The translations under genes and the position numbers were made by a program. Of a stretch of DNA of 64,000 nucleotides, positions 1 to 64,000 are shown piece after piece. The stretch covers positions 1,652,501-1,716,500 of the forward strand of contig NZ_CP144374.1 in NCBI RefSeq assembly GCF_040451425.1, written 5' to 3'. The notes below the pieces were generated by a model. It searched no databases and had not been told where the DNA came from. It saw only the letters and a list, made by a program, of their open reading frames with translations. Source of the DNA: Thermodesulfovibrio sp. 3462-1 (GTDB taxonomy: Bacteria > Nitrospirota > Thermodesulfovibrionia > Thermodesulfovibrionales > Thermodesulfovibrionaceae). Positions within the stretch are counted from its first letter, which is position 1, and each line of letters starts with the position of its first letter.

Positions 1-419
1 TCTAAATCTTTCTCTTCTGCGTCAGAAGGGAGTTTATCCCATGTTTGCCCCGATTTTTCAAGCAGAAAGGAAGAAAGTTCCAAACCTGTGAGCTCTTGCG
101 TTGTGGAGCCACTTCTTACAAATATTTTCCCTTCATAAAAAACAGGAAAGGTGGAAGGCAAAACTTCTATGACGATAACATCTTTCCCTTCTTGATTTTC
201 AACACTTACAAAAGGTGTAATAAAGAGCTTGCTTTTTATTTTGTTTGGTATATCTTCAAGCAACTTTTTCGCATCGTTTACCCCAACAATTTTTCCTTTA
301 TCGTCTATCCCTATGTAGAGTTTCCCTCCCGATGAATTCGCAAAAGCACAAACTGTTTTCAAATTTTCATCAGACCATCTGGATTTCAGTTCTACATTTT
401 GATTTTCTTTCTCAATCAT
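1..419 (-). CDS. AlbA_2 (Schlafen-type) DNA-binding domain protein, 3' end outside the window
   Basis: About 139 N-terminal residues are visible, reading leftwards from an ATG at 419 and running off the window start without a stop. The pattern 'AFANSSGGKLYIGIDD' followed by 'GKIVGV' is the hallmark of the AlbA_2 domain (family knowledge), found at the N-terminus of predicted transcriptional regulators and RecG-like helicase proteins. Downstream come 'VIVIEVLPS' and 'FVRSGSTT', also typical of the family. The role is unknown, probably nucleic acid binding. The start lies 5 bases after the stop of a methyltransferase tail remnant (424-486), the same arrangement as for other genes in this island. 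Confidence 0.8.
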   Translation of the reverse strand, partial: MIEKENQNVELKSRWSDENLKTVCAFANSSGGKLYIGIDDKGKIVGVNDAKKLLEDIPNKIKSKLFITPFVSVENQEGKDVIVIEVLPSTFPVFYEGKIFVRSGSTTQELTGLELSSFLLEKSGQTWDKLPSDAEEKDL

Positions 420-423
420 TTCA

Positions 424-486
424 TCACACGCTCTTTGCTTGCTCTAATTTTGTTTTTACAAGTATGAAAACTGTCAATCGGGCTTC
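424..486 (-). pseudogene. Methyltransferase C-terminal tail remnant (i)
   Basis: The minus strand reads LVKTKLEQAKSV then TGA, immediately before the AlbA_2 gene. It matches the last residues of the longer remnant at 7252-7404 (LVKTRLEKAKSV). The reading upstream still resembles that remnant in bases but no longer in protein sequence. Such endings are typical of large class I adenine methyltransferases of restriction systems (family knowledge). It is too short to be functional. Confidence 0.6.
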
Positions 487-512
487 TTTTGTTCTCTTAC
501 TTTATTTAATAC

Positions 513-2021
513 TTAAACAAAAATTGTAAAAATATTTCTGGATACAGCTAACGCTTTAACTTGATTATCTGCAGTAATTAAAATAGCGTTGTATTCAATA
601 CAGGTATTTATAATTAAATCATCCTTCTCTTGTGAAGTAAGCTTTTTAAATTTATCTGCTCTAAATTCTCCAACCTCTTTAAGTTTAATCCTGCCTATTG
701 AAGCAAATTTCCCAAGTCTTTTAAATTCTTCTTTACCACCAGATGTATCACATTCAAATCTAACAATGCCAGGGATTAATATTGTAAAATCCTCAAAAAA
801 ACTTTTTTTATTCAAAGCTTTTGAAATCAAACCTCTATTAATTATATTGCTATCGGGGATAATGAAACCACAATAATATCTTAATGTAAAATCCAAATTT
901 TCTATTGTATTATTACAACTATGACATTTAGGAATAAATCTATCATCTTTATTAATAAGTTGAACAGATCTTGAAGCCGTTCCACAATGAGGACAAACTA
1001 CGGATAAAGCTCTAATATCTAATTTACCTAAATTAAATTGTTGCTTAAAACATTCAGTGAGAAGATCTTCATTAAGGGGGGGAATTTCTTTTCTTATTTC
1101 TTCTTTTTTTCCTTCAATTTCTCTGACTGATGAATATGAGCGCCTGATAAACCATAGCCAATCTTTACCAGATTTATACCATTTTTCAAGCCATTCAATA
1201 GTTTGCCCATCCCCAGCATTCCCAGAACCTATTGATAAATTTTCTATCTTAAACTCCTCTTTTTCATTTATGGTTTTAATTACCATTTCTCTATTCCTTT
1301 TTGCGATTAATGAAGCGATTCGTGCTTCTAAATATTTATCATCTGCTTTTTGAGAAACTACAATTTCCGCCCCTTTCTGTGCTAAAAAGTTTAGGAATCT
1401 TCTTAGAGTTTCACCTATGCCATAATCATCGATCACTATTCTACACTCTTCTATAAGAATATCTCTAAAAAATGTATTGAGTATCCTTTGATAAACTACA
1501 TCCATAATTTTGTTAATATTATATCTATCTATATCCCATGGAGGTATTTTTTCCTCTATAAATTTCAATCCCTTGTTTTGAAAATTAGCAATTTGCCTGA
1601 AAATTGTATCCCAGTAGTCAAAATTGTGTTTTTTCTTTGTATCAGCAGTGGATATGATTCTTTCTAATTCTGAAAAGAGAATACTTGGAATAATTGCGCC
1701 AACCAAATGCATATGTCCGATAATTTCGCCTTTCCCAGTTTCATCAAAACCTATAAGAAATTTTTTTGTAGGTTGTGTAAAGAGAGAACCAACTATAGAG
1801 TCAATGTAATTCCAAACATTTTCCACTGCAGGATCACGGGAGTTTGAAGGGGTACTATAAAGAGTTCCTGTTGAATAAAAAGTAAAAGTACTATCCGAAA
1901 ATCTTACTCTCCATTTTTCAGAGATATTCTTTACTTTTTCTTCTTCGCCACCCATTTTTAAGAGGTATTCTCTTATGTTTTCAGCTTTTTGGTTATCTAA
2001 TTTCCATTTTCTACCATTCAT
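513..2021 (-). CDS. RNase HIII-like / zinc ribbon / PIN nuclease fusion
   Basis: This 502-residue protein has four parts. Residues 1-80 resemble the TBP-like N-terminal domain of RNase HIII. Residues 85-290 form an RNase H type 2 domain with 'GFDETGKGE' (D93, E94), 'IDD' (D198/D199) and 'KADDKY' (D227/D228), then 'ASLIAK', so the DEDD active site looks complete. Residues 343-369 form a zinc ribbon (C343, C346, C366, C369). Residues 385-502 form a PIN domain with D390, E423, D467/D468 and D485 ('LITADN'). RNase HIII cleaves RNA in RNA/DNA hybrids and PIN domains cleave single-stranded RNA (family knowledge). The fusion and its defence-island position suggest R-loop or replicating-element RNA as target, which is inference. 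The ATG overlaps the stop of methyltransferase remnant (ii) as ATGA. Confidence 0.75.
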   Translation of the reverse strand: MNGRKWKLDNQKAENIREYLLKMGGEEEKVKNISEKWRVRFSDSTFTFYSTGTLYSTPSNSRDPAVENVWNYIDSIVGSLFTQPTKKFLIGFDETGKGEIIGHMHLVGAIIPSILFSELERIISTADTKKKHNFDYWDTIFRQIANFQNKGLKFIEEKIPPWDIDRYNINKIMDVVYQRILNTFFRDILIEECRIVIDDYGIGETLRRFLNFLAQKGAEIVVSQKADDKYLEARIASLIAKRNREMVIKTINEKEEFKIENLSIGSGNAGDGQTIEWLEKWYKSGKDWLWFIRRSYSSVREIEGKKEEIRKEIPPLNEDLLTECFKQQFNLGKLDIRALSVVCPHCGTASRSVQLINKDDRFIPKCHSCNNTIENLDFTLRYYCGFIIPDSNIINRGLISKALNKKSFFEDFTILIPGIVRFECDTSGGKEEFKRLGKFASIGRIKLKEVGEFRADKFKKLTSQEKDDLIINTCIEYNAILITADNQVKALAVSRNIFTIFV

Positions 2022-2158
2022 TTTTCTTCTCCTTCAATTATCCTTACCTCTTCTTCTGTTAAATTATAAAGTTTATAAACTAATTGGTCAACGGCTTGTT
2101 TGAGTTCTTTGACTCCTTCCTTTTTTGTGGAATCTGTTTTGAGTTGACTATAAGGCTT
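2018..2158 (-). pseudogene. Eco57I-type methyltransferase C-terminal tail remnant (ii)
   Basis: About 46 codons are open on the minus strand, with core 'VDQLVYKLYNLTEEE' followed by 'VRIIEGEEK' and TGA. This is the usual ending of Eco57I/type IIG methyltransferases (family knowledge) and matches remnants at 4058-4153 and 7965-8126. More of the tail ('LNDLVKSLI') is visible further upstream in another frame, so the piece is also frameshifted. Its stop overlaps the start of the RNase HIII-PIN gene by ATGA, the kind of coupling expected if a full methyltransferase once preceded it. Confidence 0.65.
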
Positions 2159-2233
2159 TTAACTAAGTCATTAAGCTGAGTCTTTAAGTTATTTTATCGC
2201 CTGTTTTCTGAAAAAGCAGGGTTTTCATGTAGA

Positions 2234-3967
2234 TTAGATTTCTAATTTTTTAGAAAGCTTCCTAGGAACTTCTGGGCTTTGAAGTTCTATTTCAAAATGA
2301 GATAGCCTAATCTTATTAATTAATGGATATAATAGCACTATTATAAAGGGTATTGTTATTAGTATTATAAGCAGTTGAAAATCTTTTAAATAACTGACCT
2401 TCCCCAAAAAATATATGCCTCCCCAAAATATGAGAGTCACAACTCCAATAGGAATTATTTCTCTCCAGTGTTCTTTCCCTAAAAACCTTTTACTTTCCTT
2501 TGGAATACACGCTTGTGCTATTAACTTTAAAGCTGTTTCATTTTTAGGATCCAACTCTAAGGCTTTTGTAATGTTTTCTATGTATTTTTCAGTATCTTCT
2601 AACTTGTAATAAAAATAAGCTAATCTAGATTTTAAATCTGATTTCTGTTTGTTAGATAGATAATTTTCTTCTGTGGTTAAGCAGCTTTCTATAACTTCTC
2701 TTGCTTTTTCATAGTTTTTCTTTAAATTATAATACTTAGACTCTAATAAAGCTAAATCATATCTTAAACTTGCTCTTTCATCCTTGAAATTATTGCGGTC
2801 TATAATATCTACTATGTTCCAAAGCAGATTTAAGGATTTTTTAATATCTGAATTTTTAGATATATCTCCTTTTAACAGATCTATATCACAAAGTTCATAT
2901 AAATAGTCCTGGAAATCATCTAAAAAGTATATCACATTATCAAAATCTTTATCCTCTAACTTCACCCCTGTTGCATTTTGAAGTATTTCATATGCTTCAA
3001 GTAAATATTTTCTGGCACAATCGTATTCTTTTAAATCCTTTTTCAGAATCGCCAAATTGTAATAAGGATAACTTGCATTTATTGTTTTGTATCTATTGCA
3101 TTCGATAATTTTTATATCTTTGATATAGTATTCCTCGGCTTTTTTCTTATTTTCACTTTCGTAAATCATCGCCCCTATTGTATTGAAAAAAGTCCAGTAT
3201 TCAGTTTTTTCTATTTCCTTCTTAAATTTGTCTTGTACACTAAAAAGATAGCTTTTAGCTTCGTCTAAAGTATCTTCATTCTCAGCTTTTATGTCTATTA
3301 TAGCTTCTAAAGCAAAAATATTTACCTTATAAAACAACGACTTTTCATAATACTGAAGAGCTTTACTTTCTAAATCTAAAGAGGAATAAACTGTTCCTAT
3401 TAAATAAAAAATTAAAGATTTCCAAATTGCCATTTCATCATGGTCTTCTTTCTTATCCAAGTACTTATCTGCAATTTCCTGAACATCCTTTAATAAATCT
3501 TTTTTCAATGACAAATAAGATGAGCATTCTTGATCAAAAGCATATAACTTTTTTAATGTCAAGAAAGATGGAACATTATAAAAAAGCAGACAATAAGCAT
3601 TTAATCTAAGAAAATCACAGAAAGGTTCATCAGGTATTTTATTAAAAAAATGAACAATATCTTTACATAGGCTCAAAAATTCTTCAAAATAATCATTTTT
3701 TTCATGCTGTGCAAATTTTAAGTAATATAAGCTTGGAATAAAGTTAAATATATATAACTTAAGGTTAAAATGTAAAAGCCTTTTTTCTAAGTCGTCTTGG
3801 AGTTTGTTCAATTCTTCTTGAAATTCATCAAATTTACATAGCTCTAATAAGCTTATAAAATAACAGATCTTTAGTAGGTCAGATTTTTGGAAATCTCTAA
3901 CTTCCTTAATAAAATCACTAAATAAGCCCAACAAGAACTTATCATAATTTACTTCATTTTTTATCAT
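2234..3967 (-). CDS. TPR-repeat protein with C-terminal membrane anchor
   Basis: This 577-residue protein is mostly helical, with tetratricopeptide-like units such as 'ALQYYEKSLF', 'KAEEYYIKD', 'CARKYLLEAYEIL', 'KAREVIESCL' and 'KYIENITKALELDPKN'. Near residues 510-555 there are two hydrophobic segments ('VVTLIFWGGIYFLG' and 'LLIILITIPFIIVLLYPL'), then a short charged tail, so most of the chain is probably cytosolic and anchored at the membrane. The ATG at 3967 follows AAGGAG with good spacing. No enzymatic motif is seen. I do not recognise a specific family. TPR proteins usually serve as protein-binding scaffolds (family knowledge). It lies downstream of a methyltransferase tail remnant like other cargo genes here. 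Confidence 0.7.
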   Translation of the reverse strand: MIKNEVNYDKFLLGLFSDFIKEVRDFQKSDLLKICYFISLLELCKFDEFQEELNKLQDDLEKRLLHFNLKLYIFNFIPSLYYLKFAQHEKNDYFEEFLSLCKDIVHFFNKIPDEPFCDFLRLNAYCLLFYNVPSFLTLKKLYAFDQECSSYLSLKKDLLKDVQEIADKYLDKKEDHDEMAIWKSLIFYLIGTVYSSLDLESKALQYYEKSLFYKVNIFALEAIIDIKAENEDTLDEAKSYLFSVQDKFKKEIEKTEYWTFFNTIGAMIYESENKKKAEEYYIKDIKIIECNRYKTINASYPYYNLAILKKDLKEYDCARKYLLEAYEILQNATGVKLEDKDFDNVIYFLDDFQDYLYELCDIDLLKGDISKNSDIKKSLNLLWNIVDIIDRNNFKDERASLRYDLALLESKYYNLKKNYEKAREVIESCLTTEENYLSNKQKSDLKSRLAYFYYKLEDTEKYIENITKALELDPKNETALKLIAQACIPKESKRFLGKEHWREIIPIGVVTLIFWGGIYFLGKVSYLKDFQLLIILITIPFIIVLLYPLINKIRLSHFEIELQSPEVPRKLSKKLEI

Positions 3968-3978
3968 ATCGCAACTCC

Positions 3979-4053
3979 TTATATCAAAGCATTCAAGCTG
4001 CTTGCATTCTCATTTATAGCACCCAATTGAATAACTATCTTTTTAGCTCCCAT
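3979..4053 (-). CDS. Possible 24-residue leader peptide
   Basis: An ATG at 4053 opens 24 codons (MGAKKIVIQLG...) ending at 3979, and the stop overlaps the ribosome binding site of the TPR gene. It begins 4 bases after the stop of remnant (iii). It could be a translated leader or merely the relic of a lost gene. There is no homology evidence. Confidence 0.25.
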   Translation of the reverse strand: MGAKKIVIQLGAINENASSLNALI

Positions 4054-4057
4054 ATCA

Positions 4058-4153
4058 TTATCTGCTCAAGTTTCCTTCAATTATTTTGATTTCTTCCTCT
4101 GTTAAATCATAAAATTTATAAACTAATTTATCTATTTCTTTTTCAAGTTCTTT
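4058..4153 (-). pseudogene. Eco57I-type methyltransferase C-terminal tail remnant (iii)
   Basis: Thirty-one codons read 'KELEKEIDKLVYKFYDL' followed by 'TEEEIKIIEGNLSR' and a stop, after an in-frame TAA. The DNA is closely similar to remnant (iv) at 7965-8126 and remnant (ii) at 2018-2158. It sits between the DUF3800-like gene and the TPR gene on the same strand. It has no start codon and cannot be a gene on its own. Confidence 0.65.
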
Positions 4154-4162
4154 TTAATATTC

Positions 4163-5039
4163 TTAAAATAACCTTCTTTGTCCTAACTTTTGTTCTTCAT
4201 AATAAATTTCTCTTTTAGTATAAAACTGATTCATTAATCTTTTCACATCATTAGGTTTTGTTTTTTCTCTTGGGAAAAATCTAATCATAACTCTTTCTGA
4301 ATGTTTATATCTACTATTTATATTTTCTGGTTGTTTTATCATTCTTTGGAATAGTGGTAAAAATAAATCAAGCAATTCTCTCTTGTGCTGTGAATTTTTG
4401 CTTTCATTTATGCCGTGAAGTAAACTAACACACATACCTAAAATTAAATCACACAATTGTATTAGATTTGATCTTTTATCTCCACCTTCACTTTCTCTAT
4501 GAGATTTAGGAAGAAATGTTATTTCGCTACATTTAAAAGTAATATTCGGCTCTGTAGTTTCAATCTTATATATGCAATGCCAAGGAAAATATCTGTGATA
4601 TTTCTGCTGTCCTATTTCGTGATATATATTTTTTACAATAATTTGCTTGTCTGAAAAAAAAAGTTTTCAAAGCATAAAGTAAGGCACTTCGGAAAAAGCG
4701 ATTATAAATACTATTGAATTCATCTTCTGTGTCAAATTCCTCAATGTTTAACTTTGAAATATTTATCCCTAAAGCATAAAAGTAAAATTTATCCCCACTT
4801 TTTGATGGATCTAAGATGTAATTAATCCATCGTTTAGCAATATTCTTGCTATCAGCATCATTAATCTCTACCCAACTCATCTCTTTCTTATAATCTACAC
4901 CTAATAATCTATAAATTAGAGATTCTCCTGGTAGCAAATCAGAACTAAAAATTCTAGCTATATAATTACCTAGAAGAGGAGTGGTTAAAAGTAAAAGACC
5001 AACAAAAACAAAAAACACAATTAAGTCATAAATAAGCAT
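4163..5039 (-). pseudogene. Chimera: kdpA 5' end fused to a DUF3800-like gene, frameshifted
   Basis: The first ~57 residues ('TPLLGNYIARIF', 'LIYRLLGVDYKKEMSW') match the N-terminus of the potassium-transporting ATPase subunit KdpA, including its first membrane segment. From about residue 58 ('INDADSKNIAKRW', 'FYFYALGINISKLN', 'FFRSALLYALK') the sequence looks like a DUF3800-type protein, with 'HEIGQQKYHRYFPWH' and 'RSNLIQLCDLILGMC' near the end. A run of nine A (4654-4662) breaks the frame. With eight, one 291-codon reading joins both halves. So there are two events: a recombination that placed a kdpA start on another gene, and a homopolymer indel. A sequencing error is possible for the second. 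Confidence 0.6.
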
Positions 5040-5406
5040 ACGACACCACCAATCTTCATATAGAAAATAGAAAAACTACAAAGATTAAAAACCTACAACC
5101 CATTATTAGCCACTTATTAATGATAACAAAAATTTTATATCACAAAGTATTATATTTTCAAACTATCACTGCCAATACCATAAACTACTCATTAGCACAA
5201 GGAAAAATTGGTAAATATGTATTATCAAATGAAAATTTGGAATAAAAGGCAAACTAGTATCTTAGATAAAATTGTAAGTTTATAATTAAAAAATACAATC
5301 AAAACTATTCATAGAATAGGCATACAACAGATTTTATTGTATATACTCAAATATAATACTAAGTAAATTTTGAAAATTTTAAAACGAATATCAATAATAT
5401 TGAAGT
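5040..5406. other. AT-rich divergent intergenic region
   Basis: This 367-base spacer separates the chimeric gene (minus) from the photolyase (plus). It is very AT-rich with no open frame of note. A TATAAT at 5352-5357 could be a -10 box for the photolyase, but no good -35 lies 16-18 bases upstream. The right-to-left portion beside 5039 may be former kdpA upstream DNA. Confidence 0.4.
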
Positions 5407-6774
5407 ATGTTTAGAGAAAGAACAAAAAAGCTTAATAACATGATGGAAAATACAAATGGAAATTATGTTGTTTATTGCATGGAAGCATCACAAAGAGAAG
5501 ATTTTAACCATGTCCTAGAGTTTAGTATACATAAAGCTAATACCCTCAAAAAACCAGTTATAGTCGCATTCTTCATAACAGATAAATACAAATTCTCAAA
5601 CCAAAGATACTATAGGTTCATGATAGAAGGTATCCTAAAAACAAAAGAAAAAATAGAAAACAGAGGAATAAGATTCCTAATCTTAAAAGATGATTTTGTA
5701 AATGGATGCCTAAAACTCTCTAAAAACGCCTGTTTGCTCGTACTCGATAAAAATTACCTAAAAACCCAAAGAATATGGAGAGAAAAAGTATCAAAATTCT
5801 CTAATGTAGCAGTATATGAAGTGGAAAGTGATGTCGTGGTACCAATAGAATACCTCTTCTCAAAAAGCGTACCCTTCGCATATATCTACAGAAATGCCTT
5901 GGAGAAAGTCTTAGATAGATTCTTATTAGAGGTTAAACCTCTAGAACCAACTATCAAATCCAACAATCTAGATCTAAATCTAGAAAATCAAATGAACTTT
6001 AATACAGTTGAAGACTTTATTAAAAATCTAAATATCGACAAATCTGTCAATTCAGTCGAAAATTACTACAAAGGCGGTAGCGATGAGGCCGAAAAACTAC
6101 TTAAGATATTCATAGAAAAAAAATTACCCTTTTACAAAGAAAAAAGAAGTGACCCCACAGTTGATTATACATCAAAACTAAGCCCATACCTCCACTTTGG
6201 GCAAATTTCACCTTTAAAGGTAGTATTAGAAATCTTAAAAAACTACGACAGAGAAGATGAAAATGTAAAAGCTTTTATAAATGAGCTTGTAGTTTGGAGA
6301 GAACTTTCAAGAAATTTTACTTGGTATAACCCTTTTTATAACCAATATAAAGGAATACCATCTTGGGCAAAAGATACTCTAGAAAAACATGCTTCAGATA
6401 AAAGAGATTACATTTATACCTTAGAAGAAGTTGAAGATGCAAAAACTCACGATGAGTATTGGAATGCGGCACAGAAAGAGTTACTAATTACAGGAAAGAT
6501 ACATAACTATATGAGAATGTATTGGGCTAAAAAGTTGATAGAATGGACCGACCATCCTAAAAAAGCTTTTGACATAGCTTGTTATCTAAACGATAAGTAT
6601 GCCTTAGATGGAAGAGACTCTAACGGTTACGGTGGAATTTCTTGGTGCTTTGGTAATTTCGACAGACCTTGGCAGGAAAGGAAAATCTTTGGAAAGATTA
6701 GGTATATGAGTAGTAGATCATTAGAGACAAAATTTAATATGAAATTATACATAGAAAAATTTAAAAAGTCATGA
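5407..6774 (+). CDS. phr: Class II deoxyribodipyrimidine photolyase
   Basis: This 455-residue flavoprotein repairs UV-induced cyclobutane pyrimidine dimers using light and FADH. The N-terminal half is the alpha/beta photolyase domain ('VVYCMEASQREDFNHVLEF'). The C-terminal half carries the FAD-binding signatures of class II enzymes: 'KLSPYLHFGQISP', 'ELVVWRELSRNF', 'HNYMRMYWAKKLIEW' and 'LDGRDSNGYGGISWCFG' followed by DRPW and 'FGKIRYMSS'. Length is normal. No strong ribosome binding site precedes the ATG at 5407; a second start at MMENT (codons 12-13) is possible. It is the only plus-strand gene in the island and stands alone. Confidence 0.93.
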   Translation: MFRERTKKLNNMMENTNGNYVVYCMEASQREDFNHVLEFSIHKANTLKKPVIVAFFITDKYKFSNQRYYRFMIEGILKTKEKIENRGIRFLILKDDFVNGCLKLSKNACLLVLDKNYLKTQRIWREKVSKFSNVAVYEVESDVVVPIEYLFSKSVPFAYIYRNALEKVLDRFLLEVKPLEPTIKSNNLDLNLENQMNFNTVEDFIKNLNIDKSVNSVENYYKGGSDEAEKLLKIFIEKKLPFYKEKRSDPTVDYTSKLSPYLHFGQISPLKVVLEILKNYDREDENVKAFINELVVWRELSRNFTWYNPFYNQYKGIPSWAKDTLEKHASDKRDYIYTLEEVEDAKTHDEYWNAAQKELLITGKIHNYMRMYWAKKLIEWTDHPKKAFDIACYLNDKYALDGRDSNGYGGISWCFGNFDRPWQERKIFGKIRYMSSRSLETKFNMKLYIEKFKKS

Positions 6775-6843
6775 GGATAAGATTCTGCATCATCTTTTTT
6801 TTCAGTTCAAGCCATCGGTTGCCGAGAATATTTAAATCGGGTA

Positions 6844-7248
6844 TCATTTTTCTGAATGATTATCCAATTCCCATTTCAATGGATTGTTGATAATATATTC
6901 ACGGATTTTATTTAATACCTGTTCATTACGGATAATGTGCTCGTAATAATTGCGTTGCCACAATTTGCCATCAAAAGGTTCCTATCCATTGTTTTTTACA
7001 TCGCGAATGTTGGGCATAATTATATATTGGTCGCATTGGATATCAGGGAATTTATTTGGTAATTCAAAATACCATTTTTCAATCATTTTGCCTGCATCGT
7101 TTAATACCATTTTACCATTCACCACATCGCCAAATAAACATTTCCTATTTTTTGTGCAAATCGTAATAAAATATTTACCTGGTTGCGAATAATCATATCC
7201 TTTCAAACGGATAGAACGCCTGTGATGTTTATTAGGATCGTATTTCAT
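6844..7248 (-). pseudogene. REP-associated tyrosine transposase (Y1/IS200-like), deleted and interrupted
   Basis: The N-terminus is intact ('RRSIRLKGYDYSQPGKYFIT', 'TKNRKCLFGDV', 'DQYIIMPN'). The segment that should continue with the HUH metal-binding motif (MPNHxHG) is missing: 'MPN' runs into 'IRDVKNNG', then an in-frame TAG, then 'FDGKLWQRNYYEHIIRNEQ' and 'INNPLKWELDN', which is the catalytic-tyrosine end of the family. So an in-frame deletion removed the catalytic histidines and a nonsense codon followed. Such proteins mobilise palindromic REP elements (family knowledge). No matching REP palindromes were noticed next to it. Confidence 0.8.
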
Positions 7249-7251
7249 CAA

Positions 7252-7404
7252 TCACACGCTCTTTGCTTTTTCTAATCTTGTTTTTACAAGTTTGGCGACT
7301 GCCCAGTAGACCTCTTTTCGTTCTTCTTCCGTCAAGCCAAGGGCATCAAAAATTATATCGTCAAGGGCTTTTTGATAATTAATCTTTATTTTTATTTGTT
7401 TCAT
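7252..7404 (-). pseudogene. Methyltransferase C-terminal tail remnant (v), a 50-codon open frame
   Basis: An ATG at 7404, inside the 3' end of the Mrr_N gene, opens 50 codons: 'ALDDIIFDALGLTEEERKEV', 'YWAVAKLVKTRLEKAKSV'. This is the standard C-terminus of a large class I adenine methyltransferase (family knowledge), here with no catalytic part. Its stop abuts the start of the transposase pseudogene. It could still be translated as a small protein by coupling to the upstream gene. Remnant (i) at 424-486 is a shorter copy of the same ending. Confidence 0.6.
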
Positions 7405-7945
7405 AAAATTTTCTTCCCTTTTCTGTTATTTCCCATATACCTTGTGGGGAATCAGATACTAGCAAACCTTCATTGACCATTGTATTTCTTGCCCATCGTG
7501 CAGTATTTTCCCAGCGTGTTTGTTTTGGAATAGATGGAAGGGGTTCATAATCATACTCATTTAAAATATTTTCCATCTTTGCGTGCACAAGTTTTAAAAC
7601 TTGTTTCATTTCTGCTTTTCCGCCAAGTTCAATAAGAGACTCTAAAATAGGTATTACAAATTTATCCTCAGAAGTTCTTAGACCTTTTTTTAATCTACCT
7701 TTCACTCGTCTTTTTGGGACTTTAGTTGATATTTTTTCACTAAAAAGCGATTGCCATTCCTTTTTAAGAGATTTAACTCTTTCCCTGAAAGATTTAAGTC
7801 GATTACCATATTTAGTTAGTTCTTTTGCCCTGTCAAAATCCTTTGTTTTAAATGCTTTTTCTCCTTCTTTGCTTATGATATTAAAGACTTCTTCTATTTC
7901 TTCAAGTAGTATTTCAAAGGCTGTATTGACCTCATTTTTACCCAT
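7379..7945 (-). CDS. Mrr N-terminal-type winged-helix protein
   Basis: This protein has 188 residues. The ATG at 7945 is chosen over an upstream TTG because AAAAGGAGG lies just before it. Residues 1-75 are helical and charged, probably a coiled coil. Residues ~95-180 match the Mrr_N winged-helix domain: 'VIPILESLIELGGKAEMKQV', 'RWENTARWARNTMVNEGLL', 'GIWEITEKGRKFY'. Mrr_N normally guides a C-terminal nuclease to methylated DNA (family knowledge), but no nuclease domain is present. It may therefore be a DNA-binding accessory or regulator of the neighbouring methyltransferase system (inference). Confidence 0.75.
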   Translation of the reverse strand: MGKNEVNTAFEILLEEIEEVFNIISKEGEKAFKTKDFDRAKELTKYGNRLKSFRERVKSLKKEWQSLFSEKISTKVPKRRVKGRLKKGLRTSEDKFVIPILESLIELGGKAEMKQVLKLVHAKMENILNEYDYEPLPSIPKQTRWENTARWARNTMVNEGLLVSDSPQGIWEITEKGRKFYETNKNKD

Positions 7946-7964
7946 AATAGCCTCCTTTTTATAT

Positions 7965-8126
7965 CTAATCTCCTTCAATTATCTTTATCTCTTCCTCTGT
8001 TAAATTGTAAAGTTTATAAATTAGCTTGTCTATTTCTTTTTCAAGTTCTTTAACTTTTGCTTGCTCGTTTGATTTCACTATATGAGTTTTAGATTGTATG
8101 CGAATAGAGAAAAATTTAATTCTCAT
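7965..8126 (-). pseudogene. Eco57I-type methyltransferase C-terminal tail remnant (iv), a 53-codon frame
   Basis: An ATG at 8126 overlaps the end of the full methyltransferase gene and opens 53 codons ending 'KELEKEIDKLIYKLYNLTEE' then 'EIKIIEGD'. It repeats a methyltransferase C-terminus right after a gene that already has its own tail ('IDDIIGPLYGLTNEEVEFI'). Remnants (ii) and (iii) are close relatives. It precedes the Mrr_N gene by 19 bases. Confidence 0.6.
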
Positions 8127-11100
8127 TATTTTCTCCCCCTTCTTCATCCCCACTTAACCTAAATTCAATTTCATAGTTTTTAATAAATTCTACTTCCTCA
8201 TTTGTTAAGCCATAAAGTGGACCAATTATATCGTCAATCTTATCTACCAAATGTTTTGACTTTGCTATTTTATATTCCTTAAATTCATTGATATTAGCAT
8301 ATCTTTTTGTTTTTCTTATATTCGCATGTCTTTCAATATCTTGTAAGTATTCATCATATACTCTTTCAAGAGTACCAATAATTTCACTATTTAACTTCTC
8401 TAAAGGTATGGGAAAAGATTCTATTTCGTAAGATTTTAAATCTAAATTATTTGAATAAATCTGGTACCACCAGAAAAATAAGTTGCTGCTTAAGATAGCA
8501 CCAATTGAATTTGCTATCTCACTATCAAAGTAAATAGCTTTCTCTTTTGTAGAATTGGTTGAGTAATTTGTAATAACTTTAAAATACCTTCCTCCTGTAG
8601 TGCGATAATAAATTGGTTTTCCTTTTTTTCTTAATAAATCTTTTATTTTTGTTTTAATTTTAAATAACTTCTCCAGTATATCTTTTTCTATCTTTAAGGA
8701 AATTTTGGGGTATCTACCGCGTAATTTATATTCTTTGACATCAATAAATTGAAGATTATTTGAAAGATCTTCTAACCTAAATCCCTTACCTTTACGATAC
8801 ATTTTTGTAAGCAGAATTTTTTCCGCAGGTGTAAGAGTTTTTATAAAGCTAATAATTGAAGTATTTACAACAGCACTTTCAAATACAGGTTGTGGTCTTA
8901 CTGCGTAGGATGAAATCTTTATAATTTTGCAGTTATTTTCCAGAAGTTCATGTAACGAAACCATGGAGTCTGAAGAAGTGACAGAAATTGGCGTTATAAA
9001 AATAAGATTTCCATTTTTCTTAAGGATGTTAAAACCCCTCTCTATAAATAAAGCGAATGTATCAAAAGAACCTTTTTTGTTTTTGCTTCCCACACATCGG
9101 TAAAATCGTTTAAAAAAAGGAATAGCTCTGTCATCATATTTTCCTCCATACGGCGGATTAGCAATTACTATATCAAAGCCACCTTTCTGATGAAAGACCT
9201 CTGAAAAATAAACCTCAAAGTCAAATTCTTTATGTCCATTCGTAATTTCAAAAATCAACCTATCAATTTCTTTTTTTAATTCTTGCTTTTTAGTGGGATT
9301 TATCTCATTAAAGTACTTTGATTTTAACTCTTCAAGTTTTCTAAATGCGTCAGCATTAAATAAATTCTTCTCAACTCCTAAAAGCGAATTTCCACATACA
9401 ACCTTATAATCAAGATTTGGAAGTGGTTTTATGTTATAAAAATCTTCTTCATCAACCACAAGGGAAAGCCAGAATCTTAATTTACATATTTCAACTGCTC
9501 CAGGGTCAATATCAACGCCATAAAGGGAATTTTCAATACAATGTCTTTTGATTTCATATGTGTTTAATTTCCTTTTAAGATAAATGGAAAGCAAACTTCT
9601 TAATTTTACAATTTCATGCATCATACCTATGGGAAAGGCACCAGAACCGACCGCTGGGTCGCATACCTTTATATCAGCGAGTAATCTGTCAATTTCTTCG
9701 GCATTTTTAATTATGCTTTCAGGCATTTTATGTTCATACTTTGTTTCTTTCTGCTCACCTTTTTCAATTTTGTCTTTCTTTTCAAGGGCGGTTCTTTCAT
9801 ACTCTAAAATTAAATCTGCATATTTTACAAATTCCTCAATATCTTCCCTTCTTACTTTTCCACTTAGTTCCGTTTCAAGATAATTTATCAAACTCTCTTG
9901 GCACATATAATGGACAATCTCTCTTGGTGTGTAATAAACCCCATATTCTTTGTTAAATTTTGTCTCTTCGCCTCTACTCCCAGACTTCAAAACTTTTACA
10001 TATTCATCAAAATTATCCGGACGAATGGCATTCAGTTTTTCATAGATTTTTCCGAGTAGTTCAGGGTCAAGGGCAACCTCTTTTTCAAGTGGTTCTTCTT
10101 CATTTACTGTAAAATTATATCTGTCAAAAACATCAAGGATGCCGTCTCCTACATCACCTTCTTTTGTTCTGTTTGAATTTGAGAAAAGTTCATTTGGTAA
10201 AAGAATATCAACATTAACCCAGTCAAAATTATTTGACGGGTCAAAAAGACCACCATTCAAAAAAGGGATTTTACAATTAAATCTGCTGTAATAATGATCA
10301 TCTGCACTTCTATCTATTCTTAACGCTTCATAAAAAAGTGGTTCAAGAATGTCATTATAGAAGTTTTTGTAATCTCCAAATTCTTTATTAAATAATCTCC
10401 TTATAAAATCTTTTGGACCTTCTCCCCAAGGTTTTCCTCTTTCAACGCCAAACCATCCTTTCTTTTGTAAGAAATAAAGAAAAACAATTTGCCCGAGAAG
10501 TTTTTTAGCAAAATCAACTGTATTAATGTTCTTCCGCTCAAATTCTTCTTTTACTTTCTTGTCTCTATTGACAATTTTATCAAGCTCAAGCTTTGTTCTT
10601 ATAAAAATGTCTCTATATTTTTCAAAAAACTCCTTTGTGACAACTTCAACATCAAAGGCTTTTTCTAAATCTTCAAGCGTGGGCTTCCAATTATCATTTT
10701 CAAGAATTGGCAAAAATCTTGATTGAGCGGTGTGACTCTTTTCATTTTTGCCAACTAAGAATGACCATCTTTTTGCAGGGGTGAATTCTTCTACAGGTTT
10801 TGGTTTGCCGGGGATTGCCTCTTTAAAGTGGTAATCAAGTTTTACAAGAGAAAACCGCCAATCCTCTTCATTTGGAGAAACAAAGGCAACGAGGGCTGCA
10901 TCTTTTTCTGTAGTTGTTCCAAGTTTTCCTCTTAAATACTCAGCAACAAAGTTTCTCTGGGCAGTTCGTGCCCTGTAAAGAGATTGTCCTTTTTTTAGTT
11001 TTACAACCAATATGTCAATCTTTTTACCGCCACTGCCTTCATAGCGACCAATTCTTTCCCAAGAGCTGATGAAATCAAGGTATCTTTCGGTAATCCCCTG

Positions 11101-11238
11101 TGTTCCATATCTCGGCTCAAGGGCTTTAGTCCTATCATAGCTCTTAAATAGATTGGCAATGAATTCTACAAACCTTTCTTTCTTAAAAGGATTTTCAAAA
11201 GTTTCAATTATCAGATTTTTTGCCTGTTCTCTATTCAT
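8116..11238 (-). CDS. Eco57I-family DNA adenine methyltransferase, type IIG-like restriction-modification protein
   Basis: This 1040-residue protein has the SAM motif I 'DPAVGSGAFPIG' at 526-537, preceded by 'YGVYYTPREIV' (432-442), and the catalytic NPPY at 694-697. It should methylate adenine N6 in a specific site. The N-terminal ~200 residues ('GGKKIDILVVKLKKGQSLYR', 'RTAQRNFVAEYL', 'EEDWRFSLVKLDYHF', 'EKSHTAQSRFLPIL') are the conserved N-terminal domain of this restriction-associated class. Part of it may be a nuclease (D75 and K80 in 'DILVVK' fit a PD-(D/E)XK pattern loosely), but I cannot prove it. The C-terminus ends 'LYGLTNEEVEFI'. It lies 49 bases downstream of the broken MNT gene in the helicase operon. 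Confidence 0.85.
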   Translation of the reverse strand: MNREQAKNLIIETFENPFKKERFVEFIANLFKSYDRTKALEPRYGTQGITERYLDFISSWERIGRYEGSGGKKIDILVVKLKKGQSLYRARTAQRNFVAEYLRGKLGTTTEKDAALVAFVSPNEEDWRFSLVKLDYHFKEAIPGKPKPVEEFTPAKRWSFLVGKNEKSHTAQSRFLPILENDNWKPTLEDLEKAFDVEVVTKEFFEKYRDIFIRTKLELDKIVNRDKKVKEEFERKNINTVDFAKKLLGQIVFLYFLQKKGWFGVERGKPWGEGPKDFIRRLFNKEFGDYKNFYNDILEPLFYEALRIDRSADDHYYSRFNCKIPFLNGGLFDPSNNFDWVNVDILLPNELFSNSNRTKEGDVGDGILDVFDRYNFTVNEEEPLEKEVALDPELLGKIYEKLNAIRPDNFDEYVKVLKSGSRGEETKFNKEYGVYYTPREIVHYMCQESLINYLETELSGKVRREDIEEFVKYADLILEYERTALEKKDKIEKGEQKETKYEHKMPESIIKNAEEIDRLLADIKVCDPAVGSGAFPIGMMHEIVKLRSLLSIYLKRKLNTYEIKRHCIENSLYGVDIDPGAVEICKLRFWLSLVVDEEDFYNIKPLPNLDYKVVCGNSLLGVEKNLFNADAFRKLEELKSKYFNEINPTKKQELKKEIDRLIFEITNGHKEFDFEVYFSEVFHQKGGFDIVIANPPYGGKYDDRAIPFFKRFYRCVGSKNKKGSFDTFALFIERGFNILKKNGNLIFITPISVTSSDSMVSLHELLENNCKIIKISSYAVRPQPVFESAVVNTSIISFIKTLTPAEKILLTKMYRKGKGFRLEDLSNNLQFIDVKEYKLRGRYPKISLKIEKDILEKLFKIKTKIKDLLRKKGKPIYYRTTGGRYFKVITNYSTNSTKEKAIYFDSEIANSIGAILSSNLFFWWYQIYSNNLDLKSYEIESFPIPLEKLNSEIIGTLERVYDEYLQDIERHANIRKTKRYANINEFKEYKIAKSKHLVDKIDDIIGPLYGLTNEEVEFIKNYEIEFRLSGDEEGGENNEN

Positions 11239-11287
11239 CGTTTAAACTTCCTTTTTATTTCAATTGCTCTTATTCCTTCTTTCTTCT

Positions 11288-11586
11288 TCAAAGGAAAATT
11301 GCCTCCTTTAAAATATGCCTACTTATATGTGGTTTCAGCCCCTTTTTCATCACGAGATCAACCTTCACCCCAAGTATACGCTTAAAAAATTTTCTAAATG
11401 TACAAATTCAAGTAACCCTATCTCAGCACTTTCATCAAATCCAACAAGTATATCCAGATCGCTTTTTTCCCTCTGTTCTCCTCTAACATAAGAACCGAAA
11501 ATTCCAATTTCTTTCACTTTATATCTTTCTTTAAGATATGGCTTTAGTTCTTTCAATTTCTCTTTTATCTCTTCAAGGCTTTTCAT
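11288..11586 (-). pseudogene. MNT-type nucleotidyltransferase, frameshifted
   Basis: The start overlaps the helicase stop by 14 bases. The protein has the minimal nucleotidyltransferase motif '[20 protein letters not shown]' (GSx10DxD). The frame breaks in an A4T6 run near 11390. One added A restores '[20 protein letters not shown]' to a stop at 11288, giving ~99 residues. MNT proteins pair with HEPN toxins, adding AMP to silence them (MntA-HepT, family knowledge). No HepT follows here, but a decayed one lies at 21905-22249. Either a real mutation or a homopolymer error would explain it. Confidence 0.75.
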
Positions 11587-14500
11587 TTTCCCCCTCTGTT
11601 AAATAAAGTGATAGAATAACCTCCCTTTTTCCTTCTGTTATAGCAGAAGTCTCTACATAATGGCTTTTAAGAAAAACAGGTGAGATCTCCCTTTGTAGGG
11701 TCCCAATAACTTTCAATGGATTTTGAATGTCTTTTCCAAGTTCACTTAAGGCTTTAAGGGCTTTCTGAACTGTCTTTTTCGGTAATGAACCTTCTTCAAG
11801 CCGGTTTATAAGTTTTTTAAGGTATTCTTCCTGCTCCTCTGTTAATTGTTTACTATTTTTCTGTGTCACTTTAAGGATTTTAAGAAGTTTTGTTGAGCTA
11901 TCTCTACTTTTCTTAGAACGGATTTCTATTATTTCCTCAATTGTGGCATTTAAAAATGCAGTTTTATTCTTATTAAGGAGTTCGTAATATTTTTCAAGTG
12001 GGAGTTTTGCTTTTTTTTCATCTGGGGAACTTTCAAGAATCTTTGCAGCTGTCAAAAAGTCAAATTCTAATGTGGATTCACCGTCCGATAAAAAGAATTT
12101 CATCAGTTTTCCCTTTCTGAAAAAAGTGAGCAAAGAATGAGGGGTTACATATTCCTTCAGGCTTTCTGAAAACACTTTTGCTGAACGGGCTTTCTTAGGA
12201 AGGCGCTTTATTTTCTCAAAAAGCTCAGGATTTTTATCTCTTATATCTTCAATAATCCTTAAATACTTAAGCTCGCTTTCTTCTCCATCGTCTTCTGTAA
12301 TGGTTTTCTTTGAAAGGAGTTTATCAAATAATTCGTGGGATGAAACTGGCTCACCCTCAGTGAGTATAGCGGAATCTCCACCAAGCATGGTTAAAAACGC
12401 CTCTATTTTTGAGCGTGCAATATTGGTAAGTGCAATCTCTGAATCTGCCTGCTTTGTTGGGAAAAAGTTGAATGTGTAGATTTTATCAAAGGGTGTATCA
12501 ATACGATTAACTCTACCAACCCTTTGAATTAGGCGGGTTGGATTCCAGGGGATGTCATAATTTATGACAATATTTGACCTGTGAAGATTTACACCTTCAG
12601 AGAGAACCTCGGTTGAGACAAGGATTCTGTAATCATCTTTTTTGTTCCTTACTCTTGCATCAAAATTTTCTATTACTTTATCTTTAACATTTTCTGAAGA
12701 GCCACCATGAAAAGATAGTGCTATCTCTCCAAATTTATCATTTATATTTTTTGTCAAATATTCTGCGGTCTCCTTTGACTCTGTAAATATGATTATCTTT
12801 TTGTCTTTCAAAATTTTATTGTTCTTCAAGTTGTCAAGCAAGGTCTCGAGTTTTGGGTCCCTTGTAATGGATTCCCAGCTGGATTTTATTTTTTTTAAAA
12901 TTTCAAGGTCTTTTTCAAGATCTTCCTCAAATTCAGGTTTAAAATCAGAACTTGAATACTTTTCTGCTTTTCCTTCATCAATAAGTTTCTGGATTGCCTC
13001 ATCATCACCTTCTTCCAGAAGTTCAAAAATTTTATTTATATATCCCTTACTAATCCAAACATTCCCATTTTCGTATTCTTTAATAAAATTCTCATAGGAA
13101 CGAATAAATCTATCAATAGTTTTTCTGAATGCATAAAAACTACTCTCAAGGCGTTTAACAAGAAGCACTTTCATAAAGCCACCCATATTTCTTTGGGACT
13201 GGGCTTCAAGAGGTGGGATCCCCCTCTTTAAATAAAGTAAAGGAGTATAACGAGCATAGGTAAATTCCTGCGTTATTAATCTAACTGTTTCCATAAAGAT
13301 TCTGTCTTCCTCTTCACTTAGCTGATAAAAAAGTGGCTTTGGATCCTCTACTTCTGGAAATTTGACATTATTTCTTTCCAAATCCTCTGCAAAGTATTTT
13401 TCAATTTCAGTTCTTGTTCTTCTAACCATTATGTGTTTTAAAACTTTATCACGGATTTCTTTGGCAATATCTTTTGTTATTTCAATAAATTTGTCATAAT
13501 CTTTTTGACGGTTAACTTTCTTTAACTTATTTTCAAGTCTTCCGAAAAAATCTTCAAGATCTGGAACACCGGGAATATTGCTTTTTCTTGGATTTTGAAA
13601 GATTTTAATCTGTGCAAGAATATCTTTTGGCGAGTTATTATAAGGTGTAGCAGAAACTAAAATCACCCTTTTCCCACGACAGATTTCTGCAATGTCTTCA
13701 TAACTAACTGTTGTTTCAGTCCTAAAGCGGTGTGCTTCATCTATAATAATGTTTTTATATTCTCTCTGATCTGTTAATGCTTTAGCGTCATCAAGCTTAC
13801 CAATAGAGACAAACTCAGCTGGTATATGAAAATCAGCAAAAACATTTGGCCAGGAGCCCGGGTTATTTTTATTAAGCAATGCTGGTGGTGCGATAACAAT
13901 GGTTCTTCCATCAAGTTGCCCACAGAGCATAGCGGTAACATATGTTTTTCCAAGTCCAACTACATCAGAAATAAATACTCCTCCATACTCTTCTAATGTT
14001 TTCTTTGCATTTAGAACTGCTTGCTCTTGATATTCAAATCTTTTAAAGTTTTCGGGTAGATATTTTATGAAGACTTCGTCAGTTCTGCTCAATTCATCTT
14101 TAAAATATTCGTATAGAAATTTTAGATAAAGCTCATAAGGAGTGATATTGTTGTTTACCCAGGTTTTTCCTTTTATTGTCTGGACATAGTTTTCAGATAC
14201 ATCAACCGCTTTTTTCCATAATTCTTCAAATCTCTCTTTTGCAAACTCATAATCAGCACGATTTTTCAGTTCTACATTAAACTCAAGGTTATCCTGAAGC
14301 CCCGCCTGGGTAAAATTGCTTGAACCAGTTATTACGCGTCCTACATCTCTATCGCCTTTCTTAAAAGTGATAATATATAATTTTGCGTGAAGATTTTGAG
14401 AAGGATAAGCTCTTATTTCAACTTTTCCATCGTTTATCCATTTAATGAATTTTTGAATTCCAACTTCAACATCTATACTATCCTCCGAATTGTCCATTTC

Positions 14501-14797
14501 TTCTATAATTCTGTTTTCGACTATTTGCTTCGTTTCTGCATGAGATAATTGATGAGATTGCTTAATTAATTCATAGCTTTCTTTATCTATTCCTATTCCT
14601 ATAAGGATTCTTATCTTTTCAGTGTTTTCTAATGGTTTAGACAATAACTTAAATCCAGTAAAATGAAAATAAGCAACTAAACAATCAAAAAAACGGGCAT
14701 CTTTTATTAATTGGACAAATCTATCCAACAAAGATTGACCCGGCTCATTAGTTATAAATGTTAAATCAAGAAGGGGGTTATTTCCTTTGTTTTCCAT
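11573..14797 (-). CDS. PLD-nuclease / SF2 helicase of a restriction-type system, copy 1
   Basis: This 1074-residue protein starts with a phospholipase D-like nuclease domain (residues ~10-215; 'HAKLYIITF', '[20 protein letters not shown]'). An SNF2-like SF2 helicase follows: motif I '[14 protein letters not shown]', motif II 'IIDEAHRFR', motif III '[10 protein letters not shown]', then '[20 protein letters not shown]' and '[11 protein letters not shown]'. The last ~190 residues form an extra helical domain. Such proteins travel with methyltransferases in restriction clusters (family knowledge), so it probably translocates on and cuts unmodified DNA (inference). It heads the minus-strand operon helicase-MNT-methyltransferase-Mrr_N. 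A near-identical, truncated copy lies at 29119-31791. Confidence 0.85.
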
Positions 14798-14831
14798 TTT
14801 TCATCAAATTCTTAATCTAATTTTTAGCCAA

Positions 14832-14860
14832 ATTATAGCATATCCTATCACTTTTATCTA
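14832..14860 (-). promoter_or_regulatory. Candidate promoter of the helicase-methyltransferase operon
   Basis: On the minus strand a perfect TATAAT (14832-14837) is preceded, after 17 bases, by TAGATA (4 of 6 matches to TTGACA). It lies about 35 bases before the helicase start. The rest of the spacer to 15008 shows nothing recognisable. Confidence 0.4.
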
Positions 14861-15008
14861 TCTTCTAAACCTTTAAGAAAGTTGTTTATGTTTTAGATTG
14901 ATTTTTCTAGATGATTTGAAAATTAAGAGGTTAGCCAAAGCTCCCCTGATAAAACCTTTTTTGTTCCTTGCAAATTAAGTCTAATAGGATAATATCTCAT
15001 TTTTAAGA

Positions 15009-16247
15009 TTATCTGAGTTTATTGAGAATATATAAACTTCTGTTAAGATCAGCTTTTCCAATAGTATGAGGAACGATACATACATTAAAATTCCCATAAA
15101 GTGAAATATTTTGATGCACTAAATATAAACTTTCTTTTCTTTTTATACAAAGTTTTCCTTCCTCGTCCTTTCCGATATTTAAGTCTAAATAGGTTCTATT
15201 ATCTAAAGTGCAGAGCCAGAGCCCTTCTTTTTCTTTATCTGTAAATTTATCAGTCATAACTTTTTTAACCTTTTTTCCTTTAGCATGGGCTTCGACTAAT
15301 TTTTCAATCTCATAGGATTCTTGAACAGATAAATCATACCAATCCTCTAAATTTGGGTCCATTTCGAGATAACAAATCTTTAAACCATCTTGATTAATAA
15401 AATTTGCATGACAGACCTCACAGCGAACCTTCGAAAGAACTTTATTTTTTATGAAAAATATTATCCGATAAAATTTTATGACAAGTAAAACAGCTAACTT
15501 CCTTTTGGCCATTCATAATTTCATTCTTTCTATGACAGTCTATGCAAGAAAAATTTTTTTCTTTGTGAATATCTCTCTTTAAATTATAGGCCTCAATTCC
15601 ATAAGGTCTCTCCGGGACTTTACCCTCAATAAAGGGTGACCGATAATCTATAAACCAAGGATGGGGAGAATAGCCATAATAATCCCATCCAACGCGTATG
15701 CTATAATGACAGGAAAGGCAAGTTTCATCCTTTGGTTTTAAGCCCTCATGAATTTTATGGCAACTAAGACATCCCCTTTTTCTCGTAGTTTTAGGATAAT
15801 TTTCACCTTGGTTAAAGATATGACAGGTAAGGCATCTTCTTTTAAGAAAATCAATTAGGAGACCCGTTTTTGTACTAAAGTTCCCTTCAAGCTTAGAAAA
15901 TTCATAAAAATTTCTAACTTTTAGAGAAATTCCAAAACCTTTAAAAATACTTTTTAATTCCCTTTCGTAAGTAAAATGAAGAGAATTTGTGAAATTTTTG
16001 ACTTCTTCAGGGTGACAGCTTGCACAGCTCTTTTCAACCTCTTCGTAAGTGGTAAAGTTATTTAGTCCTTTATGGACCTCTTTTTTATTTAGAGTTCCTT
16101 CTTTTCCCCGTGACAAACTGTGCAGGAAATCTTTGCATGAGAAAAAGTCTCCTTTTTGTGGCAATCCAAACAGGTATACTTCGAAAAATTTTTGGATGTG
16201 CAGGCATTTAATGCTAAAAGAATACTAAAAAAAATTAAAGGGAACAT
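15009..16247 (-). pseudogene. Nine-heme c-type cytochrome lipoprotein, two frameshifts
   Basis: The ATG at 16247 opens a lipoprotein signal ('LIFFSILLALNAC', lipobox LNAC), so the product would be exported and membrane-tethered. Heme motifs in order are CLDCH, CTVCH, CASCH, CLTCH, CLSCH, CLSCH, CIDCH, CFTCH and CEVCH. Frames break twice: near 16095-16110 (GGGGAAAA run, one base missing) and at 15445-15450 (run of six A on the coding strand, one base extra). Repaired, it is ~412 residues with a heme-free C-terminal ~120. Multiheme cytochromes carry electrons in anaerobic respiration (family knowledge). Its start overlaps the SPL gene by 13 bases. As written, no intact cytochrome can be made. 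Confidence 0.8.
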
Positions 16248-17335
16248 AATCTCATAGCAACTCTGTCAAGTCTTTGAGCAACCTCTTCGGAGCTTTTTAG
16301 AGGAATACCTAAGACTTCTTCCCATATTCTCTCACTCTCCATACAAAAGTAATAGGTAATATCATTTAGTGTCTCTTTGATAAGTTTACCGAAGGCTTGG
16401 TAAAGAGCTTTTCTGATTTCAATATAATATCTTTTCTTTTGATCAAGCCCCTCAATAAATTCATAGGAATAAATAGTGGTATGAGGAAATCTCTTTTGGG
16501 CAATTTCTTTTAAAATTTTAGGATATCTTAAAGTTCCAAGACTTATCCAGGCTATTTTATTGTGAGGAAGGTTATGCAAAATAGTTGCAAGAACTTGAGG
16601 ATATTCTGCTTCAGCTCCTGGATAGAAAATTATAGGATCAAAGTGGAAGGCCACACTAAATCCCTTTTCAGCAGCTTTTTTTGCGCTCTCAAGCCGTGCC
16701 CAAAGGGAAGCTGTTCCTTTTTCCTCAGTTGCAATGATTCTCTCTGTATTAACGGACCAAGCAAAAATTATGCGCGGATCTCCTTCAAATTTACTAAAAA
16801 ACTCCTCTGTAAGAGCAATCTTGGTTTTCAGTTCAAGCACTCCATAGGGTGATTTTTCTTTCCAAAAATAGATTAATTTTTCTGAAAGCTGAGTGATTCT
16901 CTCAAGGGCAAGGCTATCTGTAAACTCTCCGGTTCCAATTCTTGTTATCTTCCCCTGATTTTTACGTAGCCTTAAAAAATTTTCGAGGACTTTAAAACCA
17001 TCCTCTATAAGATTTCCCCATACTTTAAGTCCTGGTCTATTTAGATAAACTTGAAGAATGCAATAGGAACAATCAAGAGGGCAGCCCTCTCCTATGTGAA
17101 AGATATTATATCCACAACAAAGATATTTTTTAGTTCCCGGGCAGGGTTTAATAAAGTCTCCTTTAAACTCAAGGATAAAAAGTCTCTTTTTTCCCAAACT
17201 AACTAATTTTTCCTCAGGTAAGAATTCCCATTGGAAGGCTTCATAGGAAGGAATAATTTGATAGTTTGAGAATCTATTTATAATCGCTTGGGTGAGAGAG
17301 TAGGGTAGGGCCTTTTCTTCTACGAAGATTTGCAA
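16235..17335 (-). CDS. SPL-family radical SAM protein (spore photoproduct lyase-like)
   Basis: This 366-residue protein has the cluster motif 'GEGCPLDCSYCILQVYLNRP' (CxxxCxxC for the 4Fe-4S cluster and SAM), preceded by 'CPGTKKYLCCGY'. Its length and 'RIGTGEFTDSLALERITQLS' followed by 'VLELKTKIA' match SPL-family proteins. True spore photoproduct lyase repairs thymine spore lesions, but family members in non-spore formers have unknown substrates (family knowledge). The likely start is the TTG at 17335, 2 bases after the asd stop; no better start is visible. It lies in a decayed neighbourhood but is itself intact. Confidence 0.8.
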   Translation of the reverse strand: MQIFVEEKALPYSLTQAIINRFSNYQIIPSYEAFQWEFLPEEKLVSLGKKRLFILEFKGDFIKPCPGTKKYLCCGYNIFHIGEGCPLDCSYCILQVYLNRPGLKVWGNLIEDGFKVLENFLRLRKNQGKITRIGTGEFTDSLALERITQLSEKLIYFWKEKSPYGVLELKTKIALTEEFFSKFEGDPRIIFAWSVNTERIIATEEKGTASLWARLESAKKAAEKGFSVAFHFDPIIFYPGAEAEYPQVLATILHNLPHNKIAWISLGTLRYPKILKEIAQKRFPHTTIYSYEFIEGLDQKKRYYIEIRKALYQAFGKLIKETLNDITYYFCMESERIWEEVLGIPLKSSEEVAQRLDRVAMRLCSL

Positions 17336-17337
17336 GG

Positions 17338-18359
17338 CTATAAATACTTTTCAATTAAGACTTCCGCAATTTGCACAGCATTAGTGGCTGCACCCTTTCT
17401 CAAATTGTCTGCCACAATCCAGAGATTTAAGCCATTTTCAATCGAAAAATCTTCTCTAATTCTTCCCACAAAAACTTCATCTCTTCCTGCTACTTCAATT
17501 TGCAGGGGATATAGTTTTTGCTGAGGATCATCAAGAACTATTACCCAGGTGCCTTTCTTAGAATCTCTATTACCTCTTCGACCGACAATTTTTTCTCTGT
17601 TTCTACATTTACAGATTCAGCATGACCGTAAAAGACAGGAACTCTTACTGTAGTAGCTGTAACCCTAATACTAGGGTCTTCCATAATTTTTTTAGTCTCT
17701 TCAACCATTTTCATTTCTTCTTTAGTGTATCTATTTGGCAAAAAAACATCTATGTGAGGAATACAATTAAAAGCTATAGTTTGAGGTAGATGTTTAGCAG
17801 GAGGTAGAGGTTCTCCTGAACACCAAGCCTTAATCTGGCTTATAAGCTCATCAATAGCCTTTTGTCCTGCCCCTGAAACGGATTGATAAGTGGAGACTAC
17901 AATTCTCTTAATTTTAGCTACCTCATGGATAGGTTTTAAGGCTACCACCATTTGAATAGTAGAACAATTGGGATTAGCAATGATACCTTCGGTTTTGTAT
18001 TTGGAAATAGCATGAGGGTTAACTTCAGGAACTACAAGGGGGACCTCTGGATCCATCCTCCAGGCACTTGAATTATCAATTACTACAGCACCATCATTTG
18101 CAAATTTGGGAGCATATTCTAAGCTTCTTTGGGCCCCTGCAGAAAAAAGAGCTATGTCAATTCCTTTGAAACTTTTAGTCTCTTCAAGAACCTCAACATT
18201 AATTTCTTCACCTCTAAAAGGGATTTTTATTCCCTTTGATTTTGGTGAGGCAAATAATCTTAATTCTTTTACTGGGAAGTTTCTTTCTTCAAGGACATTG
18301 ATCATCATTCTTCCTACAGCCCCAGTTGCTCCAACTACAGCTACTGTGTATTCCTTCAT
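17338..18359 (-). pseudogene. asd: Aspartate-semialdehyde dehydrogenase, one frameshift
   Basis: Asd reduces aspartyl phosphate to aspartate semialdehyde for lysine, threonine and methionine synthesis. The N-terminal part has 'VVGATGAVGRMMINVLEERN', the catalytic cysteine 'IANPNCSTIQMVVALKPIH' and 'STYQSVSGAGQKAIDELISQ'. The frame stops after codon 272 at a GGG run (17544-17546). Adding one G continues with 'VIVLDDPQQKLYPLQIEVAG' and 'DNLRKGAATNAVQIAEVL' to a stop at 17338, giving the normal ~340 residues. A good ribosome site (GGAGGTATTTTC) precedes the ATG. An essential gene with a frameshift implies an assembly error or a second copy elsewhere. Confidence 0.85.
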
Positions 18360-18445
18360 GAAAATACCTCCTTCCTTGAGATTTTAAGGAAAGTCTAAAT
18401 TAGATCAAATGAAAATTACCACGATGAAATTGCTTTGACAAGAGT

Positions 18446-18792
18446 TCAAACTTTTTGCTGTAGGAGAATCCCAACAAGTTCCTGCAATCTCTGGGATAGT
18501 TTAAGAAGTTCTTCAGGGGGGATTTGTTTTATTATTTCTCCTGTGTCTTTTCTTATAACCTGAACCACAAGAGTTTCATATTTTTTATCATAAACTATCT
18601 TTGCATCAAGGTCAAAGAGGGTCAAAAATTCCTTAAAATGTTCGGCAATTTCCTTTAGCTTTTCCTTATCTATTCTTAGGGAGGGCTCTTTAATAATTTC
18701 TTTTTTATAACTTTCGTTGCTTCATTAGGAAAGTTTCCCTTTTGTGCTAAAGTTTGATCTAAGACCAAATTTTTATAGAGTTCGACTTTCAT
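18446..18792 (-). pseudogene. flaG: FlaG-family flagellar protein, one frameshift
   Basis: The start ATG at 18792 opens 'MKVELYKNLVLDQTLAQKGN'. After 37 codons the frame is lost in an A6 run near 18712-18717. The next frame reads 'KEIIKEPSLRIDKEKLKEIA', then 'FDLDAKIVYDKKYETLVVQV' and 'TGEIIKQIPPEELLKLSQRL'. The 'I.QIPPEE.L' ending is the FlaG signature (family knowledge). FlaG influences flagellar filament length. No other flagellar gene is nearby, so this copy is isolated and probably not functional as written. Confidence 0.75.
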
Positions 18793-18895
18793 AATAGTCC
18801 CCTTTTTTAGAGAGTTTTTTATAATTTTCGGAAAAAATTTGAGTTACTTTAATTTAATAAACTCCTCTTTAATTCTAACCCACTTAGCATCTAAT

Positions 18896-18923
18896 TTGAC
18901 ATTAAATTAGGATGTATTAAAAT
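18896..18923 (+). promoter_or_regulatory. Sigma-70-type promoter of mrp
   Basis: A perfect TTGACA (18896-18901) and TAAAAT (18918-18923) are spaced by 16 bases, ~40 bases before the mrp start. The -35 box lies within an inverted repeat CTAATTT (18891-18897) / AAATTAG (18904-18910), a possible operator. AGGAGG precedes the ATG. Confidence 0.6.
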
Positions 18924-18961
18924 AATTTTTAAACTATAAGCTCACTTAGGAGGAACTTTCT

Positions 18962-20128
18962 ATGCCTATTGGAAGAGAAAAGAGTGTGATTCTTGATCAG
19001 CAAGATAAAAAGGTTAGGGAACAGCTTTCTAAAATAAAACACAAAATTATGGTAATGTCAGGCAAGGGAGGGGTAGGGAAAAGCACCATAGCAGTAAACA
19101 TTGCTGTAGGTCTATCCTTGCAAGATTTTATGGTAGGACTTCTTGATGTGGACTTACATGGACCAAGCGTTCCCAAGATGCTTGGGGCAAGGGATTTAAA
19201 ACTTACCAGAAGACCTGATGGAAGGCTTGGGGCTATAAAATATTCCCCTAATCTTAAATTTCTCTCCATTGAACCTCTTCTTCCTTCAGAGGATTCTGCC
19301 ATTATCTGGAGAGGCCCTATTAAGATTTCAGCTATTAAACAATTTATTGGAGATATTGATTGGGGTGAACTTGACTATCTCATTATTGATGCCCCTCCTG
19401 GTACAGGGGATGAACCATTAACAGTAGCTAAAACTATACCAGATGCTTATGCTCTAATTGTCACAACACCTCAAGAAGTTTCTCTAATTGATGTTAAAAA
19501 ATCAATAAGATTTTGTCAAAAGGTAAAAATGAGGATTCTTGGACTTGTTGAAAATATGAGCGGGTTTATTTGTCCTCATTGTGGAAAACCCCTTGATCTT
19601 TTTAAAAGAGGGGGAGGACAAAAACTTGCTGAGGAAATGGGAATAAGATTTCTTGGGAAAATTCCTGTTGATCCACGCATCGTTGATACTGGTGATAGAG
19701 GTAAACCTATTGTAGGAGCCTATCCTGAGAGTGTGACAGCTCAGGCTTTTGAAGATTTAATAAGAAATATTGTTTCGGCAACGGAAGAAATGGTACGTGA
19801 GGTCCTGGAAGAAAAGTTTATGAGAATTGCCTGTCCTGTCTCAACTCCTCAAAAGTTTGAACCTAATATTGAAAAAATGGAGTTATTTGCCTTATACGAT
19901 ATTGAAAACAGTAAGATTCTTGTAAAAGATGTTGTTAAGAAACCTGATGATCAGGATTTAATTGATTTTTTGAAAGAACAAGTTGCCACTCATATAGTGT
20001 TACATAATCCACCAAAGGAGCTTGCAGACAAACTTTCAGCTAATCAAATAAGGGTTCTTATTGCAGAAACACCCGAGGCAAATCCAGACAATCTAATTCA
20101 GGAATATCTCCAATCTAAGGTCCAGTAG
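18962..20128 (+). CDS. mrp: Mrp/NBP35-family Fe-S carrier ATPase with C-terminal NifX-like domain
   Basis: This 388-residue protein has the deviant Walker A 'VMSGKGGVGKSTIAVNIAVG', then 'DVDLHGPSVPKMLG', 'DYLIIDAPPGTGDEPLT' and the cluster-binding 'FICPHCGKP' (CxxC). It assembles and transfers 4Fe-4S clusters in the cytosol. The last ~110 residues ('RIACPVSTPQKFEPNIEKME' to 'LADKLSANQIRVLI') resemble the NifX/NifB-type dinitrogenase cofactor domain, a fusion known from anaerobes (family knowledge). It is intact, has its own promoter, and its stop is directly followed by the dual-CXXC gene. Confidence 0.88.
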   Translation: MPIGREKSVILDQQDKKVREQLSKIKHKIMVMSGKGGVGKSTIAVNIAVGLSLQDFMVGLLDVDLHGPSVPKMLGARDLKLTRRPDGRLGAIKYSPNLKFLSIEPLLPSEDSAIIWRGPIKISAIKQFIGDIDWGELDYLIIDAPPGTGDEPLTVAKTIPDAYALIVTTPQEVSLIDVKKSIRFCQKVKMRILGLVENMSGFICPHCGKPLDLFKRGGGQKLAEEMGIRFLGKIPVDPRIVDTGDRGKPIVGAYPESVTAQAFEDLIRNIVSATEEMVREVLEEKFMRIACPVSTPQKFEPNIEKMELFALYDIENSKILVKDVVKKPDDQDLIDFLKEQVATHIVLHNPPKELADKLSANQIRVLIAETPEANPDNLIQEYLQSKVQ

Positions 20129-20278
20129 ATGGAAGACTTTCTTAAGTGTAAATATTGTGGAGGGAAGGCAATTATTACTGGAACCTGAGCAAAAGGCAAG
20201 GTAAGGTGCCTTACCTGTGGAATTGAAAGACCTGTAAAAGAATACGAAGAAGAGATTGAAGAGTTAAAAAAAAGATGA
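20129..20278 (+). CDS. Dual-CXXC mini-protein with in-frame TGA, candidate selenoprotein
   Basis: The frame of 50 codons starts right after the mrp stop. It contains CKYC (residues 7-10) and CLTC (27-30), forming a small zinc ribbon or thiol pair, then a charged helix ('EYEEEIEELKKR'). Codon 20 is TGA (20186-20188). The frame before and after is conserved in style and ends properly, and an 8-base inverted repeat lies at 20199-20216. I recall a family annotated as dual-CXXC small (seleno)proteins, which supports selenocysteine insertion. The alternative is a nonsense mutation (for example TGG to TGA) in a decaying region. Function is unknown, likely redox or metal-related. Confidence 0.55.
20199..20216 (+). 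promoter_or_regulatory. Candidate bacterial SECIS hairpin
   Basis: AGGTAAG pairs perfectly with CTTACCT around the loop GTGC (20206-20209). The loop begins 18 bases after the TGA and starts with GT. The published bacterial SECIS rules (apical loop 16-37 bases from UGA, loop of 3-14, a G among its first two bases, upper stem of at least 4 pairs) are all met. No experiment or folding run supports it yet. Confidence 0.45.
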
Positions 20279-20317
20279 TTAATAATTTCATTAGCTGTAG
20301 CCTTGAGGAGGAATCCC

Positions 20318-21543
20318 ATGAATTACCTCAAAAAATTAATAAAAAAAGATAAAAAAGTTAAAATTATACTTATTGTGCTTGATGGAGTAGGAGACCTAGG
20401 AGTAAGAGAGGGTAGGACACCCCTTGAACTTGCTTCAACTCCTAATCTTGATAAGATAGTAAAATTTTCTGCTACAGGTTTACATATACCTGTTGATTAT
20501 GGAATTACTCCTGGAAGTGGACCTGGACATCTTGGCTTATTCGGATATGAACCTTTGAAATTAGAAATTGGTAGAGGAATTCTTGAGGCTTTAGGTGTAG
20601 GACTTGAGGTAAAAGAGACAGATGTGGCTATTAGGGGAAATTTTGCTACTGTAACCTATGAAGCAGGAAAGCCTATTGTCGTTGATCGTAGAGCAGGAAG
20701 GATATCTACAGAAGAAAATAAGCGTTTGATCAGGTATTTATCAGAAAATATTAAGAAAATTGATGATGTTGAAGTGATTTTATGTTCAGGTAAAGAACAT
20801 CGCTTTTCTTTATTGCTAAGATTTCCCTATAAGCTTTCACCTCTTGCTGAAAAGATAAATGATACAGATCCTCAAGCTACAGGTAAAGAACCCTATTTAC
20901 CTAAGGGTGAAAATGAAGAGGCCCAAAAGGTAGCAGAGATTGCTCAAAAATTTATTGAAATTACAGGGGAGCTTTTGAAAAACGAACCCAAGGCTAATTA
21001 TGTGCTTTTAAGAGGTTTTTCAGTAAAACCTGACATAGAGCCTTTCCATGAGAGATTTGGTCTTTCTAGTCTTGCATTGCAGTATACCCTATGTATAAGG
21101 GCCTTGCAAGGCTTGTAGGTATGGATGTTATAACCTTTGAGGGAGAAACCATTCAAGATGAAATCAATGCCTTGAAAAAATATTATAATGATTATGACTT
21201 CTTCTTTATCCACATTAAGAAAACCGATTCCTTTGGTGAAGATGGAAATTTTGAAGGGAAAATTTCAGTAATTGAAGAATTTGATAAACAATTTCCAGAA
21301 ATTTTATCTTTAAAGCCTGATGTCTTAGCCATAACAGGTGATCATTCAACTCCCTGTTCGATGAAGTCTCATTCCTGGCATCCTGTTCCAGTTTTAATAT
21401 ATTCTCCTTATTGTTTAGGAAACTTATCGCAAAGATTTACTGAAAGAGAGTGTTTGAAAGGTGAACTTGGTATTTTCCCAAGCTTTAAATTAATGCCTCT
21501 ATTGCTAGCTCATTCTGGAAAATTAGCTAAATTTGGCGCATAA
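20318..21543 (+). pseudogene. apgM: Cofactor-independent phosphoglycerate mutase (archaeal type), one frameshift
   Basis: ApgM interconverts 2- and 3-phosphoglycerate in glycolysis. The ATG at 20318 follows GAGGAGG. Visible motifs are 'VLDGVGDLGVREGRTPLELA', 'TPGSGPGHLGLFGYEP' (catalytic serine region), 'FFFIHIKKTDSFGEDGNFEG' and 'ITGDHSTPCSMKSHSWHPVP' (metal ligands). The frame changes near 21074-21077, where one missing base separates 'FGLSSLA' from 'MYKGLARLVGMDV'. Repaired length is ~408 residues, normal for the family. A second gene elsewhere would be expected if the defect is real. Confidence 0.85.
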
Positions 21544-21570
21544 AACTAAATAGTTAGCGCATAAAACTAA
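21536..21570 (+). repeat. Short direct repeat at a segment junction
   Basis: GCGCATAAAACTAA occurs at 21536-21549 (covering the apgM stop) and again at 21557-21570, a 21-base period. It sits between the block of decayed housekeeping genes and the duplicated fecE fragment, so it may mark a joint. Confidence 0.6.
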
Positions 21571-21601
21571 GCAGTCATTGGAGCTCTATAAAAATCGATT
21601 T

Positions 21602-21831
21602 AACTTTTGAGGAAATTAACAAAAAAGTTGAACTTAATTACAATAATCGTGCTATATGGCCTTAACCTTGCTATTGGGTTGGCTGATTATTTTATTTTTA
21701 TGAAAAGTGGGAAAATTTATCATATGGGAGACTCCTCCATAATTGAACCTTCCCTTTTAAAAAATGTCTATGATATAAATGTAAAAATAATAGAAGTTGA
21801 AGGACGAAAGTTTGTAATAGCATATTCTTAG
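21602..21831 (+). pseudogene. Duplicated 3' fragment of the fecE ATPase gene
   Basis: The last ~76 codons of the ABC ATPase gene at 28320-29075 recur here at a constant offset of 7244 bases, with few differences. Similarity continues ~25 bases past the stop. In the H-loop region 'VLHDLNLAIG' reads 'VLYGLNLAIG', so the switch histidine is lost. It has no Walker motifs and cannot function. With the full gene it forms direct repeats around the TonB-Fec cluster. Confidence 0.85.
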
Positions 21832-21904
21832 TGGACAAGATTATCTATCTGTTATAATTTTTCATGCTCTTATATAGACAAATAAACTTTAAACTGAAAA
21901 AGTA

Positions 21905-22249
21905 TTGAGGGAAATGGACGGATTAAAAAGGATTAATCGAGATGAATTTATTAACAACAAAAGAAACTATCTTATCGCAAAACACTATTTAGGAAGAGCT
22001 CTGGAAGGCATCTTGATGATTGGTAATCATTTTCTTTCAAGGCTGGGAGCAAAAACAAAGGATTATCAGGAGATAATATTAAATTTTGGCTAAAATGGTC
22101 TTGTTCCTATGGAATTGGCTGAAAAGAATAAAATCTTACAGTATACTGTAACAGACTTGTTTATATTTATTGGATATTTATTGGGAAGTAACACTAAAGG
22201 AGCTTTAAAAAGTAATAAATCAATCTTGTAATGACATTTTCAATTTCTA
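21905..22249 (+). pseudogene. HepT-like HEPN toxin (DUF86), decayed
   Basis: The reading 'FINNKRNYLIAKHYLGRALE' and 'GNHFLSRLGAKTKDYQEIIL' is typical DUF86. It ends in a TAA after 'NFG', but the same frame continues 'NGLVPMELAEKNKIL'. Then the RNxxxH catalytic region is recognisable only in shifted frames ('CNRLVYIYW' where RNRLVHxYW is expected), followed by 'WEVTLKEL' and 'KVINQSCNDIFNF'. At least one stop, two frame changes and loss of the catalytic His are visible. HepT is the RNase toxin of the MntA-HepT pair (family knowledge). The matching MNT gene is at 11288-11586. Confidence 0.7.
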
Positions 22250-22370
22250 TTAATATTACACAGAAATACTTAAAAATTCCAAAAAGTTTGGATTCTATAA
22301 TAGAACATGATAGGAAATTAAATTTTTTGCTTTAACATTTCAACCCAAGAAGGGTAGATTAGTCAAGTAG

Positions 22371-22409
22371 GCCGTGCAAGGGAATTGTATCCCTGGCACG
22401 GCTTTTTTT
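22371..22409 (+). terminator. Strong intrinsic terminator hairpin
   Basis: GCCGTGC pairs with GCACGGC, and the stem extends inward (AGGGA/TCCCT) around a short loop. Seven T follow at 22403-22409. It lies 120 bases after the hepT remnant and 215 bases before the TonB receptor. It either ends an upstream transcript or acts as a leader attenuator; no riboswitch core was recognised. Confidence 0.7.
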
Positions 22410-22503
22410 ATATAGTTAGGCTAACGAAGAGGCTATGCCTTTCAAGCAAGGAATATTTAAATTTTTAAAAATAAGTCTTGATAAATTTAAAAAATTGTGT
22501 TAC

Positions 22504-22605
22504 GATTGTTATTAATAAAAAATTATGATTGTAGTTATAAATATAAATTTAAAAAATGTATTATAAATTGTTATCAATTAAAAAATATAATTGTAGTTAT
22601 TAATA
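22504..22605 (+). promoter_or_regulatory. Iterated ATTGT(A)GTTAT motifs upstream of the TonB receptor
   Basis: Four related elements occur at about 22504, 22526, 22566 and 22589: GATTGTTATTAAT, GATTGTAGTTATAA, AATTGTTATCAATT (a palindrome) and AATTGTAGTTATTAAT. They lie in very AT-rich DNA just before the ribosome site AAAGGAGG. Such arrays fit a metal-responsive repressor of the Fur/NikR kind (inference). Confidence 0.45.
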
Positions 22606-22624
22606 AGAAAGGAGGGGATATAAA

Positions 22625-24982
22625 ATGGTAATACGAGATTGGAACAAAATTACTAGGGCTTTAAAAGAGACATTAAAAATGGATATTGAATTAATTAAAG
22701 ATCTTACAAGGAGTAGATCCTGGAAAAATTTTTTAAGTAGGGGCGTAGAAAAGAGTTTTCAGACTCTTTCATTTATCATGTTTGTTTTAAGCCCTATTTT
22801 ACCTGTTTTTGCAGAAGAAAAGGATGCAAAGCTCGAGGAGATTGTGGTTACTGGAAAGAAAATAGTTGTTCCTACAAAGCAAACTGGTGAGACAGTTTAC
22901 ACAGGCACAGAAATAACAACAAAGGGAATAGAACTTTCTGGAGAGAGAGGGAAAACAAATGTATACGAGGCAATTTCAATTCTGCCAGGTGTAGTTTTTG
23001 AAAGTGCTGATGCTAATAATTTAGCCACAGAGCAGGCACAGATAAGAATCAGAGGAGTAAGAGGCGATCTTGGTGCGATGACTGTGGAAGGTATTCCTAA
23101 TTATGGTGGAAATCCAATGGGACCACGAGCGTATATTTATGACCTTGAAAACTTTCAAAGCATAGCGGTTTACAAAGGAGCAGTTCCTGCTGATTTAGGT
23201 TCAGGTGTTGGAAATAGAGGTGGTGCCATTGAGTTGAGACCACTTTGGGCTCAAAAAGAGATGGGGTTAAAGTTATCCCAATCTGTTAGTTCTTTTGAGT
23301 ATAGAAAAACTTATTTTAGATTTGATTCGGGAGAAATAAAACCGATTGAGACAAGATTTTCTCTTTCCTATTCTTATACAGACCAGGATAAATGGAAAGG
23401 TCCTGGAGAAATTGGACCCAGAAACAATATAAATTTTACTTTTGTTCAGCCAATTGGAAAAAACATAGAGATTAAAATCTGGGGAAACTTCAATGAAATA
23501 AGACATCATAAGTATCGTTATTTAACTTATCAACAAATAAAAAACCTGGATAGATACTATCGTCTTGATTTTAACAGTTCAATAACCGGCAACCCGAGTC
23601 AGGATTATCTTTATTACAAATTTAACGAGGAATATCACAAAAACAGAGATCTTTTTATGTCAATTGCTGCAAAAATAACGAATAACATGAAAATTATTTT
23701 GAAGCCCTACATTTCAAAAGAAGATGCCAAAATATGGGATGGTTCTAACAATATTCAGGGTCAGCCAGGTGTTCAGAAAAGAACAAGAGATATTGAAAGA
23801 GAGGGTATCATAGCAGAGATTGCCATTGATTTTAATAAAATTAAAGCAACTGCAGGATATCACTATGAAGCAAATGATATGAATATTTACTCTGAAAACT
23901 ACCGGATTAATCCAGGTGGTAGCCTGAAGTACGAAGGTTATGGAGTTATGGCAACTACTGGAAAAACCTATGTTTACAGTCCCTACTTTAAAGTTGCAGG
24001 AACCATAAATAAATTCAACTGGCAGGCAGGTATTAAATATTTTAAATTTAAAGATTCAGCCAGTGAGGGATATATAACTGAGTTTGATAATAGAGGCAAT
24101 CCTGTATTAAAAAGAGCGCCATACCTTGATAGAAAAGCAGAGACATATGATATATGGCTTCCAACAGCTGGTGTATCCTATATTTTTAATGAAAACATAG
24201 AAGTATATTTAAGTTATGGCAGAAACTATATAAGACCATATGCCTATATGCCAATTATAAATACATATAACAGACTTTACAGGCAATTTGTAGCTGCTGG
24301 GATTCCTTTAAGTGAATTATTTAAAAATAGAGACATTGAAAAGTCTGACAATATTGACATAGGCTTAAGATTTCATATGGATTTCATAGAGGTAAATCCA
24401 ACAATTTTCTTTTCAAAACATAAAAATCTTTTGACTACTGTTTCAGATCCAAGAGTGCTGGATGCTGGCAAACCTGTAAACTATCAGCAAAACATCGGGA
24501 AAGCAAAGGGATATGGCTTTGAAATAGGAACCACTGTTTATGTCTCCGACTGGCTCACATTTTATCTTAATCCCACCTTCAATCGTTTAACCTATGATGG
24601 GGATATAACTTACTCAGGTCAAGTGTTTTCAACAGACGGTAAACAGGTGGTGGATGTTCCGAAATGGACTGTTATAGCAGGTATTATCGCAAAATATAAG
24701 GACTTTGAAATAATTCCACAGATGCGTTATCTTGGAAAAAGATATGGAAATGCTGAACATAAAGAAAAAATTCCCTCCTATACCGTGTTTGATTTGAAAT
24801 TAAAATATGTTAAGGAGAAAGTAGGGATGCTCAAGGAATTGAAAATATCTCTTGAGTTTGACAACATCTTTGATAAAAAATATGTTTCTATAATCAAAGC
24901 AATGGATGATACTGTATCAGGCACAACTTATGGAGTGGGTGCTCCATTTACAATGAGGAGTTCTATATCATTTGCCTTTTAA
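22625..24982 (+). CDS. TonB-dependent outer-membrane receptor
   Basis: This is a 785-residue beta-barrel receptor for a metal chelate. The signal-peptide core lies unusually deep, at about residues 46-63 ('TLSFIMFVLSPILPVFA'), after a charged ~45-residue extension; the ATG is supported by GAAAGGAGG. A TonB-box-like 'EEIVVTGKKI' follows at 71-80. Then comes the plug domain ('YEAISILPGVVFESADANN', 'QIRIRGVRG', 'VYKGAVPADLGSGVGNRGGA') and the barrel, ending in aromatic 'SSISFAF'. It heads a cluster with a CooC-like ATPase and Fec-type ABC genes 14 bases downstream, so the ligand is probably the same chelate. Ligand identity cannot be read from sequence. Confidence 0.9.
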   Translation: MVIRDWNKITRALKETLKMDIELIKDLTRSRSWKNFLSRGVEKSFQTLSFIMFVLSPILPVFAEEKDAKLEEIVVTGKKIVVPTKQTGETVYTGTEITTKGIELSGERGKTNVYEAISILPGVVFESADANNLATEQAQIRIRGVRGDLGAMTVEGIPNYGGNPMGPRAYIYDLENFQSIAVYKGAVPADLGSGVGNRGGAIELRPLWAQKEMGLKLSQSVSSFEYRKTYFRFDSGEIKPIETRFSLSYSYTDQDKWKGPGEIGPRNNINFTFVQPIGKNIEIKIWGNFNEIRHHKYRYLTYQQIKNLDRYYRLDFNSSITGNPSQDYLYYKFNEEYHKNRDLFMSIAAKITNNMKIILKPYISKEDAKIWDGSNNIQGQPGVQKRTRDIEREGIIAEIAIDFNKIKATAGYHYEANDMNIYSENYRINPGGSLKYEGYGVMATTGKTYVYSPYFKVAGTINKFNWQAGIKYFKFKDSASEGYITEFDNRGNPVLKRAPYLDRKAETYDIWLPTAGVSYIFNENIEVYLSYGRNYIRPYAYMPIINTYNRLYRQFVAAGIPLSELFKNRDIEKSDNIDIGLRFHMDFIEVNPTIFFSKHKNLLTTVSDPRVLDAGKPVNYQQNIGKAKGYGFEIGTTVYVSDWLTFYLNPTFNRLTYDGDITYSGQVFSTDGKQVVDVPKWTVIAGIIAKYKDFEIIPQMRYLGKRYGNAEHKEKIPSYTVFDLKLKYVKEKVGMLKELKISLEFDNIFDKKYVSIIKAMDDTVSGTTYGVGAPFTMRSSISFAF

Positions 24983-24995
24983 GGAGGAGTAGGCA

Positions 24996-25784
24996 ATGAA
25001 AAAGATTGCGGTATGTGGGAAAGGTGGCGTTGGTAAAAGTTTTATTGTTTACGCACTTGCAAAAGCTTTTTTAAAGAGAGGAAAGAAAGTTATTGTTGTT
25101 GAGTCTGATGAAAGCAATCAAACACTTTACAGGCTTTTTGGTTTCAATGAACCTCCCTCTTCGTTTATGGATTTTCTTGGAGGTAAAAAAAGTGTGCAGC
25201 AAAGTATGATCAAGAGATTTCAGTCTGGAGTAAAAGAGCCAAAAATGAGCTTAATTGAGAAGGATACATTCAGCATTAATGATATTCCAGCAGAATTTAT
25301 CAAAAAAGATGGCAATCTGGCTATAGTTAGCATAGGAAAGATTAAAGAACCTATGGAAGGATGTGCTTGTCCAATGGGAGTCGTAAGCAGGGAGTTTATT
25401 GAAAAAATTGAGTTAGAGGATAATGAAGTTATGCTTGTTGATACAGAAGCTGGTGTGGAGCATTTTGGAAGAGGGATAGAAAAGGGGATTGATACAGTTA
25501 TAGTAGTTGCAGAGCCCTATCTTGACTCTATTGAAGTTGCTGAGAAGGCAATTGGACTTGCTAAAAAGATGGGTAAAAATGTTTATTTTATTATCAACAA
25601 AATGCCTGCTAACATTGAAAATAAGGTTAAAGAAATAATTCAGAAAAAAGGGTTGCCTCTCTCAGGCATAATACACTTTTCACCTGATGTTTATAGTTTT
25701 TCAATTGATGGAAAAGTTCCAGAAACTTCAGATGCCTTCAGAGAAGTTGAGGAGTTTTTAGAGAGTATTAATATAGGATTATAA
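24996..25784 (+). CDS. CooC-like nickel/metallochaperone ATPase
   Basis: This 262-residue MinD/CooC-family ATPase has the deviant Walker A 'GKGGVGKS' at 8-15, 'VVESDESN', a CxC pair (C123, C125 in 'EGCACPMG') and 'LVDTEAGVEHFGRGI'. In CooC this CxC binds nickel at the dimer interface for insertion into CO dehydrogenase (family knowledge). The gene lies between the TonB receptor and the Fec genes, so it likely handles the imported metal. That points to nickel rather than iron as cargo (inference). GGAGG precedes the ATG. Confidence 0.8.
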   Translation: MKKIAVCGKGGVGKSFIVYALAKAFLKRGKKVIVVESDESNQTLYRLFGFNEPPSSFMDFLGGKKSVQQSMIKRFQSGVKEPKMSLIEKDTFSINDIPAEFIKKDGNLAIVSIGKIKEPMEGCACPMGVVSREFIEKIELEDNEVMLVDTEAGVEHFGRGIEKGIDTVIVVAEPYLDSIEVAEKAIGLAKKMGKNVYFIINKMPANIENKVKEIIQKKGLPLSGIIHFSPDVYSFSIDGKVPETSDAFREVEEFLESINIGL

Positions 25785-26179
25785 ATTCAGATTAATTGAA
25801 TATGTAAGGACAAAAGCAGAAAACCTGCTAAGACACTGGAGTGTCTCTGATGTGGAGGGAGAAATTGTTCTTGAGCCAGAATACAAAGCTCGGCTTAAGG
25901 AATATAAAGGCAGGAAACAAAATGGTTGTCATATTAGGCTTTCACAACTCTAATGCCTCTGGCCCTGAAAAACCTATTCAAAAGCTATCCTATTTGAATA
26001 AAATAAGAGGAGTTTTTAGCACCTCTTCAACTCACAGACAAAATTCAATAAGACTTTCTGTGCTTAAGTTTCTTGATGTAACAGATAACATAGTCAGATT
26101 AAGAAGACTTGATTTGTATGATGAAAATCCCATTCTTGATATAAAATCCTATATTAAATACAAACCAGAGGGACGGTAA
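25785..26179 (+). pseudogene. TrmO/TsaA-like (UPF0066) gene, frameshifted fragment
   Basis: The first frame reads 'VEGEIVLEPEYKARLKEYKG' (25850-25910). The second, shifted, reads 'MVVILGFHNS', 'RGVFSTSSTHRQNSIRLSVL' and 'NPILDIKSYI', ending at 26179. This matches UPF0066 proteins, of which TrmO methylates t6A in tRNA (family knowledge). The usual 'RSPHRPNPIGLS' has become 'SSTHRQNSIRLS', losing conserved residues. The N-terminal part is missing. UPF0066 relatives often sit in metal-uptake clusters, so it probably belonged here before decaying. Confidence 0.7.
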
Positions 26180-27271
26180 ATGAAAAAAGTTTTATTAATG
26201 ATAGGTTTTATTTTTATTTTTGCATCTTATATTAGTGCAAAAGAAATGGTCACAATAACTGATATGGCTGGAAGAAAGATTACAATCCCAAAAAAGGTTG
26301 AGAGAGTTGTGGCACTATCTGGTTCTTTGCGCTATATTGTTTATCTTCAAGCATTTGATAAGATTGTAGGAATTGAAGGGATAGAAAAAAAGAGAGTTAT
26401 GAAAGGCATTCCTGCGACAGGAAAGGCTTACTGGCTTGTAATAAAGGATAAGGTGCAGAATATTCCTTCAATTGGTGAAGGTGGGCCTGGCAAGCTTCCT
26501 GATTTTGAAAAGCTTATCACAGTTAAGCCTGATCTGGTCATAACCTTTCAAGTTGACGATGCAGAACTGATTCAGAAAAAAACAGGGCTTCCTGTTGTAG
26601 TTATTCGGTTTGCAGAAGCAGGGGGTTTAAGAATTGAAGATATTCTAAATACCTTTACATTTCTTGGAAAGATTCTTGACAGAGAAGAAAGAGCAAATGA
26701 ACTTAACCAATACATTCAACAATGCATTTCGGACCTAAAAAAGAGAACAGCAGGTTCAGTCAGACCAACAGTTTATATAGGAGGAATAAGTGCAAGGGGT
26801 GCGCACGGAATAACAAGTACTGTAGCCAATTATCCCTCACTTCAGTGGCTTAATGTAAAAAATGTTGTTGATGAAACAGGCAGAAAGGGTCATGTTTTTA
26901 TTGACAAAGAGATGCTTTTAATTTGGAATCCTCAATATATTTTCATTGATACAGGCGGACTTTCTGTTGTGAATAATGATTATTTAAAAAACAAAGAGTT
27001 TTATAAAAAACTTAAAGCAGTAAAGGAAGGAAATGTTTATACTGTTTTTCCCCATAATTTTTACAGAACAAATCTTGAAATTATATTTGCTAATGCCTAT
27101 TTTATTGGCAAAGTTATATATCCAAATAAATTCAGTGACATAGAGATAAGAAAAAAGGCAGCAGAAATATTTAAAAAATTTCTTGGAGTGGATGTTTACG
27201 ATGATTTAAAAAGTGTATATAAAGGATATGGGAAAGTCTACTTTAAAGAATCAGGCATTACCGTCTACTAA
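26180..27271 (+). CDS. FecB/BtuF-type periplasmic metal-chelate binding protein
   Basis: This 363-residue protein has a signal peptide ('LLMIGFIFIFASYISA') and the periplasmic binding fold of PF01497: 'TDMAGRKITIPKKVERVVAL', 'ITVKPDLVITFQ', 'VFIDKEMLLIWNPQYIFID' and 'VKEGNVYTVFP'. It should capture the chelate delivered by the TonB receptor and pass it to the permease. 'GGISARGAHGITSTVANYPS' is a subgroup motif that I associate with anaerobes having CooC and UPF0066 neighbours. The start follows GAGGGACGGTAA directly at the pseudogene end. Confidence 0.87.
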   Translation: MKKVLLMIGFIFIFASYISAKEMVTITDMAGRKITIPKKVERVVALSGSLRYIVYLQAFDKIVGIEGIEKKRVMKGIPATGKAYWLVIKDKVQNIPSIGEGGPGKLPDFEKLITVKPDLVITFQVDDAELIQKKTGLPVVVIRFAEAGGLRIEDILNTFTFLGKILDREERANELNQYIQQCISDLKKRTAGSVRPTVYIGGISARGAHGITSTVANYPSLQWLNVKNVVDETGRKGHVFIDKEMLLIWNPQYIFIDTGGLSVVNNDYLKNKEFYKKLKAVKEGNVYTVFPHNFYRTNLEIIFANAYFIGKVIYPNKFSDIEIRKKAAEIFKKFLGVDVYDDLKSVYKGYGKVYFKESGITVY

Positions 27272-28319
27272 GATTTCGATAAAAAAACAGTATCTTAAAT
27301 CCTTTCATTCAAAGATTTTTTTCTCTTTTATTTTACTAATTTTACTTGTAGTTGTATCACTGATTTCTGTCTGCACGGGCTCAATGCACTTATCTTTGGC
27401 TGAAGTTTTCAGAGCTATATATGCTAATACGGAATATTCATATATTATATGGAATATTAGAGCACCAAGGACAGTTGGTGCTATTCTTGCAGGTGCCTCT
27501 TTAGGCGTTGCAGGTGCTGTAATGCAAAATGTATTTAGAAATCCACTGGCTTCTCCTTTTACTCTGGGAGTTTCTCATGGCGCTACCTTTGGTGCAGCCT
27601 TTGCAATAATTATTTTGGGTGCAGGACAAACTCACAGCATCGGAACAGAGTCAGTAACAGTTTTTAAAAGTTATACGGTTATTATTTCAGCTTTTATCGG
27701 TGCTCTTTCCACTGTGGTTTTAGTTCTTTTTCTCTCATTTCTCAAAAATGTGACTCCAGAGGCCATACTTCTTGCTGGAGTGGCATTGAGCAGTCTTTTT
27801 AGTTCAGCTACTATGTTTTTACAGTATTTTGCCAGTGATGTTCAGATAGCAGCCACTGTGTTGTGGACTTTCGGAGACCTCGGAAAGGCTGGCTGGTTTG
27901 AAAACAAAATTATGTTTATTACCTTTTTGCTTTGTTTTATTTATTTTTTCTTGAATAGATGGAATTTTAATGCTCTAATATGGGGAGATGAAGTTGCCAA
28001 AAGTCTTGGTGTTAATATAAAGTTTTTGAGAGTTTCAGGAATGTTTTTCAGTGCCCTTGTTGTCTCTGTGTGTACTGCCTTTCTCGGGATAATAGGATTT
28101 GTAGGATTAATATCTCCTCATATGGTAAGGCTTATTATTGGAAATGATTACAGATTTTTAATTCCTTACTCAGCGATTTTTGGTGCAGTCTTACTTTCTC
28201 TTTCTGATTTGATTGCAAGAACAATAATTTCTCCGTCTGTTTTACCTGTTGGGATTATAACTTCCTTTCTAGGTGCTCCCATGTTTTTTTATTTGCTAAT
28301 AAAAAGGAGAAGATTTTAA
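27213..28319 (+). CDS. FecCD-family ABC permease
   Basis: This 368-residue permease has about ten membrane helices and the family motifs 'NIRAPRTVGAILAGASLGVA', 'VMQNVFRNPLASPFTLGVSH' and 'LGIIGFVGLISPHMVRLIIG'. It imports metal chelates across the inner membrane with the FecE ATPase. The listed start is a GTG overlapping the binding protein by 59 bases; an ATG at 27228 is also possible. The stop abuts the ATPase start. Confidence 0.9.
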   Translation: MYIKDMGKSTLKNQALPSTKISIKKQYLKSFHSKIFFSFILLILLVVVSLISVCTGSMHLSLAEVFRAIYANTEYSYIIWNIRAPRTVGAILAGASLGVAGAVMQNVFRNPLASPFTLGVSHGATFGAAFAIIILGAGQTHSIGTESVTVFKSYTVIISAFIGALSTVVLVLFLSFLKNVTPEAILLAGVALSSLFSSATMFLQYFASDVQIAATVLWTFGDLGKAGWFENKIMFITFLLCFIYFFLNRWNFNALIWGDEVAKSLGVNIKFLRVSGMFFSALVVSVCTAFLGIIGFVGLISPHMVRLIIGNDYRFLIPYSAIFGAVLLSLSDLIARTIISPSVLPVGIITSFLGAPMFFYLLIKRRRF

Positions 28320-29075
28320 ATGCTAAGAATAGATAACCTCTCAGCTGGATACGAGGCCAAAGAAGTTCTTAAAGAAATTAATCTGGAATTTAGTAAAGGA
28401 TTTATCTATGCTATTTTAGGCCCTAATGGTTCAGGAAAATCAACTCTGTTGAGAACAATTGACAGGATTTTAAAACCCAAAACAGGAACAGTTTATTTAG
28501 GAGATATAGATATAAGAAATCTTTCAACAAGAGATATCGCTAAAAGAATTGCCTATTTACCTCAATATTCTAATTCGACGCCTTACATTTCAGTTTTTGA
28601 GGCAGTACTTCTTGGAAGAAAACCTTATATTGCATTTGAACCATCTGAAAAGGATCTGGATGTTGTTGAAAAAATTATAAAAGATTTTGGGCTTACAGAT
28701 TTTGCCTTCAGAAAAATTAACGAATTAAGTGGTGGAGAGGTTCAGAAAGTTCTTATTGCAAGAGCTCTTACTCAGGAACCAGAGGTGCTTTTGCTTGATG
28801 AACCAGTAAATCATCTTGACCCAAAAAATCAGATTGAAATACTTCAACTTTTGAGGAAATTAACAAAAAAGTTGAACTTAATTACAATAATCGTGCTACA
28901 TGACCTTAACCTTGCCATTGGGTTTGCTGATTATTTTATTTTTATGAAAAATGGGAAAATTTATCATATGGGAGACTCCTCCATAATTGAACCTACCCTT
29001 TTAAAAAATGTCTATGATATAAATGTAAAAATAATAGAAGTTGAAGGACGAAAGTTTGTAATAACACTTGCTTAA
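28320..29075 (+). CDS. FecE-type ABC transporter ATPase
   Basis: This is a 251-residue ATPase with Walker A 'LGPNGSGKSTLLR', Q-loop 'YLPQYS', signature 'ELSGGEVQKVLIARAL', Walker B 'VLLLDEPVNHLD' and H-loop 'IVLHDLNLA'. It powers the FecCD permease. The ATG directly follows the permease stop. The last 76 codons are duplicated at 21602-21831. Only 43 bases separate it from the 3' end of the second helicase copy on the other strand. Confidence 0.92.
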   Translation: MLRIDNLSAGYEAKEVLKEINLEFSKGFIYAILGPNGSGKSTLLRTIDRILKPKTGTVYLGDIDIRNLSTRDIAKRIAYLPQYSNSTPYISVFEAVLLGRKPYIAFEPSEKDLDVVEKIIKDFGLTDFAFRKINELSGGEVQKVLIARALTQEPEVLLLDEPVNHLDPKNQIEILQLLRKLTKKLNLITIIVLHDLNLAIGFADYFIFMKNGKIYHMGDSSIIEPTLLKNVYDINVKIIEVEGRKFVITLA

Positions 29076-29118
29076 TGGAAAAGACTATCTATCTGTTATA
29101 GTATTTCAGAGAGAAACT

Positions 29119-31791
29119 TCAGGTTCTTAAAGTAATGGCAAAATTGATTTTTGGTTCTTCAGTTGAGAGGTCTGAAAACACCTTTGCTGAACGGGCTTTC
29201 TTGGGAAGACGCTTTATTTTCTCAAAAAGCTCAGGATTTTTATCTCTTATATCTTCAATAATCCTTAAATACTTAAGCTCGCTTTCTTCTCCATCGTCTT
29301 CTGTAATGGTTTTCTTTGAAAGGAGTTTATCAAATAATTCGTGGGATGAAACTGGTTCTCCCTCAGTGAGTATAGCGGAATCTCCACCAAGCATGGTTAA
29401 AAACGCCTCTATTTTTGAGCGTGCAATATTGGTAAGTGCAATCTCTGAATCTGCCTGCTTTGTTGGGAAAAAGTTGAATGTGTAGATTTTATCAAAGGGT
29501 GTATCAATACGATTAACTCTACCAACCCTTTGAATTAGGCGGGTTGGATTCCAGGGAATATCATAATTTATGACAATATTTGACCTGTGAAGATTTACAC
29601 CCTCAGAGAGAACCTCGGTTGAGACAAGAATTCTGTAGTCATCTTTTTTGTTCCTTGCCCTTGCATCAAAGTTTTCTATTACTTTATCCCGAACTATTTC
29701 TGGAGAATTGCCATGGAAAAGTAGCGCTATTTCACTTCCGAACTCTTTATTTATATTTTCAGTTAAATACTCTGCAGTCTCCTTTGATTCTGTAAAAATA
29801 ATTATTTTCCTATCTTTTAATATGGGATGGTTTTTGAGATTGTCCAACAAAGTTTCAAGTTTGGGGTCTCTTTTTATTGATTGCCACATTTTTTGTATGT
29901 CTTTTAAAATTTTGAGGTCTTTTTCTAAATTTTCTTTAAATTCCGGTTTAAAATCAGAACTTGAATACTTTTCTGCTTTTCCTTCATCAATAAGTTTCTG
30001 GATTGCCTCATCATCACCTTCTTCCAGAAGTTCAAAAATTTTATTTATATATCCCTTACTAATCCAAACATTCCCATTTTCGTATTCTTTAATAAAATTC
30101 TCATAGGAACGAATAAATCTATCAATAGTTTTTCTGAATGCATAAAAACTACTTTCCAGGCGTTTAACAAGAAGCACTTTCATAAAGCCACCCATATTTC
30201 TTTGGGACTGGGCTTCAAGAGGTGGAATCCCCTTCTTTAAATAAAGCAGAGGAGTATAACGAGCATAGGTAAATTCCTGCGTTATTAATCTAACTGTTTC
30301 CATAAAGATTCTGTCTTCATCTTTACTTAGCTGATAAAAAAGTGGCTTTGGATCCTCTACTTCTGGAAATTTGACATTATTTCTTTCCAAATCCTCTGCA
30401 AAGTATTTTTCAATCTCAGTTCTTGTTCTTCTAACCATTATGTGTTTTAAAACTTTATCACGGATTTCTTTGGCAATATCTTTTGTTATTTCAATAAATT
30501 TGTCATAATCTTTTTGACGGTTAACTTTCTTTAACTTATTTTCAAGTCTTCCGAAAAAATCTTCAAGATCTGGAACACCGGGAATATTGCTTTTTCTTGG
30601 ATTTTGAAAGATTTTAATCTGTGCAAGAATATCTTTTGGCGAGTTATTATAAGGTGTAGCAGAAACTAAAATCACCCTTTTCCCACGACAGATTTCTGCA
30701 ATGTCTTCATAACTAATGGTTGCCTCGTTTCTAAACCGATGTGCTTCATCTATAACGATGTTTTTGTATTCTCTAAGTTCGATTTCCTTCTTTGCTTCAT
30801 CAAGCTTACCAATAGAGACAAACTCAGCTGGAATATGAAAATCGGCAAAAACATTTGGCCAGGAGCCCGGGTTATTTTTATTAAGCAATGCTGGTGGTGC
30901 GATAACAAGAGTTCTTCCATCAAGTTGCCCACAGAGCATAGCAGTAACATAGGTTTTCCCGAGCCCAACTACATCGGAGATAAAAACACCTCCATATTCT
31001 TCTAATATTTTCTTTGCATTTAGAACTGCTTGCTCTTGATATTCAAATCTTTTAAAGTTTTCGGGTAGATATTTTGTGAAGACTTCATCAGTTCGACTCA
31101 ACTCATCTTTAAAATACTCGTATAGAAATTTTAGATAAAGTTCATAAGGGGTGATATTTTCATTCAGCCATGTGTTTTGTTTTATTGTCTGAACATATTT
31201 TTCAGTGACATCAACAGCATCTTTCCATAATTCTTCAAATTTCTGTTTTGCAAACTCGTAATCGGAAGCGTTTTTAAGCTCCACATTGAATTCAAGATTA
31301 TCCTGAAGTCCAGATTGAGTAAAATTACTTGAACCTGTGATGACTCTTCCTATATCTCTGTCTCCTTCCCTAAAAGTGAGAATATAAAGTTTTGCATGGA
31401 GATTCTGTGAGGGATAAGCTCTTATTTCAATTTTTCCAGTATTTATCCATTCAATGAACTTCTGCACGCCTGATTCAACATTTTCGCTATCTTCTGATTC
31501 AGCCATTTCCTCTTCAATCAATTTTTCTATTTCCTGTTTTGTCTCGTAATGTGATGGTTTTTCTTGTTCTGCATTCTTTACCAGATTGTAGGATTCTTTT
31601 GAAATGCCAATTCCTACAAGAATTCTAAGCTTTTCAGTATTTTTCAGTGCATTATAAATTAAATGAAATCCGCTTACATAAAAATAAGCTACAAGGCAAT
31701 CAAAGAATTTGCAGTCTTTTATTAGCTGTTCAAAACGGTCTTTGAGGCTTTTACCATCTTCATTTACTATGAATGTAAGGTCAAGATTCAT
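29119..31791 (-). CDS. PLD-nuclease / SF2 helicase, copy 2, C-terminally truncated
   Basis: The start ATG at 31791 (MNLDLTFIV) follows the tyrA stop and GGGGG. The PLD domain (~200 residues) diverges from copy 1 at 11573-14797 but keeps 'HAKLYILTF' and 'GSSNFTQSGLQDN'. From about residue 220 the two proteins are nearly identical, with DNA runs of several hundred bases unchanged and a few short divergent patches. After '[10 protein letters not shown]' copy 2 ends in an unrelated tail ('DLSTEEPKINFAITLRT'), lacking ~190 residues. It has no methyltransferase partner beside it. It is probably a relocated or recombined copy; helicase motifs are intact, so activity cannot be excluded. Confidence 0.8.
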   Translation of the reverse strand: MNLDLTFIVNEDGKSLKDRFEQLIKDCKFFDCLVAYFYVSGFHLIYNALKNTEKLRILVGIGISKESYNLVKNAEQEKPSHYETKQEIEKLIEEEMAESEDSENVESGVQKFIEWINTGKIEIRAYPSQNLHAKLYILTFREGDRDIGRVITGSSNFTQSGLQDNLEFNVELKNASDYEFAKQKFEELWKDAVDVTEKYVQTIKQNTWLNENITPYELYLKFLYEYFKDELSRTDEVFTKYLPENFKRFEYQEQAVLNAKKILEEYGGVFISDVVGLGKTYVTAMLCGQLDGRTLVIAPPALLNKNNPGSWPNVFADFHIPAEFVSIGKLDEAKKEIELREYKNIVIDEAHRFRNEATISYEDIAEICRGKRVILVSATPYNNSPKDILAQIKIFQNPRKSNIPGVPDLEDFFGRLENKLKKVNRQKDYDKFIEITKDIAKEIRDKVLKHIMVRRTRTEIEKYFAEDLERNNVKFPEVEDPKPLFYQLSKDEDRIFMETVRLITQEFTYARYTPLLYLKKGIPPLEAQSQRNMGGFMKVLLVKRLESSFYAFRKTIDRFIRSYENFIKEYENGNVWISKGYINKIFELLEEGDDEAIQKLIDEGKAEKYSSSDFKPEFKENLEKDLKILKDIQKMWQSIKRDPKLETLLDNLKNHPILKDRKIIIFTESKETAEYLTENINKEFGSEIALLFHGNSPEIVRDKVIENFDARARNKKDDYRILVSTEVLSEGVNLHRSNIVINYDIPWNPTRLIQRVGRVNRIDTPFDKIYTFNFFPTKQADSEIALTNIARSKIEAFLTMLGGDSAILTEGEPVSSHELFDKLLSKKTITEDDGEESELKYLRIIEDIRDKNPELFEKIKRLPKKARSAKVFSDLSTEEPKINFAITLRT

Positions 31792-31798
31792 TCCCCCA

Positions 31799-32653
31799 TT
31801 ATAAATCAAGCTCCTGCCTTAACTTTTTTGATTCTTCTATAAATTTTTTGACTCCTTCAAACTCTTTTCTATAAAGCATCTGTTTAACCTCTTCAAGCTT
31901 TTTTGCGAAAATTTCAAGGCACTGTAAAACATTTTTATCATTCATTGCAAAAATATCAGCCCAGAGTTCTGGTGAGCTTTTAGCAATTCTCGTTGTGTCT
32001 TTAAATCCAGAACCAGCGTATTTTATAAATTTTTTATCCATTTCTGCCACAGTGTTTACAAGGCAGAATGAGACTAAATGAGGAAGATGACTTACAAGAG
32101 CATAAATCCTGTCATGCTCAGAAGGAGTCATGAACTCCACCTGGGCTCCTGTTTTAGTCCATAGTTTCGCAACTCTTTCCAATGCAGATCTGTTAGTGTT
32201 TTTTGTTGGAGTAATGATGACCTTTGAGCCTTCAAAAAGTTGAGCTTTTGCATACTCAAATCCTGTCCTGTCTGAACCAGCAATAGGATGTGTTCCAACA
32301 AAGTAAACGCCTTTCGGCATTAATCTTTCAAGTTTATTAACCACTTCTTCTTTAACACTTCCCACATCAGTAACCACTGTGTCTTTTTTTAGATAAGTAG
32401 CCATTTCTGAAGTGATTTTTTCAAATACTCCCAGGGGGGTTGCAAGAACAATAAGTTCTGCTTCACAAACCTCTTTAAGGGAATCAGTATATGTATCTAT
32501 TATGCCAAGCTTAAAAGCTTTTTTAAGCCTTTCCTTATTTCTTCCATATCCGATAATTTTTTCAGTCAGTTTTTTTTCTTTTAATGCTAAGGCTAAGGAA
32601 CCTCCGATTAAGCCAACTCCAATGATTGATACAGTTTTAAATCCATCCTCCAT
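31799..32653 (-). CDS. tyrA: Prephenate dehydrogenase
   Basis: This 284-residue enzyme oxidises prephenate to hydroxyphenylpyruvate for tyrosine. Motifs are NAD(P)-binding 'IGVGLIGGSLALALKE', 'VVTDVGSVK', 'FVGTHPIAGSDRTGFEYA' and 'HDRIYALVSHLPHLVSFCLV'. Its start shares a base with the aroF stop. It is the last gene of the minus-strand aromatic run pheA-aminotransferase-aroF-tyrA, and the second helicase copy follows 7 bases downstream. Confidence 0.93.
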   Translation of the reverse strand: MEDGFKTVSIIGVGLIGGSLALALKEKKLTEKIIGYGRNKERLKKAFKLGIIDTYTDSLKEVCEAELIVLATPLGVFEKITSEMATYLKKDTVVTDVGSVKEEVVNKLERLMPKGVYFVGTHPIAGSDRTGFEYAKAQLFEGSKVIITPTKNTNRSALERVAKLWTKTGAQVEFMTPSEHDRIYALVSHLPHLVSFCLVNTVAEMDKKFIKYAGSGFKDTTRIAKSSPELWADIFAMNDKNVLQCLEIFAKKLEEVKQMLYRKEFEGVKKFIEESKKLRQELDL

Positions 32654-33678
32654 TATGCTTCCCTGCCAATAGCCTTAGCTACAGCTTGAATTTTTTTCAT
32701 CATATTTTTAAATTGCTCAGGAGTCAAAGATTGCTCACCATCAGAGAGAGCTTCTTCAGGATTTGTATGAACCTCAATCAAAAGCATGTCAGCACCAGCA
32801 GCAACTGCAGCAACTGCCATTGGCTCAACAAGCTCACGCTTTCCAACACCATGACTTGGGTCAACTGCAACTGGTAAGTGACTGAGGGATTTAAGCAGAG
32901 GCACAGCACTCAGGTCAAGAGTATTTCTCGTAGCTGTCTCGAAAGTTCTTATACCTCTTTCACAGAGTATGACCTTTTCATTACCTCTTGAAAGAATATA
33001 CTCTGCTGCCATGAGAAGCTCTTTTATTGTTGCAGACATTCCTCTTTTAAGCACAACAGGCTTGTCAACTGAGCCAACTTCCATAAGAAGTCTAAAATTC
33101 TGCATGTTTCTTGTGCCGATTTGAAGAATATCAACATAATCAAGCATTACATCTATGTCTCTTGGATCCATTATTTCGCTTATCACAGGAAGCCCAGTTC
33201 TTTCCTTTGCTTCTTTGAGATATTTAAGTCCTTCAACACCCAATCCCTGAAAGGAATAAGGAGATGTGCGTGGCTTAAAGGCACCACCTCTCAAGAATGT
33301 TGCGCCTGAGGCTTTGACTTTTTCAGCAATATCAAGAAGTGTAATCCTGTTTTCAACAGCACATGGACCTGCTGCAATATGTACTCTTTTGCCTCCAATC
33401 TGGCAATCATCAACCTGAATTATAGTGTCTAATCTTTTGAAGTCTCTGCTTGCCAGTTTGTAGGGTTTGAGGATTCTTACAACATCTTCAACACCTGGAA
33501 TTGCTCTTATTGCATTTTCCTCATCCTCTGTTACTTTTGAGGTGTCTCCAATTACTCCGATAATTGTTCTTTCAGTTCCCCTTGAGACATGGGGTTTAAG
33601 TCCCTTTGCCTCAAGTTTTTTCACAATTTTTTCAATCTGCTCCTCAGTTGCATCTGGTCTTAATACAATAATATCCAT
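32653..33678 (-). CDS. aroF: 3-deoxy-7-phosphoheptulonate synthase (DAHP synthase, type I beta)
   Basis: This 341-residue enzyme makes DAHP from PEP and erythrose 4-phosphate, the entry step of aromatic synthesis. The first ~75 residues form the ferredoxin-like/ACT-like regulatory domain seen in Thermotoga-type enzymes ('[20 protein letters not shown]'). The barrel carries '[20 protein letters not shown]', '[17 protein letters not shown]', 'IGTRNMQNF', 'VVLKRGM' and '[16 protein letters not shown]'. Feedback control through the N-terminal domain is likely (family knowledge). It is tightly packed with its neighbours. Confidence 0.94.
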
Positions 33679-33681
33679 CGT

Positions 33682-34791
33682 TTAACCTCCAAAAAATTTT
33701 TTTAAACTTTCTATAAAAGTTTTATTTTCTTCAGGCAAACCAATTGTAACTCTTATCTGTCTTGGTCCTACAGGTCTTATAATGACTCCCTGCCTGAGAA
33801 GCGAGTCAAAAACTTCCTTAGATGAAATACTCTCAGGCAGTATTATGTAAATGAAGTTTGTCTGTGTGGGGAGATATTGAATTTGTTTTATTTTATCAAG
33901 CTCAGAATAGAGATATTGCTTGCCTTTTTCGTTAATTTCAATCACTTTTTTTAAATGCTCCTCATCTTTTAAAGCAGCCTCTGCAGCAATTTGAGCAATG
34001 GTGTTTGTGTTAAAGGGTTCTCTTATTCTGTTCATCTCTGTAATGATTTCTTTTTTTGCAATTCCATAACCTATTCTCAGGCTTGCCAATCCATAGGCTT
34101 TTGAAAAGGTTCTTAAAATCAGTATATCCCTTCCCTCTTTAAAATATCTTAAAGTATCAGGATAATCTGACTCTGTAACATACTCATAATAGGCTTCATC
34201 TACCACAACAAGTATGTCTTCTCGGAGAGCCTTCATGAAGCTATCAAATTCTTCTCTGTAGTTCATTGTGCCTGTTGGATTATTGGGATTAGCTATGAAT
34301 ACGATTTTTGTTCTGTCTGTTATCTCCTTAAGCATTCCTTCAAGGTCATGTCTGTAGTCTCTAAGTGGCACTTCCTTTGCAATTCCACCCTGTGCTGTCA
34401 CACTCATTGCATAGACAACAAAAGAAGGAGTAGCCATAACTGCTTCGTCCCCTGGACCAATGTAAGTTTTTACAGCAATATCAATAAGTTCATTTGAGCC
34501 ATTGCCGAGAATTATTTCATCATGTGTAAGATTTAATCCTCTTTTGGCAAATAATTCACATAAAGCATTCTTAAGATAAAATCCGCTTCCTTCTGGATAT
34601 CTTGCAAGCTCAGAAGGATTTGAGAGAAATTCTTTGATAGCCTGTACAACCTTTGGTGAAGGACCCAGAGGATTTTCATTGGATGCAAGCTTAATGCATT
34701 GCTTGATGCCAAGCTCTCTTTCCACCTCTTTAATTGGTTTGCCAGGAATATAGGGCTGAATCTTTTGAACATAAGGCAGCGGTTTGACCAT
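33682..34791 (-). CDS. hisC: Histidinol-phosphate / aromatic aminotransferase
   Basis: This 369-residue PLP enzyme of the HisC family has 'KLASNENPLGPSPKVVQAIK', 'GNGSNELIDI', 'IANPNNPTGTMN', 'VVDEAYYEYV' and the PLP-lysine 'TFSKAYGLASLRIGYG'. The ATG at 34791 (MVKPLPYV) is chosen because GGGAGG precedes it; an upstream in-frame extension has no such site. Its position between pheA and aroF suggests transamination of phenylpyruvate or hydroxyphenylpyruvate, perhaps alongside histidine synthesis (inference). Confidence 0.88.
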   Translation of the reverse strand: MVKPLPYVQKIQPYIPGKPIKEVERELGIKQCIKLASNENPLGPSPKVVQAIKEFLSNPSELARYPEGSGFYLKNALCELFAKRGLNLTHDEIILGNGSNELIDIAVKTYIGPGDEAVMATPSFVVYAMSVTAQGGIAKEVPLRDYRHDLEGMLKEITDRTKIVFIANPNNPTGTMNYREEFDSFMKALREDILVVVDEAYYEYVTESDYPDTLRYFKEGRDILILRTFSKAYGLASLRIGYGIAKKEIITEMNRIREPFNTNTIAQIAAEAALKDEEHLKKVIEINEKGKQYLYSELDKIKQIQYLPTQTNFIYIILPESISSKEVFDSLLRQGVIIRPVGPRQIRVTIGLPEENKTFIESLKKFFGG

Positions 34792-34804
34792 AAAAGCCTC
34801 CCTT

Positions 34805-35878
34805 TTATTCAAAAATTGGATATGATCCGAGATGAACAAGCTCTATACAGTAATCTTTTACTTTTTCAAGGGTTTGTTTTACATTTTCGTCTTCAATGTG
34901 CCCAATAAAATCAACAAAGAATATATACTCCCACTTGCGCATCTTTGCTGGACGTGATTCTATTTTTGTAAGATTTATGTTGGCATCCTTAAAAGGCTGT
35001 AAAGCATTATAAAGAGCACCAGGTTTATCCTGAAGGGAAAACATGATAGAGGTTTTATCTGATCCTGTTTTCTTAGGAAAAGTTTTTCCAAGTATAAAGA
35101 ATCTTGTGTAGTTGTTTTTGTAGTCTTCAATGTGTTTTGCAACAAACTTGAGTCCATACATGTTTGCAGCAAAATCGCTCGCAATTGCTGCAATTTCTGC
35201 ATCCATACAGGCCTGCTTTGCTGCCTCAGCAGTGGAGGCAACATCATACAGGGGTATATCAGGCATATTTTTTCTCAACCATTCTCTGCATTGAGCCCTT
35301 GCATGAGGATGAGTGTAGATTTTTTTTACTTTTTCCTTTTCTCCTGTAAGAGAAAGAAGATGAAGGGTTATAGGAATTATTATCTCCCCCGAGATTTTTA
35401 CTTCATGCTGCATAAACATGTCAAGAGTATAGGTAACAGTTCCTTCATTTGAATTTTCTATTGGAACAACGCCAAACCGGGACAGTCCCTTTTCAACAGA
35501 TTCAAAAATAGATTTAATGCTATCCTGAGGCTCAAAATGAGCAAAACTTCCAAAATATTTTATTGCAGCAAGATGGGTAAATGTGCCTTCGGGTCCAAGA
35601 TAACCCACTTTTTGTGATTCCTGAAGTGCCAGCGTGGCTGAAAGAATTTCCCTGAAAAGAGTTTTAATTACATCATTAGAAAAAGGTCCTTCATTTATTT
35701 TTAAAACTTTATCTATGACATTTTTTTCCCTTACAGGGTCATAGAATGAAAGTCCTTCAGCTTTCTTTATTTGTGCTATTTCTATGGCAATTCTGGCTCT
35801 TTCATTTAAAAGTTTGAGAATTTCTCTATCAATCCTGTCAATCCTATCCCTTAGATTTTTTAGTCTTTCATTTTCCAT
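34805..35878 (-). CDS. pheA: Bifunctional chorismate mutase / prephenate dehydratase
   Basis: This 357-residue P-protein has an N-terminal chorismate mutase (residues 1-85, 'LRDRIDRIDREILKLLNERA'), a prephenate dehydratase (~90-270, 'VGYLGPEGTFTHLAAIKYFG', 'GVVPIENSNEGTVTYTLDMF', 'NNYTRFFILG') and a C-terminal ACT domain ('MFSLQDKPGALYNALQPFKD', 'NLTKIESRP') that binds phenylalanine. It makes phenylpyruvate. It is first in the aromatic run and divergent from the polyamine genes with only 39 bases between. Confidence 0.95.
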   Translation of the reverse strand: MENERLKNLRDRIDRIDREILKLLNERARIAIEIAQIKKAEGLSFYDPVREKNVIDKVLKINEGPFSNDVIKTLFREILSATLALQESQKVGYLGPEGTFTHLAAIKYFGSFAHFEPQDSIKSIFESVEKGLSRFGVVPIENSNEGTVTYTLDMFMQHEVKISGEIIIPITLHLLSLTGEKEKVKKIYTHPHARAQCREWLRKNMPDIPLYDVASTAEAAKQACMDAEIAAIASDFAANMYGLKFVAKHIEDYKNNYTRFFILGKTFPKKTGSDKTSIMFSLQDKPGALYNALQPFKDANINLTKIESRPAKMRKWEYIFFVDFIGHIEDENVKQTLEKVKDYCIELVHLGSYPIFE

Positions 35879-35917
35879 TTTTTATTCTATCATAGAATAT
35901 GATAAAATTTTAAAATT

Positions 35918-37027
35918 ATGAAAAACACACTTATGGACAGAGTTCTAAACTGGATAGCCTCTCATGATGATGAACCACCTTATCTTCTTATTGATAGAGA
36001 AACCCTGAAAGAGAAAATTTCAATGATTGGTAAGGGAATTAAGAATTCAAAAGTTTTCTATGCAGTAAAAGCTAATCCAGATATAGAGGTATTGAGATTT
36101 CTTAATACCTTCAATATCGGGTTTGAGATAGCTTCAGAGGGAGAGCTTGCAATTCTTAAACAGCTTAATGTTGAACCTGAGCGAATAATAACGAGTAATC
36201 CAATAAAAACTTTTAAATTTCTTAAAGAAGCAGTGCAATATGGTATTGAATATTATGCCTTTGACTCACAAGTAGAAGTGGATAAAATGGCAAAATATGC
36301 ACCTGAAAAAAAAGTTTATGTAAGACTGTCTGTTCCAAATGAAGGAAGTGAATGGCCCCTTAGTAAAAAATTCGGAGTTGAAATGGAAGAAGCTATACAG
36401 TTACTTATTTATGCGAAACACAAAGGGCTTCACCCTGTAGGTATTACCTTTCATGTTGGTTCTCAATGCAGTAACATTTATAACTGGCACACTGCTATAG
36501 ACAAGGCAAGGCAGGTAAAAGAACTCGCTAAAAAGGCAGGAATTGATATAAAAATGCTTAATATTGGAGGTGGATATCCTATTGAATACACAAAGAAAGT
36601 TCCTTCCATAGAAACAATAGAAAGTAAGATTAATTCACTTCTTGAGGAATATTTTCCTGATACGGAGATTTTTATTGAGCCTGGCAGGGCAGTGGTGGGA
36701 GATGCTGGAGTTTTTGTCTCAAGAATTATTGGTAAAGCTCAAAGAGGAGATGAAAACTGGCTTTACATAGATGTGGGTGTTTTCAATGGATTAATGGAAA
36801 GCATAGGAGGCATTAAATATCAATATGTAGTTGGAAGCAGAGGAGAGCAAAAACTGTGGACAATTGCAGGTCCAAGCTGTGATAGCTTTGATGTCATAGA
36901 CAGGGAAGTCCTTCTTTCTGAACCAGATGTGGGAAGCCTTATACTTATTCTTTCTGCTGGAGCATATACTATATCCTATGCTTCAGAATTTAATGGATTT
37001 TCTGTACCAAAAACATTTTTAATTTAG
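35918..37027 (+). CDS. Group IV (ODC-type) PLP amino acid decarboxylase
   Basis: This 369-residue alanine racemase-fold decarboxylase has the PLP lysine 'VFYAVKANPDIEVL', 'GFEIASEGEL', 'GITFHVGSQCSN', 'LNIGGGYPIEY' and 'FIEPGRAVVGDAGVFVSRII', then 'GPSCDSFDVI' with the cross-subunit cysteine. This matches eukaryotic-type ornithine decarboxylase, making putrescine. Lysine or both substrates are possible. Directly downstream lies spermidine synthase (9 bases), giving a polyamine pair. Confidence 0.88.
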   Translation: MKNTLMDRVLNWIASHDDEPPYLLIDRETLKEKISMIGKGIKNSKVFYAVKANPDIEVLRFLNTFNIGFEIASEGELAILKQLNVEPERIITSNPIKTFKFLKEAVQYGIEYYAFDSQVEVDKMAKYAPEKKVYVRLSVPNEGSEWPLSKKFGVEMEEAIQLLIYAKHKGLHPVGITFHVGSQCSNIYNWHTAIDKARQVKELAKKAGIDIKMLNIGGGYPIEYTKKVPSIETIESKINSLLEEYFPDTEIFIEPGRAVVGDAGVFVSRIIGKAQRGDENWLYIDVGVFNGLMESIGGIKYQYVVGSRGEQKLWTIAGPSCDSFDVIDREVLLSEPDVGSLILILSAGAYTISYASEFNGFSVPKTFLI

Positions 37028-37036
37028 GAGGATACT

Positions 37037-37873
37037 ATGATTAAATTTTTTGAGAAAGACCCCTATGCACCGATTCAATATGTGTATGATGTAGAAAAGG
37101 TGCTTTATAGAGGGAAAAGTAAATTTCAGGAAATTATGGTTTTTGAAAATGCCTATTTTGGAAAAATTCTTGTTCTCGATGGCGTTGTTCAACTCACTGA
37201 AAGAGATGAGTTTATATATCATGAAATGTTAACCCATGTCCTCATGCACGCTCATCCAGAAGCAAAAACTGTTGCAGTTATAGGTGGTGGAGATGGTGGA
37301 GCAGTAAGAGAGGTTCTTAAGCATGACTGCGTAAAAAAGCTTTATTTTATAGAAATTGATGAAGAAGTGATAAATGTTTCAAAAAAATTTTTCCCCTCTG
37401 TATCTAAAGCTATAGATGATCCAAGAGTAGAGGTAAGATGCATGGATGGAGCAGAGTTTATAAAGGAGATGGAAAATTGCCTTGATGTTATAATTGTTGA
37501 TTCTACTGATATAATAGGTTTTGCTAAAAGTCTTTTTACTGTTGAGTTCTTTAAATCAGTCAGAGATGCCCTTACTCAGGATGGAATGTTTGTAACCCTT
37601 TCCGAATCACTCATCTTTCATAAAGAGCTTGTTTATGAAGTTCAAAACTCAATGAAGCTTATTTTCCCCATTGTTGACCTTTACACAGCTTCTATTGCAA
37701 CCTATGCTGGCAATTGGTGGAGCTTCTCAGTGGGCTCAAAATCCTTAGATCCCCGCGAAGTGAGAAAACATGTAAAAATATCGACAAAACTTTACACTGA
37801 GGATCTGCACAGAAGCTGTTTTCTGCCAAAAGACATTTATCAGAAACTTTTAAACAAAGAACTTGACTGGTAG
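37037..37873 (+). CDS. speE: Spermidine synthase
   Basis: This 278-residue aminopropyltransferase has 'KILVLDGVVQLTERDEFIYH', 'EMLTHVLMHAHP', 'VAVIGGGDGGAVREVLKHD', 'IEIDEEVI' and 'DVIIVDSTD'. It moves the aminopropyl group from decarboxylated SAM to putrescine. AGGAGG precedes the ATG. The decarboxylated-SAM enzyme (speD) is not in the window. Thermophiles often extend the chain further (family knowledge). Confidence 0.94.
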   Translation: MIKFFEKDPYAPIQYVYDVEKVLYRGKSKFQEIMVFENAYFGKILVLDGVVQLTERDEFIYHEMLTHVLMHAHPEAKTVAVIGGGDGGAVREVLKHDCVKKLYFIEIDEEVINVSKKFFPSVSKAIDDPRVEVRCMDGAEFIKEMENCLDVIIVDSTDIIGFAKSLFTVEFFKSVRDALTQDGMFVTLSESLIFHKELVYEVQNSMKLIFPIVDLYTASIATYAGNWWSFSVGSKSLDPREVRKHVKISTKLYTEDLHRSCFLPKDIYQKLLNKELDW

Positions 37874-37878
37874 AATAT

Positions 37879-37906
37879 TTGACTTTTTTAAAGTTTTCAT
37901 GATAAT
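37879..37906 (+). promoter_or_regulatory. Vegetative promoter of the heat-shock operon
   Basis: TTGACT (37879-37884) and GATAAT (37901-37906) are spaced by 16 bases, just upstream of the CIRCE element, the expected geometry for repression by HrcA. Confidence 0.65.
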
Positions 37907-37915
37907 TTTTAAATG

Positions 37916-37942
37916 TTAGCACTTAATAATGGAGAGTGCTAA
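37916..37942 (+). promoter_or_regulatory. CIRCE operator for HrcA
   Basis: TTAGCACTT-N9-GAGTGCTAA matches the CIRCE inverted repeat (TTAGCACTC-N9-GAGTGCTAA) with one mismatch. Its right arm contains the likely Shine-Dalgarno of hrcA (GGAG at 37931), so the hairpin could also affect translation of hrcA. Confidence 0.95.
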
Positions 37943-37943
37943 A

Positions 37944-38990
37944 ATGAAAAATATAATGTTTGATGAAAGAACTAAGAGAATACTTTGTGCAGTTGTAGAG
38001 AGTTATATTGAGAAACCAGAACCAGTTGGTTCCCGTTATATTATGAAAAAATACGGATTTGATGTTTGCTCTGCAACTATAAGAAATATAATGTCAGACT
38101 TAGAAGATGCTGGTTTTCTCGTACAGCCCCATACTTCAGCAGGAAGAGTACCAACAGACAGAGCGTACAGGTTTTATGTTGATTACATATGTCAGCAAGC
38201 CTTAGTTATCAATTCATTGGAAATTAAAAAATTAATAGAAAATTTAACAAAAAAACTGAGAAAACTGAGAAACAATATGAATTCACTGTTTCTGGAGGCA
38301 ACTCAGAGTTTGTCTCAGGCTACCCATTATTTAGGACTGGCTGTTTTACCGGCAACTGAAAAAACTGCACTCCAGAGGGTGGATTTCATAAAGTTTAAAG
38401 ATGATCTTGTAATTGCAGTTGTTGTAAACGATAAAGGAATTGTTAAAAATAAAATAATAAAAGCCTATCCTGAAATTACTCAAAACGAACTTAACAGCCT
38501 TGCTGATTTCGTCAATAGAAATTATCAGGGAAAAACAATTGATGAAATAAGAGAAGACCTTCTTGTAAGAATAAAAAAGGAAAAAATTTTCTGGGATAAA
38601 CTGATTACTAAGATTTTAAAGATGTGTCAGGAAGCATTGTATTTTTCAATGGAAGATGTTTATGTGTCAGGACTTTATCATATAATGCATTTGCCTGATT
38701 TTTCTGATATAGAAAAGCTCAGAGAAGTTGCAAAAACTATTCAGGACAAACATCTTTTGCTTAAACTCTTTGAAAACATTTCAGAGGATGATGATATAAA
38801 AGTTATAATAGGAGAGGAAAATCCTTTGGAAGAATTCAAAAACTTCAGTATAATTGCCTCACCATATAAAGAAAAAGATAAATCTCTCGGTGTTATTGCT
38901 CTTGTTGGTCCAAAGAGAATGAACTATCAAAGAGCAATCATGTTAGTTAATGCCTTTGCACGGGTGTTGACAAAAACACTTTCAGATTAG
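37944..38990 (+). CDS. hrcA: Heat-inducible transcription repressor HrcA
   Basis: This 348-residue protein starts at ATG 37944; an earlier ATG at 37929 lies inside CIRCE and is unlikely. The N-terminal winged helix reads 'RILCAVVESYIEKPEPVGSR' and 'SATIRNIMSDLEDAGFLVQP', then 'HTSAGRVPTDRAYRFYVD'. The rest is the GAF-like dimerisation region, with 'VYVSGLYHIMHLPDFSDIEK' and a C-terminal 'LGVIALVGPKRMNYQRAIML'. It represses its own operon by binding CIRCE, with folding depending on chaperonin in known cases. grpE follows 11 bases later. Confidence 0.95.
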   Translation: MKNIMFDERTKRILCAVVESYIEKPEPVGSRYIMKKYGFDVCSATIRNIMSDLEDAGFLVQPHTSAGRVPTDRAYRFYVDYICQQALVINSLEIKKLIENLTKKLRKLRNNMNSLFLEATQSLSQATHYLGLAVLPATEKTALQRVDFIKFKDDLVIAVVVNDKGIVKNKIIKAYPEITQNELNSLADFVNRNYQGKTIDEIREDLLVRIKKEKIFWDKLITKILKMCQEALYFSMEDVYVSGLYHIMHLPDFSDIEKLREVAKTIQDKHLLLKLFENISEDDDIKVIIGEENPLEEFKNFSIIASPYKEKDKSLGVIALVGPKRMNYQRAIMLVNAFARVLTKTLSD

Positions 38991-39001
38991 GAGGAGAAAA
39001 A

Positions 39002-39613
39002 ATGGAAGAGATAAAAAAGGAAGAGGTACCTGAAAATAAAGAAACCGAAGAAATTTCCTATGAAGGCTCCGCCCTTGAAGACAAGCCAAGGGATATTATT
39101 GAAAACCTTCAAAATGAGCTAAATCAGCAAAAAGAGAAGTATTTGAGATTGTATGCTGAGTTTGAAAACTATAAAAGGATGATTCAAAAAGAAAGAGAGG
39201 AACTGATAAATTATGCCAATGAAAAACTGATTAAGGATTTACTGCCAGTCATAGATAATTTTGAACTGGCTATTAAACATGCAGGGAATGAACTGAATTC
39301 GCAGTGGCTTGAGAGTATGAAACAGGGTGTTGAAAACGCTCTTAAAGAATTTTTACGCATTTTAGAAAAATACGGAGTAAAGCAGATGGAAACAATTGGA
39401 CAGGCTTTTAATCCTGAACTGCATCATGCAGTCTCTACAGTTGAAACAGCAGATATGGATGATAACATTATCGTAGAAGAATTGCGAAAAGGATACATGT
39501 ATAAAAACAAACTTTTAAGAGAACCGCTGGTAGCTGTTTCTCGCAAATGTAAACCCTCGGAAAAGGGTATGCACCCCTCGGGTGCTCAAGACACAAATAA
39601 AAAGGAGGATTAA
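39002..39613 (+). CDS. grpE: Nucleotide exchange factor GrpE
   Basis: This 203-residue cochaperone releases ADP from DnaK. It has an acidic N-terminus, a long coiled coil ('LNQQKEKYLRLYAEFENYKR') and the beta domain with 'YGVKQMETIGQAFNPELHHA' and 'EELRKGYMYKNKLLREPLVA'. GGAGG precedes the ATG, and the stop is 3 bases before dnaK. The last ~20 residues after the domain are variable. Confidence 0.95.
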   Translation: MEEIKKEEVPENKETEEISYEGSALEDKPRDIIENLQNELNQQKEKYLRLYAEFENYKRMIQKEREELINYANEKLIKDLLPVIDNFELAIKHAGNELNSQWLESMKQGVENALKEFLRILEKYGVKQMETIGQAFNPELHHAVSTVETADMDDNIIVEELRKGYMYKNKLLREPLVAVSRKCKPSEKGMHPSGAQDTNKKED

Positions 39614-39616
39614 ACA

Positions 39617-41515
39617 ATGGGAAAAGCAATAGGAATAGACCTTGGCACAACGAACTCTGTTGTTGCAGTAGTTATTGGTGGTGAGCCAGTTGTAATACCA
39701 AATCAGGAAGGACAGAGAACAACACCTTCTGTGGTTGCCTTTACTGATAAAGGTGAAAGGCTGGTAGGACAGGTTGCAAAAAGACAGGCAATAACAAATC
39801 CTGAAAATACAATATTTTCCATAAAAAGATTGATGGGTAGGAAATATAACTCCCCGGAAGTGCAGGAAGCTAAAAAAAGACTCCCCTATAAAATTGTTGA
39901 AGCTCCAAATGGAGATGCTCATGTGGAAATCATGGGTAAAAGATACTCTCCACCTGAAATCTCTGCGATGATTCTTCAGAAGCTTAAACAGGCTGCTGAG
40001 GACTATCTTGGAGAGCCTGTTACAGAAGCAGTAATTACAGTGCCTGCTTATTTTGATGATAGCCAGCGTCAGGCAACAAAAGATGCAGGCCGTATTGCAG
40101 GATTAAATGTCCTGAGAATCATCAATGAACCAACAGCAGCAGCTCTTGCATACGGACTTGAAAAGAAAAAGGAAGAAAAGATCGCTGTTTATGACCTTGG
40201 TGGTGGAACCTTTGATATCTCTATACTTGAGATAGGAGAAGGTGTAATTGAAGTAAAAGCTACCAATGGTGATACCTATCTTGGTGGTGATGATTTTGAT
40301 ATAAGAATTATGGACTGGCTGATAGAGGAATTCAAAAAGCAGGAAGGGATAGATCTTCGTAAAGATAGAATGGCACTTCAGAGGCTTAAAGAGGCTGCCG
40401 AAAGAGCAAAGATTGAGCTAAGCTCAGCAATGGAAACAGAAATAAATCTTCCCTTTATAACAGCTGATGCATCAGGTCCGAAACACCTTCTTATGAAGCT
40501 CACAAGAGCTAAACTTGAACAGCTCGTTGATGATTTAATACAGAAAAGCCTTGAGCCATGTAAAAAAGCTCTTGCAGATGCTGGACTCTCTCAAAATCAG
40601 ATAGACGAGGTTATTCTTGTTGGTGGGCAGACAAGAACTCCAAAGGTTCAAAAAGTTGTTCAAGAATTTTTTGGAAAAGAGCCTCACAAAGGTGTTAATC
40701 CCGATGAGGTTGTTGCAATTGGAGCAGCAATTCAGGCAGCAATTCTTAAAGGTGAAGTAAAAGAAGTTTTGCTTCTTGATGTTACACCTCTTTCCCTTGG
40801 AATTGAAACGCTTGGCGGAGTATTTACAAAAATTATTGAACGTAATACTACAATACCAACAAAAAAGTCTCAGATATTTACCACAGCTGCTGATAACCAG
40901 ACTGCAGTCACTATAAAGGTATATCAAGGTGAAAGAGAAATGGCTGCTGATAACAAGCTTCTTGGAGTATTTGAACTTGTTGGAATTCCTCCTGCACCAA
41001 GAGGAGTGCCACAAATAGAAGTTACTTTTGATATAGATGCCAATGGAATTCTTCATGTTTCTGCAAAAGATCTTGCAACAGGTAAAGAACAATCAATTAA
41101 AATTACAGCATCAAGCGGACTTACAGAGGAAGAAATTAAAAGAATGATCAGAGAGGCTGAAGCTCATGCAGAGGAAGACAGGCGTAAAAAACAGCTTGCG
41201 GAGGCAAGAAATGAAGCTGACAACATGATATACACTGTTGAAAAAACATTAAGAGACATGGGAGATAGAGTTTCAGAGGAAGACAAAAAGAGGATTCAGG
41301 ATGCCATTGAAAAATGCCGTAGAATTAAAGACACAAGCAATGATATCAATGAAATAAAGTCTGCTATAGAAGAGCTTGCAAAAGCCTCACACAAAATTGC
41401 TGAAGAACTTTACAGGCATGCAGGTGCATCACAGGCAGGTGCTGGTACTTCTTCAGAGACTAAAAAAGAGGAAGATGTAATAGAAGCTGAAGTAGAGGAC
41501 AAAGATAATAAATGA
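39617..41515 (+). CDS. dnaK: Chaperone DnaK (Hsp70)
   Basis: This 632-residue Hsp70 starts '[19 protein letters not shown]'. It has '[20 protein letters not shown]', '[18 protein letters not shown]', '[17 protein letters not shown]', '[17 protein letters not shown]', the linker '[20 protein letters not shown]' and the substrate-binding domain, with a C-terminal helical lid. It folds proteins with DnaJ and GrpE. Its stop overlaps the dnaJ start (ATGA). Confidence 0.98.
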
Positions 41516-42609
41516 AGGACTATTACAGTATTCTCGGAGTAAGCCGGGACGCCTCTCAGGAAGAAATAAAAAAGGCGTTCCGGCGCCTTGCAAGACAGTA
41601 TCATCCTGATTTAAATCCTGGCAACAAAGAGGCAGAAGAAAGGTTTAAAGAGATAAATGAAGCTTATGCATGTCTTAGTGACCCAGTAAAAAGAGCAAAC
41701 TACGACAGATATGGCACAGCAGAAGGAGCCTCTACAGGATTTGGATACGAAACTTATACAACCTTTACAGATATATTTGAAGACATATTTGAAGGATTTT
41801 TCGGTAGCTTTGGATTCAGGAAAAACAGACCTAAAAGAGGAGCTGATTTAAGATATGATATTACAATTACCCTTGAAGAAGCAGCTAAAGGCGTTGAAAA
41901 AGAAATTAAATTCTTCCGCTGGGAAATATGTGAAACCTGTAATGGTTCTGGAATAAAACCAGGCAGTGAGCCAATTATATGCTCATCCTGCGGTGGAACT
42001 GGATATATCAGATACAATCAGGGATTTTTCTCAGTATCAAAGACATGTTCAAAATGTGGTGGAACTGGAAGAATTATTAAAGACCCATGTCTTGATTGTT
42101 CTGGAAATGGTAAGGTAAGGATAGAGAGAGAGTTAAAAATTCATATTCCTCCTGGTGTTGATACAGGCACTAAATTGAAGGTTAGTGGCGAAGGAGAAAT
42201 GGGAGAATTTGGCGGACCCCGTGGTGATCTTTATATTTATGTCAATGTTAAAGAGCATGAGTTTTTCAAAAGAGAAGGAATAAATCTTTACTGTTCCATT
42301 CCCATTTCATTTGTCAGAGCAGTTTTTGGTGGAGAAGTTGAAGTTCCAACAATTGATGGCAAAGCAAAGATAGAAATACCTGCGGGAACACCCTCTGGTA
42401 GAGTTTTTAAACTCAAGGGTAAAGGACTTCCAAGAGTAGGAGGTACTCACAGAGGAGATCAGATTGTAACAGTTTATATAGATGTACCTAAAAAGCTTAA
42501 TGAGCGGCAGAGAGAACTTCTTGAAGAATTTGCAAGAGTCTCTGGAGAAGAAATCAAAAAAACTTCAAAGGGATTAAAAGATAAAATAAAAGATATCTTT
42601 TCGATGTAG
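41512..42609 (+). CDS. dnaJ: Chaperone DnaJ (Hsp40)
   Basis: This 365-residue type I Hsp40 has a J domain with '[14 protein letters not shown]' (HPD), a G/F-poor linker containing '[10 protein letters not shown]', and four CxxCxGxG zinc motifs ([32 protein letters not shown]), then the C-terminal substrate domain. It stimulates DnaK ATPase. The ATG overlaps the dnaK stop. Confidence 0.97.
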
Positions 42610-42620
42610 GAGGTCAAAGA

Positions 42621-43478
42621 ATGAAAAGGTTTATAATTTTTTTGTTTGCTTTATTAATTTTTGTTTCATGCTCACAACAATCTGAAAAATCCGAATTTAC
42701 GGTTTATACAAGTTTTTATCCTATTCAAGAATTCACAAAATGGATAATTCCAGAGGCCAAGGTTTATAACTTAATTCCTCAAGGAGTAGACCCTCACCAC
42801 TTCGAACCTTCTTTAAAGGATATTCAAAAACTTTACAAGGCAAACATGATAATTTATCTTGGCAATACAGATATTGACCGATGGATTGACAAAATAAGAG
42901 ATGAACTCAATCAAAAAGGAGTAAAAGTAGTAAGGCTACAGGATTATATCTCTCTGCAAAAGTACTCCTCAGGTGATGAAATAGACCCTCACGTGTGGTT
43001 GGATCCTTTAAAGGTTTTGGAAATTATTAAAGTCATAAAAGACAAGGCTCAGGAAATTACACAAAAAAAGGATGAATATGAGAAAAACTTTTTAATTTAT
43101 AGCGACAAACTAAAAAAACTTGATACTGATTACAGGCAAACTCTATCAAACTGCCAGTTAAAGGATGTGATAGTGACTCATGAATTTTTAAATTATCTTA
43201 GTCAAAAATACGGATTTAAATCTCATTTCATTGTCCATGATCCAGAGCAAGAACTTTCTTTAAAGAGAATTAAGGAGCTTAAAGATTTTATAAAGAAAAA
43301 TTCCATTGAATACATAATTTCAGAACCAGAAGGAGATAGGATTGCCAAGGCTCTGGCAGAGGAAACAGGGGCAAAAACAATGAAATTTAACACATTTCAT
43401 CAAATTTCACAGCAAGATTACTTTCAGACAATGAATGAAAATCTTAAAGTTTTAAAAACTGCATTAAAATGTAAATGA
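42621..43478 (+). CDS. ZnuA-type metal-binding lipoprotein
   Basis: This 285-residue cluster A-I solute-binding protein is for zinc or manganese. The lipoprotein signal 'FIIFLFALLIFVSC' ends in a lipobox cysteine. Ligand motifs include 'VDPHHFEPSLKDIQKLYKAN', 'DPHVWLDPLKVLEII', 'VIVTHEFLNYL' and 'SEPEGD'. There is no His-rich loop as in many ZnuA proteins. The stop overlaps the ATPase start, forming a three-gene importer directly after dnaJ. Confidence 0.87.
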   Translation: MKRFIIFLFALLIFVSCSQQSEKSEFTVYTSFYPIQEFTKWIIPEAKVYNLIPQGVDPHHFEPSLKDIQKLYKANMIIYLGNTDIDRWIDKIRDELNQKGVKVVRLQDYISLQKYSSGDEIDPHVWLDPLKVLEIIKVIKDKAQEITQKKDEYEKNFLIYSDKLKKLDTDYRQTLSNCQLKDVIVTHEFLNYLSQKYGFKSHFIVHDPEQELSLKRIKELKDFIKKNSIEYIISEPEGDRIAKALAEETGAKTMKFNTFHQISQQDYFQTMNENLKVLKTALKCK

Positions 43479-44188
43479 ATGCAATAACCTTAAAAAATGT
43501 TTACTATGCCTTTGACAGCATTTTTGTGCTTGAGGACATTAATCTTGAGATACCTGAAGGCTGTTATCTCGGAATTATAGGACCAAATGGAGCAGGTAAA
43601 ACAACTCTGCTAAGGTTAATACTTGGCATAATAAAACCTCAAAGAGGTCAGGTATTGATTTATGGAGTGACTCCAGAGGAATATTTAAAATCAGAGTCTA
43701 TAGGATATCTACCTCAGAGAATATCCCAGACAATATATGAGTTTCCATTTACAGTAGAAGAACTTGTTAGAAGCGGGCACGAAAAATTTAAAAAAGACAA
43801 TATTGAATGGGCACTGGATGTTTTCAAAATTTCCCATTTAAAAAAGAAATTAATCAGGGAACTTTCTGGCGGTCAGCGGCAGAAGGCATTTCTTGCAAGA
43901 GCAATTGCTTGCAGACCAAGAATTTTACTGCTTGATGAACCAACTACAGGTATTGATCCTTATTCAATGGATGAACTGCTTCAGATACTTGAGAACCTTA
44001 ACCAGAATTTTGGAATTACAATAGTTGTGGTTACTCATGATATAGCAACTTTTGCCCATGAAGCAAAATGTATTCTATGTCTGAATAAAAGAGTTGTCTG
44101 TCTCGGAGAGCCGCAGAAAATTCTTAAAGATGAATATATGGGCATGTTATATCCTGAACATACTGTTTTTCCCCATAAAAATGCTTGA
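43475..44188 (+). CDS. Zinc/manganese ABC transporter ATPase (ZnuC-like)
   Basis: This 237-residue protein has Walker A 'IGPNGAGKTTLLRLILG', Q-loop 'GYLPQRIS', signature 'ELSGGQRQKAFLARAI', Walker B 'ILLLDEPTTGIDP' and H-loop 'VVVTHDIATF'. It energises the metal importer together with the overlapping neighbours. Its stop overlaps the permease start by 8 bases. Confidence 0.92.
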   Translation: MNAITLKNVYYAFDSIFVLEDINLEIPEGCYLGIIGPNGAGKTTLLRLILGIIKPQRGQVLIYGVTPEEYLKSESIGYLPQRISQTIYEFPFTVEELVRSGHEKFKKDNIEWALDVFKISHLKKKLIRELSGGQRQKAFLARAIACRPRILLLDEPTTGIDPYSMDELLQILENLNQNFGITIVVVTHDIATFAHEAKCILCLNKRVVCLGEPQKILKDEYMGMLYPEHTVFPHKNA

Positions 44189-44978
44189 AATATTTGAGTT
44201 AAGTCTTATAAAGAGAGCTTTCCTGGTTATAACCTTTGTAGCTCCACTGGCTCCTGTGTTTGGAGTATTTTTACTTTTGCGTAGATATGCCTTTTTTGCT
44301 GATACCCTTGCTCATGTTGGATTTTTAGCTCTGGCATTAAGCCTTTTTTTAAAGATAAATTCCCTTGTTTTGCTTATTTTATTGAGTCTTATTATCTCTA
44401 TTTCTGTTGAGCAACTTAGAGCAAAAGACAAGCTTCCAGCAGAGGGTTCTCTTTCTTTTTTTCTTTATGCAGGTGTTTCACTATCAGTAGTTTTTATAGC
44501 ATTATCTGGTAGCACAGGTTCAATAATGAATATACTTTTTGGAAGTCTTTCTACTGTAACAAAGGGGGATGTTTATCTTATTCTTGCCGGTGCTTTAATT
44601 TGTGGAGCTTTCCTGCTTAAATATTATAAAAAAATATTAAATCTCTGCATTGATGAAGAAATTGCTCATGCCTCTGGAATTAATACAGCAGGAATTAAAA
44701 TACTTTTTGCCACTGCAGTAGCACTGTCAATTTCCATATCAATAAAAACAATGGGAGCACTTTTAATTGGTGCTCTTATGATTATTCCTCCTCTAACTGC
44801 AATGCAGCTCTGCAAAAGCCTTAAAACTACGGTAATATTATCAATTATTATTTCTATTTTTTCATCCTATTCAGGAATTTTTCTTTCCTTTTACTCAGGA
44901 ATTCCGCTTGGAGCATCAATCTCAACAATTTTAATCTTTTTCTTTTTAATTTCCACTGTTTTTAAAGCCTTTAAATGA
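44181..44978 (+). CDS. Zinc/manganese ABC transporter permease (ZnuB-like)
   Basis: This 265-residue ABC-3 family permease has about eight helices, with 'VAPLAPVFGVFLLLRRYAFF', 'ADTLAHVGFLALALSLFL', 'AGVSLSVVFIALSGS' and 'IKTMGALLIGALMIIPPLTA'. The start at 44181 is chosen to overlap the ATPase end; a longer in-frame reading from 44094 would overlap by 95 bases. It converges with the Lon-like gene, 4 bases away. Confidence 0.9.
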   Translation: MLEIFELSLIKRAFLVITFVAPLAPVFGVFLLLRRYAFFADTLAHVGFLALALSLFLKINSLVLLILLSLIISISVEQLRAKDKLPAEGSLSFFLYAGVSLSVVFIALSGSTGSIMNILFGSLSTVTKGDVYLILAGALICGAFLLKYYKKILNLCIDEEIAHASGINTAGIKILFATAVALSISISIKTMGALLIGALMIIPPLTAMQLCKSLKTTVILSIIISIFSSYSGIFLSFYSGIPLGASISTILIFFFLISTVFKAFK

Positions 44979-44982
44979 TCTT

Positions 44983-47391
44983 TTATTTTTCATTCTTCTT
45001 TTCCTCTTCTTTTTCCTTCTTCTTAAACAACTCTGACATCTCATCAAGCTTTTTCATTACAAAATAGTTTATCGTTCCTTCTGGATATGTTCCATCCTGC
45101 CCTAACTCACCTGCTGGCATATCTGTAAGTATTTCAAGCCCTTCCTCTGCGTAATCAATGGCATAAATATGGAAAGCACCATCTTTAATAGCTTTTTGAA
45201 TCTCCTCCTTTAGCATCAGATGTTTCATATTTCTTCTTGGAATGATTACTCCGTGAGTTCCATCAAGTCCTCTGATTTTACAGAGTTCAAAAAATCCTTC
45301 AATTTTTTCATTTATTCCACCAACTGGCTGAACTTCTCCTTTTTGATCCATTGAGCCTGTAACAGCAATATTTTGCTTGAGAGGTATCTCAGCAATACTG
45401 CTTAAAAGAGCATAAAGCTCTGCACAGGTTGCACTATCACCTTCTATCATTTCATATAGTTGCTCAAATGTAAGGGAAGCACTCAGACTTATTGGTTTTT
45501 TTATGGCGTATTTACTCCATAGATAACTTGAAAGAATCATAACTGCCTTTTCATGAATCTTGCCCGACATCTTTGTTTCTCTTTCAATATTCACTATTCC
45601 AGCTTTACCAAGATAGACTCTTGCAGTAATACGGGAAGGCTTGCCAAAGCTGTAATCTCCAAGATCAATGACAGCAAGTCCGTTAATCTGTCCTACTTTT
45701 CTGCCAGATGTCTCTACAATCAAAACATCTTCAAGAATCAGCTCCCTTAGTTTTTCTTCTATGCTTGCTGATCTGTAAACTCTCTGTTCAAGGGCTTTAT
45801 TGACATGTTCTTCATAAACCTGGTTCTTGCCATCTTTTTTTGCCCAGAAATGGGATTCTCTTATAAGATCTGCAATGCTACTGAATTGAGTTGAAAGCTT
45901 TTCCTGATGCTCTGCCAGTCTTGAACCATATTCAACAATTTTTGCCACAGCTGATTTATGAAATGGAAGAAGTCCTTCTTCTTTTTGACAAAGGGAGACA
46001 AACTGAGCATATTTTTTTATGTTCTCTTCAGTTCTTGGCATTCTTATATCAAAATCTGCCTTAACTTTAAAGAGTTCCCTGTATTCATCATCATAGTTGT
46101 AAAGTATGTAATAGAGAAACGGTGTTCCAGTAAGAATGACTTTAACATTTAATGGAATTGGCTCTGGTCTTAAAGTAGTTGTTGTTATGAGTCTGTATTG
46201 CTCCCATACATCTTCTATGCGGATTTCTTTACTTCTTAATGCTCTTTTTAATGCATCATAGGAAAAAAGATTTTTTATTAAAGCCATAGCATCAATTACA
46301 AGATAACCACCATTTGCCTTATGAAGTGAGCCAGGCTTAATCATTGTAAAATCAGTAATTGCCATTCCGTATTGAATTTTGTATTCTATTCTTCCAAAAA
46401 GATTGAGATATGTTGGATTTGGTTCATACACAACAGGTGCTCCCTCTGTAGCAGAGTTGTCAACCAGAATATTTACGCTGTATTTAGAAAAAGAAACCTC
46501 TCTCTGAATCTTCATAAATGGAGGCATTGGAGGAACAGTCTCCTCTTGAATTTTAAAATCCTGAATGTTGTTAAGAATATCTTCTTTTACAGCATCAAGA
46601 TATTCTATTATTTTTCCATTGAAAGAGTATTTTTTCTTGATCTCTTCAATTGGCTGTTCTATAACATCAAGAGCAATCTGACGTTCAAGTCTTATAAGCA
46701 TGTCCTTTACCAATTTTTCTGCTTCTTTCACAGCTCTTACAACATCATCAAGTTTGTCCTGAAGCATTTTACCAAGTTCATCAATTCGTTTTCTTGTATC
46801 AGGATCAAGAGCCTGAAACTCTTCTTCTGTAAGGGGCTCGCCATCTCTTTTTACAGGAACAATTATTAATCCTGCAAGAGCTTTACGAATTGCAAAGCCT
46901 TTTGCCTTTGCTTCCTCTTCAACTGTGGAAAACCATTCTCTCTGTTTTTGCTGAAAATCTTCAAGGATTTTATTTCTCTGTTTGTCATATTCTTTTGACT
47001 CAAAAGCTTTCGGAATTTCTACTTTTAATGTATTTACAAGATTTTCCATGTCTTTCTGAAATTCTATTGCCCTGCCTGCTGGTAAACTAACAGCCACTGG
47101 AGCATCAGGATTTTTAAAGTTATAAAGATAGCACCAGTCAGGTGGTACAGGTTCTTTTTTTACCTTTTCAGAAAGAAGAGTTCTTATTGCACGCATCTTA
47201 CCTGTGCCCTGTTCGCCAAGAGCATATATGTTAAAACCTTTAGCTGGCAGATTTAAACCAAACTCCAAAGAGGCAATTGCTCTGTCCTGCCCGATTGTTC
47301 CTGCAAGAGGTTGAAGCTCTTCAGTTGTTTCAAAGTCAAATATATTGTGGTCACATTTTTTATAGACTTCATCTGCCTGAAGCTTTTTCAT
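44983..47391 (-). CDS. LonB-like ATP-dependent protease (AAA_32 family)
   Basis: This 802-residue protein has P-loop 'ALGEQGTGKMRAIRTLL' (GxxGTGK) near residue 60, a long coiled region (~150-260), and AAA elements such as 'KANGGYLVIDAMALI' and 'VILTGTPFLYYILYNY'. The Lon protease domain is at the C-terminus. The catalytic dyad is Ser653 ('MIEGDSATCAELYALLSS') and Lys696 ('GGINEKIEGFFELC'), 43 residues apart as in Lon. It degrades damaged or regulatory proteins in the cytosol. The tail is a charged 'KKKEKEEEKKNEK'. No membrane segments are evident, unlike archaeal LonB. Confidence 0.9.
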   Translation of the reverse strand: MKKLQADEVYKKCDHNIFDFETTEELQPLAGTIGQDRAIASLEFGLNLPAKGFNIYALGEQGTGKMRAIRTLLSEKVKKEPVPPDWCYLYNFKNPDAPVAVSLPAGRAIEFQKDMENLVNTLKVEIPKAFESKEYDKQRNKILEDFQQKQREWFSTVEEEAKAKGFAIRKALAGLIIVPVKRDGEPLTEEEFQALDPDTRKRIDELGKMLQDKLDDVVRAVKEAEKLVKDMLIRLERQIALDVIEQPIEEIKKKYSFNGKIIEYLDAVKEDILNNIQDFKIQEETVPPMPPFMKIQREVSFSKYSVNILVDNSATEGAPVVYEPNPTYLNLFGRIEYKIQYGMAITDFTMIKPGSLHKANGGYLVIDAMALIKNLFSYDALKRALRSKEIRIEDVWEQYRLITTTTLRPEPIPLNVKVILTGTPFLYYILYNYDDEYRELFKVKADFDIRMPRTEENIKKYAQFVSLCQKEEGLLPFHKSAVAKIVEYGSRLAEHQEKLSTQFSSIADLIRESHFWAKKDGKNQVYEEHVNKALEQRVYRSASIEEKLRELILEDVLIVETSGRKVGQINGLAVIDLGDYSFGKPSRITARVYLGKAGIVNIERETKMSGKIHEKAVMILSSYLWSKYAIKKPISLSASLTFEQLYEMIEGDSATCAELYALLSSIAEIPLKQNIAVTGSMDQKGEVQPVGGINEKIEGFFELCKIRGLDGTHGVIIPRRNMKHLMLKEEIQKAIKDGAFHIYAIDYAEEGLEILTDMPAGELGQDGTYPEGTINYFVMKKLDEMSELFKKKEKEEEKKNEK

Positions 47392-47632
47392 AATCTGCCT
47401 CCTTTATATATTTTTCAATATATTATACGAGACTGGTTAAAAACTTACAACCTCTCCTCATCGTTTCATTCCGAGGGAGTCGATGCCCTAAGGAAGATTA
47501 ACTTTTTAATTAAAATGCATTTTAATGTAATCGATATAAAAATTTAATGAAAAAGTAGAAAACTTGACCTCATTTAAAAGGGATTGCAACATGATTCTGA
47601 GGAAAATCAATTGTCAGAAAGAAATGAACATT
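47392..47632. other. Intergenic region with a lone CRISPR-repeat-like sequence
   Basis: This 241-base spacer lies upstream of the Lon-like gene and upstream of nothing else on that strand. It contains 47563-47590, ending in 'ATTTAAAAGGGATTGCAAC', which resembles the 3' half of type I/III CRISPR repeats. No second copy or spacer array is present. Otherwise nothing is recognised. Confidence 0.35.
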
Positions 47633-48913
47633 TTAAGTTTTGATTGCCTTCAAAAGAGATTCTGGTTCTGAATTAATTTTTATTGCTTTAATCTGTAAAA
47701 TCTTTTCAATATCACTTATTGTTAAATTGTCTATGAACATGTCTTCAGAATCCTTCATTGTGACATCGGGGATCAAAAGAATGTCTCCTGTTTCTATATA
47801 TGAAGCTAATCCTTTAATTATGTCTTCGCCAGTTAAAAGCCCTGTTACTGTTATTGTTTCTCCGAAAAGGTTGTTTTTTAAAGGATAAACATCAATTGGG
47901 ATGTTTTTTTTCTTCAGTTTTTCAATAAAATCAAAAAGATAGGGATAAAATGATGTTCCTGTAAAAGTAACAAATCTTTTTTTTAATTTCATTGATGGTA
48001 TAGTCAGCTTTGCTGCTTTGTGCATAAACAATGGAACCATCCCAACTCCGTTTTCAATCTGAGGAAGGTCATCGTAGTTATTTAAATCAGGAAATGTTTT
48101 TTCAGCTTTAATGTAAAACTCATCGGCAAGATAAACAAAGCTGACTCCATGTTTTTTTCTGAAGCGTCTCTGAAATTTTTCAACAGTTTTTATTACTTCT
48201 TCAGCTGCGTGTTTTGTTACAGGAGTAAGTGCATTTTTATGATATTTTGTAAGTCCCACGGGAACAATGGCTACTGAAGATACATATGGATAAAGTTTGT
48301 AAAGGTCTAAAATTGATTTTTCAAGTATTTCTCCGTCATTGAACCCTGGACAGAGCACTATCTGAGTATGCATTCTGATTTTGATCCTCGCAAGTTTTTT
48401 TAACTCCATCATAATTGGTGTAGCATCGAAGTTTCCTAAAAGGGTGTTTCTTATCTTAGGGTCTGTGGCATGAACAGAGATATAAAGAGGGGAGAGTCTC
48501 ATTTTTTTTATCCTTTCATAGTCTTTCTGAGTGAGATTTGTCAATGTAATATAGTTTCCATAAAGAAAACTTGCTCTGTAATCTTCATCTTTAACATAGA
48601 GAGACTTTCTTAATCCTTTTGGAAGCTGCTCAACAAAACAAAACAAACATTTATTTATGCATCTTTTTATTCTGAAAGGCTCTACTTCAATTCCAAGGGG
48701 CTTTGTTTTCTTTTTAATATTAAAACTTATTTTTTTGCCATCTCTTTCAACTATAATTTTGAGAAAATCTTCTTCGCCATAGAACATTAAATCAAGCGCA
48801 TCCTTGACAGAATGTCTGTTTATTGATAGTATTATGTCTCCTTCTTTTAATCCTGCTTTTTGGGCAGGAGTTTTAGGATGGATGTATTCAATCTTAACTC
48901 CTGATTTTACCAT
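47633..48913 (-). CDS. DUF512 protein: PDZ plus radical SAM-like
   Basis: This 426-residue protein starts with a PDZ-like segment ('IEYIHPKTPAQKAGLKEGDI'). A cysteine-rich radical SAM-type motif 'RCINKCLFCFVEQLPKGLRK' (CxxxCxxC) follows, then 'YGNYITLTNL' and 'LSPLYISVHATDPKIRNTLL'. The C-terminal DUF512 region contains 'VTFTGTSFYPYLFDFIEKLK'. The family is widespread in anaerobes and of unknown function (family knowledge). The start overlaps the pgsA end by 20 bases. Confidence 0.85.
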   Translation of the reverse strand: MVKSGVKIEYIHPKTPAQKAGLKEGDIILSINRHSVKDALDLMFYGEEDFLKIIVERDGKKISFNIKKKTKPLGIEVEPFRIKRCINKCLFCFVEQLPKGLRKSLYVKDEDYRASFLYGNYITLTNLTQKDYERIKKMRLSPLYISVHATDPKIRNTLLGNFDATPIMMELKKLARIKIRMHTQIVLCPGFNDGEILEKSILDLYKLYPYVSSVAIVPVGLTKYHKNALTPVTKHAAEEVIKTVEKFQRRFRKKHGVSFVYLADEFYIKAEKTFPDLNNYDDLPQIENGVGMVPLFMHKAAKLTIPSMKLKKRFVTFTGTSFYPYLFDFIEKLKKKNIPIDVYPLKNNLFGETITVTGLLTGEDIIKGLASYIETGDILLIPDVTMKDSEDMFIDNLTISDIEKILQIKAIKINSEPESLLKAIKT

Positions 48914-49442
48914 CTTTAAATCTTATAAATACGTATTGAAGTAGTGATGTAATTGCAAGAAAACTTACCAAAAAATATCCAACTTGAGGTATTGATGGGA
49001 TGTTAATGTTTGTAGAAAGAAGAATATAGCCAAATATAATTACCTGTGAGGCATTGCTTATTTTCCCAAGCAGTGTTGGTTTTGTTATTTTCCTTTTTCT
49101 TAAGTAAATTTCTAACCATCCAGTGGCTACAAGAGTATCTCTTATGAAAACCAGTATTATGAACCATTTTGGTGCAAGTTCATTGATGTAAAAAGTTACC
49201 ATGATACTCAGAAGAAGAAGTTTATCTGCCAGAGGATCAAGAAATACTCCAAGTTTTGATATCTGATTAAATTTTCTTGCAATAATTCCATCAAGGCTGT
49301 CAGTTAAACCTGCAACAATTACAATTTTTAATGCTGCTGAGTAGTCCTTTGAATTCATTGCAATAATGAAAAAGGGTACAAGAAATATGCGGAGACAACT
49401 TAGTATGTTTGGAATTGTTATTATCCTTGTATTTGTCATCAT
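48894..49442 (-). CDS. pgsA: CDP-diacylglycerol--glycerol-3-phosphate 3-phosphatidyltransferase
   Basis: This 182-residue membrane enzyme makes phosphatidylglycerol phosphate. The CDP-alcohol phosphotransferase motif is present: 'DSLDGIIARKFNQISKLGVF' followed by LDPLADK (DGxxARx8Gx3Dx3D). About five hydrophobic segments are visible. Length is normal. Confidence 0.93.
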   Translation of the reverse strand: MMTNTRIITIPNILSCLRIFLVPFFIIAMNSKDYSAALKIVIVAGLTDSLDGIIARKFNQISKLGVFLDPLADKLLLLSIMVTFYINELAPKWFIILVFIRDTLVATGWLEIYLRKRKITKPTLLGKISNASQVIIFGYILLSTNINIPSIPQVGYFLVSFLAITSLLQYVFIRFKDGKIRS

Positions 49443-49452
49443 AAATTATACT

Positions 49453-50472
49453 CTATGGAATATTATAAGGCAAAGAATATTTCCCGTTAAGTAAAGCCTG
49501 AGCATATTTTCTCTCAAGGGCAAAGTCTTGAATTTGAGCGTTTTGCCATGCTTCATTGAAATATTTTACTGCCATTTTTTTCTTTTTGTTTAGATACTGA
49601 ATCATTCCTCTTTGAAGTTTACAATATATTAGTCCTCGGGGGTCTTCACACTTTTTGAAATTTTTTTCAGCTTTTTCAATATATTGCAACGCTGTTTTAT
49701 ATTTTCCTTTCAAGATATACACCATTGCCATACTCCATAGAGTATAGGATGAACTTACAATATCACCGATTTTACTGTAAATATCCAAGGCTTTTTTAAA
49801 ATTTTCTTCAGCTCCTTTAAAATCATTCATCATTCTAAGGGCATTACCTATGCCACAAAATGAGTAAGCAATGCCAAATTTATCTCCAATTTTATGAAAT
49901 ATTTCATTAGCCATTTTGTAATATCTCATTGACTCTTCATAATTACCATAAATTCTTAAGCTTCCACCAAGTCCGCAGCAACTGTAACCAATTCCTTCAT
50001 TGTCTTTGATTTCTTTGAATCCCTCAAAAGCTTTATGAAAACTATCAATAGATTTTTTAATTCTTCCACCCCATCTCCATATAGCTCCTTCTGCCCACAG
50101 GGTAAAATATATTGCTTTGTTATCATCAGAAGATTCATAAATTTTTCTTGCTTTTTTTAAAATTTTTAGTGCTTCTTTCCACTCTCCTGTTGCTTTTTTG
50201 CAAAGGCTTATTCCAGTTAGGGCATCTGCCTCTGAAAGTTTATTTCCAACAGCTTGAGCAATCTCACAGGCTTCTTCATAATAAGAAATAGCAATTTTAA
50301 AATTTCCAATGATTCTGTTTAAGTCTCCCAAGGCAATTAAAGCATCTGAGGTTAAGGCAATGTCTGCCTTTTTTAAAGCTTTTTTATATATTCTTTTCCA
50401 TAGTTTCAATGATTCTCTAAATAAACCCGCAGTTCTTAAATGTTCAGCTTTTTTAATAATTTTCATCTTCAT
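49453..50472 (-). CDS. TPR-repeat protein
   Basis: This is a ~339-residue array of about eight TPR units ('ALIALGDLNRIIGNFKIAIS', 'KLSEADALTGISLCKKATGE', 'GIGYSCCGLGGSLRIYGNYE', 'FGIAYSFCGIGNALRMMNDF'), the pattern of NB-ARC/Rapsyn-like TPR proteins. There is no signal peptide and no other domain. The start is uncertain: ATG at 50472 or 50466, both inside the 3' end of the PASTA gene. Probably a scaffold; partner unknown. Confidence 0.8.
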   Translation of the reverse strand: MKMKIIKKAEHLRTAGLFRESLKLWKRIYKKALKKADIALTSDALIALGDLNRIIGNFKIAISYYEEACEIAQAVGNKLSEADALTGISLCKKATGEWKEALKILKKARKIYESSDDNKAIYFTLWAEGAIWRWGGRIKKSIDSFHKAFEGFKEIKDNEGIGYSCCGLGGSLRIYGNYEESMRYYKMANEIFHKIGDKFGIAYSFCGIGNALRMMNDFKGAEENFKKALDIYSKIGDIVSSSYTLWSMAMVYILKGKYKTALQYIEKAEKNFKKCEDPRGLIYCKLQRGMIQYLNKKKKMAVKYFNEAWQNAQIQDFALERKYAQALLNGKYSLPYNIP

Positions 50473-50953
50473 TTTTACCAAGACTCACAATTAGTTTTAT
50501 TGCTTTTCCTCCTTCCTCAGGCTCTGGTGATTGGGCTATAACTGTATTTTCAGGATACATCTCTGAATGAATTTTAATAATTTTTTCCACTGGAATTCCT
50601 TTTTCATTCAAAATTTTTTCAGCCTCTTCATAGCTCAGTCCTCTTACATCAGGCAAAGTTGTAAACCGCAGACCTTTACTTATTACTACTCCAATTTCTC
50701 TTCCTTTTTTAACTTTTGTTCCTGCTGGTGGAATTTGTCTTGAAACTGTTCCTGCAGGTATTTCTGAATATTCTTCTCCATCAATTCGTATGTAAAGTCC
50801 CTTTTCTTTAAGTATTTGATTTGCCTGAACAATGTCTTTTCCTCTTAAATCTGGAACTTCTATAGTTCCTCCTGAAACAAAGATGGTCAAAGAAAAATAA
50901 CCTGCTAAAAAGCCTCCAAATATTGCTCCTGCTATGTATAAAACTCTTCTCAT
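50453..50953 (-). CDS. PASTA-domain membrane protein
   Basis: This 166-residue protein has an N-terminal membrane anchor ('VLYIAGAIFGGFLAGYFSLT') and two PASTA repeats ('EVPDLRGKDIVQANQILKEK', 'LPDVRGLSYEEAEKILNEKG'), which bind peptidoglycan stem peptides or muropeptides (family knowledge). No kinase or penicillin-binding domain is attached. It overlaps rsmB by 4 bases and sits in the run rsmB-DUF116-fmt-def, so it is co-transcribed. Confidence 0.85.
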   Translation of the reverse strand: MRRVLYIAGAIFGGFLAGYFSLTIFVSGGTIEVPDLRGKDIVQANQILKEKGLYIRIDGEEYSEIPAGTVSRQIPPAGTKVKKGREIGVVISKGLRFTTLPDVRGLSYEEAEKILNEKGIPVEKIIKIHSEMYPENTVIAQSPEPEEGGKAIKLIVSLGKNEDENY

Positions 50954-52233
50954 TTGATTCTTAAAAGCTTAGCCATGAAAAATCCATCCATTCCGTCTGT
51001 GTGCGGATATGTTCGTAATTTTTTTATACTACTAAATTCGTCATGTTTCTGTAAAAAACTTTCAATTACTTCTTCTGCCTCATTGGGTTCTGTTGAACAA
51101 ACAGAGTATAAAAGAATACCGTCTTTAGCTAAAAATTGTGCAACCTTTTCAATCATATGTTTTTGAATTTCTGAAAGCCTTTTAATTTCCTCTTCATTTA
51201 CTCTATATCTTACATCAGGATTTCTTCTAATAACTCCTGTAGAAGAACAGGGTGCATCAAGAATAATTCTGTCAAAGGAATGTTTAAACTCTATCTGATG
51301 AATATCTGCAAGCTGAGGCTTTATTTTTACATGAGGGACAAATTTTCTCAATCTGTTAATGTTTTCCTGCAAGATTTTAAATCTTACCCTGTTATTTTCA
51401 ACTGAGATAATTTCTCCCTTTTTCATTAATGCTGCAGTAAGAAGTGTCTTACCTCCAGGGCTTGCGCAGGCATCAAGAATTCTTGCACCTTCAAAGGCTT
51501 CTAAAAGAAAACATACAAGCTGAGAGGCTTCATCCTGAACAATCCAGAAAAAAGGTGCTTGTTGAAGACTTTGTCTTATTTCGTAGCCCTGTCCCTGTAT
51601 TTTTAATCCTGACGGAACGATTTCTGAAAATTCTACTTTAAATCCTTTTTCTGTTAAATACTCTGCTACAAGGGCTCTTTCTTCAGGTTTTACAGCAATA
51701 CTAAATGGTGCTTTTTCATTGTTTGCTTTAAGAAGAGATTCTACCTCCTCTAATGGAAATCTTTTAAGCCATCTTTTTACAAGCCACTCAGGATGAGAAT
51801 ATTTTACTGAAAGAGATAAATTGCTATTAAAAATTTCTTCCAGACTTTTACCAGAATAATTTTTTATAAAATTTCTTAATATGGCATTTACAACAGAGGG
51901 TTTCCCATTGAAGCTTTTTTCAACATTTACAGCCTCGCAGGTTACAGCATATTCTGGAATTTTCATAAAGAGCAACTGATACACCGCTGTTCTTAGATTG
52001 TTTATTGTAAAGGCAGAAAGCCCTTTTTTATTTTTAAAGAAGCCTTCAATTAAATAGTCAATCAAATGTAAATTTCTCAGAGTACCATATAAAACTTCTA
52101 TGAGAAATGCTCTATCTGACTTATTAAAAGAGGAAAGAACTTCATCAGTAAGCAGAGATTTCAGAGATTTCCTCTGGGACAATACTCTGGTTAAAATTGC
52201 TACTGCTGTTTTTCTTGGCGATTTATAAACCAT
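50950..52233 (-). CDS. rsmB: 16S rRNA m5C967 methyltransferase RsmB
   Basis: This 427-residue protein has an N-terminal NusB-like domain (1-140, 'SDRAFLIEVLYGTLRNLHLI') and a SAM methyltransferase domain with 'DEASQLVCFL', 'ILDACASPGGKTLLTAALMK', 'DAPCSSTGVIRRNPDVRYR' and the second catalytic cysteine in 'LLYSVCSTEPNEAEEVI'. It methylates C967 of 16S rRNA. It overlaps the DUF116 gene by 34 bases. Confidence 0.94.
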   Translation of the reverse strand: MVYKSPRKTAVAILTRVLSQRKSLKSLLTDEVLSSFNKSDRAFLIEVLYGTLRNLHLIDYLIEGFFKNKKGLSAFTINNLRTAVYQLLFMKIPEYAVTCEAVNVEKSFNGKPSVVNAILRNFIKNYSGKSLEEIFNSNLSLSVKYSHPEWLVKRWLKRFPLEEVESLLKANNEKAPFSIAVKPEERALVAEYLTEKGFKVEFSEIVPSGLKIQGQGYEIRQSLQQAPFFWIVQDEASQLVCFLLEAFEGARILDACASPGGKTLLTAALMKKGEIISVENNRVRFKILQENINRLRKFVPHVKIKPQLADIHQIEFKHSFDRIILDAPCSSTGVIRRNPDVRYRVNEEEIKRLSEIQKHMIEKVAQFLAKDGILLYSVCSTEPNEAEEVIESFLQKHDEFSSIKKLRTYPHTDGMDGFFMAKLLRIK

Positions 52234-52745
52234 TTAATTGCATCCTCAACGCTTTTTAAACAAACAGTTGTATCAATACAGGGTCCAAAAGGTCTTTCAT
52301 TAAGAATTCCAATAACAGGAATTGGATAGGTATCAACTATTCCGCTTGAAAGATCCCTTTCGCAGGCAACTGCAACAATTGCATCTGGTTTAACCTCTTT
52401 TACTACTTTTCTTGCAATAGTTCCACCTGTTGCTATAGCAATGGATATATGGTAAGTTTCTGCAAGCTCTATTAAATCTTTAATTTTACACTTTCCACAT
52501 CTGCGGCATTTATAAACATCAAAGGTGAGTCTTACATCGCATTTTGAGTTTTGAATGCAATGTGGAAGCAGAAGGAGTATTTTTTTTGGATAAAAACTGT
52601 CCCGCATTACAAGAAGATTATTAAGCCTTACAATGTATGCCTGAAAATCAGCTTTTTTAGATTTTAAAAAGGCTCCCACAAGCATTAAAACTGGATAAAG
52701 AACTTTAAGAACAAAACCTCTAAGAAAATGAATCCATGGTTTCAT
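52200..52745 (-). CDS. DUF116 family protein
   Basis: This 181-residue protein has an N-terminal hydrophobic stretch ('FVLKVLYPVLMLVGAFL') and conserved cysteine pairs ('LPHCIQNSKCDVRLTFDVYK', 'CRRCGKCKI'), then 'IAIATGGTIARKVVKEVKPD' and 'AVACERDLSSGI'. DUF116 is common next to fmt and rsmB in anaerobes, but no function is established. The cysteines suggest metal or Fe-S binding. Confidence 0.85.
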   Translation of the reverse strand: MKPWIHFLRGFVLKVLYPVLMLVGAFLKSKKADFQAYIVRLNNLLVMRDSFYPKKILLLLPHCIQNSKCDVRLTFDVYKCRRCGKCKIKDLIELAETYHISIAIATGGTIARKVVKEVKPDAIVAVACERDLSSGIVDTYPIPVIGILNERPFGPCIDTTVCLKSVEDAIKWFINRQEKQQ

Positions 52746-53646
52746 TTATTTTTCTTCCAGAGAGAAATTCTTTTGCTGTCATTACTTTTTTCCCTTCAGG
52801 TTGAATAAGAAGAATTTTTAATAAGCCATTGCCTGTTCCCACAATTAATTCATCTTTTGCTTTAACAATCATGCCTGCAGGTGCCTTGCCAGCAAGAGCC
52901 TCTGCTTTAATTATTTTTACTCTTTCATTTTTTAAAAAACTGTATGCACATGGCCATGGATAGGTTCCTCGAATAAGATTTACGATTTCCTTAGCTGGGG
53001 CATTCCAGTTAATTTTGCCATCTTCTTTTTTAAGCTGGGGTGCATAGCTTGCCTCGCCCTCCTGAGGCTTTGGTTGTATTTGTCCCTTTCTCATTTTTTC
53101 AATTGTTTCAATAATTAATTCTGCACCAACTATAGAAAGCTTATGTGCAAGACTCTGAGCATTGTCTTCATCTTCTATGGGAACTTCTTTTTGTAAAAGC
53201 ACTGGACCTGTATCAAGTCCTTCATCAATAAGCATGGTTGTCACACCGGTTATTTTTTCTCCTTTTATTAATGCCCATTGGATCGGTGCTGCTCCTCTGT
53301 ATTTTGGTAAAAGCGAGGCATGTAAATTTATGCAACCGTATTCTGGTATTTCAAGAACTTCCTTTGGAAGAATTTTCCCGTATGCAACAACTATCCCGAA
53401 TTCAGGATTTAATTCTTTTAACATCTTTATAAAGCTTTCATCTTTCAATTTTTCTGGCTGTGCCACATTAAGCCCGAATTCTACAGCAATTTTTTTAGTC
53501 TCACATGGTTGAATAATTTTCCCTCTTCCTTTTGGTTTGTCAGGCTGTGTGATTACAAGGAGTATCTTTTCTCTTCTTTCAATTAAAGATTTAAGCGTAG
53601 GAACTGCAAACTCTGGAGTGCCAAAAAAGATTATCCCTGCTGGCAT
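52720..53646 (-). CDS. fmt: Methionyl-tRNA formyltransferase
   Basis: This 308-residue enzyme formylates initiator Met-tRNA. It has 'IIFFGTPEFAVPTLKSLIER', 'QPDKPKGRGK', the formyl-donor motif 'CINLHASLLPKYRGAAPIQW' (catalytic N, H) and 'DEGLDTGPVLLQKEVPI' (catalytic D), plus the C-terminal OB-like domain. It lies directly downstream of def (7 bases) and overlaps DUF116. Confidence 0.96.
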   Translation of the reverse strand: MPAGIIFFGTPEFAVPTLKSLIERREKILLVITQPDKPKGRGKIIQPCETKKIAVEFGLNVAQPEKLKDESFIKMLKELNPEFGIVVAYGKILPKEVLEIPEYGCINLHASLLPKYRGAAPIQWALIKGEKITGVTTMLIDEGLDTGPVLLQKEVPIEDEDNAQSLAHKLSIVGAELIIETIEKMRKGQIQPKPQEGEASYAPQLKKEDGKINWNAPAKEIVNLIRGTYPWPCAYSFLKNERVKIIKAEALAGKAPAGMIVKAKDELIVGTGNGLLKILLIQPEGKKVMTAKEFLSGRKINETMDSFS

Positions 53647-53653
53647 GACAATG

Positions 53654-54154
53654 CTATTTCTTTGTTTTTAAATATTTTCTTCTGAAAAGTTCTCTTTTAA
53701 GAGGACTTATCCTATCAATAATAAGAATGCCATCAAGATGGTCTATTTCATGTTGCAGTGCTCTTGCAAGAAGTCCTGTTGCTTCAATTTCTACTGGATT
53801 ACCTTTTCTGTCCAGCCCTTTCACAAAAACTCTCTCATTTCTTTTAAGCCTCGTTATAAAACCAGGTAAACTCAGACATCCTTCTTCAGAGAGAATTTCG
53901 CCCTCTGAATTTATTATTTCAGGGTTTATTAAAACAATAAGAGATTGATTTTCTTGTCTTGCAGATGTATCAATAACAATGAGTCTTTTTAAAACTCCCA
54001 CCTGCGGAGCAGCTAGTCCAACCCCATTGAAATTATACATGGTTTCAATCATATCATCAATTAGTTTTTGTAAATCTCCACTAAGATCATTGACCAATTC
54101 AGCTTTATTTTTTAAGACTTCATCGGGATATTTTTTTATATCAAGAGTCGCCAT
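53654..54154 (-). CDS. def: Peptide deformylase
   Basis: This 166-residue metallo-enzyme removes the N-formyl group from new proteins. The three motifs are 'GVGLAAPQVG', 'EEGCLSLPG' (EGCLS) and 'ALQHEIDHLDG' (HExxH). It is paired with fmt as in many bacteria. Confidence 0.96.
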   Translation of the reverse strand: MATLDIKKYPDEVLKNKAELVNDLSGDLQKLIDDMIETMYNFNGVGLAAPQVGVLKRLIVIDTSARQENQSLIVLINPEIINSEGEILSEEGCLSLPGFITRLKRNERVFVKGLDRKGNPVEIEATGLLARALQHEIDHLDGILIIDRISPLKRELFRRKYLKTKK

Positions 54155-54166
54155 AAAAAATTATAA

Positions 54167-55117
54167 CTAAAATATGCTAAATTTGAAAAATTTTTTCGGC
54201 TCTTTCTTTATTTCTTCGATGAGTTCCTTAAGCTCCTTTATGCTTTGTTTTAACTCTTCAGCCACTGTTTTGTCTTTAATGAGCATTTTAAGCGTTCCCT
54301 GAGAGCTTTCAATTTCTTGTAGAAGGCTTTCAAGCCTTTGAGAATTTTTAAGAAGACTTTCGTAAAGAGAGGGATCATTTATCATTTTTCCAAGTGTGCC
54401 CTGTTGTGAGGATATCTTGTTTGAGGCTTCTTCAAAGTTTTTCAAAGCTATTGAAAGTCTTTGATAAGCCTCCTTATCCCTTGAAAGCATCCCTATACTA
54501 CCAGTTCTTATTTCTTCAACTGTTTTTTTGAGCTCCAAAACTGTTGCATTTAGATTATTATAAAGGGTTGGGTCATTGATCATTTTTGGAATAGTTCCTT
54601 CAGCTTTATCAAATTTTGCTACTAATGAGTTAATTTTTTCAATCAATCTTTCAATTTTTGTCATTGTTGAAGCTGCGACTCCGATTATTTCTCTTGCTTC
54701 TGTTTGAGGATATCCAGGCATGCCTTTTGATATGTCAAAGCTTTCTTGAGATTCACCAGGAGATATCTCAATGTATTTATCGCCAAGTAATCCTATTGTC
54801 TGAACAGTTGCCTTTGCATCTGATCTTAAATAGCTTAAAACACTCTCATCTATTGAAACTTTTACAACTGTTCCATATTCTTTGCTCAGTTTTATTTCAT
54901 TTACAACTCCCACATCAACTCCTGCCATTCTTACAGGAGCGCCTTTACGCAGGCCTTTTACATCTGATATGTAAATACTTAATGGAACTCTTTTTGTAAA
55001 AATAGATTGTATTCCACCTGAAAAAATTATCACAAAAAATACAATGAGGAGTGTAGCTGTTATAACAATGCCTGCTTTTAAAGAAGCCCATCTAAGCTGT
55101 TTTTTTCTATCAAACAT
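54167..55117 (-). CDS. MlaD/MCE-domain lipid transport protein
   Basis: This 316-residue protein has one N-terminal membrane helix ('LKAGIVITATLLIVFFVIIF') and an MCE domain (~40-120: 'VRMAGVDVGVVNEIKLS', 'TIGLLGDKYIEISPG'). A long periplasmic helical tail with repeated 'GTxxKMINDPTLYxxL' units follows. It should bind phospholipids as the periplasmic part of an Mla-type system. The MlaE permease and MlaF ATPase are not adjacent. The start overlaps the flavodoxin stop by 1 base. Confidence 0.87.
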   Translation of the reverse strand: MFDRKKQLRWASLKAGIVITATLLIVFFVIIFSGGIQSIFTKRVPLSIYISDVKGLRKGAPVRMAGVDVGVVNEIKLSKEYGTVVKVSIDESVLSYLRSDAKATVQTIGLLGDKYIEISPGESQESFDISKGMPGYPQTEAREIIGVAASTMTKIERLIEKINSLVAKFDKAEGTIPKMINDPTLYNNLNATVLELKKTVEEIRTGSIGMLSRDKEAYQRLSIALKNFEEASNKISSQQGTLGKMINDPSLYESLLKNSQRLESLLQEIESSQGTLKMLIKDKTVAEELKQSIKELKELIEEIKKEPKKFFKFSIF

Positions 55118-55587
55118 TATATTCTTTTTAAAACCTCTGCATATTTACTTACCATTTCACCTATTTCTCTTTCAATTCTTTCATCAGGATTTCCAATTGA
55201 AACAGGCCCGTAGTGTCCAAGCCTTGTAAAACCCAGGCATATACATCCATGAATTAAAAATGCTTTCAGAATATCAAGACAAACTGTTTCTCCTCCTCCA
55301 CCAATCATTCCAGTTGATGTGAATGCTGCTACAAGCTTTCCCTCAATTTTTCTGTAATATTTAACAGACTCATCAATAAATTTTTTCACCTCAGCTGCCA
55401 TTGTTCCGAAATAATTTGGTGAGCCGATTATATAGCCATCATAATCTGGAAGACTGTCAACACTTGCTTGTTCAACTTTTTTTAAATCAACATTTACACC
55501 CTTATCCGCAAGACCCTGAGCAATCATTTTAGCCATTTTCTCTGTATTTCCAGTTTTTGAATAATAAAGCACCAAAACTTTTTTCAT
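55117..55587 (-). CDS. Flavodoxin / WrbA-like FMN protein
   Basis: This 156-residue flavodoxin-fold protein has the FMN phosphate loop 'VLYYSKTGNTEKMAKMIAQG', then 'YDGYIIGSPNYFGTMAAEVK' and 'VAAFTSTGMIGGGGETV'. It is likely a low-potential electron carrier or NAD(P)H:quinone-type oxidoreductase. It is the first gene of a minus-strand run through mlaD, def and fmt. Confidence 0.85.
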   Translation of the reverse strand: MKKVLVLYYSKTGNTEKMAKMIAQGLADKGVNVDLKKVEQASVDSLPDYDGYIIGSPNYFGTMAAEVKKFIDESVKYYRKIEGKLVAAFTSTGMIGGGGETVCLDILKAFLIHGCICLGFTRLGHYGPVSIGNPDERIEREIGEMVSKYAEVLKRI

Positions 55588-55820
55588 GTTTTCACCTCCA
55601 TCAGTTTATTTTTTTCATTTTATCATAGTATCCTTAAATTTGCCATAGAAAATTGAGACTGCATAGCCTGATTGCTCAGGCAAAACACTTGTGAGTTTTT
55701 AAACACTCTCTGATATTTATAAGAAGAGGCTGCACACTTATTGATTTTCAAAAGATTGTGATGTTTTGACCAGTTCAATTTGATATAATTTAATAAAAAT
55801 AAAGCAGAAGGAGTAAAAGT
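55588..55820. other. Divergent intergenic region
   Basis: This 233-base spacer lies between the flavodoxin gene (minus) and the CARF gene (plus). It has a perfect small hairpin GCCTGA-TTGC-TCAGGC (55666-55681) without a T tract. A TATAAT lies ~35 bases before the CARF start, but the upstream TTGACC is only 12 bases away. GAAGGAG precedes the CARF ATG. Confidence 0.4.
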
Positions 55821-57119
55821 ATGAAAAAAATTGGAATTTTCACTGTTGGTGGAAGCCCTGTGCCCATTATAAACTCCATAAAGGAAGATGAGTTTGACTT
55901 CATCTATTTTATCTGTTCCTCTGGAAAATCTGAGGTGGCATCAGAAAGACTGGTTGATGGTAATCCCTTGAAAGAGGGTGATAAAATTATTGCAAAAGAG
56001 TGCAATCTTTCAGAAGAAAAGTATGAAAAAATACTTCTTCCTGTGAACATTATAGATGACTTAGATGAAACCTTTAAAGAGCTTGAAGGAAAATTGCTTC
56101 CCAGACTAAAGGAGAAGTTTCCAGACAAACAAGGTATCAGAGTCATTGCGAACTATACTGGAGGAACGAAAACCATGAGTGTAGCACTTGTGATTCTTAG
56201 TATTCTTCAGGATGGATGGGAGCTTCAACTTAACACTGCCCACAGAACAAATCTTATTAAAATTGACAGCGGAGATTGTCCCATACCAATAACTAAGAAA
56301 AATCTCCTTTACAAAATTGACAGGAAATACTTTGATACTTTAATGCAGAAGTACTATTACGAGGAAATCATTGAAAAAGCTAAAAACTATCTTAAAACTC
56401 CCATTCCAAGGGAAATAAAAGACGAAATAATGCTACTAAAGGACATACTTAATGCCTTTGTTTTATGGGATAAATTTTATCATCAGTCTGCTTTTGAAGA
56501 GTTTGAAAGAATAATTAAAGCCCTTCCAAAGGACAGCTCTGTTCAAAAGGCAATAATTAATCATTATCTCTGGCTGAAGCAAATTCTCGGGAAAAAATCA
56601 TCTCATGGTTATGAGAAAGTTATTGACCTTATTATGAATGCTGAAAGAAGAGCTAAACAGGCTAAGTTTGATGACTCTATTGCCAGATACTACAGAGCCA
56701 TTGAGATGGTGGCACAGCTCAGGTTAAAGACTCATGAAATAGACAATTCAAACATAAAATGTGATGAGCTTCCTATGCTTAATGAAAAGGCTGTGACATT
56801 TTTGCGAACAGAGTGTAAAAAGAATAGTGAAAACGGTGTAATCAAGCTTCCTCTCATAAAGAGCTATGAACTCCTCGCTCATATGGATGATGATTTAGGA
56901 AAACTTTATCTGGAAAGAAAGAACGAACTTCTTGAATGTCTCAAATTGAGAAACAACTCCATACTTGCTCATGGATTGGAGCCTATACTAAAAGAAAAGT
57001 TTGAACGAGTAAAAAGCACATTTCAAAACTTCATACAGGAAGCATTAAAAGTTGCAGGAGTAGAGACCTTAGAATCACCAATACAATTTCCCAAAAGCCT
57101 GAGGGATATAGGATTTTAA
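55821..57119 (+). CDS. CARF-HEPN CRISPR-accessory ribonuclease (TIGR02710 family)
   Basis: This 432-residue protein's N-terminal CARF domain has 'KIGIFTVGGSPVPIINSI' and the ligand loop 'IANYTGGTKTMSVALVIL' (107-124). The C-terminal half is helical with the HEPN active site R377-x6-H384 ('LRNNSILAHGL'). Family members sense cyclic oligoadenylate made by type III CRISPR complexes and cut RNA (family knowledge). No cas operon or CRISPR array is in the window, so it is an orphan. It is followed by two tRNA genes on the other strand. Confidence 0.88.
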   Translation: MKKIGIFTVGGSPVPIINSIKEDEFDFIYFICSSGKSEVASERLVDGNPLKEGDKIIAKECNLSEEKYEKILLPVNIIDDLDETFKELEGKLLPRLKEKFPDKQGIRVIANYTGGTKTMSVALVILSILQDGWELQLNTAHRTNLIKIDSGDCPIPITKKNLLYKIDRKYFDTLMQKYYYEEIIEKAKNYLKTPIPREIKDEIMLLKDILNAFVLWDKFYHQSAFEEFERIIKALPKDSSVQKAIINHYLWLKQILGKKSSHGYEKVIDLIMNAERRAKQAKFDDSIARYYRAIEMVAQLRLKTHEIDNSNIKCDELPMLNEKAVTFLRTECKKNSENGVIKLPLIKSYELLAHMDDDLGKLYLERKNELLECLKLRNNSILAHGLEPILKEKFERVKSTFQNFIQEALKVAGVETLESPIQFPKSLRDIGF

Positions 57120-57146
57120 CTTTCCTTCACAAACCCTTGATTTTAT

Positions 57147-57224
57147 TGGCGGGGTGGACGGGACTTGAACCCGCGGCCTCTTGCGTGACAGGCAAGCGTT
57201 CTAACCGGGCTGAACTACCACCCC
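57147..57224 (-). tRNA. tRNA-Asp (GTC)
   Basis: The minus strand starts GGGGTGG and pairs with CCACCCC. The anticodon loop CTGTCAC sits in the stem CTTGC/GCAAG, giving anticodon GTC. The T-arm has GGTTCAAGTCC. G73 and an encoded CCA close the molecule. Confidence 0.96.
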
Positions 57225-57231
57225 ACAAACA

Positions 57232-57304
57232 TGGGCGGAACAGGTATCGAACCTGTGACCTCAGCCTTGTAAGGGCTGCGCTCTCCCATCTGAGCTATCC
57301 GCCC
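57232..57304 (-). tRNA. tRNA-Val (TAC)
   Basis: The acceptor GGGCGGA pairs with TCCGCCC, the anticodon stem is CAGCC/GGCTG and the loop CTTACAA gives anticodon TAC. The T-arm is GGTTCGATACC. CCA is not encoded, unlike the tRNA-Asp gene 7 bases downstream. Confidence 0.96.
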
Positions 57305-57373
57305 ATCTTTTCTAAACTACTATAATATTTGAGAATTTGTCAAGAAAATAATGGAAAATTCTAATATTTTTAA

Positions 57374-59257
57374 CTACTTAACAGAAATCTTAAAAATTTT
57401 AACAGGTTGTTCTTTCCCCTTTACTGATATCTCACCAAGTTCTTCTACATCTATTGCACCAAAAAAACCAGTCTCAATCTTTTCCTGCAATTTTTTAAAT
57501 GTAAATTCAGATATAATTATTTCAGAATTAAACTCCTTATTTAAACCTTCAAGTCTTGATGCCAGATTTACACTATCACCAATTATAGTGTAATCCATCT
57601 TTTTACCCTCTGCACCAATATTACCAACAAGAGCTTCTCCTGTATTTATACCAATGCCAATTTTTAATTGAGGTTTACCTTCTTCATCCCATTTTTTACA
57701 TAAAGCTCGCAGCCTTTTTATCATCTCTATTGCGCAGTTCAGGGCTCTTTGTTCATGGTCATTCTGTGGAAGTGGTGCATTCCAGAAAACCATTATTGCA
57801 TCACCTATGAATTTATCAAGTGTTCCTTCCCATTTGAAAATAATCTCAGCCATCTGAGCAAAATACTCATTGAGAAGTTCAACAACCCTTTCAGGAAGAA
57901 GTTTTTCAGACAGAGTTGTAAAACCTCTGATATCAGAGAATAATACAGTAACTTCTCTTCTTTCTCCACCAAGTTTTGCCATTGATGGGTTTTTAATAAG
58001 TTCATTAACTACTTTTTCTGTAACATAGCTGGAAAATATTTTCTTTATTCGCCTCGCTTCTTTTTCAGAATATGCATACCTTAATGTGATTGTTGTCAGA
58101 AAATGAATTAATAAACCTCCTGAAACATAAATAACAGAAAGCCATGTACCCTTTGTAAATAAATAGAAAGATGAGATAAAAACTCCGCTCATTAAAATCA
58201 GCAAAACAATTAAACAATATCCTGCTTTCAATCTCTGATAAAGAAATATTGCTAAAAATACTGAAACTAAAATCAATAAAATAACAATATAGTTAGAAAC
58301 TGGAAGGATGCTTTTTCCTTCTATAAGTGAAGCAATTACATTTGCATGTTTTTCCACACCTGGCAAAGCTGAACTCATTGGAGTTACTCTTAAATCATAA
58401 ATACCAACAGCAGTAGCACCAATAAGGATAATTTTGTCTTCCAGCTCCTCTTTTTTAACTCTGTTTTCAACTATATCAGCAATTGAAATATATTTGAAAG
58501 TTCCATTATCTCCGTAGTATGGAATTAAAATTTTCCCCCAGGGGTCAGTGGGAATGTATCTTCTGCCAAGATAAACTCCTTTTGTCGCATCAATCAATTG
58601 CTTTTCCGGAGGAATTCCGAGATACATTGCTGCTGTTTTAAGAGAAAGTCCTGGTATCATATATCCGTAGTAGTTAATAAACAAAACTTCCCATCTTATT
58701 GTTCCGTCAGAATCAGGAAACATGTTTATATGTCCAAATCCTGCTGCGCTCCGAGAAAGGATACTTTCAGGAACAAGAACGCTTTTTGATGAAACAGGTT
58801 GATATTTGTTAAATCTTTCAGGATTTAAAATATAAAAAGCTGACTCGGTTATTTCAACTTCTTTCGGTGCTTCTTCCGCTTCAAAAAAGAAAACAACAGG
58901 TAAAATAACATTACCTGCTCTGGATATACTTTCAGCCAATAAACGATCATTTTTTTCAGACTCGCTAAAAATAATATCCACAGCAATAACAGCAACTCCA
59001 TATTCTGAAAGCTTATCTATAAGTCTTGCTATCTTGTCTCTGCTCCATGGCCATCTGCCAAGTTTTTCAAGAGAAGCTTCATCAATTGCTGCAATAACTA
59101 TGTTCTCAGGAGGTTTTTCTCTACCACGAACATGGAAAAATAAATCATATATTTTCATATCAATGATTTCAAGTGGTCGGGGTTTTATATAAAAAAGACA
59201 CAAGAAAACAACAGCAATAAATAAGGCGGCTATGAGTTCTTTATTTTTAACCATCAT
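57374..59257 (-). CDS. CHASE2-domain adenylate/guanylate cyclase
   Basis: This is a 627-residue membrane enzyme. An N-terminal helix is followed by a CHASE2 sensor (~30-320, 'PPENIVIAAIDEASLEKLGR', 'WPWSRDKIARLIDKLSEYGV', 'GHINMFPDSDGTIRWEVL'), three membrane helices (~325-400) and a class III cyclase domain ('TVLFSDIRGFTTLSEKLLPE', 'KFIGDAIMVFWNAPLPQNDH', 'IGIGINTGEALVGNIGAEGK'). Both metal Asp residues are present, so it should make cAMP (or cGMP). Its start overlaps the stop of a class II cyclic-nucleotide phosphodiesterase by one base, pairing synthesis with breakdown. Confidence 0.92.
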   Translation of the reverse strand: MMVKNKELIAALFIAVVFLCLFYIKPRPLEIIDMKIYDLFFHVRGREKPPENIVIAAIDEASLEKLGRWPWSRDKIARLIDKLSEYGVAVIAVDIIFSESEKNDRLLAESISRAGNVILPVVFFFEAEEAPKEVEITESAFYILNPERFNKYQPVSSKSVLVPESILSRSAAGFGHINMFPDSDGTIRWEVLFINYYGYMIPGLSLKTAAMYLGIPPEKQLIDATKGVYLGRRYIPTDPWGKILIPYYGDNGTFKYISIADIVENRVKKEELEDKIILIGATAVGIYDLRVTPMSSALPGVEKHANVIASLIEGKSILPVSNYIVILLILVSVFLAIFLYQRLKAGYCLIVLLILMSGVFISSFYLFTKGTWLSVIYVSGGLLIHFLTTITLRYAYSEKEARRIKKIFSSYVTEKVVNELIKNPSMAKLGGERREVTVLFSDIRGFTTLSEKLLPERVVELLNEYFAQMAEIIFKWEGTLDKFIGDAIMVFWNAPLPQNDHEQRALNCAIEMIKRLRALCKKWDEEGKPQLKIGIGINTGEALVGNIGAEGKKMDYTIIGDSVNLASRLEGLNKEFNSEIIISEFTFKKLQEKIETGFFGAIDVEELGEISVKGKEQPVKIFKISVK

Positions 59258-60021
59258 TAAAACTTTATTATTTCTACTCCCTGAAGAATCTTTATTCTGT
59301 AGTCAGGAAACTTCTTTAGTTCTTTCTCAATCTGTTTTCTGTAAAAAGGCTTTATATGGGTTATAAAAATTTTTTCGGGTTTGTACTTGAAAAATTTTAA
59401 ATCTTCAAAAAGAAGCTCTGCAGTCAAATGTCCTGTTTTTATTGCAAGTTCTTTCATTTTATCCGGGAGAGAAACTTCAATTATTAATGCATTTAATTTC
59501 TTGTCTAAAAGCTTTTTCCAGGAATTCTTCAGAGGTCCTGTATCTCCCGTATAAAAGAAAGCTTGACCATCTTTTTCGACGAGATAGCCAACTGATGGCA
59601 CTGTGTGATTCATTCTGTAAGCTGTTATTTTATATCCATCTATTAAAATTGGGTTTTCTTCTTGGATCATCTCAAGTTTTAAAATTGAGTTCTGAACATC
59701 TGGAATAACTGTAAAATCTGGCCATAGTCTGTGATTGAGCAAATGTTTTTTTATATCCTCAAGAACTTCCTTTATGGAATAAATTTTTATACTTTTCCCT
59801 TTACCGCTCACAATCAGATTATCAGCCAGAAATGGGATATCTCTTATATGGTCAAGATGAGCATGAGTTATAAATATATGCTCTATTTTCTGTTGATTTC
59901 TAAAGCTTAAAGAGCCTGTAATACCTCCTGCATCAAAAAGTATTTTATTGTTTAAAAGAAAAGATGAAAGATGATATCCTGGAAGATCAGAGCCAGAAGC
60001 ACCAAGAACTTTTATTCTCAA
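59257..60021 (-). CDS. Class II cyclic-nucleotide phosphodiesterase (PDE1/CpdP-type metallo-beta-lactamase fold)
   Basis: This 254-residue protein has the metal motif 'FITHAHLDHIRDIPFL' (HxHxDH), 'FYTGDTGPLKNSW', and start 'VLGASGSDLPGYHLSSFLLN' with 'LFDAGGITGSLS'. The arrangement fits the class II cAMP phosphodiesterases (PF02112) better than ribonuclease Z, and coupling to a cyclase supports it. It would hydrolyse cAMP to AMP. A general MBL hydrolase role is the alternative. Confidence 0.75.
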   Translation of the reverse strand: MRIKVLGASGSDLPGYHLSSFLLNNKILFDAGGITGSLSFRNQQKIEHIFITHAHLDHIRDIPFLADNLIVSGKGKSIKIYSIKEVLEDIKKHLLNHRLWPDFTVIPDVQNSILKLEMIQEENPILIDGYKITAYRMNHTVPSVGYLVEKDGQAFFYTGDTGPLKNSWKKLLDKKLNALIIEVSLPDKMKELAIKTGHLTAELLFEDLKFFKYKPEKIFITHIKPFYRKQIEKELKKFPDYRIKILQGVEIIKF

Positions 60022-60024
60022 AGC

Positions 60025-61104
60025 TCACCTCATTTTATTTAATGCTTTCAGAAAGGCTTCAACCACCTCAGAATCAAATTGAGTTCCAGCATTATTTTTC
60101 AATTCTTGTATTGCTGCCTCAATGCTCATCCCTTTTCTGTAGGGTCTATCTGTTGTCATTGCATCAAAAGTATCAGCCACTGCAATAATTCTTGCAATTA
60201 AAGGAATCTCTTGCGCTTTTAGTCTTTCAGGATATCCTGAGCCATCAAATTTTTCATGATGATATTTTACTCCAGGAATAATGTCTTTAAGCTGTCTTAC
60301 ATGTTGAAGAATTTCTGCTCCATAAATTGCATGATTTTGTATTATTTTATACTCTTCATCTGTTAATCTTTCGGTTTTAAGTAAAATTGAATCTCTTATA
60401 CCAATCTTGCCTATATCATGTAGTATTGCTGCGAGCTTGAGTTTTTCAATTTCTTCTTTACCAAGCCCCATCTCAATCGCTATCGCAACAGAATAATCCA
60501 TAACCCTTTTTGTATGACCTGCTGTATAGGGATCTCTTTTTTCAATGGTATCTGCAAGGGCAAAAACAATTTCATAAAAAGTTTGTTTAAGTTCGTCATA
60601 GAGTCTTGCATTTTCTATTGCCACTGCAACCTGACTGCTTAATGCCTTGAGTAACTCTAAATCATATTCATTAAAAAAACCGTTCTTTTTATTTATTGCC
60701 TGAATCACTCCAAGAAGCTTTTCTTTAATCATTACTGGTAAACAAATCATGGTTTTTGTTGTAAAACCTGATTTTTCATCTCCTCCTCTGAAAAATCTTG
60801 GATCGTTCTGAACATCATTTATTATAACTGCCTGTTTTTTCTGGGCAACCCATCCAGCAATACCCTGTCCCAATTTAAGTCTTATTGTTTTTACTTTATG
60901 AGCTTTTTCTCCAAGAGCAACATCAAAATAAAGCTCTTCTGATTCCTTATCAAAAAGCAGAAGACTTGCAGCCTCGCAATTGACAAGAGCTATTATTGCT
61001 TTGCAGGCTCTCTTTCTTATTTCTTCAATTTCAAGAGATGAATTAATTATTGCTGAAAACTCAAGAAGTGCCCTAAAATGCTCTGAAAAAATTTCTTTTT
61101 CCAT
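60025..61104 (-). CDS. GAF-HD-GYP cyclic-di-GMP phosphodiesterase 1
   Basis: This 359-residue protein has an N-terminal GAF domain (~20-165, 'LGQGIAGWVAQKKQAVIIND') and an HD-GYP domain (~175-355) with 'HTKRVMDYSVAIAIEMGL', 'AAILHDIGKIGIRDSILLKT' and 'HHEKFDGSGYPERLKAQEIP'. It degrades c-di-GMP. No receiver or membrane part is present, so a small molecule may act through GAF. It is a paralogue of its upstream neighbour and overlaps it by 1 base. Confidence 0.92.
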   Translation of the reverse strand: MEKEIFSEHFRALLEFSAIINSSLEIEEIRKRACKAIIALVNCEAASLLLFDKESEELYFDVALGEKAHKVKTIRLKLGQGIAGWVAQKKQAVIINDVQNDPRFFRGGDEKSGFTTKTMICLPVMIKEKLLGVIQAINKKNGFFNEYDLELLKALSSQVAVAIENARLYDELKQTFYEIVFALADTIEKRDPYTAGHTKRVMDYSVAIAIEMGLGKEEIEKLKLAAILHDIGKIGIRDSILLKTERLTDEEYKIIQNHAIYGAEILQHVRQLKDIIPGVKYHHEKFDGSGYPERLKAQEIPLIARIIAVADTFDAMTTDRPYRKGMSIEAAIQELKNNAGTQFDSEVVEAFLKALNKMR

Positions 61105-62180
61105 TAATCCTTATATTTTTCTTTTATTTCAATTATTTTTTCAATATTTTCAAAGAAAACATCAACAATCCTGGGATCAAAAGCTTTTCCTTTCATGGCT
61201 TCCATATAACTGACTGTCTTATCAATGCTCCATGATTCTCTGTCATCTTTATCTGTTGTAAGGGTATCAAAGTTGTCAACCACACTTACAATTCTTGCCC
61301 ATAAAGATATTTCATTTTCTTTTTTACCAAATGGATAACCCTTTCCATCCCATCTTTCATGGTGTTCCAGAGCTATTATGGCTGCCATCTGTAGAAGTTC
61401 ACTTTCTTCATCGTAAAGAAGCTCATATCCAATTATTGGATGTTTTTTCATTATTTCCCACTCATCAGGTTCCAGTCTGCCGGATTTTTGAAGAATTTTA
61501 TCTGGAATCCCGATTTTTCCGATGTCATGCATTGTTGAAGCTAACATTAATAATTCACATTTTTCTTCATCTATTCCGAGTTTTTCTGCAATTAAACTTG
61601 AAATTAACCCAACCCTTAATAAATGACTCAGGCTTTCAGGGTCTTTGTATTCTGCTGCTTTTGAAAGTTTTATAAGAGCTTTTTTATTTATTTCCTTTAT
61701 TTTTTCATAAAGCATCCTCATTTCAATGGCTGCTCCAGCAAACTCTGCAATAAGTTTCATTAGCTTAATGTCTGAGCTGTTGAATTTACCAGATTTGTTT
61801 ATCGCCTGATACACACCAATTACCTTGCCTTTTGAATTAATAACTGGAACAGCGAGAATATTTCTTGTTCTGTATCCCGATATTTTATCAACTTCTGGAT
61901 TAAAAAATTTGCTTTTGTAAGCATCCTCAGTAACATATGTTTTTCCTGTTTTTACAACATGCCCTGCAATCCCAGAAGTCAATGGGATTCTAATTTCCTT
62001 TACTCCATGGGCAAATATTGTATAAAGCTCCTTTTTTGGTTCATCTATGATAAAGAGACTACAACGGTCAACCTCAATTATCTCCTTTGCAAGATTAGAA
62101 AGAATCTCAATAAGATTATTAAGGTTTTTCTCTCTTGTTATCTTTGGAGCAGCTTTAAGCAATATCTCAAGCTTGTCCAT
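61104..62180 (-). CDS. GAF-HD-GYP cyclic-di-GMP phosphodiesterase 2
   Basis: This 358-residue protein is organised as its neighbour: GAF ('GIAGHVVKTGKTYVTEDAYK', 'AVPVINSKGKVIGVYQAINK') then HD-GYP ('ASTMHDIGKIGIPDKILQKS', 'HHERWDGKGYPFGKKENEIS'). It shares a base with the start/stop of pilB/gspE upstream, so phosphodiesterase and pilus/secretion ATPase are translationally coupled. Tandem duplication of the GAF-HD-GYP gene is likely. Confidence 0.92.
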   Translation of the reverse strand: MDKLEILLKAAPKITREKNLNNLIEILSNLAKEIIEVDRCSLFIIDEPKKELYTIFAHGVKEIRIPLTSGIAGHVVKTGKTYVTEDAYKSKFFNPEVDKISGYRTRNILAVPVINSKGKVIGVYQAINKSGKFNSSDIKLMKLIAEFAGAAIEMRMLYEKIKEINKKALIKLSKAAEYKDPESLSHLLRVGLISSLIAEKLGIDEEKCELLMLASTMHDIGKIGIPDKILQKSGRLEPDEWEIMKKHPIIGYELLYDEESELLQMAAIIALEHHERWDGKGYPFGKKENEISLWARIVSVVDNFDTLTTDKDDRESWSIDKTVSYMEAMKGKAFDPRIVDVFFENIEKIIEIKEKYKD

Positions 62181-63892
62181 CAGTCCTCCACAGTAACTCT
62201 TAAAACTTCTTCTATGCTTGTTATTCCTGCCATTACTTTTCTTATTCCCGACTGCCTTAAAGTAAGCATACCAAGTTTTATAGCTTCTTTCTTGATCTCA
62301 CTTGCAGAAGCACCTGTAAGAATCAATTCTCTAATTTCCTCTTTTATAGGCATCACTTCATAAACTGCAATTCTTCCACGATAACCTGTTTGATTGCACT
62401 CATGACATCCTTTTGCTTCATAAATTTTTAATCCATCAAGCCTGTCCTCAGGAAATCCGAATTTTATTAAAGAATCTTTTGAATACTTTTGTTCTCTTTT
62501 ACAGTTTTCACATAGTTTTCTTATAAGTCTCTGGGCTACAATCAGAATTACGGAAGAGGAAATTAAAAAAGGCTCTATCCCCATGTTTACTAATCTTGTA
62601 ATGGTGCTTGGTGCATCATTTGTATGAAGTGTGCTTAAAACAAGATGCCCTGTGAGTGCTGCTTTTACAGCAATCTCAGCAGTTTCAAAGTCTCTTATCT
62701 CACCAACCATGATTATATCAGGATCCTGTCTTAAAAAGGACCTCAATACCTGAGCAAAGGTTTTTCCTATTTCTTCCTGAACCTGAACCTGTGTAATTCT
62801 CGGAAGGGTGTATTCAACAGGATCCTCAACAGTCATAATATTTACCTCTGGTCTGTTAAGTTTCATTAAAGCTGAATACAATGTGGTTGTTTTACCAGAA
62901 CCAGTAGGACCTGTCACAAGTATCATCCCATATGGTTTACTTAAAGCTTCAAGGAAAAATTCAAGAGATTCTTCTTCAAAACCAAGACGCGTAAGATCAA
63001 GCTGAAGAGAGCCTTTTTCAAGGATTCTTAATACAATTTTCTCGCCAAACATTGATGGAAGAGTTGAGACTCTAAAATCAACTTCTTTTTTACCCACTTT
63101 CATCTTCATTCTTCCGTCCTGGGGAAGCCTTTTTTCTGATATATCAAGATTTGATAGGATCTTTATTCTTGAAGTCAGATTTCCTTTTAATTGTGCTGGC
63201 AAAGTTAAAACATCATGAAGGACTCCGTCTATTCTGTATCTTACATATACACTGTCTTCAAAGGGCTCTATGTGAATATCGCTTGCTCTTTTTGAAAGAG
63301 CATTCAACATTATCTGATTGACAACTCTAACTAAAGGACCCTCTGCTTCTGGTCGAATTTCCTCTTGTGGCTCTGCTGAAGAGGGTTCCTTAGAGACTAT
63401 TTCAACAAGTTCGTGAATATTCTGGGAAGCATAAATTTCATCCTGTTCTCCAAAAAATTGATTTATCAGAGTTTTAAAATCTGAATCCTTTCCTATGTAA
63501 AAAATTATTTTAAAACCACTTAAAAAGAATTTAAGCTGTTCCAGAGCTATTTCATTAGCTGGATCAGTTGTAAGAACCTTTACTATGTTACCTTCTCTAT
63601 AAATTGGCAATATCTTATACTTTCTTATTACATCCTCTGGAAGAAGCTTAATTACTGAATGGTCAATTTTGTGAGAATCCATTTTAAATACAGGGAATCC
63701 ATAAAGCTCACTCATAGCCTGCACAAGCTCATCTTCTGTTATATAACCTAACTTTACCAGTGCGGCACCAATCTTTATACCTTCAATTTTCTGAAGTGCT
63801 TGAGCATCAATTAGTTGTTTCTCAGAAATTTTACCTTTTTTTAGAAGGAAAGCGCCAAGAGGCATTTTTTCTGTAAAAGGTTTTGTTGTCAT
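62180..63892 (-). CDS. Type IV pilus / type II secretion assembly ATPase (PilB/GspE)
   Basis: This 570-residue hexameric ATPase has an N-terminal MshEN-type domain (~10-150, 'KIGAALVKLGYITEDELVQA'), which binds c-di-GMP in some relatives. Then come 'ASDIHIEPFEDSVYVRYRID', Walker A 'LVTGPTGSGKTTTLYSALMK', Asp box 'TVEDPVEY', 'LRQDPDIIMVGEIRD', 'LVLSTLHTNDAPSTITRL' and the zinc tetracysteine 'LCENCK' with 'CHECNQTGYRGRIAVYEVM'. It powers pilus or pseudopilus extension. No pilin gene is in the window. It leads the signalling operon. Confidence 0.92.
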   Translation of the reverse strand: MTTKPFTEKMPLGAFLLKKGKISEKQLIDAQALQKIEGIKIGAALVKLGYITEDELVQAMSELYGFPVFKMDSHKIDHSVIKLLPEDVIRKYKILPIYREGNIVKVLTTDPANEIALEQLKFFLSGFKIIFYIGKDSDFKTLINQFFGEQDEIYASQNIHELVEIVSKEPSSAEPQEEIRPEAEGPLVRVVNQIMLNALSKRASDIHIEPFEDSVYVRYRIDGVLHDVLTLPAQLKGNLTSRIKILSNLDISEKRLPQDGRMKMKVGKKEVDFRVSTLPSMFGEKIVLRILEKGSLQLDLTRLGFEEESLEFFLEALSKPYGMILVTGPTGSGKTTTLYSALMKLNRPEVNIMTVEDPVEYTLPRITQVQVQEEIGKTFAQVLRSFLRQDPDIIMVGEIRDFETAEIAVKAALTGHLVLSTLHTNDAPSTITRLVNMGIEPFLISSSVILIVAQRLIRKLCENCKREQKYSKDSLIKFGFPEDRLDGLKIYEAKGCHECNQTGYRGRIAVYEVMPIKEEIRELILTGASASEIKKEAIKLGMLTLRQSGIRKVMAGITSIEEVLRVTVED

Positions 63893-63966
63893 AATGCTAA
63901 TATAGCATAAAAATTATGCCAAAGTGTATACTAAATTTATTAATCAGCTTTAGTAAAGGAGGATAA

Positions 63967-64000
63967 ATGGTAAGGGTTAGATTTGCACCTTCTCCAACCG
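63967..64000 (+). CDS. gltX: Glutamyl-tRNA synthetase, 5' end only
   Basis: Eleven codons, MVRVRFAPSPT, are visible before the window ends. 'RFAPSPTG' is the class I HIGH-side start of GluRS/GlnRS. AAAGGAGG precedes the ATG. GluRS is more likely than GlnRS, given the short N-terminus and bacterial context. Confidence 0.85.
   Translation, partial: MVRVRFAPSPT

Follow-up and report, generated by a model that had tools for sequence, protein, structure and literature searches.

A predicted two-headed RNase joining an RNase H3 unit to a PIN domain beside restriction genes in bacteria and archaea

Introduction

Two-headed RNases that are tied to restriction systems are already known in forms that carry HEPN domains. 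PMC3710099 describes RNase LS HEPN toxins that carry a fused RNase H or TBP-like domain, as well as PrrC, an RNase that is held silent by its restriction enzyme. As presented there, RNase LS (RnlA) is a single protein linked to phage defense in which an RNase is combined either with another RNase unit or with a unit that binds hybrids, whereas PrrC with its type Ic system exemplifies an RNase gene that is carried with restriction-modification genes and possibly acts as a second line of defense. The protein considered here resembles both arrangements, and its parts resemble two further families: RNase H3 (4py5, 3vn5, and 2d0a), with which it shares a TBP-like N-domain, an RNase H2-type core, the DE-D-D/E residues, the GxG motif, and the equivalent of Glu84, and the archaeal PIN ATPase PINA (PRK13764; 5yww and 3i8o), whose PIN domain is the closest to its own in both sequence and fold.

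The fusion departs from each of these systems. Unlike RNase H3, it adds a zinc ribbon and a PIN domain, is an accessory gene that lies beside restriction genes, and does not conserve Tyr147 and His28. Unlike PINA, it has no KH or ATPase part, and its PIN domain is C-terminal, behind the RNase H3 unit. In contrast to RNase LS/RnlA, it has a PIN rather than a HEPN domain and an RNase H3 rather than an RNase H1-type unit, and it is tied to restriction genes; no RnlB partner was seen with it. It has neither the ABC ATPase nor the HEPN domain of PrrC, and its association with restriction is known here from gene coupling. What is new is the combination of an RNase H3 unit, a zinc ribbon, and a PIN domain in one putative restriction-linked RNase of both bacteria and archaea. 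If its proposed function is correct, RNA/DNA hybrids would serve immunity as a target or a signal coupled to DNA restriction.

No PADLOC model matches the fusion at 1e-5, and no PADLOC, Pfam, or NCBIfam family describes the whole protein. The freely accessible published papers that were searched contain no description of it, and the passages found in the HEPN survey are on other proteins. These results agree with a sequence-only reading of this DNA, which knew of no described system with this architecture, and the fusion has probably not been described before.

Results and discussion

An RNase H3 unit, a zinc ribbon, and a PIN domain in one protein

Within the window (the whole stretch of 64,000 nucleotides that was analyzed), the gene is a single open reading frame of 502 codons with an ATG start, and its bounds are exact (Table 1). 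The same architecture occurs in 12 of 12 other full-length homologues, at identities of 40 to 67%, and dN/dS ranges from 0.04 to 0.26 in each domain, the PIN domain included, for those pairs in which it was estimable. Purifying selection thus acts on every domain of the protein, that of the PIN domain being no exception. Because the whole protein is conserved across archaea and bacteria, the reading frame is not a product of chance, and the fusion is confirmed as a real, conserved protein. Its AlphaFold2 model, for which 14 aligned sequences were the input, has a mean pLDDT of 91.9 and a pTM of 0.86, with 0 residues below 50.

Table 1. Positions in the window of the fusion gene, its domains, and the surrounding island features
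Feature	Position	Strand	Evidence
RNase H3-zinc ribbon-PIN fusion gene, 502 aa	513..2021	-	ORF, Pfam, conservation, fold
TBP-like N-domain, residues 1-80	1782..2021	-	Fold, profile, structure alignment
RNase H2/H3 catalytic core, residues 86-307 (D93, E94, D198, D227; DETGKGE)	1101..1766	-	
Four-cysteine zinc ribbon, residues 339-375 (C343, C346, C366, C369)	897..1007	-	Homologue alignment
PIN domain, residues 381-502 (D390, E423, D425, D467, D485)	516..881	-	Fold, profiles, conservation
Schlafen AlbA_2 / RecG-C-like protein, N-terminal part; next gene after the fusion	1..419	-	
Remnant DNA methyltransferase C-terminal tail, VKELKQAVDQLVYKLYNLTEEEVRIIEGEEK then TGA; ATGA overlap with the fusion start	2021..2113	-	
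TPR protein, in another methyltransferase-tail slot	2234..3967	-	
Second remnant of a methyltransferase tail, preceding the TPR gene	4070..4153	-	
Mrr N-terminal-domain protein, in the third tail slot	7379..7978	-	
Third methyltransferase-tail remnant	7968..8054	-	
Full-length Eco57I/type IIG restriction-methyltransferase of the island	8116..11238	-	

The front half of the protein matches RNase H3 in profile and fold searches. Residues 90 to 296 score 58.6 bits against the Pfam RNase_HII family (cut-off, 25.8), and a profile of residues 1 to 231 has RNase H3 crystal structures as its top matches, namely, Aquifex RNase HIII (3vn5; 1.1e-15, residues 10 to 211) and T. ammonificans RNase H3 (4py5; 4.3e-13, residues 11 to 202), both matches running from the N-domain into the core. 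The best Foldseek match of the model is also 4py5, an RNase H3 with bound hybrid. When aligned by VIA-align, the model yields Z scores of 21.3 with RNase HII (1eke), 18.3 with Bst RNase HIII (2d0a, residues 2 to 305), and 17.3 with 4py5 (residues 11 to 298); the TBP-like part aligns weakly with RnlA (Z, 7.5).

Among 13 full-length homologues, D93, E94, and D198 are invariant and position 227 is D or E; the window protein has D at this position and carries DEDD. The DETGKGE motif is also invariant, and it aligns with Asp78-Glu79-Ala-Gly81-Lys82-Gly83-Glu84 of T. ammonificans RNase H3, in which Glu84 reads 2'-OH groups and the E84A change costs two orders of magnitude (PMC4132731). Similarly, Y49 and R38 of the fusion align with Tyr43 and Arg32 of the T. 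ammonificans enzyme, which contact the hybrid. Because the aligned positions do not conserve Tyr147 of the phosphate pocket or the N-domain residues Glu27 and His28, the predicted preference of the fusion for RNA/DNA hybrids is likely rather than certain. Both the N-terminal TBP-like domain (by profile and fold, residues 2 to 298) and the four active-site carboxylates of RNase HIII are present (compare PMC4132731), and the score against TIGR00716 (rnhC, RNase HIII) is 34.5 bits, short of the cut-off of 161.2. Judged from these sequence comparisons, the fusion is a divergent RNase HIII relative that lies outside the TIGR00716 equivalog.

At the other end of the model, residues 381 to 502 align with the MJ1533 PIN domain (3i8o) at a Z of 14.3 and an rmsd of 1.6 A over 118 residues, and with PINA (5yww) at a Z of 11.5 (both VIA-align). 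The profile of the family also finds 3i8o (0.0021), and the NCBIfam PINA model matches 10 of the 13 fusion family members. The window protein misses the gathering score of PF01850 (PIN), with 16.2 versus 23.6 bits (0.017). D390, E423, D425, and D485 are invariant in the 13 full-length proteins, and D467 nearly so, such that both the fold and the conserved acidic active site of the PIN superfamily are found. As modeled, the C-terminal domain is a PIN domain despite the PF01850 shortfall, which places it outside the threshold of that single Pfam family. Against PRK13764, the fusion scores 28.5 bits (cut-off, 340) and ends with the PIN domain, the KH domain and ATPase of PINA being absent; the HEPN catalytic domain of RnlA/RNase LS is likewise absent, the C-terminal domain being PIN in fold and sequence.

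The sequence-only reading had assigned three parts to this protein, and all three hold. For its TBP-like plus RNase H type 2 module with full DEDD, Pfam, profiles, fold, and alignment agree; its four-cysteine zinc ribbon is found as C343, C346, C366, and C369; and its PIN domain with acidic residues is recovered through the 3i8o fold match, the PINA model, and the conserved D390, E423, D425, and D485. It had also called for a structure prediction, and the AlphaFold2 model displays both the RNase H3 and the PIN folds.

A slot behind methyltransferase tails

In the slot after the METHYLTRANSFERASE, the start of the fusion in the window overlaps the stop of the methyltransferase tail as ATGA. An ATGA overlap with a DUF1156 methylase recurs in two other loci (L012 and L014), and the stop of the methylase immediately precedes the fusion start in L015 and L021. 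A repeat search recovers the tail KELEKEIDKLVYKLYNLTEEEIKIIEG eight times in the window genome, seven of them on one strand within 13 kb. Most copies precede a different gene, and these genes encode Mrr_N (twice), the TPR protein, the fusion, and two unknown proteins. The eighth copy forms the terminus of a full-length Eco57I-type methyltransferase encoded behind a PLD-SNF2 helicase; there, at the same junction, MNGRKWKLDDQTKAE represents residues 1 to 15 of another fusion copy, which then breaks off. In congeners, the same tail ends frames of 1066 to 1181 aa or stands as a remnant, and the slot just 3' of it (L098-L105) holds a PrrC-type AAA_13, an AAA_15/OLD-like, or an HD gene. Given the tail copies and these congener genes, the fusion is therefore one of several accessory genes that occupy the slot behind the methyltransferase. 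The homologous tails may let slot genes be exchanged.

The seven-tail array extends over G000:C1:1647307-1660554 (L002), between aroA and the full-length type IIG enzyme, and its layout resembles a set of cassettes built on the 3' ends of methyltransferases. The eighth tail is situated elsewhere in the window genome (L097:2765-9735), in a region that contains the PLD-SNF2 helicase, the Eco57I methyltransferase with a frameshifted end, and the 15-residue remnant.

Restriction and defense genes near the fusion

Neighbors within 6 kb were judged in 14 lineages, with the three Archaeoglobales loci (L012, L014, and L015) counted as one. Restriction or defense enzymes lie within this distance of the fusion in 8 of the 14. 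A DUF1156 methylase is directly upstream in all three Archaeoglobales loci, one of which (L012) also has a DUF499 ATPase and an SNF2 helicase nearby, and type I R and M-S genes are directly upstream in L021. The other neighbors include an MTES_1575 helicase (L007), a DrmD-like helicase with HNH (L011), GmrSD (L018), an IrrE-DUF4411 pair with a methylase, an AlwI-type REase, and GmrSD-HNH (L019), a methylase with a ResIII-type helicase (L022), and, in the window, the methyltransferase tail, type IIG enzyme, and Mrr_N gene. No restriction enzyme is within reach in six lineages (L009, L010, L013, L016, L017, and L020), several of which are represented by short contigs or have a recombinase or transposase beside the fusion.

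The 98 ORFs around the fusions have matches to 198 PADLOC families at 1e-15, as opposed to 7 for 107 control ORFs, these being counts of families in which many models overlap and are matched by about ten genes. For the controls, ORFs were taken up to 6 kb from the housekeeping RNase HII genes that these genomes carry, with L065, a near-repeat of another control locus, left out. The fusion is non-randomly close to defense genes, which places it in the defense-island setting that the sequence-only reading had proposed. That reading had also suggested a neighborhood survey, which finds homologues that are not housekeeping genes and are mostly beside restriction or defense genes. Two further claims in it, an ATGA coupling to a methyltransferase tail and a link to a restriction system, are met with again in L012 and L014, in the repeated position of the fusion behind methylases, and in the second junction within the same genome. 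No single partner gene is constant across the fusion loci, and for this reason a fixed complex is not supported and a toxin-antitoxin pair was rejected.

The reading that we prefer, with a confidence slightly better than even, is that of a restriction-coupled two-headed RNase that directly attacks invader hybrids and uses its PIN domain as a second cutter. The TBP-like N-domain and the core would bind RNA/DNA hybrids, of which the core would cut the RNA strand, and the zinc ribbon would position the PIN domain for a second cut, the likely substrate of which is single-stranded or displaced RNA. Expression would proceed from the 3' end of an operon that encodes a DNA methyltransferase or a restriction system, so that the fusion would be made together with that system. 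It could then serve as a second line of defense by attacking invader hybrids (R-loops, primers, and early transcripts) or, alternatively, be released in a PrrC-like manner when the restriction enzyme fails. We infer both nuclease activities, hybrid binding, a defense role, and any control of the fusion by the methyltransferase; what suggests a function in defense is the gene context. The activity put forward in the sequence-only reading, cutting of RNA in the R-loops or primers of invading replicons and then of the released RNA, would fit the domains and the residues that recognize hybrids. A more specific proposal, that of an immune effector shared by bacteria and archaea in which the RNase H3 unit senses invader hybrids, the PIN domain makes a second RNA cut, and translation is coupled to that of a methyltransferase, is advanced tentatively and with clearly less confidence.

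The position of the fusion directly after a methyltransferase, where congeners keep PrrC-type AAA_13 genes, also bears on an alternative that we regard as rather unlikely: a PrrC-like latent toxin, whose PIN domain would cut host RNA (tRNA, rRNA, or mRNA) and stop growth. Here the RNase H3 half would be a sensor, triggered by invader hybrids or by failure of the coupled restriction enzyme, and cutting by RNase H would be secondary. PrrC, silenced by its restriction enzyme as described in PMC3710099, supplies a precedent, PIN domains are common as toxins, and catalytic PIN residues are required in two phage-defense systems (PMC13092281). However, the fusion loci contain neither an antitoxin gene nor a fixed partner, and the RNase H center is as well conserved as the PIN center, indicating that this half is not a dead sensor.

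Distribution, relatives, and decay

A scan of 84,980 species genomes detected the fusion at 14 loci (11 full length and 3 broken), a count that is a lower bound because the scan relied on peptide patterns; three PIN-less relatives were also found. Bacterial carriers are records of Rhodothermus, Thermotogae, Dehalococcoidia, WOR-3, Latescibacterota, Thermodesulfatator, and Goldiibacteriota, and archaeal carriers are those of Archaeoglobus (two), Geoglobus, Thermococci, Methanomassiliicoccales, Thermoplasmatota, and Nitrosopumilus, most of these records being MAGs. The fusion is present in 2 of 396 genomes from the window's phylum, a sample in which it was not found in other genomes of the window's genus, and in 2 of 295 genomes from the phylum of Archaeoglobus. 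The broken copies are those of L018, L019, and L020, and remnants exist at two further genomic places (L066 and L097), the former retaining residues 1 to 48 near a methyltransferase fragment.

The window genome holds a separate RNase HII that scores 140.6 bits, compared with 60.5 bits for the fusion, and 13 of 15 homologue-bearing genomes contain another, better-scoring gene of the RNase HII family. Since most carriers, and the window genome, also hold this ordinary enzyme, the possibility that the fusion is the housekeeping RNase H was rejected. A weaker contender than the latent toxin, and one that we consider improbable, is an accessory maintenance enzyme that clears R-loops or ribonucleotides arising from restriction, recombination, or replication at high temperature, and whose presence in islands reflects nothing more than their tendency to collect mobile genes. 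Such a role would suit the thermophilic names among many carriers, the ordinary chromosomal places of standalone RNase H3-like relatives (L025 adjoins rpiB, and L026 adjoins a parA-like gene), and the close similarity of the PIN domain to that of PINA, whose solved structure is that of a RuvB-like Holliday junction helicase from archaea. Against it are the RNase HII already in carriers, the rarity of the fusion in each phylum tested, its repeated coupling to methyltransferases of different types, and its frequent decay.

The standalone relatives (L023-L026) lack the zinc ribbon and the PIN domain and were rejected as members of the fusion family. They constitute a divergent RNase H3-like group with a DETGKGE/DEAGKGE motif in Lithacetigenota, Acidobacteriota, and WOR-3 records, and they are plausible ancestors of the front half of the fusion. 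Also set aside were L006 and RNase HII matches such as L068, which are ordinary RNase HII or low-scoring, and the 608-aa archaeal frames (L067) that match residues 388 to 502 and look like PINA proteins.

Transfer of the fusion, and further genes in the island

In the tree of fusions, a WOR-3 bacterium pairs with a Thermoplasmatota archaeon (support, 100/99) and Rhodothermus pairs with Thermodesulfatator (92/96), with most other forks being weak. The second pair shares 88.6% DNA identity in the fusion and 94.9% in a neighboring serine recombinase, which adjoins the fusion in both the Rhodothermus MAG (L009:10001-12579) and Thermodesulfatator (L018:55-5059), and these identities point to a recent transfer between the two records; the Rhodothermus MAG may be a case of mis-binning. 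Overall, the gene is patchy and has moved horizontally between bacteria and archaea. Searches of plasmids, phages, and IMG/VR returned no relative of the fusion, ruling out an obvious phage or plasmid gene, and its model has no match in the viral structure library at an E of 0.001 or better. It is very improbable that the fusion is selfish cargo that benefits its mobile element (e.g., by removing primer RNA or the RNA of rival elements) and not the host: the 95%-identical serine recombinase accompanies it in the Rhodothermus MAG and Thermodesulfatator, and a transposase or integrase is near it in L010 and L022, but most loci have no identifiable element, and the coupling to restriction genes suggests host defense, though mobile elements also carry defense genes.

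The island in the window contains several other genes. The Schlafen AlbA_2 / RecG-C-like protein that follows the fusion is 449 aa long in the genome (L002:6570-7919). A DNA photolyase gene (5407-6774, plus strand) and a short transposase-like fragment, REP-type by eye (6982-7251, minus strand), also lie inside the island. A 68-nt repeat, 79% identical between its two copies, occurs just after the fusion (423-490) and just after the Mrr_N gene (7251-7318), and it may mark where the exchanged genes end downstream.

Follow-up and report, generated by a model that had tools for sequence, protein, structure and literature searches.

A probable dual-CXXC selenoprotein gene of the NF041197 family, divergent and truncated, in a redundant gene block of Thermodesulfovibrio sp. 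3462-1

The stretch of Thermodesulfovibrio sp. 3462-1 DNA analysed in this work (64,000 nucleotides, referred to as the window) contains a small gene whose ATG (20129) adjoins the TAG stop codon (20126-20128) of an mrp gene. The frame comprises 49 codons plus a stop, with TGA as its codon 20; it is next closed by the TGA at 20276-20278, and no ATG, GTG or TTG that might serve for restarting was present in the frame remaining 3' of codon 20. Coordinates and translation agreed with the sequence-only reading, which had described a dual-CXXC mini-protein with a TGA at codon 20 of an otherwise sound frame beginning at the mrp stop; both CXXC motifs were present in the translation. The features of the locus were as follows:

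17341-18359, - strand: asd, second copy, frameshifted near 17550
18962-20128, + strand: intact gene for an mrpORP-type P-loop iron-sulfur carrier, directly upstream of the small gene (NF041136, E 1e-125, 419.8 bits vs. a cut-off of 450)
20129-20278, + strand: putative dual-CXXC selenoprotein gene of the NF041197 family, 49 residues with the TGA read as Sec, C-terminally truncated with respect to its orthologues (translation, profile match and four orthologues)
20147-20158, + strand: first CXXC (C7-K-Y-C10), invariant in 40 aligned members
20186-20188, + strand: putative selenocysteine UGA, codon 20
20199-20216, + strand: candidate bacterial SECIS, 7-bp stem and GUGC loop
20207-20218, + strand: second CXXC (C27-L-T-C30), overlapping the hairpin, invariant in 40 aligned members
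20262-20350, + strand: out-of-frame remnant of the C-terminal tail of the orthologues, KKMINNFISCSLEEESHE vs. KESLINHFGQCSFEGDSYE
20303-21543, + strand: apgM (phosphoglycerate mutase), second copy, frameshifted near 21070

The sequence-only reading had pointed to a family of dual-CXXC small (seleno)proteins, and the family was correctly named: it corresponds to NF041197, known as the selenoproteins OS_HP3 and hypothetical protein DW (PMC13188914, PMC12013277, PMC9312934). The window protein matched NF041197 with E-values of 5e-8 to 6e-9 (32.9 to 35.8 bits, depending on the end taken), but stayed below the curated cut-off of 40 bits, reaching 37.7 bits even with the tail read through. Four orthologues scored above the cut-off (40.3 to 45.1 bits): L044, from a Thermodesulfobacterium sp. 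MAG; L045, from T. hydrogeniphilum; L046, from Thermodesulfobacteriaceae UBA6232; and L047, from a Thermodesulfobacteriales MAG. Since the window protein scores under the cut-off and its four orthologues pass, it was assigned as a divergent, truncated homologue by orthology and not by its own score. C7, C10, C27 and C30 were invariant in the 40-sequence alignment, so that the two CXXC motifs of NF041197 are present, and the TGA lies at the middle site, which holds Sec or Cys in this family. The window gene is thus a further, divergent, truncated member of an already catalogued selenoprotein family.

Near its 3' end, the window gene is one base shorter than L046, and its C-terminal tail is out of frame as a consequence: the tail of L046 matched two frames in tblastn, and the tail of the orthologues runs on in another frame of the window after an A8 run. 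The frame of 49 residues thus represents a truncated form, and 20278 is probably not the ancestral end of the gene. This out-of-frame C-terminus had been missed by the sequence-only reading. The Cys of the C-terminal tail, present in 72 of 81 conventional members, is out of frame in the window copy. Tail length varies among the orthologues.

The block formed by asd, a flaG-like gene (a label assigned by eye), mrpORP, the selenoprotein gene and apgM showed approximately 80% nucleotide identity to the UBA6232 MAG carrying L046 (93% identity in the case of mrpORP). Asd and the flaG-like gene (both within 17341-18801), as well as apgM (20303-21543), were each split between two frames. Intact copies of asd (G000:C1:1769539), apgM (G000:C1:1335265, 61% identical) and a separate Mrp (C1:412084) are encoded elsewhere in the host genome. 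None of the 15 other genomes of the family showed this block, and Mrp, if found there, was only 48-51% identical; this distribution suggests that the block was probably imported. The frameshifts may reflect recent decay or sequencing error, which are indistinguishable from one assembly, but decay is favoured because the damage seen so far was confined to the redundant block. The mutations of the neighbourhood had been noticed from the sequence, but not that they belong to a redundant, decaying and probably imported block. An apparently degenerate stretch follows apgM (21600-22300); within it lies a relic (21896-22123) that shares 28% identity with a gene likewise located downstream of the block in L046. 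A short direct repeat, GCGCATAAAACTAA, lies at 21535-21572, right after the end of apgM, where the match to L046 stops, and could mark an old insertion boundary. Searches for a plasmid origin gave no plasmid match, and a phage origin of the window gene was discarded, with weak Lar-like phage profiles at most.

The TGA was present at the position of codon 20 in all four orthologues (five of five including the window), with the frame running on in each. Downstream of the TGA, 11 of the 13 differences between L046 and the window gene fell at third codon positions, as did 17 of 24 in the case of L047 (P = 2e-4 in both), a codon pattern indicative of purifying selection acting on this part of the gene. 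The family was matched in 163 of 395 genomes sampled from the phylum. The middle codon of the 86 members retrieved was TGA in 80 and TGT or TGC in 6 (75 and 6, respectively, of 81 members without the window gene and its four orthologues), though the retrieval pattern demanded a stop or Cys at this site, and the lack of other residues is therefore partly built in. Against this, all 86 loci inspected matched the pattern, and when the 395 genomes were searched without this rule, nearly all the matches contained exactly one TGA. Homologues thus carried a Sec codon or Cys throughout, with no Trp or Arg among those examined, which is the comparison at position 20 that had been proposed as a check. 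The six Cys-for-Sec versions were L014, L022, L027, L016, L117 and L118; selA was not seen in three of their six genomes (G241, G243 and G186), which would fit a change from Sec to Cys together with the loss of Sec decoding. Across the sample, selA was present in 135 of 143 genomes with a TGA copy vs. 39 of the 252 others, a difference to which shared ancestry contributes; the eight genomes with a TGA copy and no visible selA are perhaps explained by incomplete assemblies.

The host genome (1.82 Mb, single contig) encodes the genes for Sec decoding, whose search had also been suggested: a tRNA-Sec with anticodon UCA, selA (617 bits), selB (398.7 bits) and selD (L012, G000:C1:324402-325322). 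In this last gene, the motif AGUAAKIGP contains an in-frame TGA, which makes selD itself a selenoprotein gene and the use of Sec by this genome very probable. These data bear on the rival that the sequence-only reading had kept in view, namely a plain nonsense change at codon 20 of a gene encoding Cys or Trp at this site, the frame being a pseudogene. The frameshifts in asd, flaG and apgM, and in the tail of the gene itself, speak for such a reading; but the same TGA in four orthologues of other genomes and in 75 of 81 relatives at the aligned site, the purifying selection downstream of it and a host decoding Sec make a nonsense change highly improbable. It was rejected on the conservation of the TGA in independent genomes and on the codon pattern that follows.

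An inverted repeat, AGGTAAGG/CCTTACCT (20199-20206 and 20209-20216), follows the TGA. When folded, positions 20199-20205 paired with 20210-20216 (7 pairs), leaving a GUGC loop at 20206-20209 which starts 17 nt after the TGA (-8.9 kcal/mol). These values for loop (4 nt), stem (7 bp), distance (17 nt) and energy fit the published constraints for bacterial SECIS elements (PMC13188914), in line with the 8-base repeat, 7-pair stem and GTGC loop from which a SECIS had originally been proposed. The window hairpin by itself was mildly unusual: z = -1.1 against dinucleotide shuffles, and P = 0.05 for stem length and P = 0.01 for energy when synonymous codons were randomised. Its weight as evidence lies in its conservation and not in the folding statistics of the window alone. 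All 35 pair cells were standard across the five aligned orthologues (window included), with one compensatory double change from A-U to G-C in L047, and conservation was lost when the pairing was slid, although the shuffle control (112/500) was not significant with five sequences. In a 47-nt piece, the minimum-energy folds of L045 and L046 deviated from the common hairpin. Rfam gave no match above chance near the window gene. A stop codon directly preceding a hairpin might also mean that the frame ends at the TGA, as a 19-residue leader or regulatory peptide followed by a terminator or attenuator. There is no T run 3' of the hairpin, and past the TGA both reading frame and residues are maintained in five genomes with a third-position bias; this reading is likewise highly improbable, and was rejected on the same two grounds as the nonsense change.

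The TGA is thus very probably a real Sec codon (probability about 0.9, based on comparative sequence evidence): the UGA of an NF041197-family gene which would be read as Sec in the cell by the SelA, SelB, SelD and tRNA-Sec of the host, with the hairpin just downstream serving as a putative in-gene SECIS. The four cysteines of the CXXC motifs may bind zinc in a small ribbon, and the Sec, placed in a turn between two strands, may supply the reactive selenol of a redox or thiol reaction involving a partner. An AlphaFold2 model obtained from the five sequences (mean pLDDT 82.4, pTM 0.56) predicted three short strands and a C-terminal helix. Sec20 occupies the turn linking strand 13-17 to strand 24-27, and the outer ends of these two strands carry the CXXC pairs. 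Structural matches of the model were mostly zinc ribbons, all weak (none with E < 0.001), and solved structures gave weak zinc-ribbon matches at most; a zinc-ribbon scaffold presenting a selenol in a loop is the best guess for the mechanism. The neighbourhoods of 30 conventional copies (58 genes) revealed no common partner, the most frequent neighbour being ribosomal protein L13 with 6 occurrences out of 58. L044 and L045 adjoin a dnaX-like gene, and L047 is located downstream of a topA-like gene (assigned by eye from translations).

In the family tree, the window gene and its four orthologues formed a separate branch with a long stem (100/100 support, from few alignment columns); across 176 genomes of the order, no representative of this five-member branch turned up apart from the window's own. 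The window copy falls in a branch distinct from the conventional copy of the genome (G000:C1:1354397) and probably arrived with a foreign block that is now decaying; its tail was lost to a frameshift. Tentatively, and at somewhat less than even odds, the branch may be a distinct subfamily with its own role, a Sec gene and its SECIS having been transferred horizontally into a Sec-decoding host already equipped with a diverged member, and then having begun to decay. There is an even chance that the window copy, a true selenoprotein gene by descent, is a dying duplicate, perhaps still translated with Sec but non-functional without its tail, the work being done by the conventional copy; this is compatible with the Sec reading of the TGA, and goes beyond it only in taking the copy for dead. 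Of the other block genes, three out of four are frameshifted, with asd and apgM intact elsewhere, and the tail itself is frameshifted, leaving out of frame the Cys typical of the family (72/81). Against this, the Sec codon, the two CXXC motifs, the hairpin and the adjoining mrpORP are all undamaged; orthologue tails differ in length, and the frameshifts could be sequencing errors.

Annotation that takes the TGA as a stop would end the window gene at codon 20 and overlook it; the gene also scores under the curated cut-off of its family. The biological surprise is small, as the family was already catalogued as selenoproteins; to this known family, the present work contributes a separate branch whose hairpin has a different position, a conventional second member in the same genome, a block shared with UBA6232 and a frameshifted tail. 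The window copy, which may be a decaying duplicate, offers an example of what may befall a Sec gene that lies within a probably foreign block.

Among known systems, Lar restriction-alleviation proteins and other zinc ribbons (PF14354, S27e, aIF2-beta) have a cysteine spacing similar to that of the window protein, but similarity in profile and fold was weak, all matches being under cut-off or statistically weak; these proteins are not known as selenoproteins.

The closest likeness was to NF041197 (dual CXXC motif small (seleno)protein; OS_HP3; hypothetical protein DW), which shares with the window gene two CXXC motifs flanking Sec or Cys at the corresponding alignment position, a small size, a TGA followed by a downstream hairpin, and its presence in the same phylum (PMC13188914, PMC12013277). 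The window branch differs in the spacing of Sec and the second CXXC (one residue more), in its motif GTU A..[KR]VRCLTCGIERP, in the absence of the usual C-terminal W...RxC[DN]R tail, and in its separate position in the tree, the window copy lying under the curated cut-off. The host genome also encodes a conventional NF041197 copy (L048, G000:C1:1354397-1354552, 47.4 bits), which has the dual CXXC and a TGA at the aligned site. Its predicted hairpin covers the second CXXC and has a longer loop than that of the window. L048 is 39% identical to the window gene, differs from it in the tail and in the position of the hairpin and, unlike the window gene, is orthologous to copies in its genus-mates.
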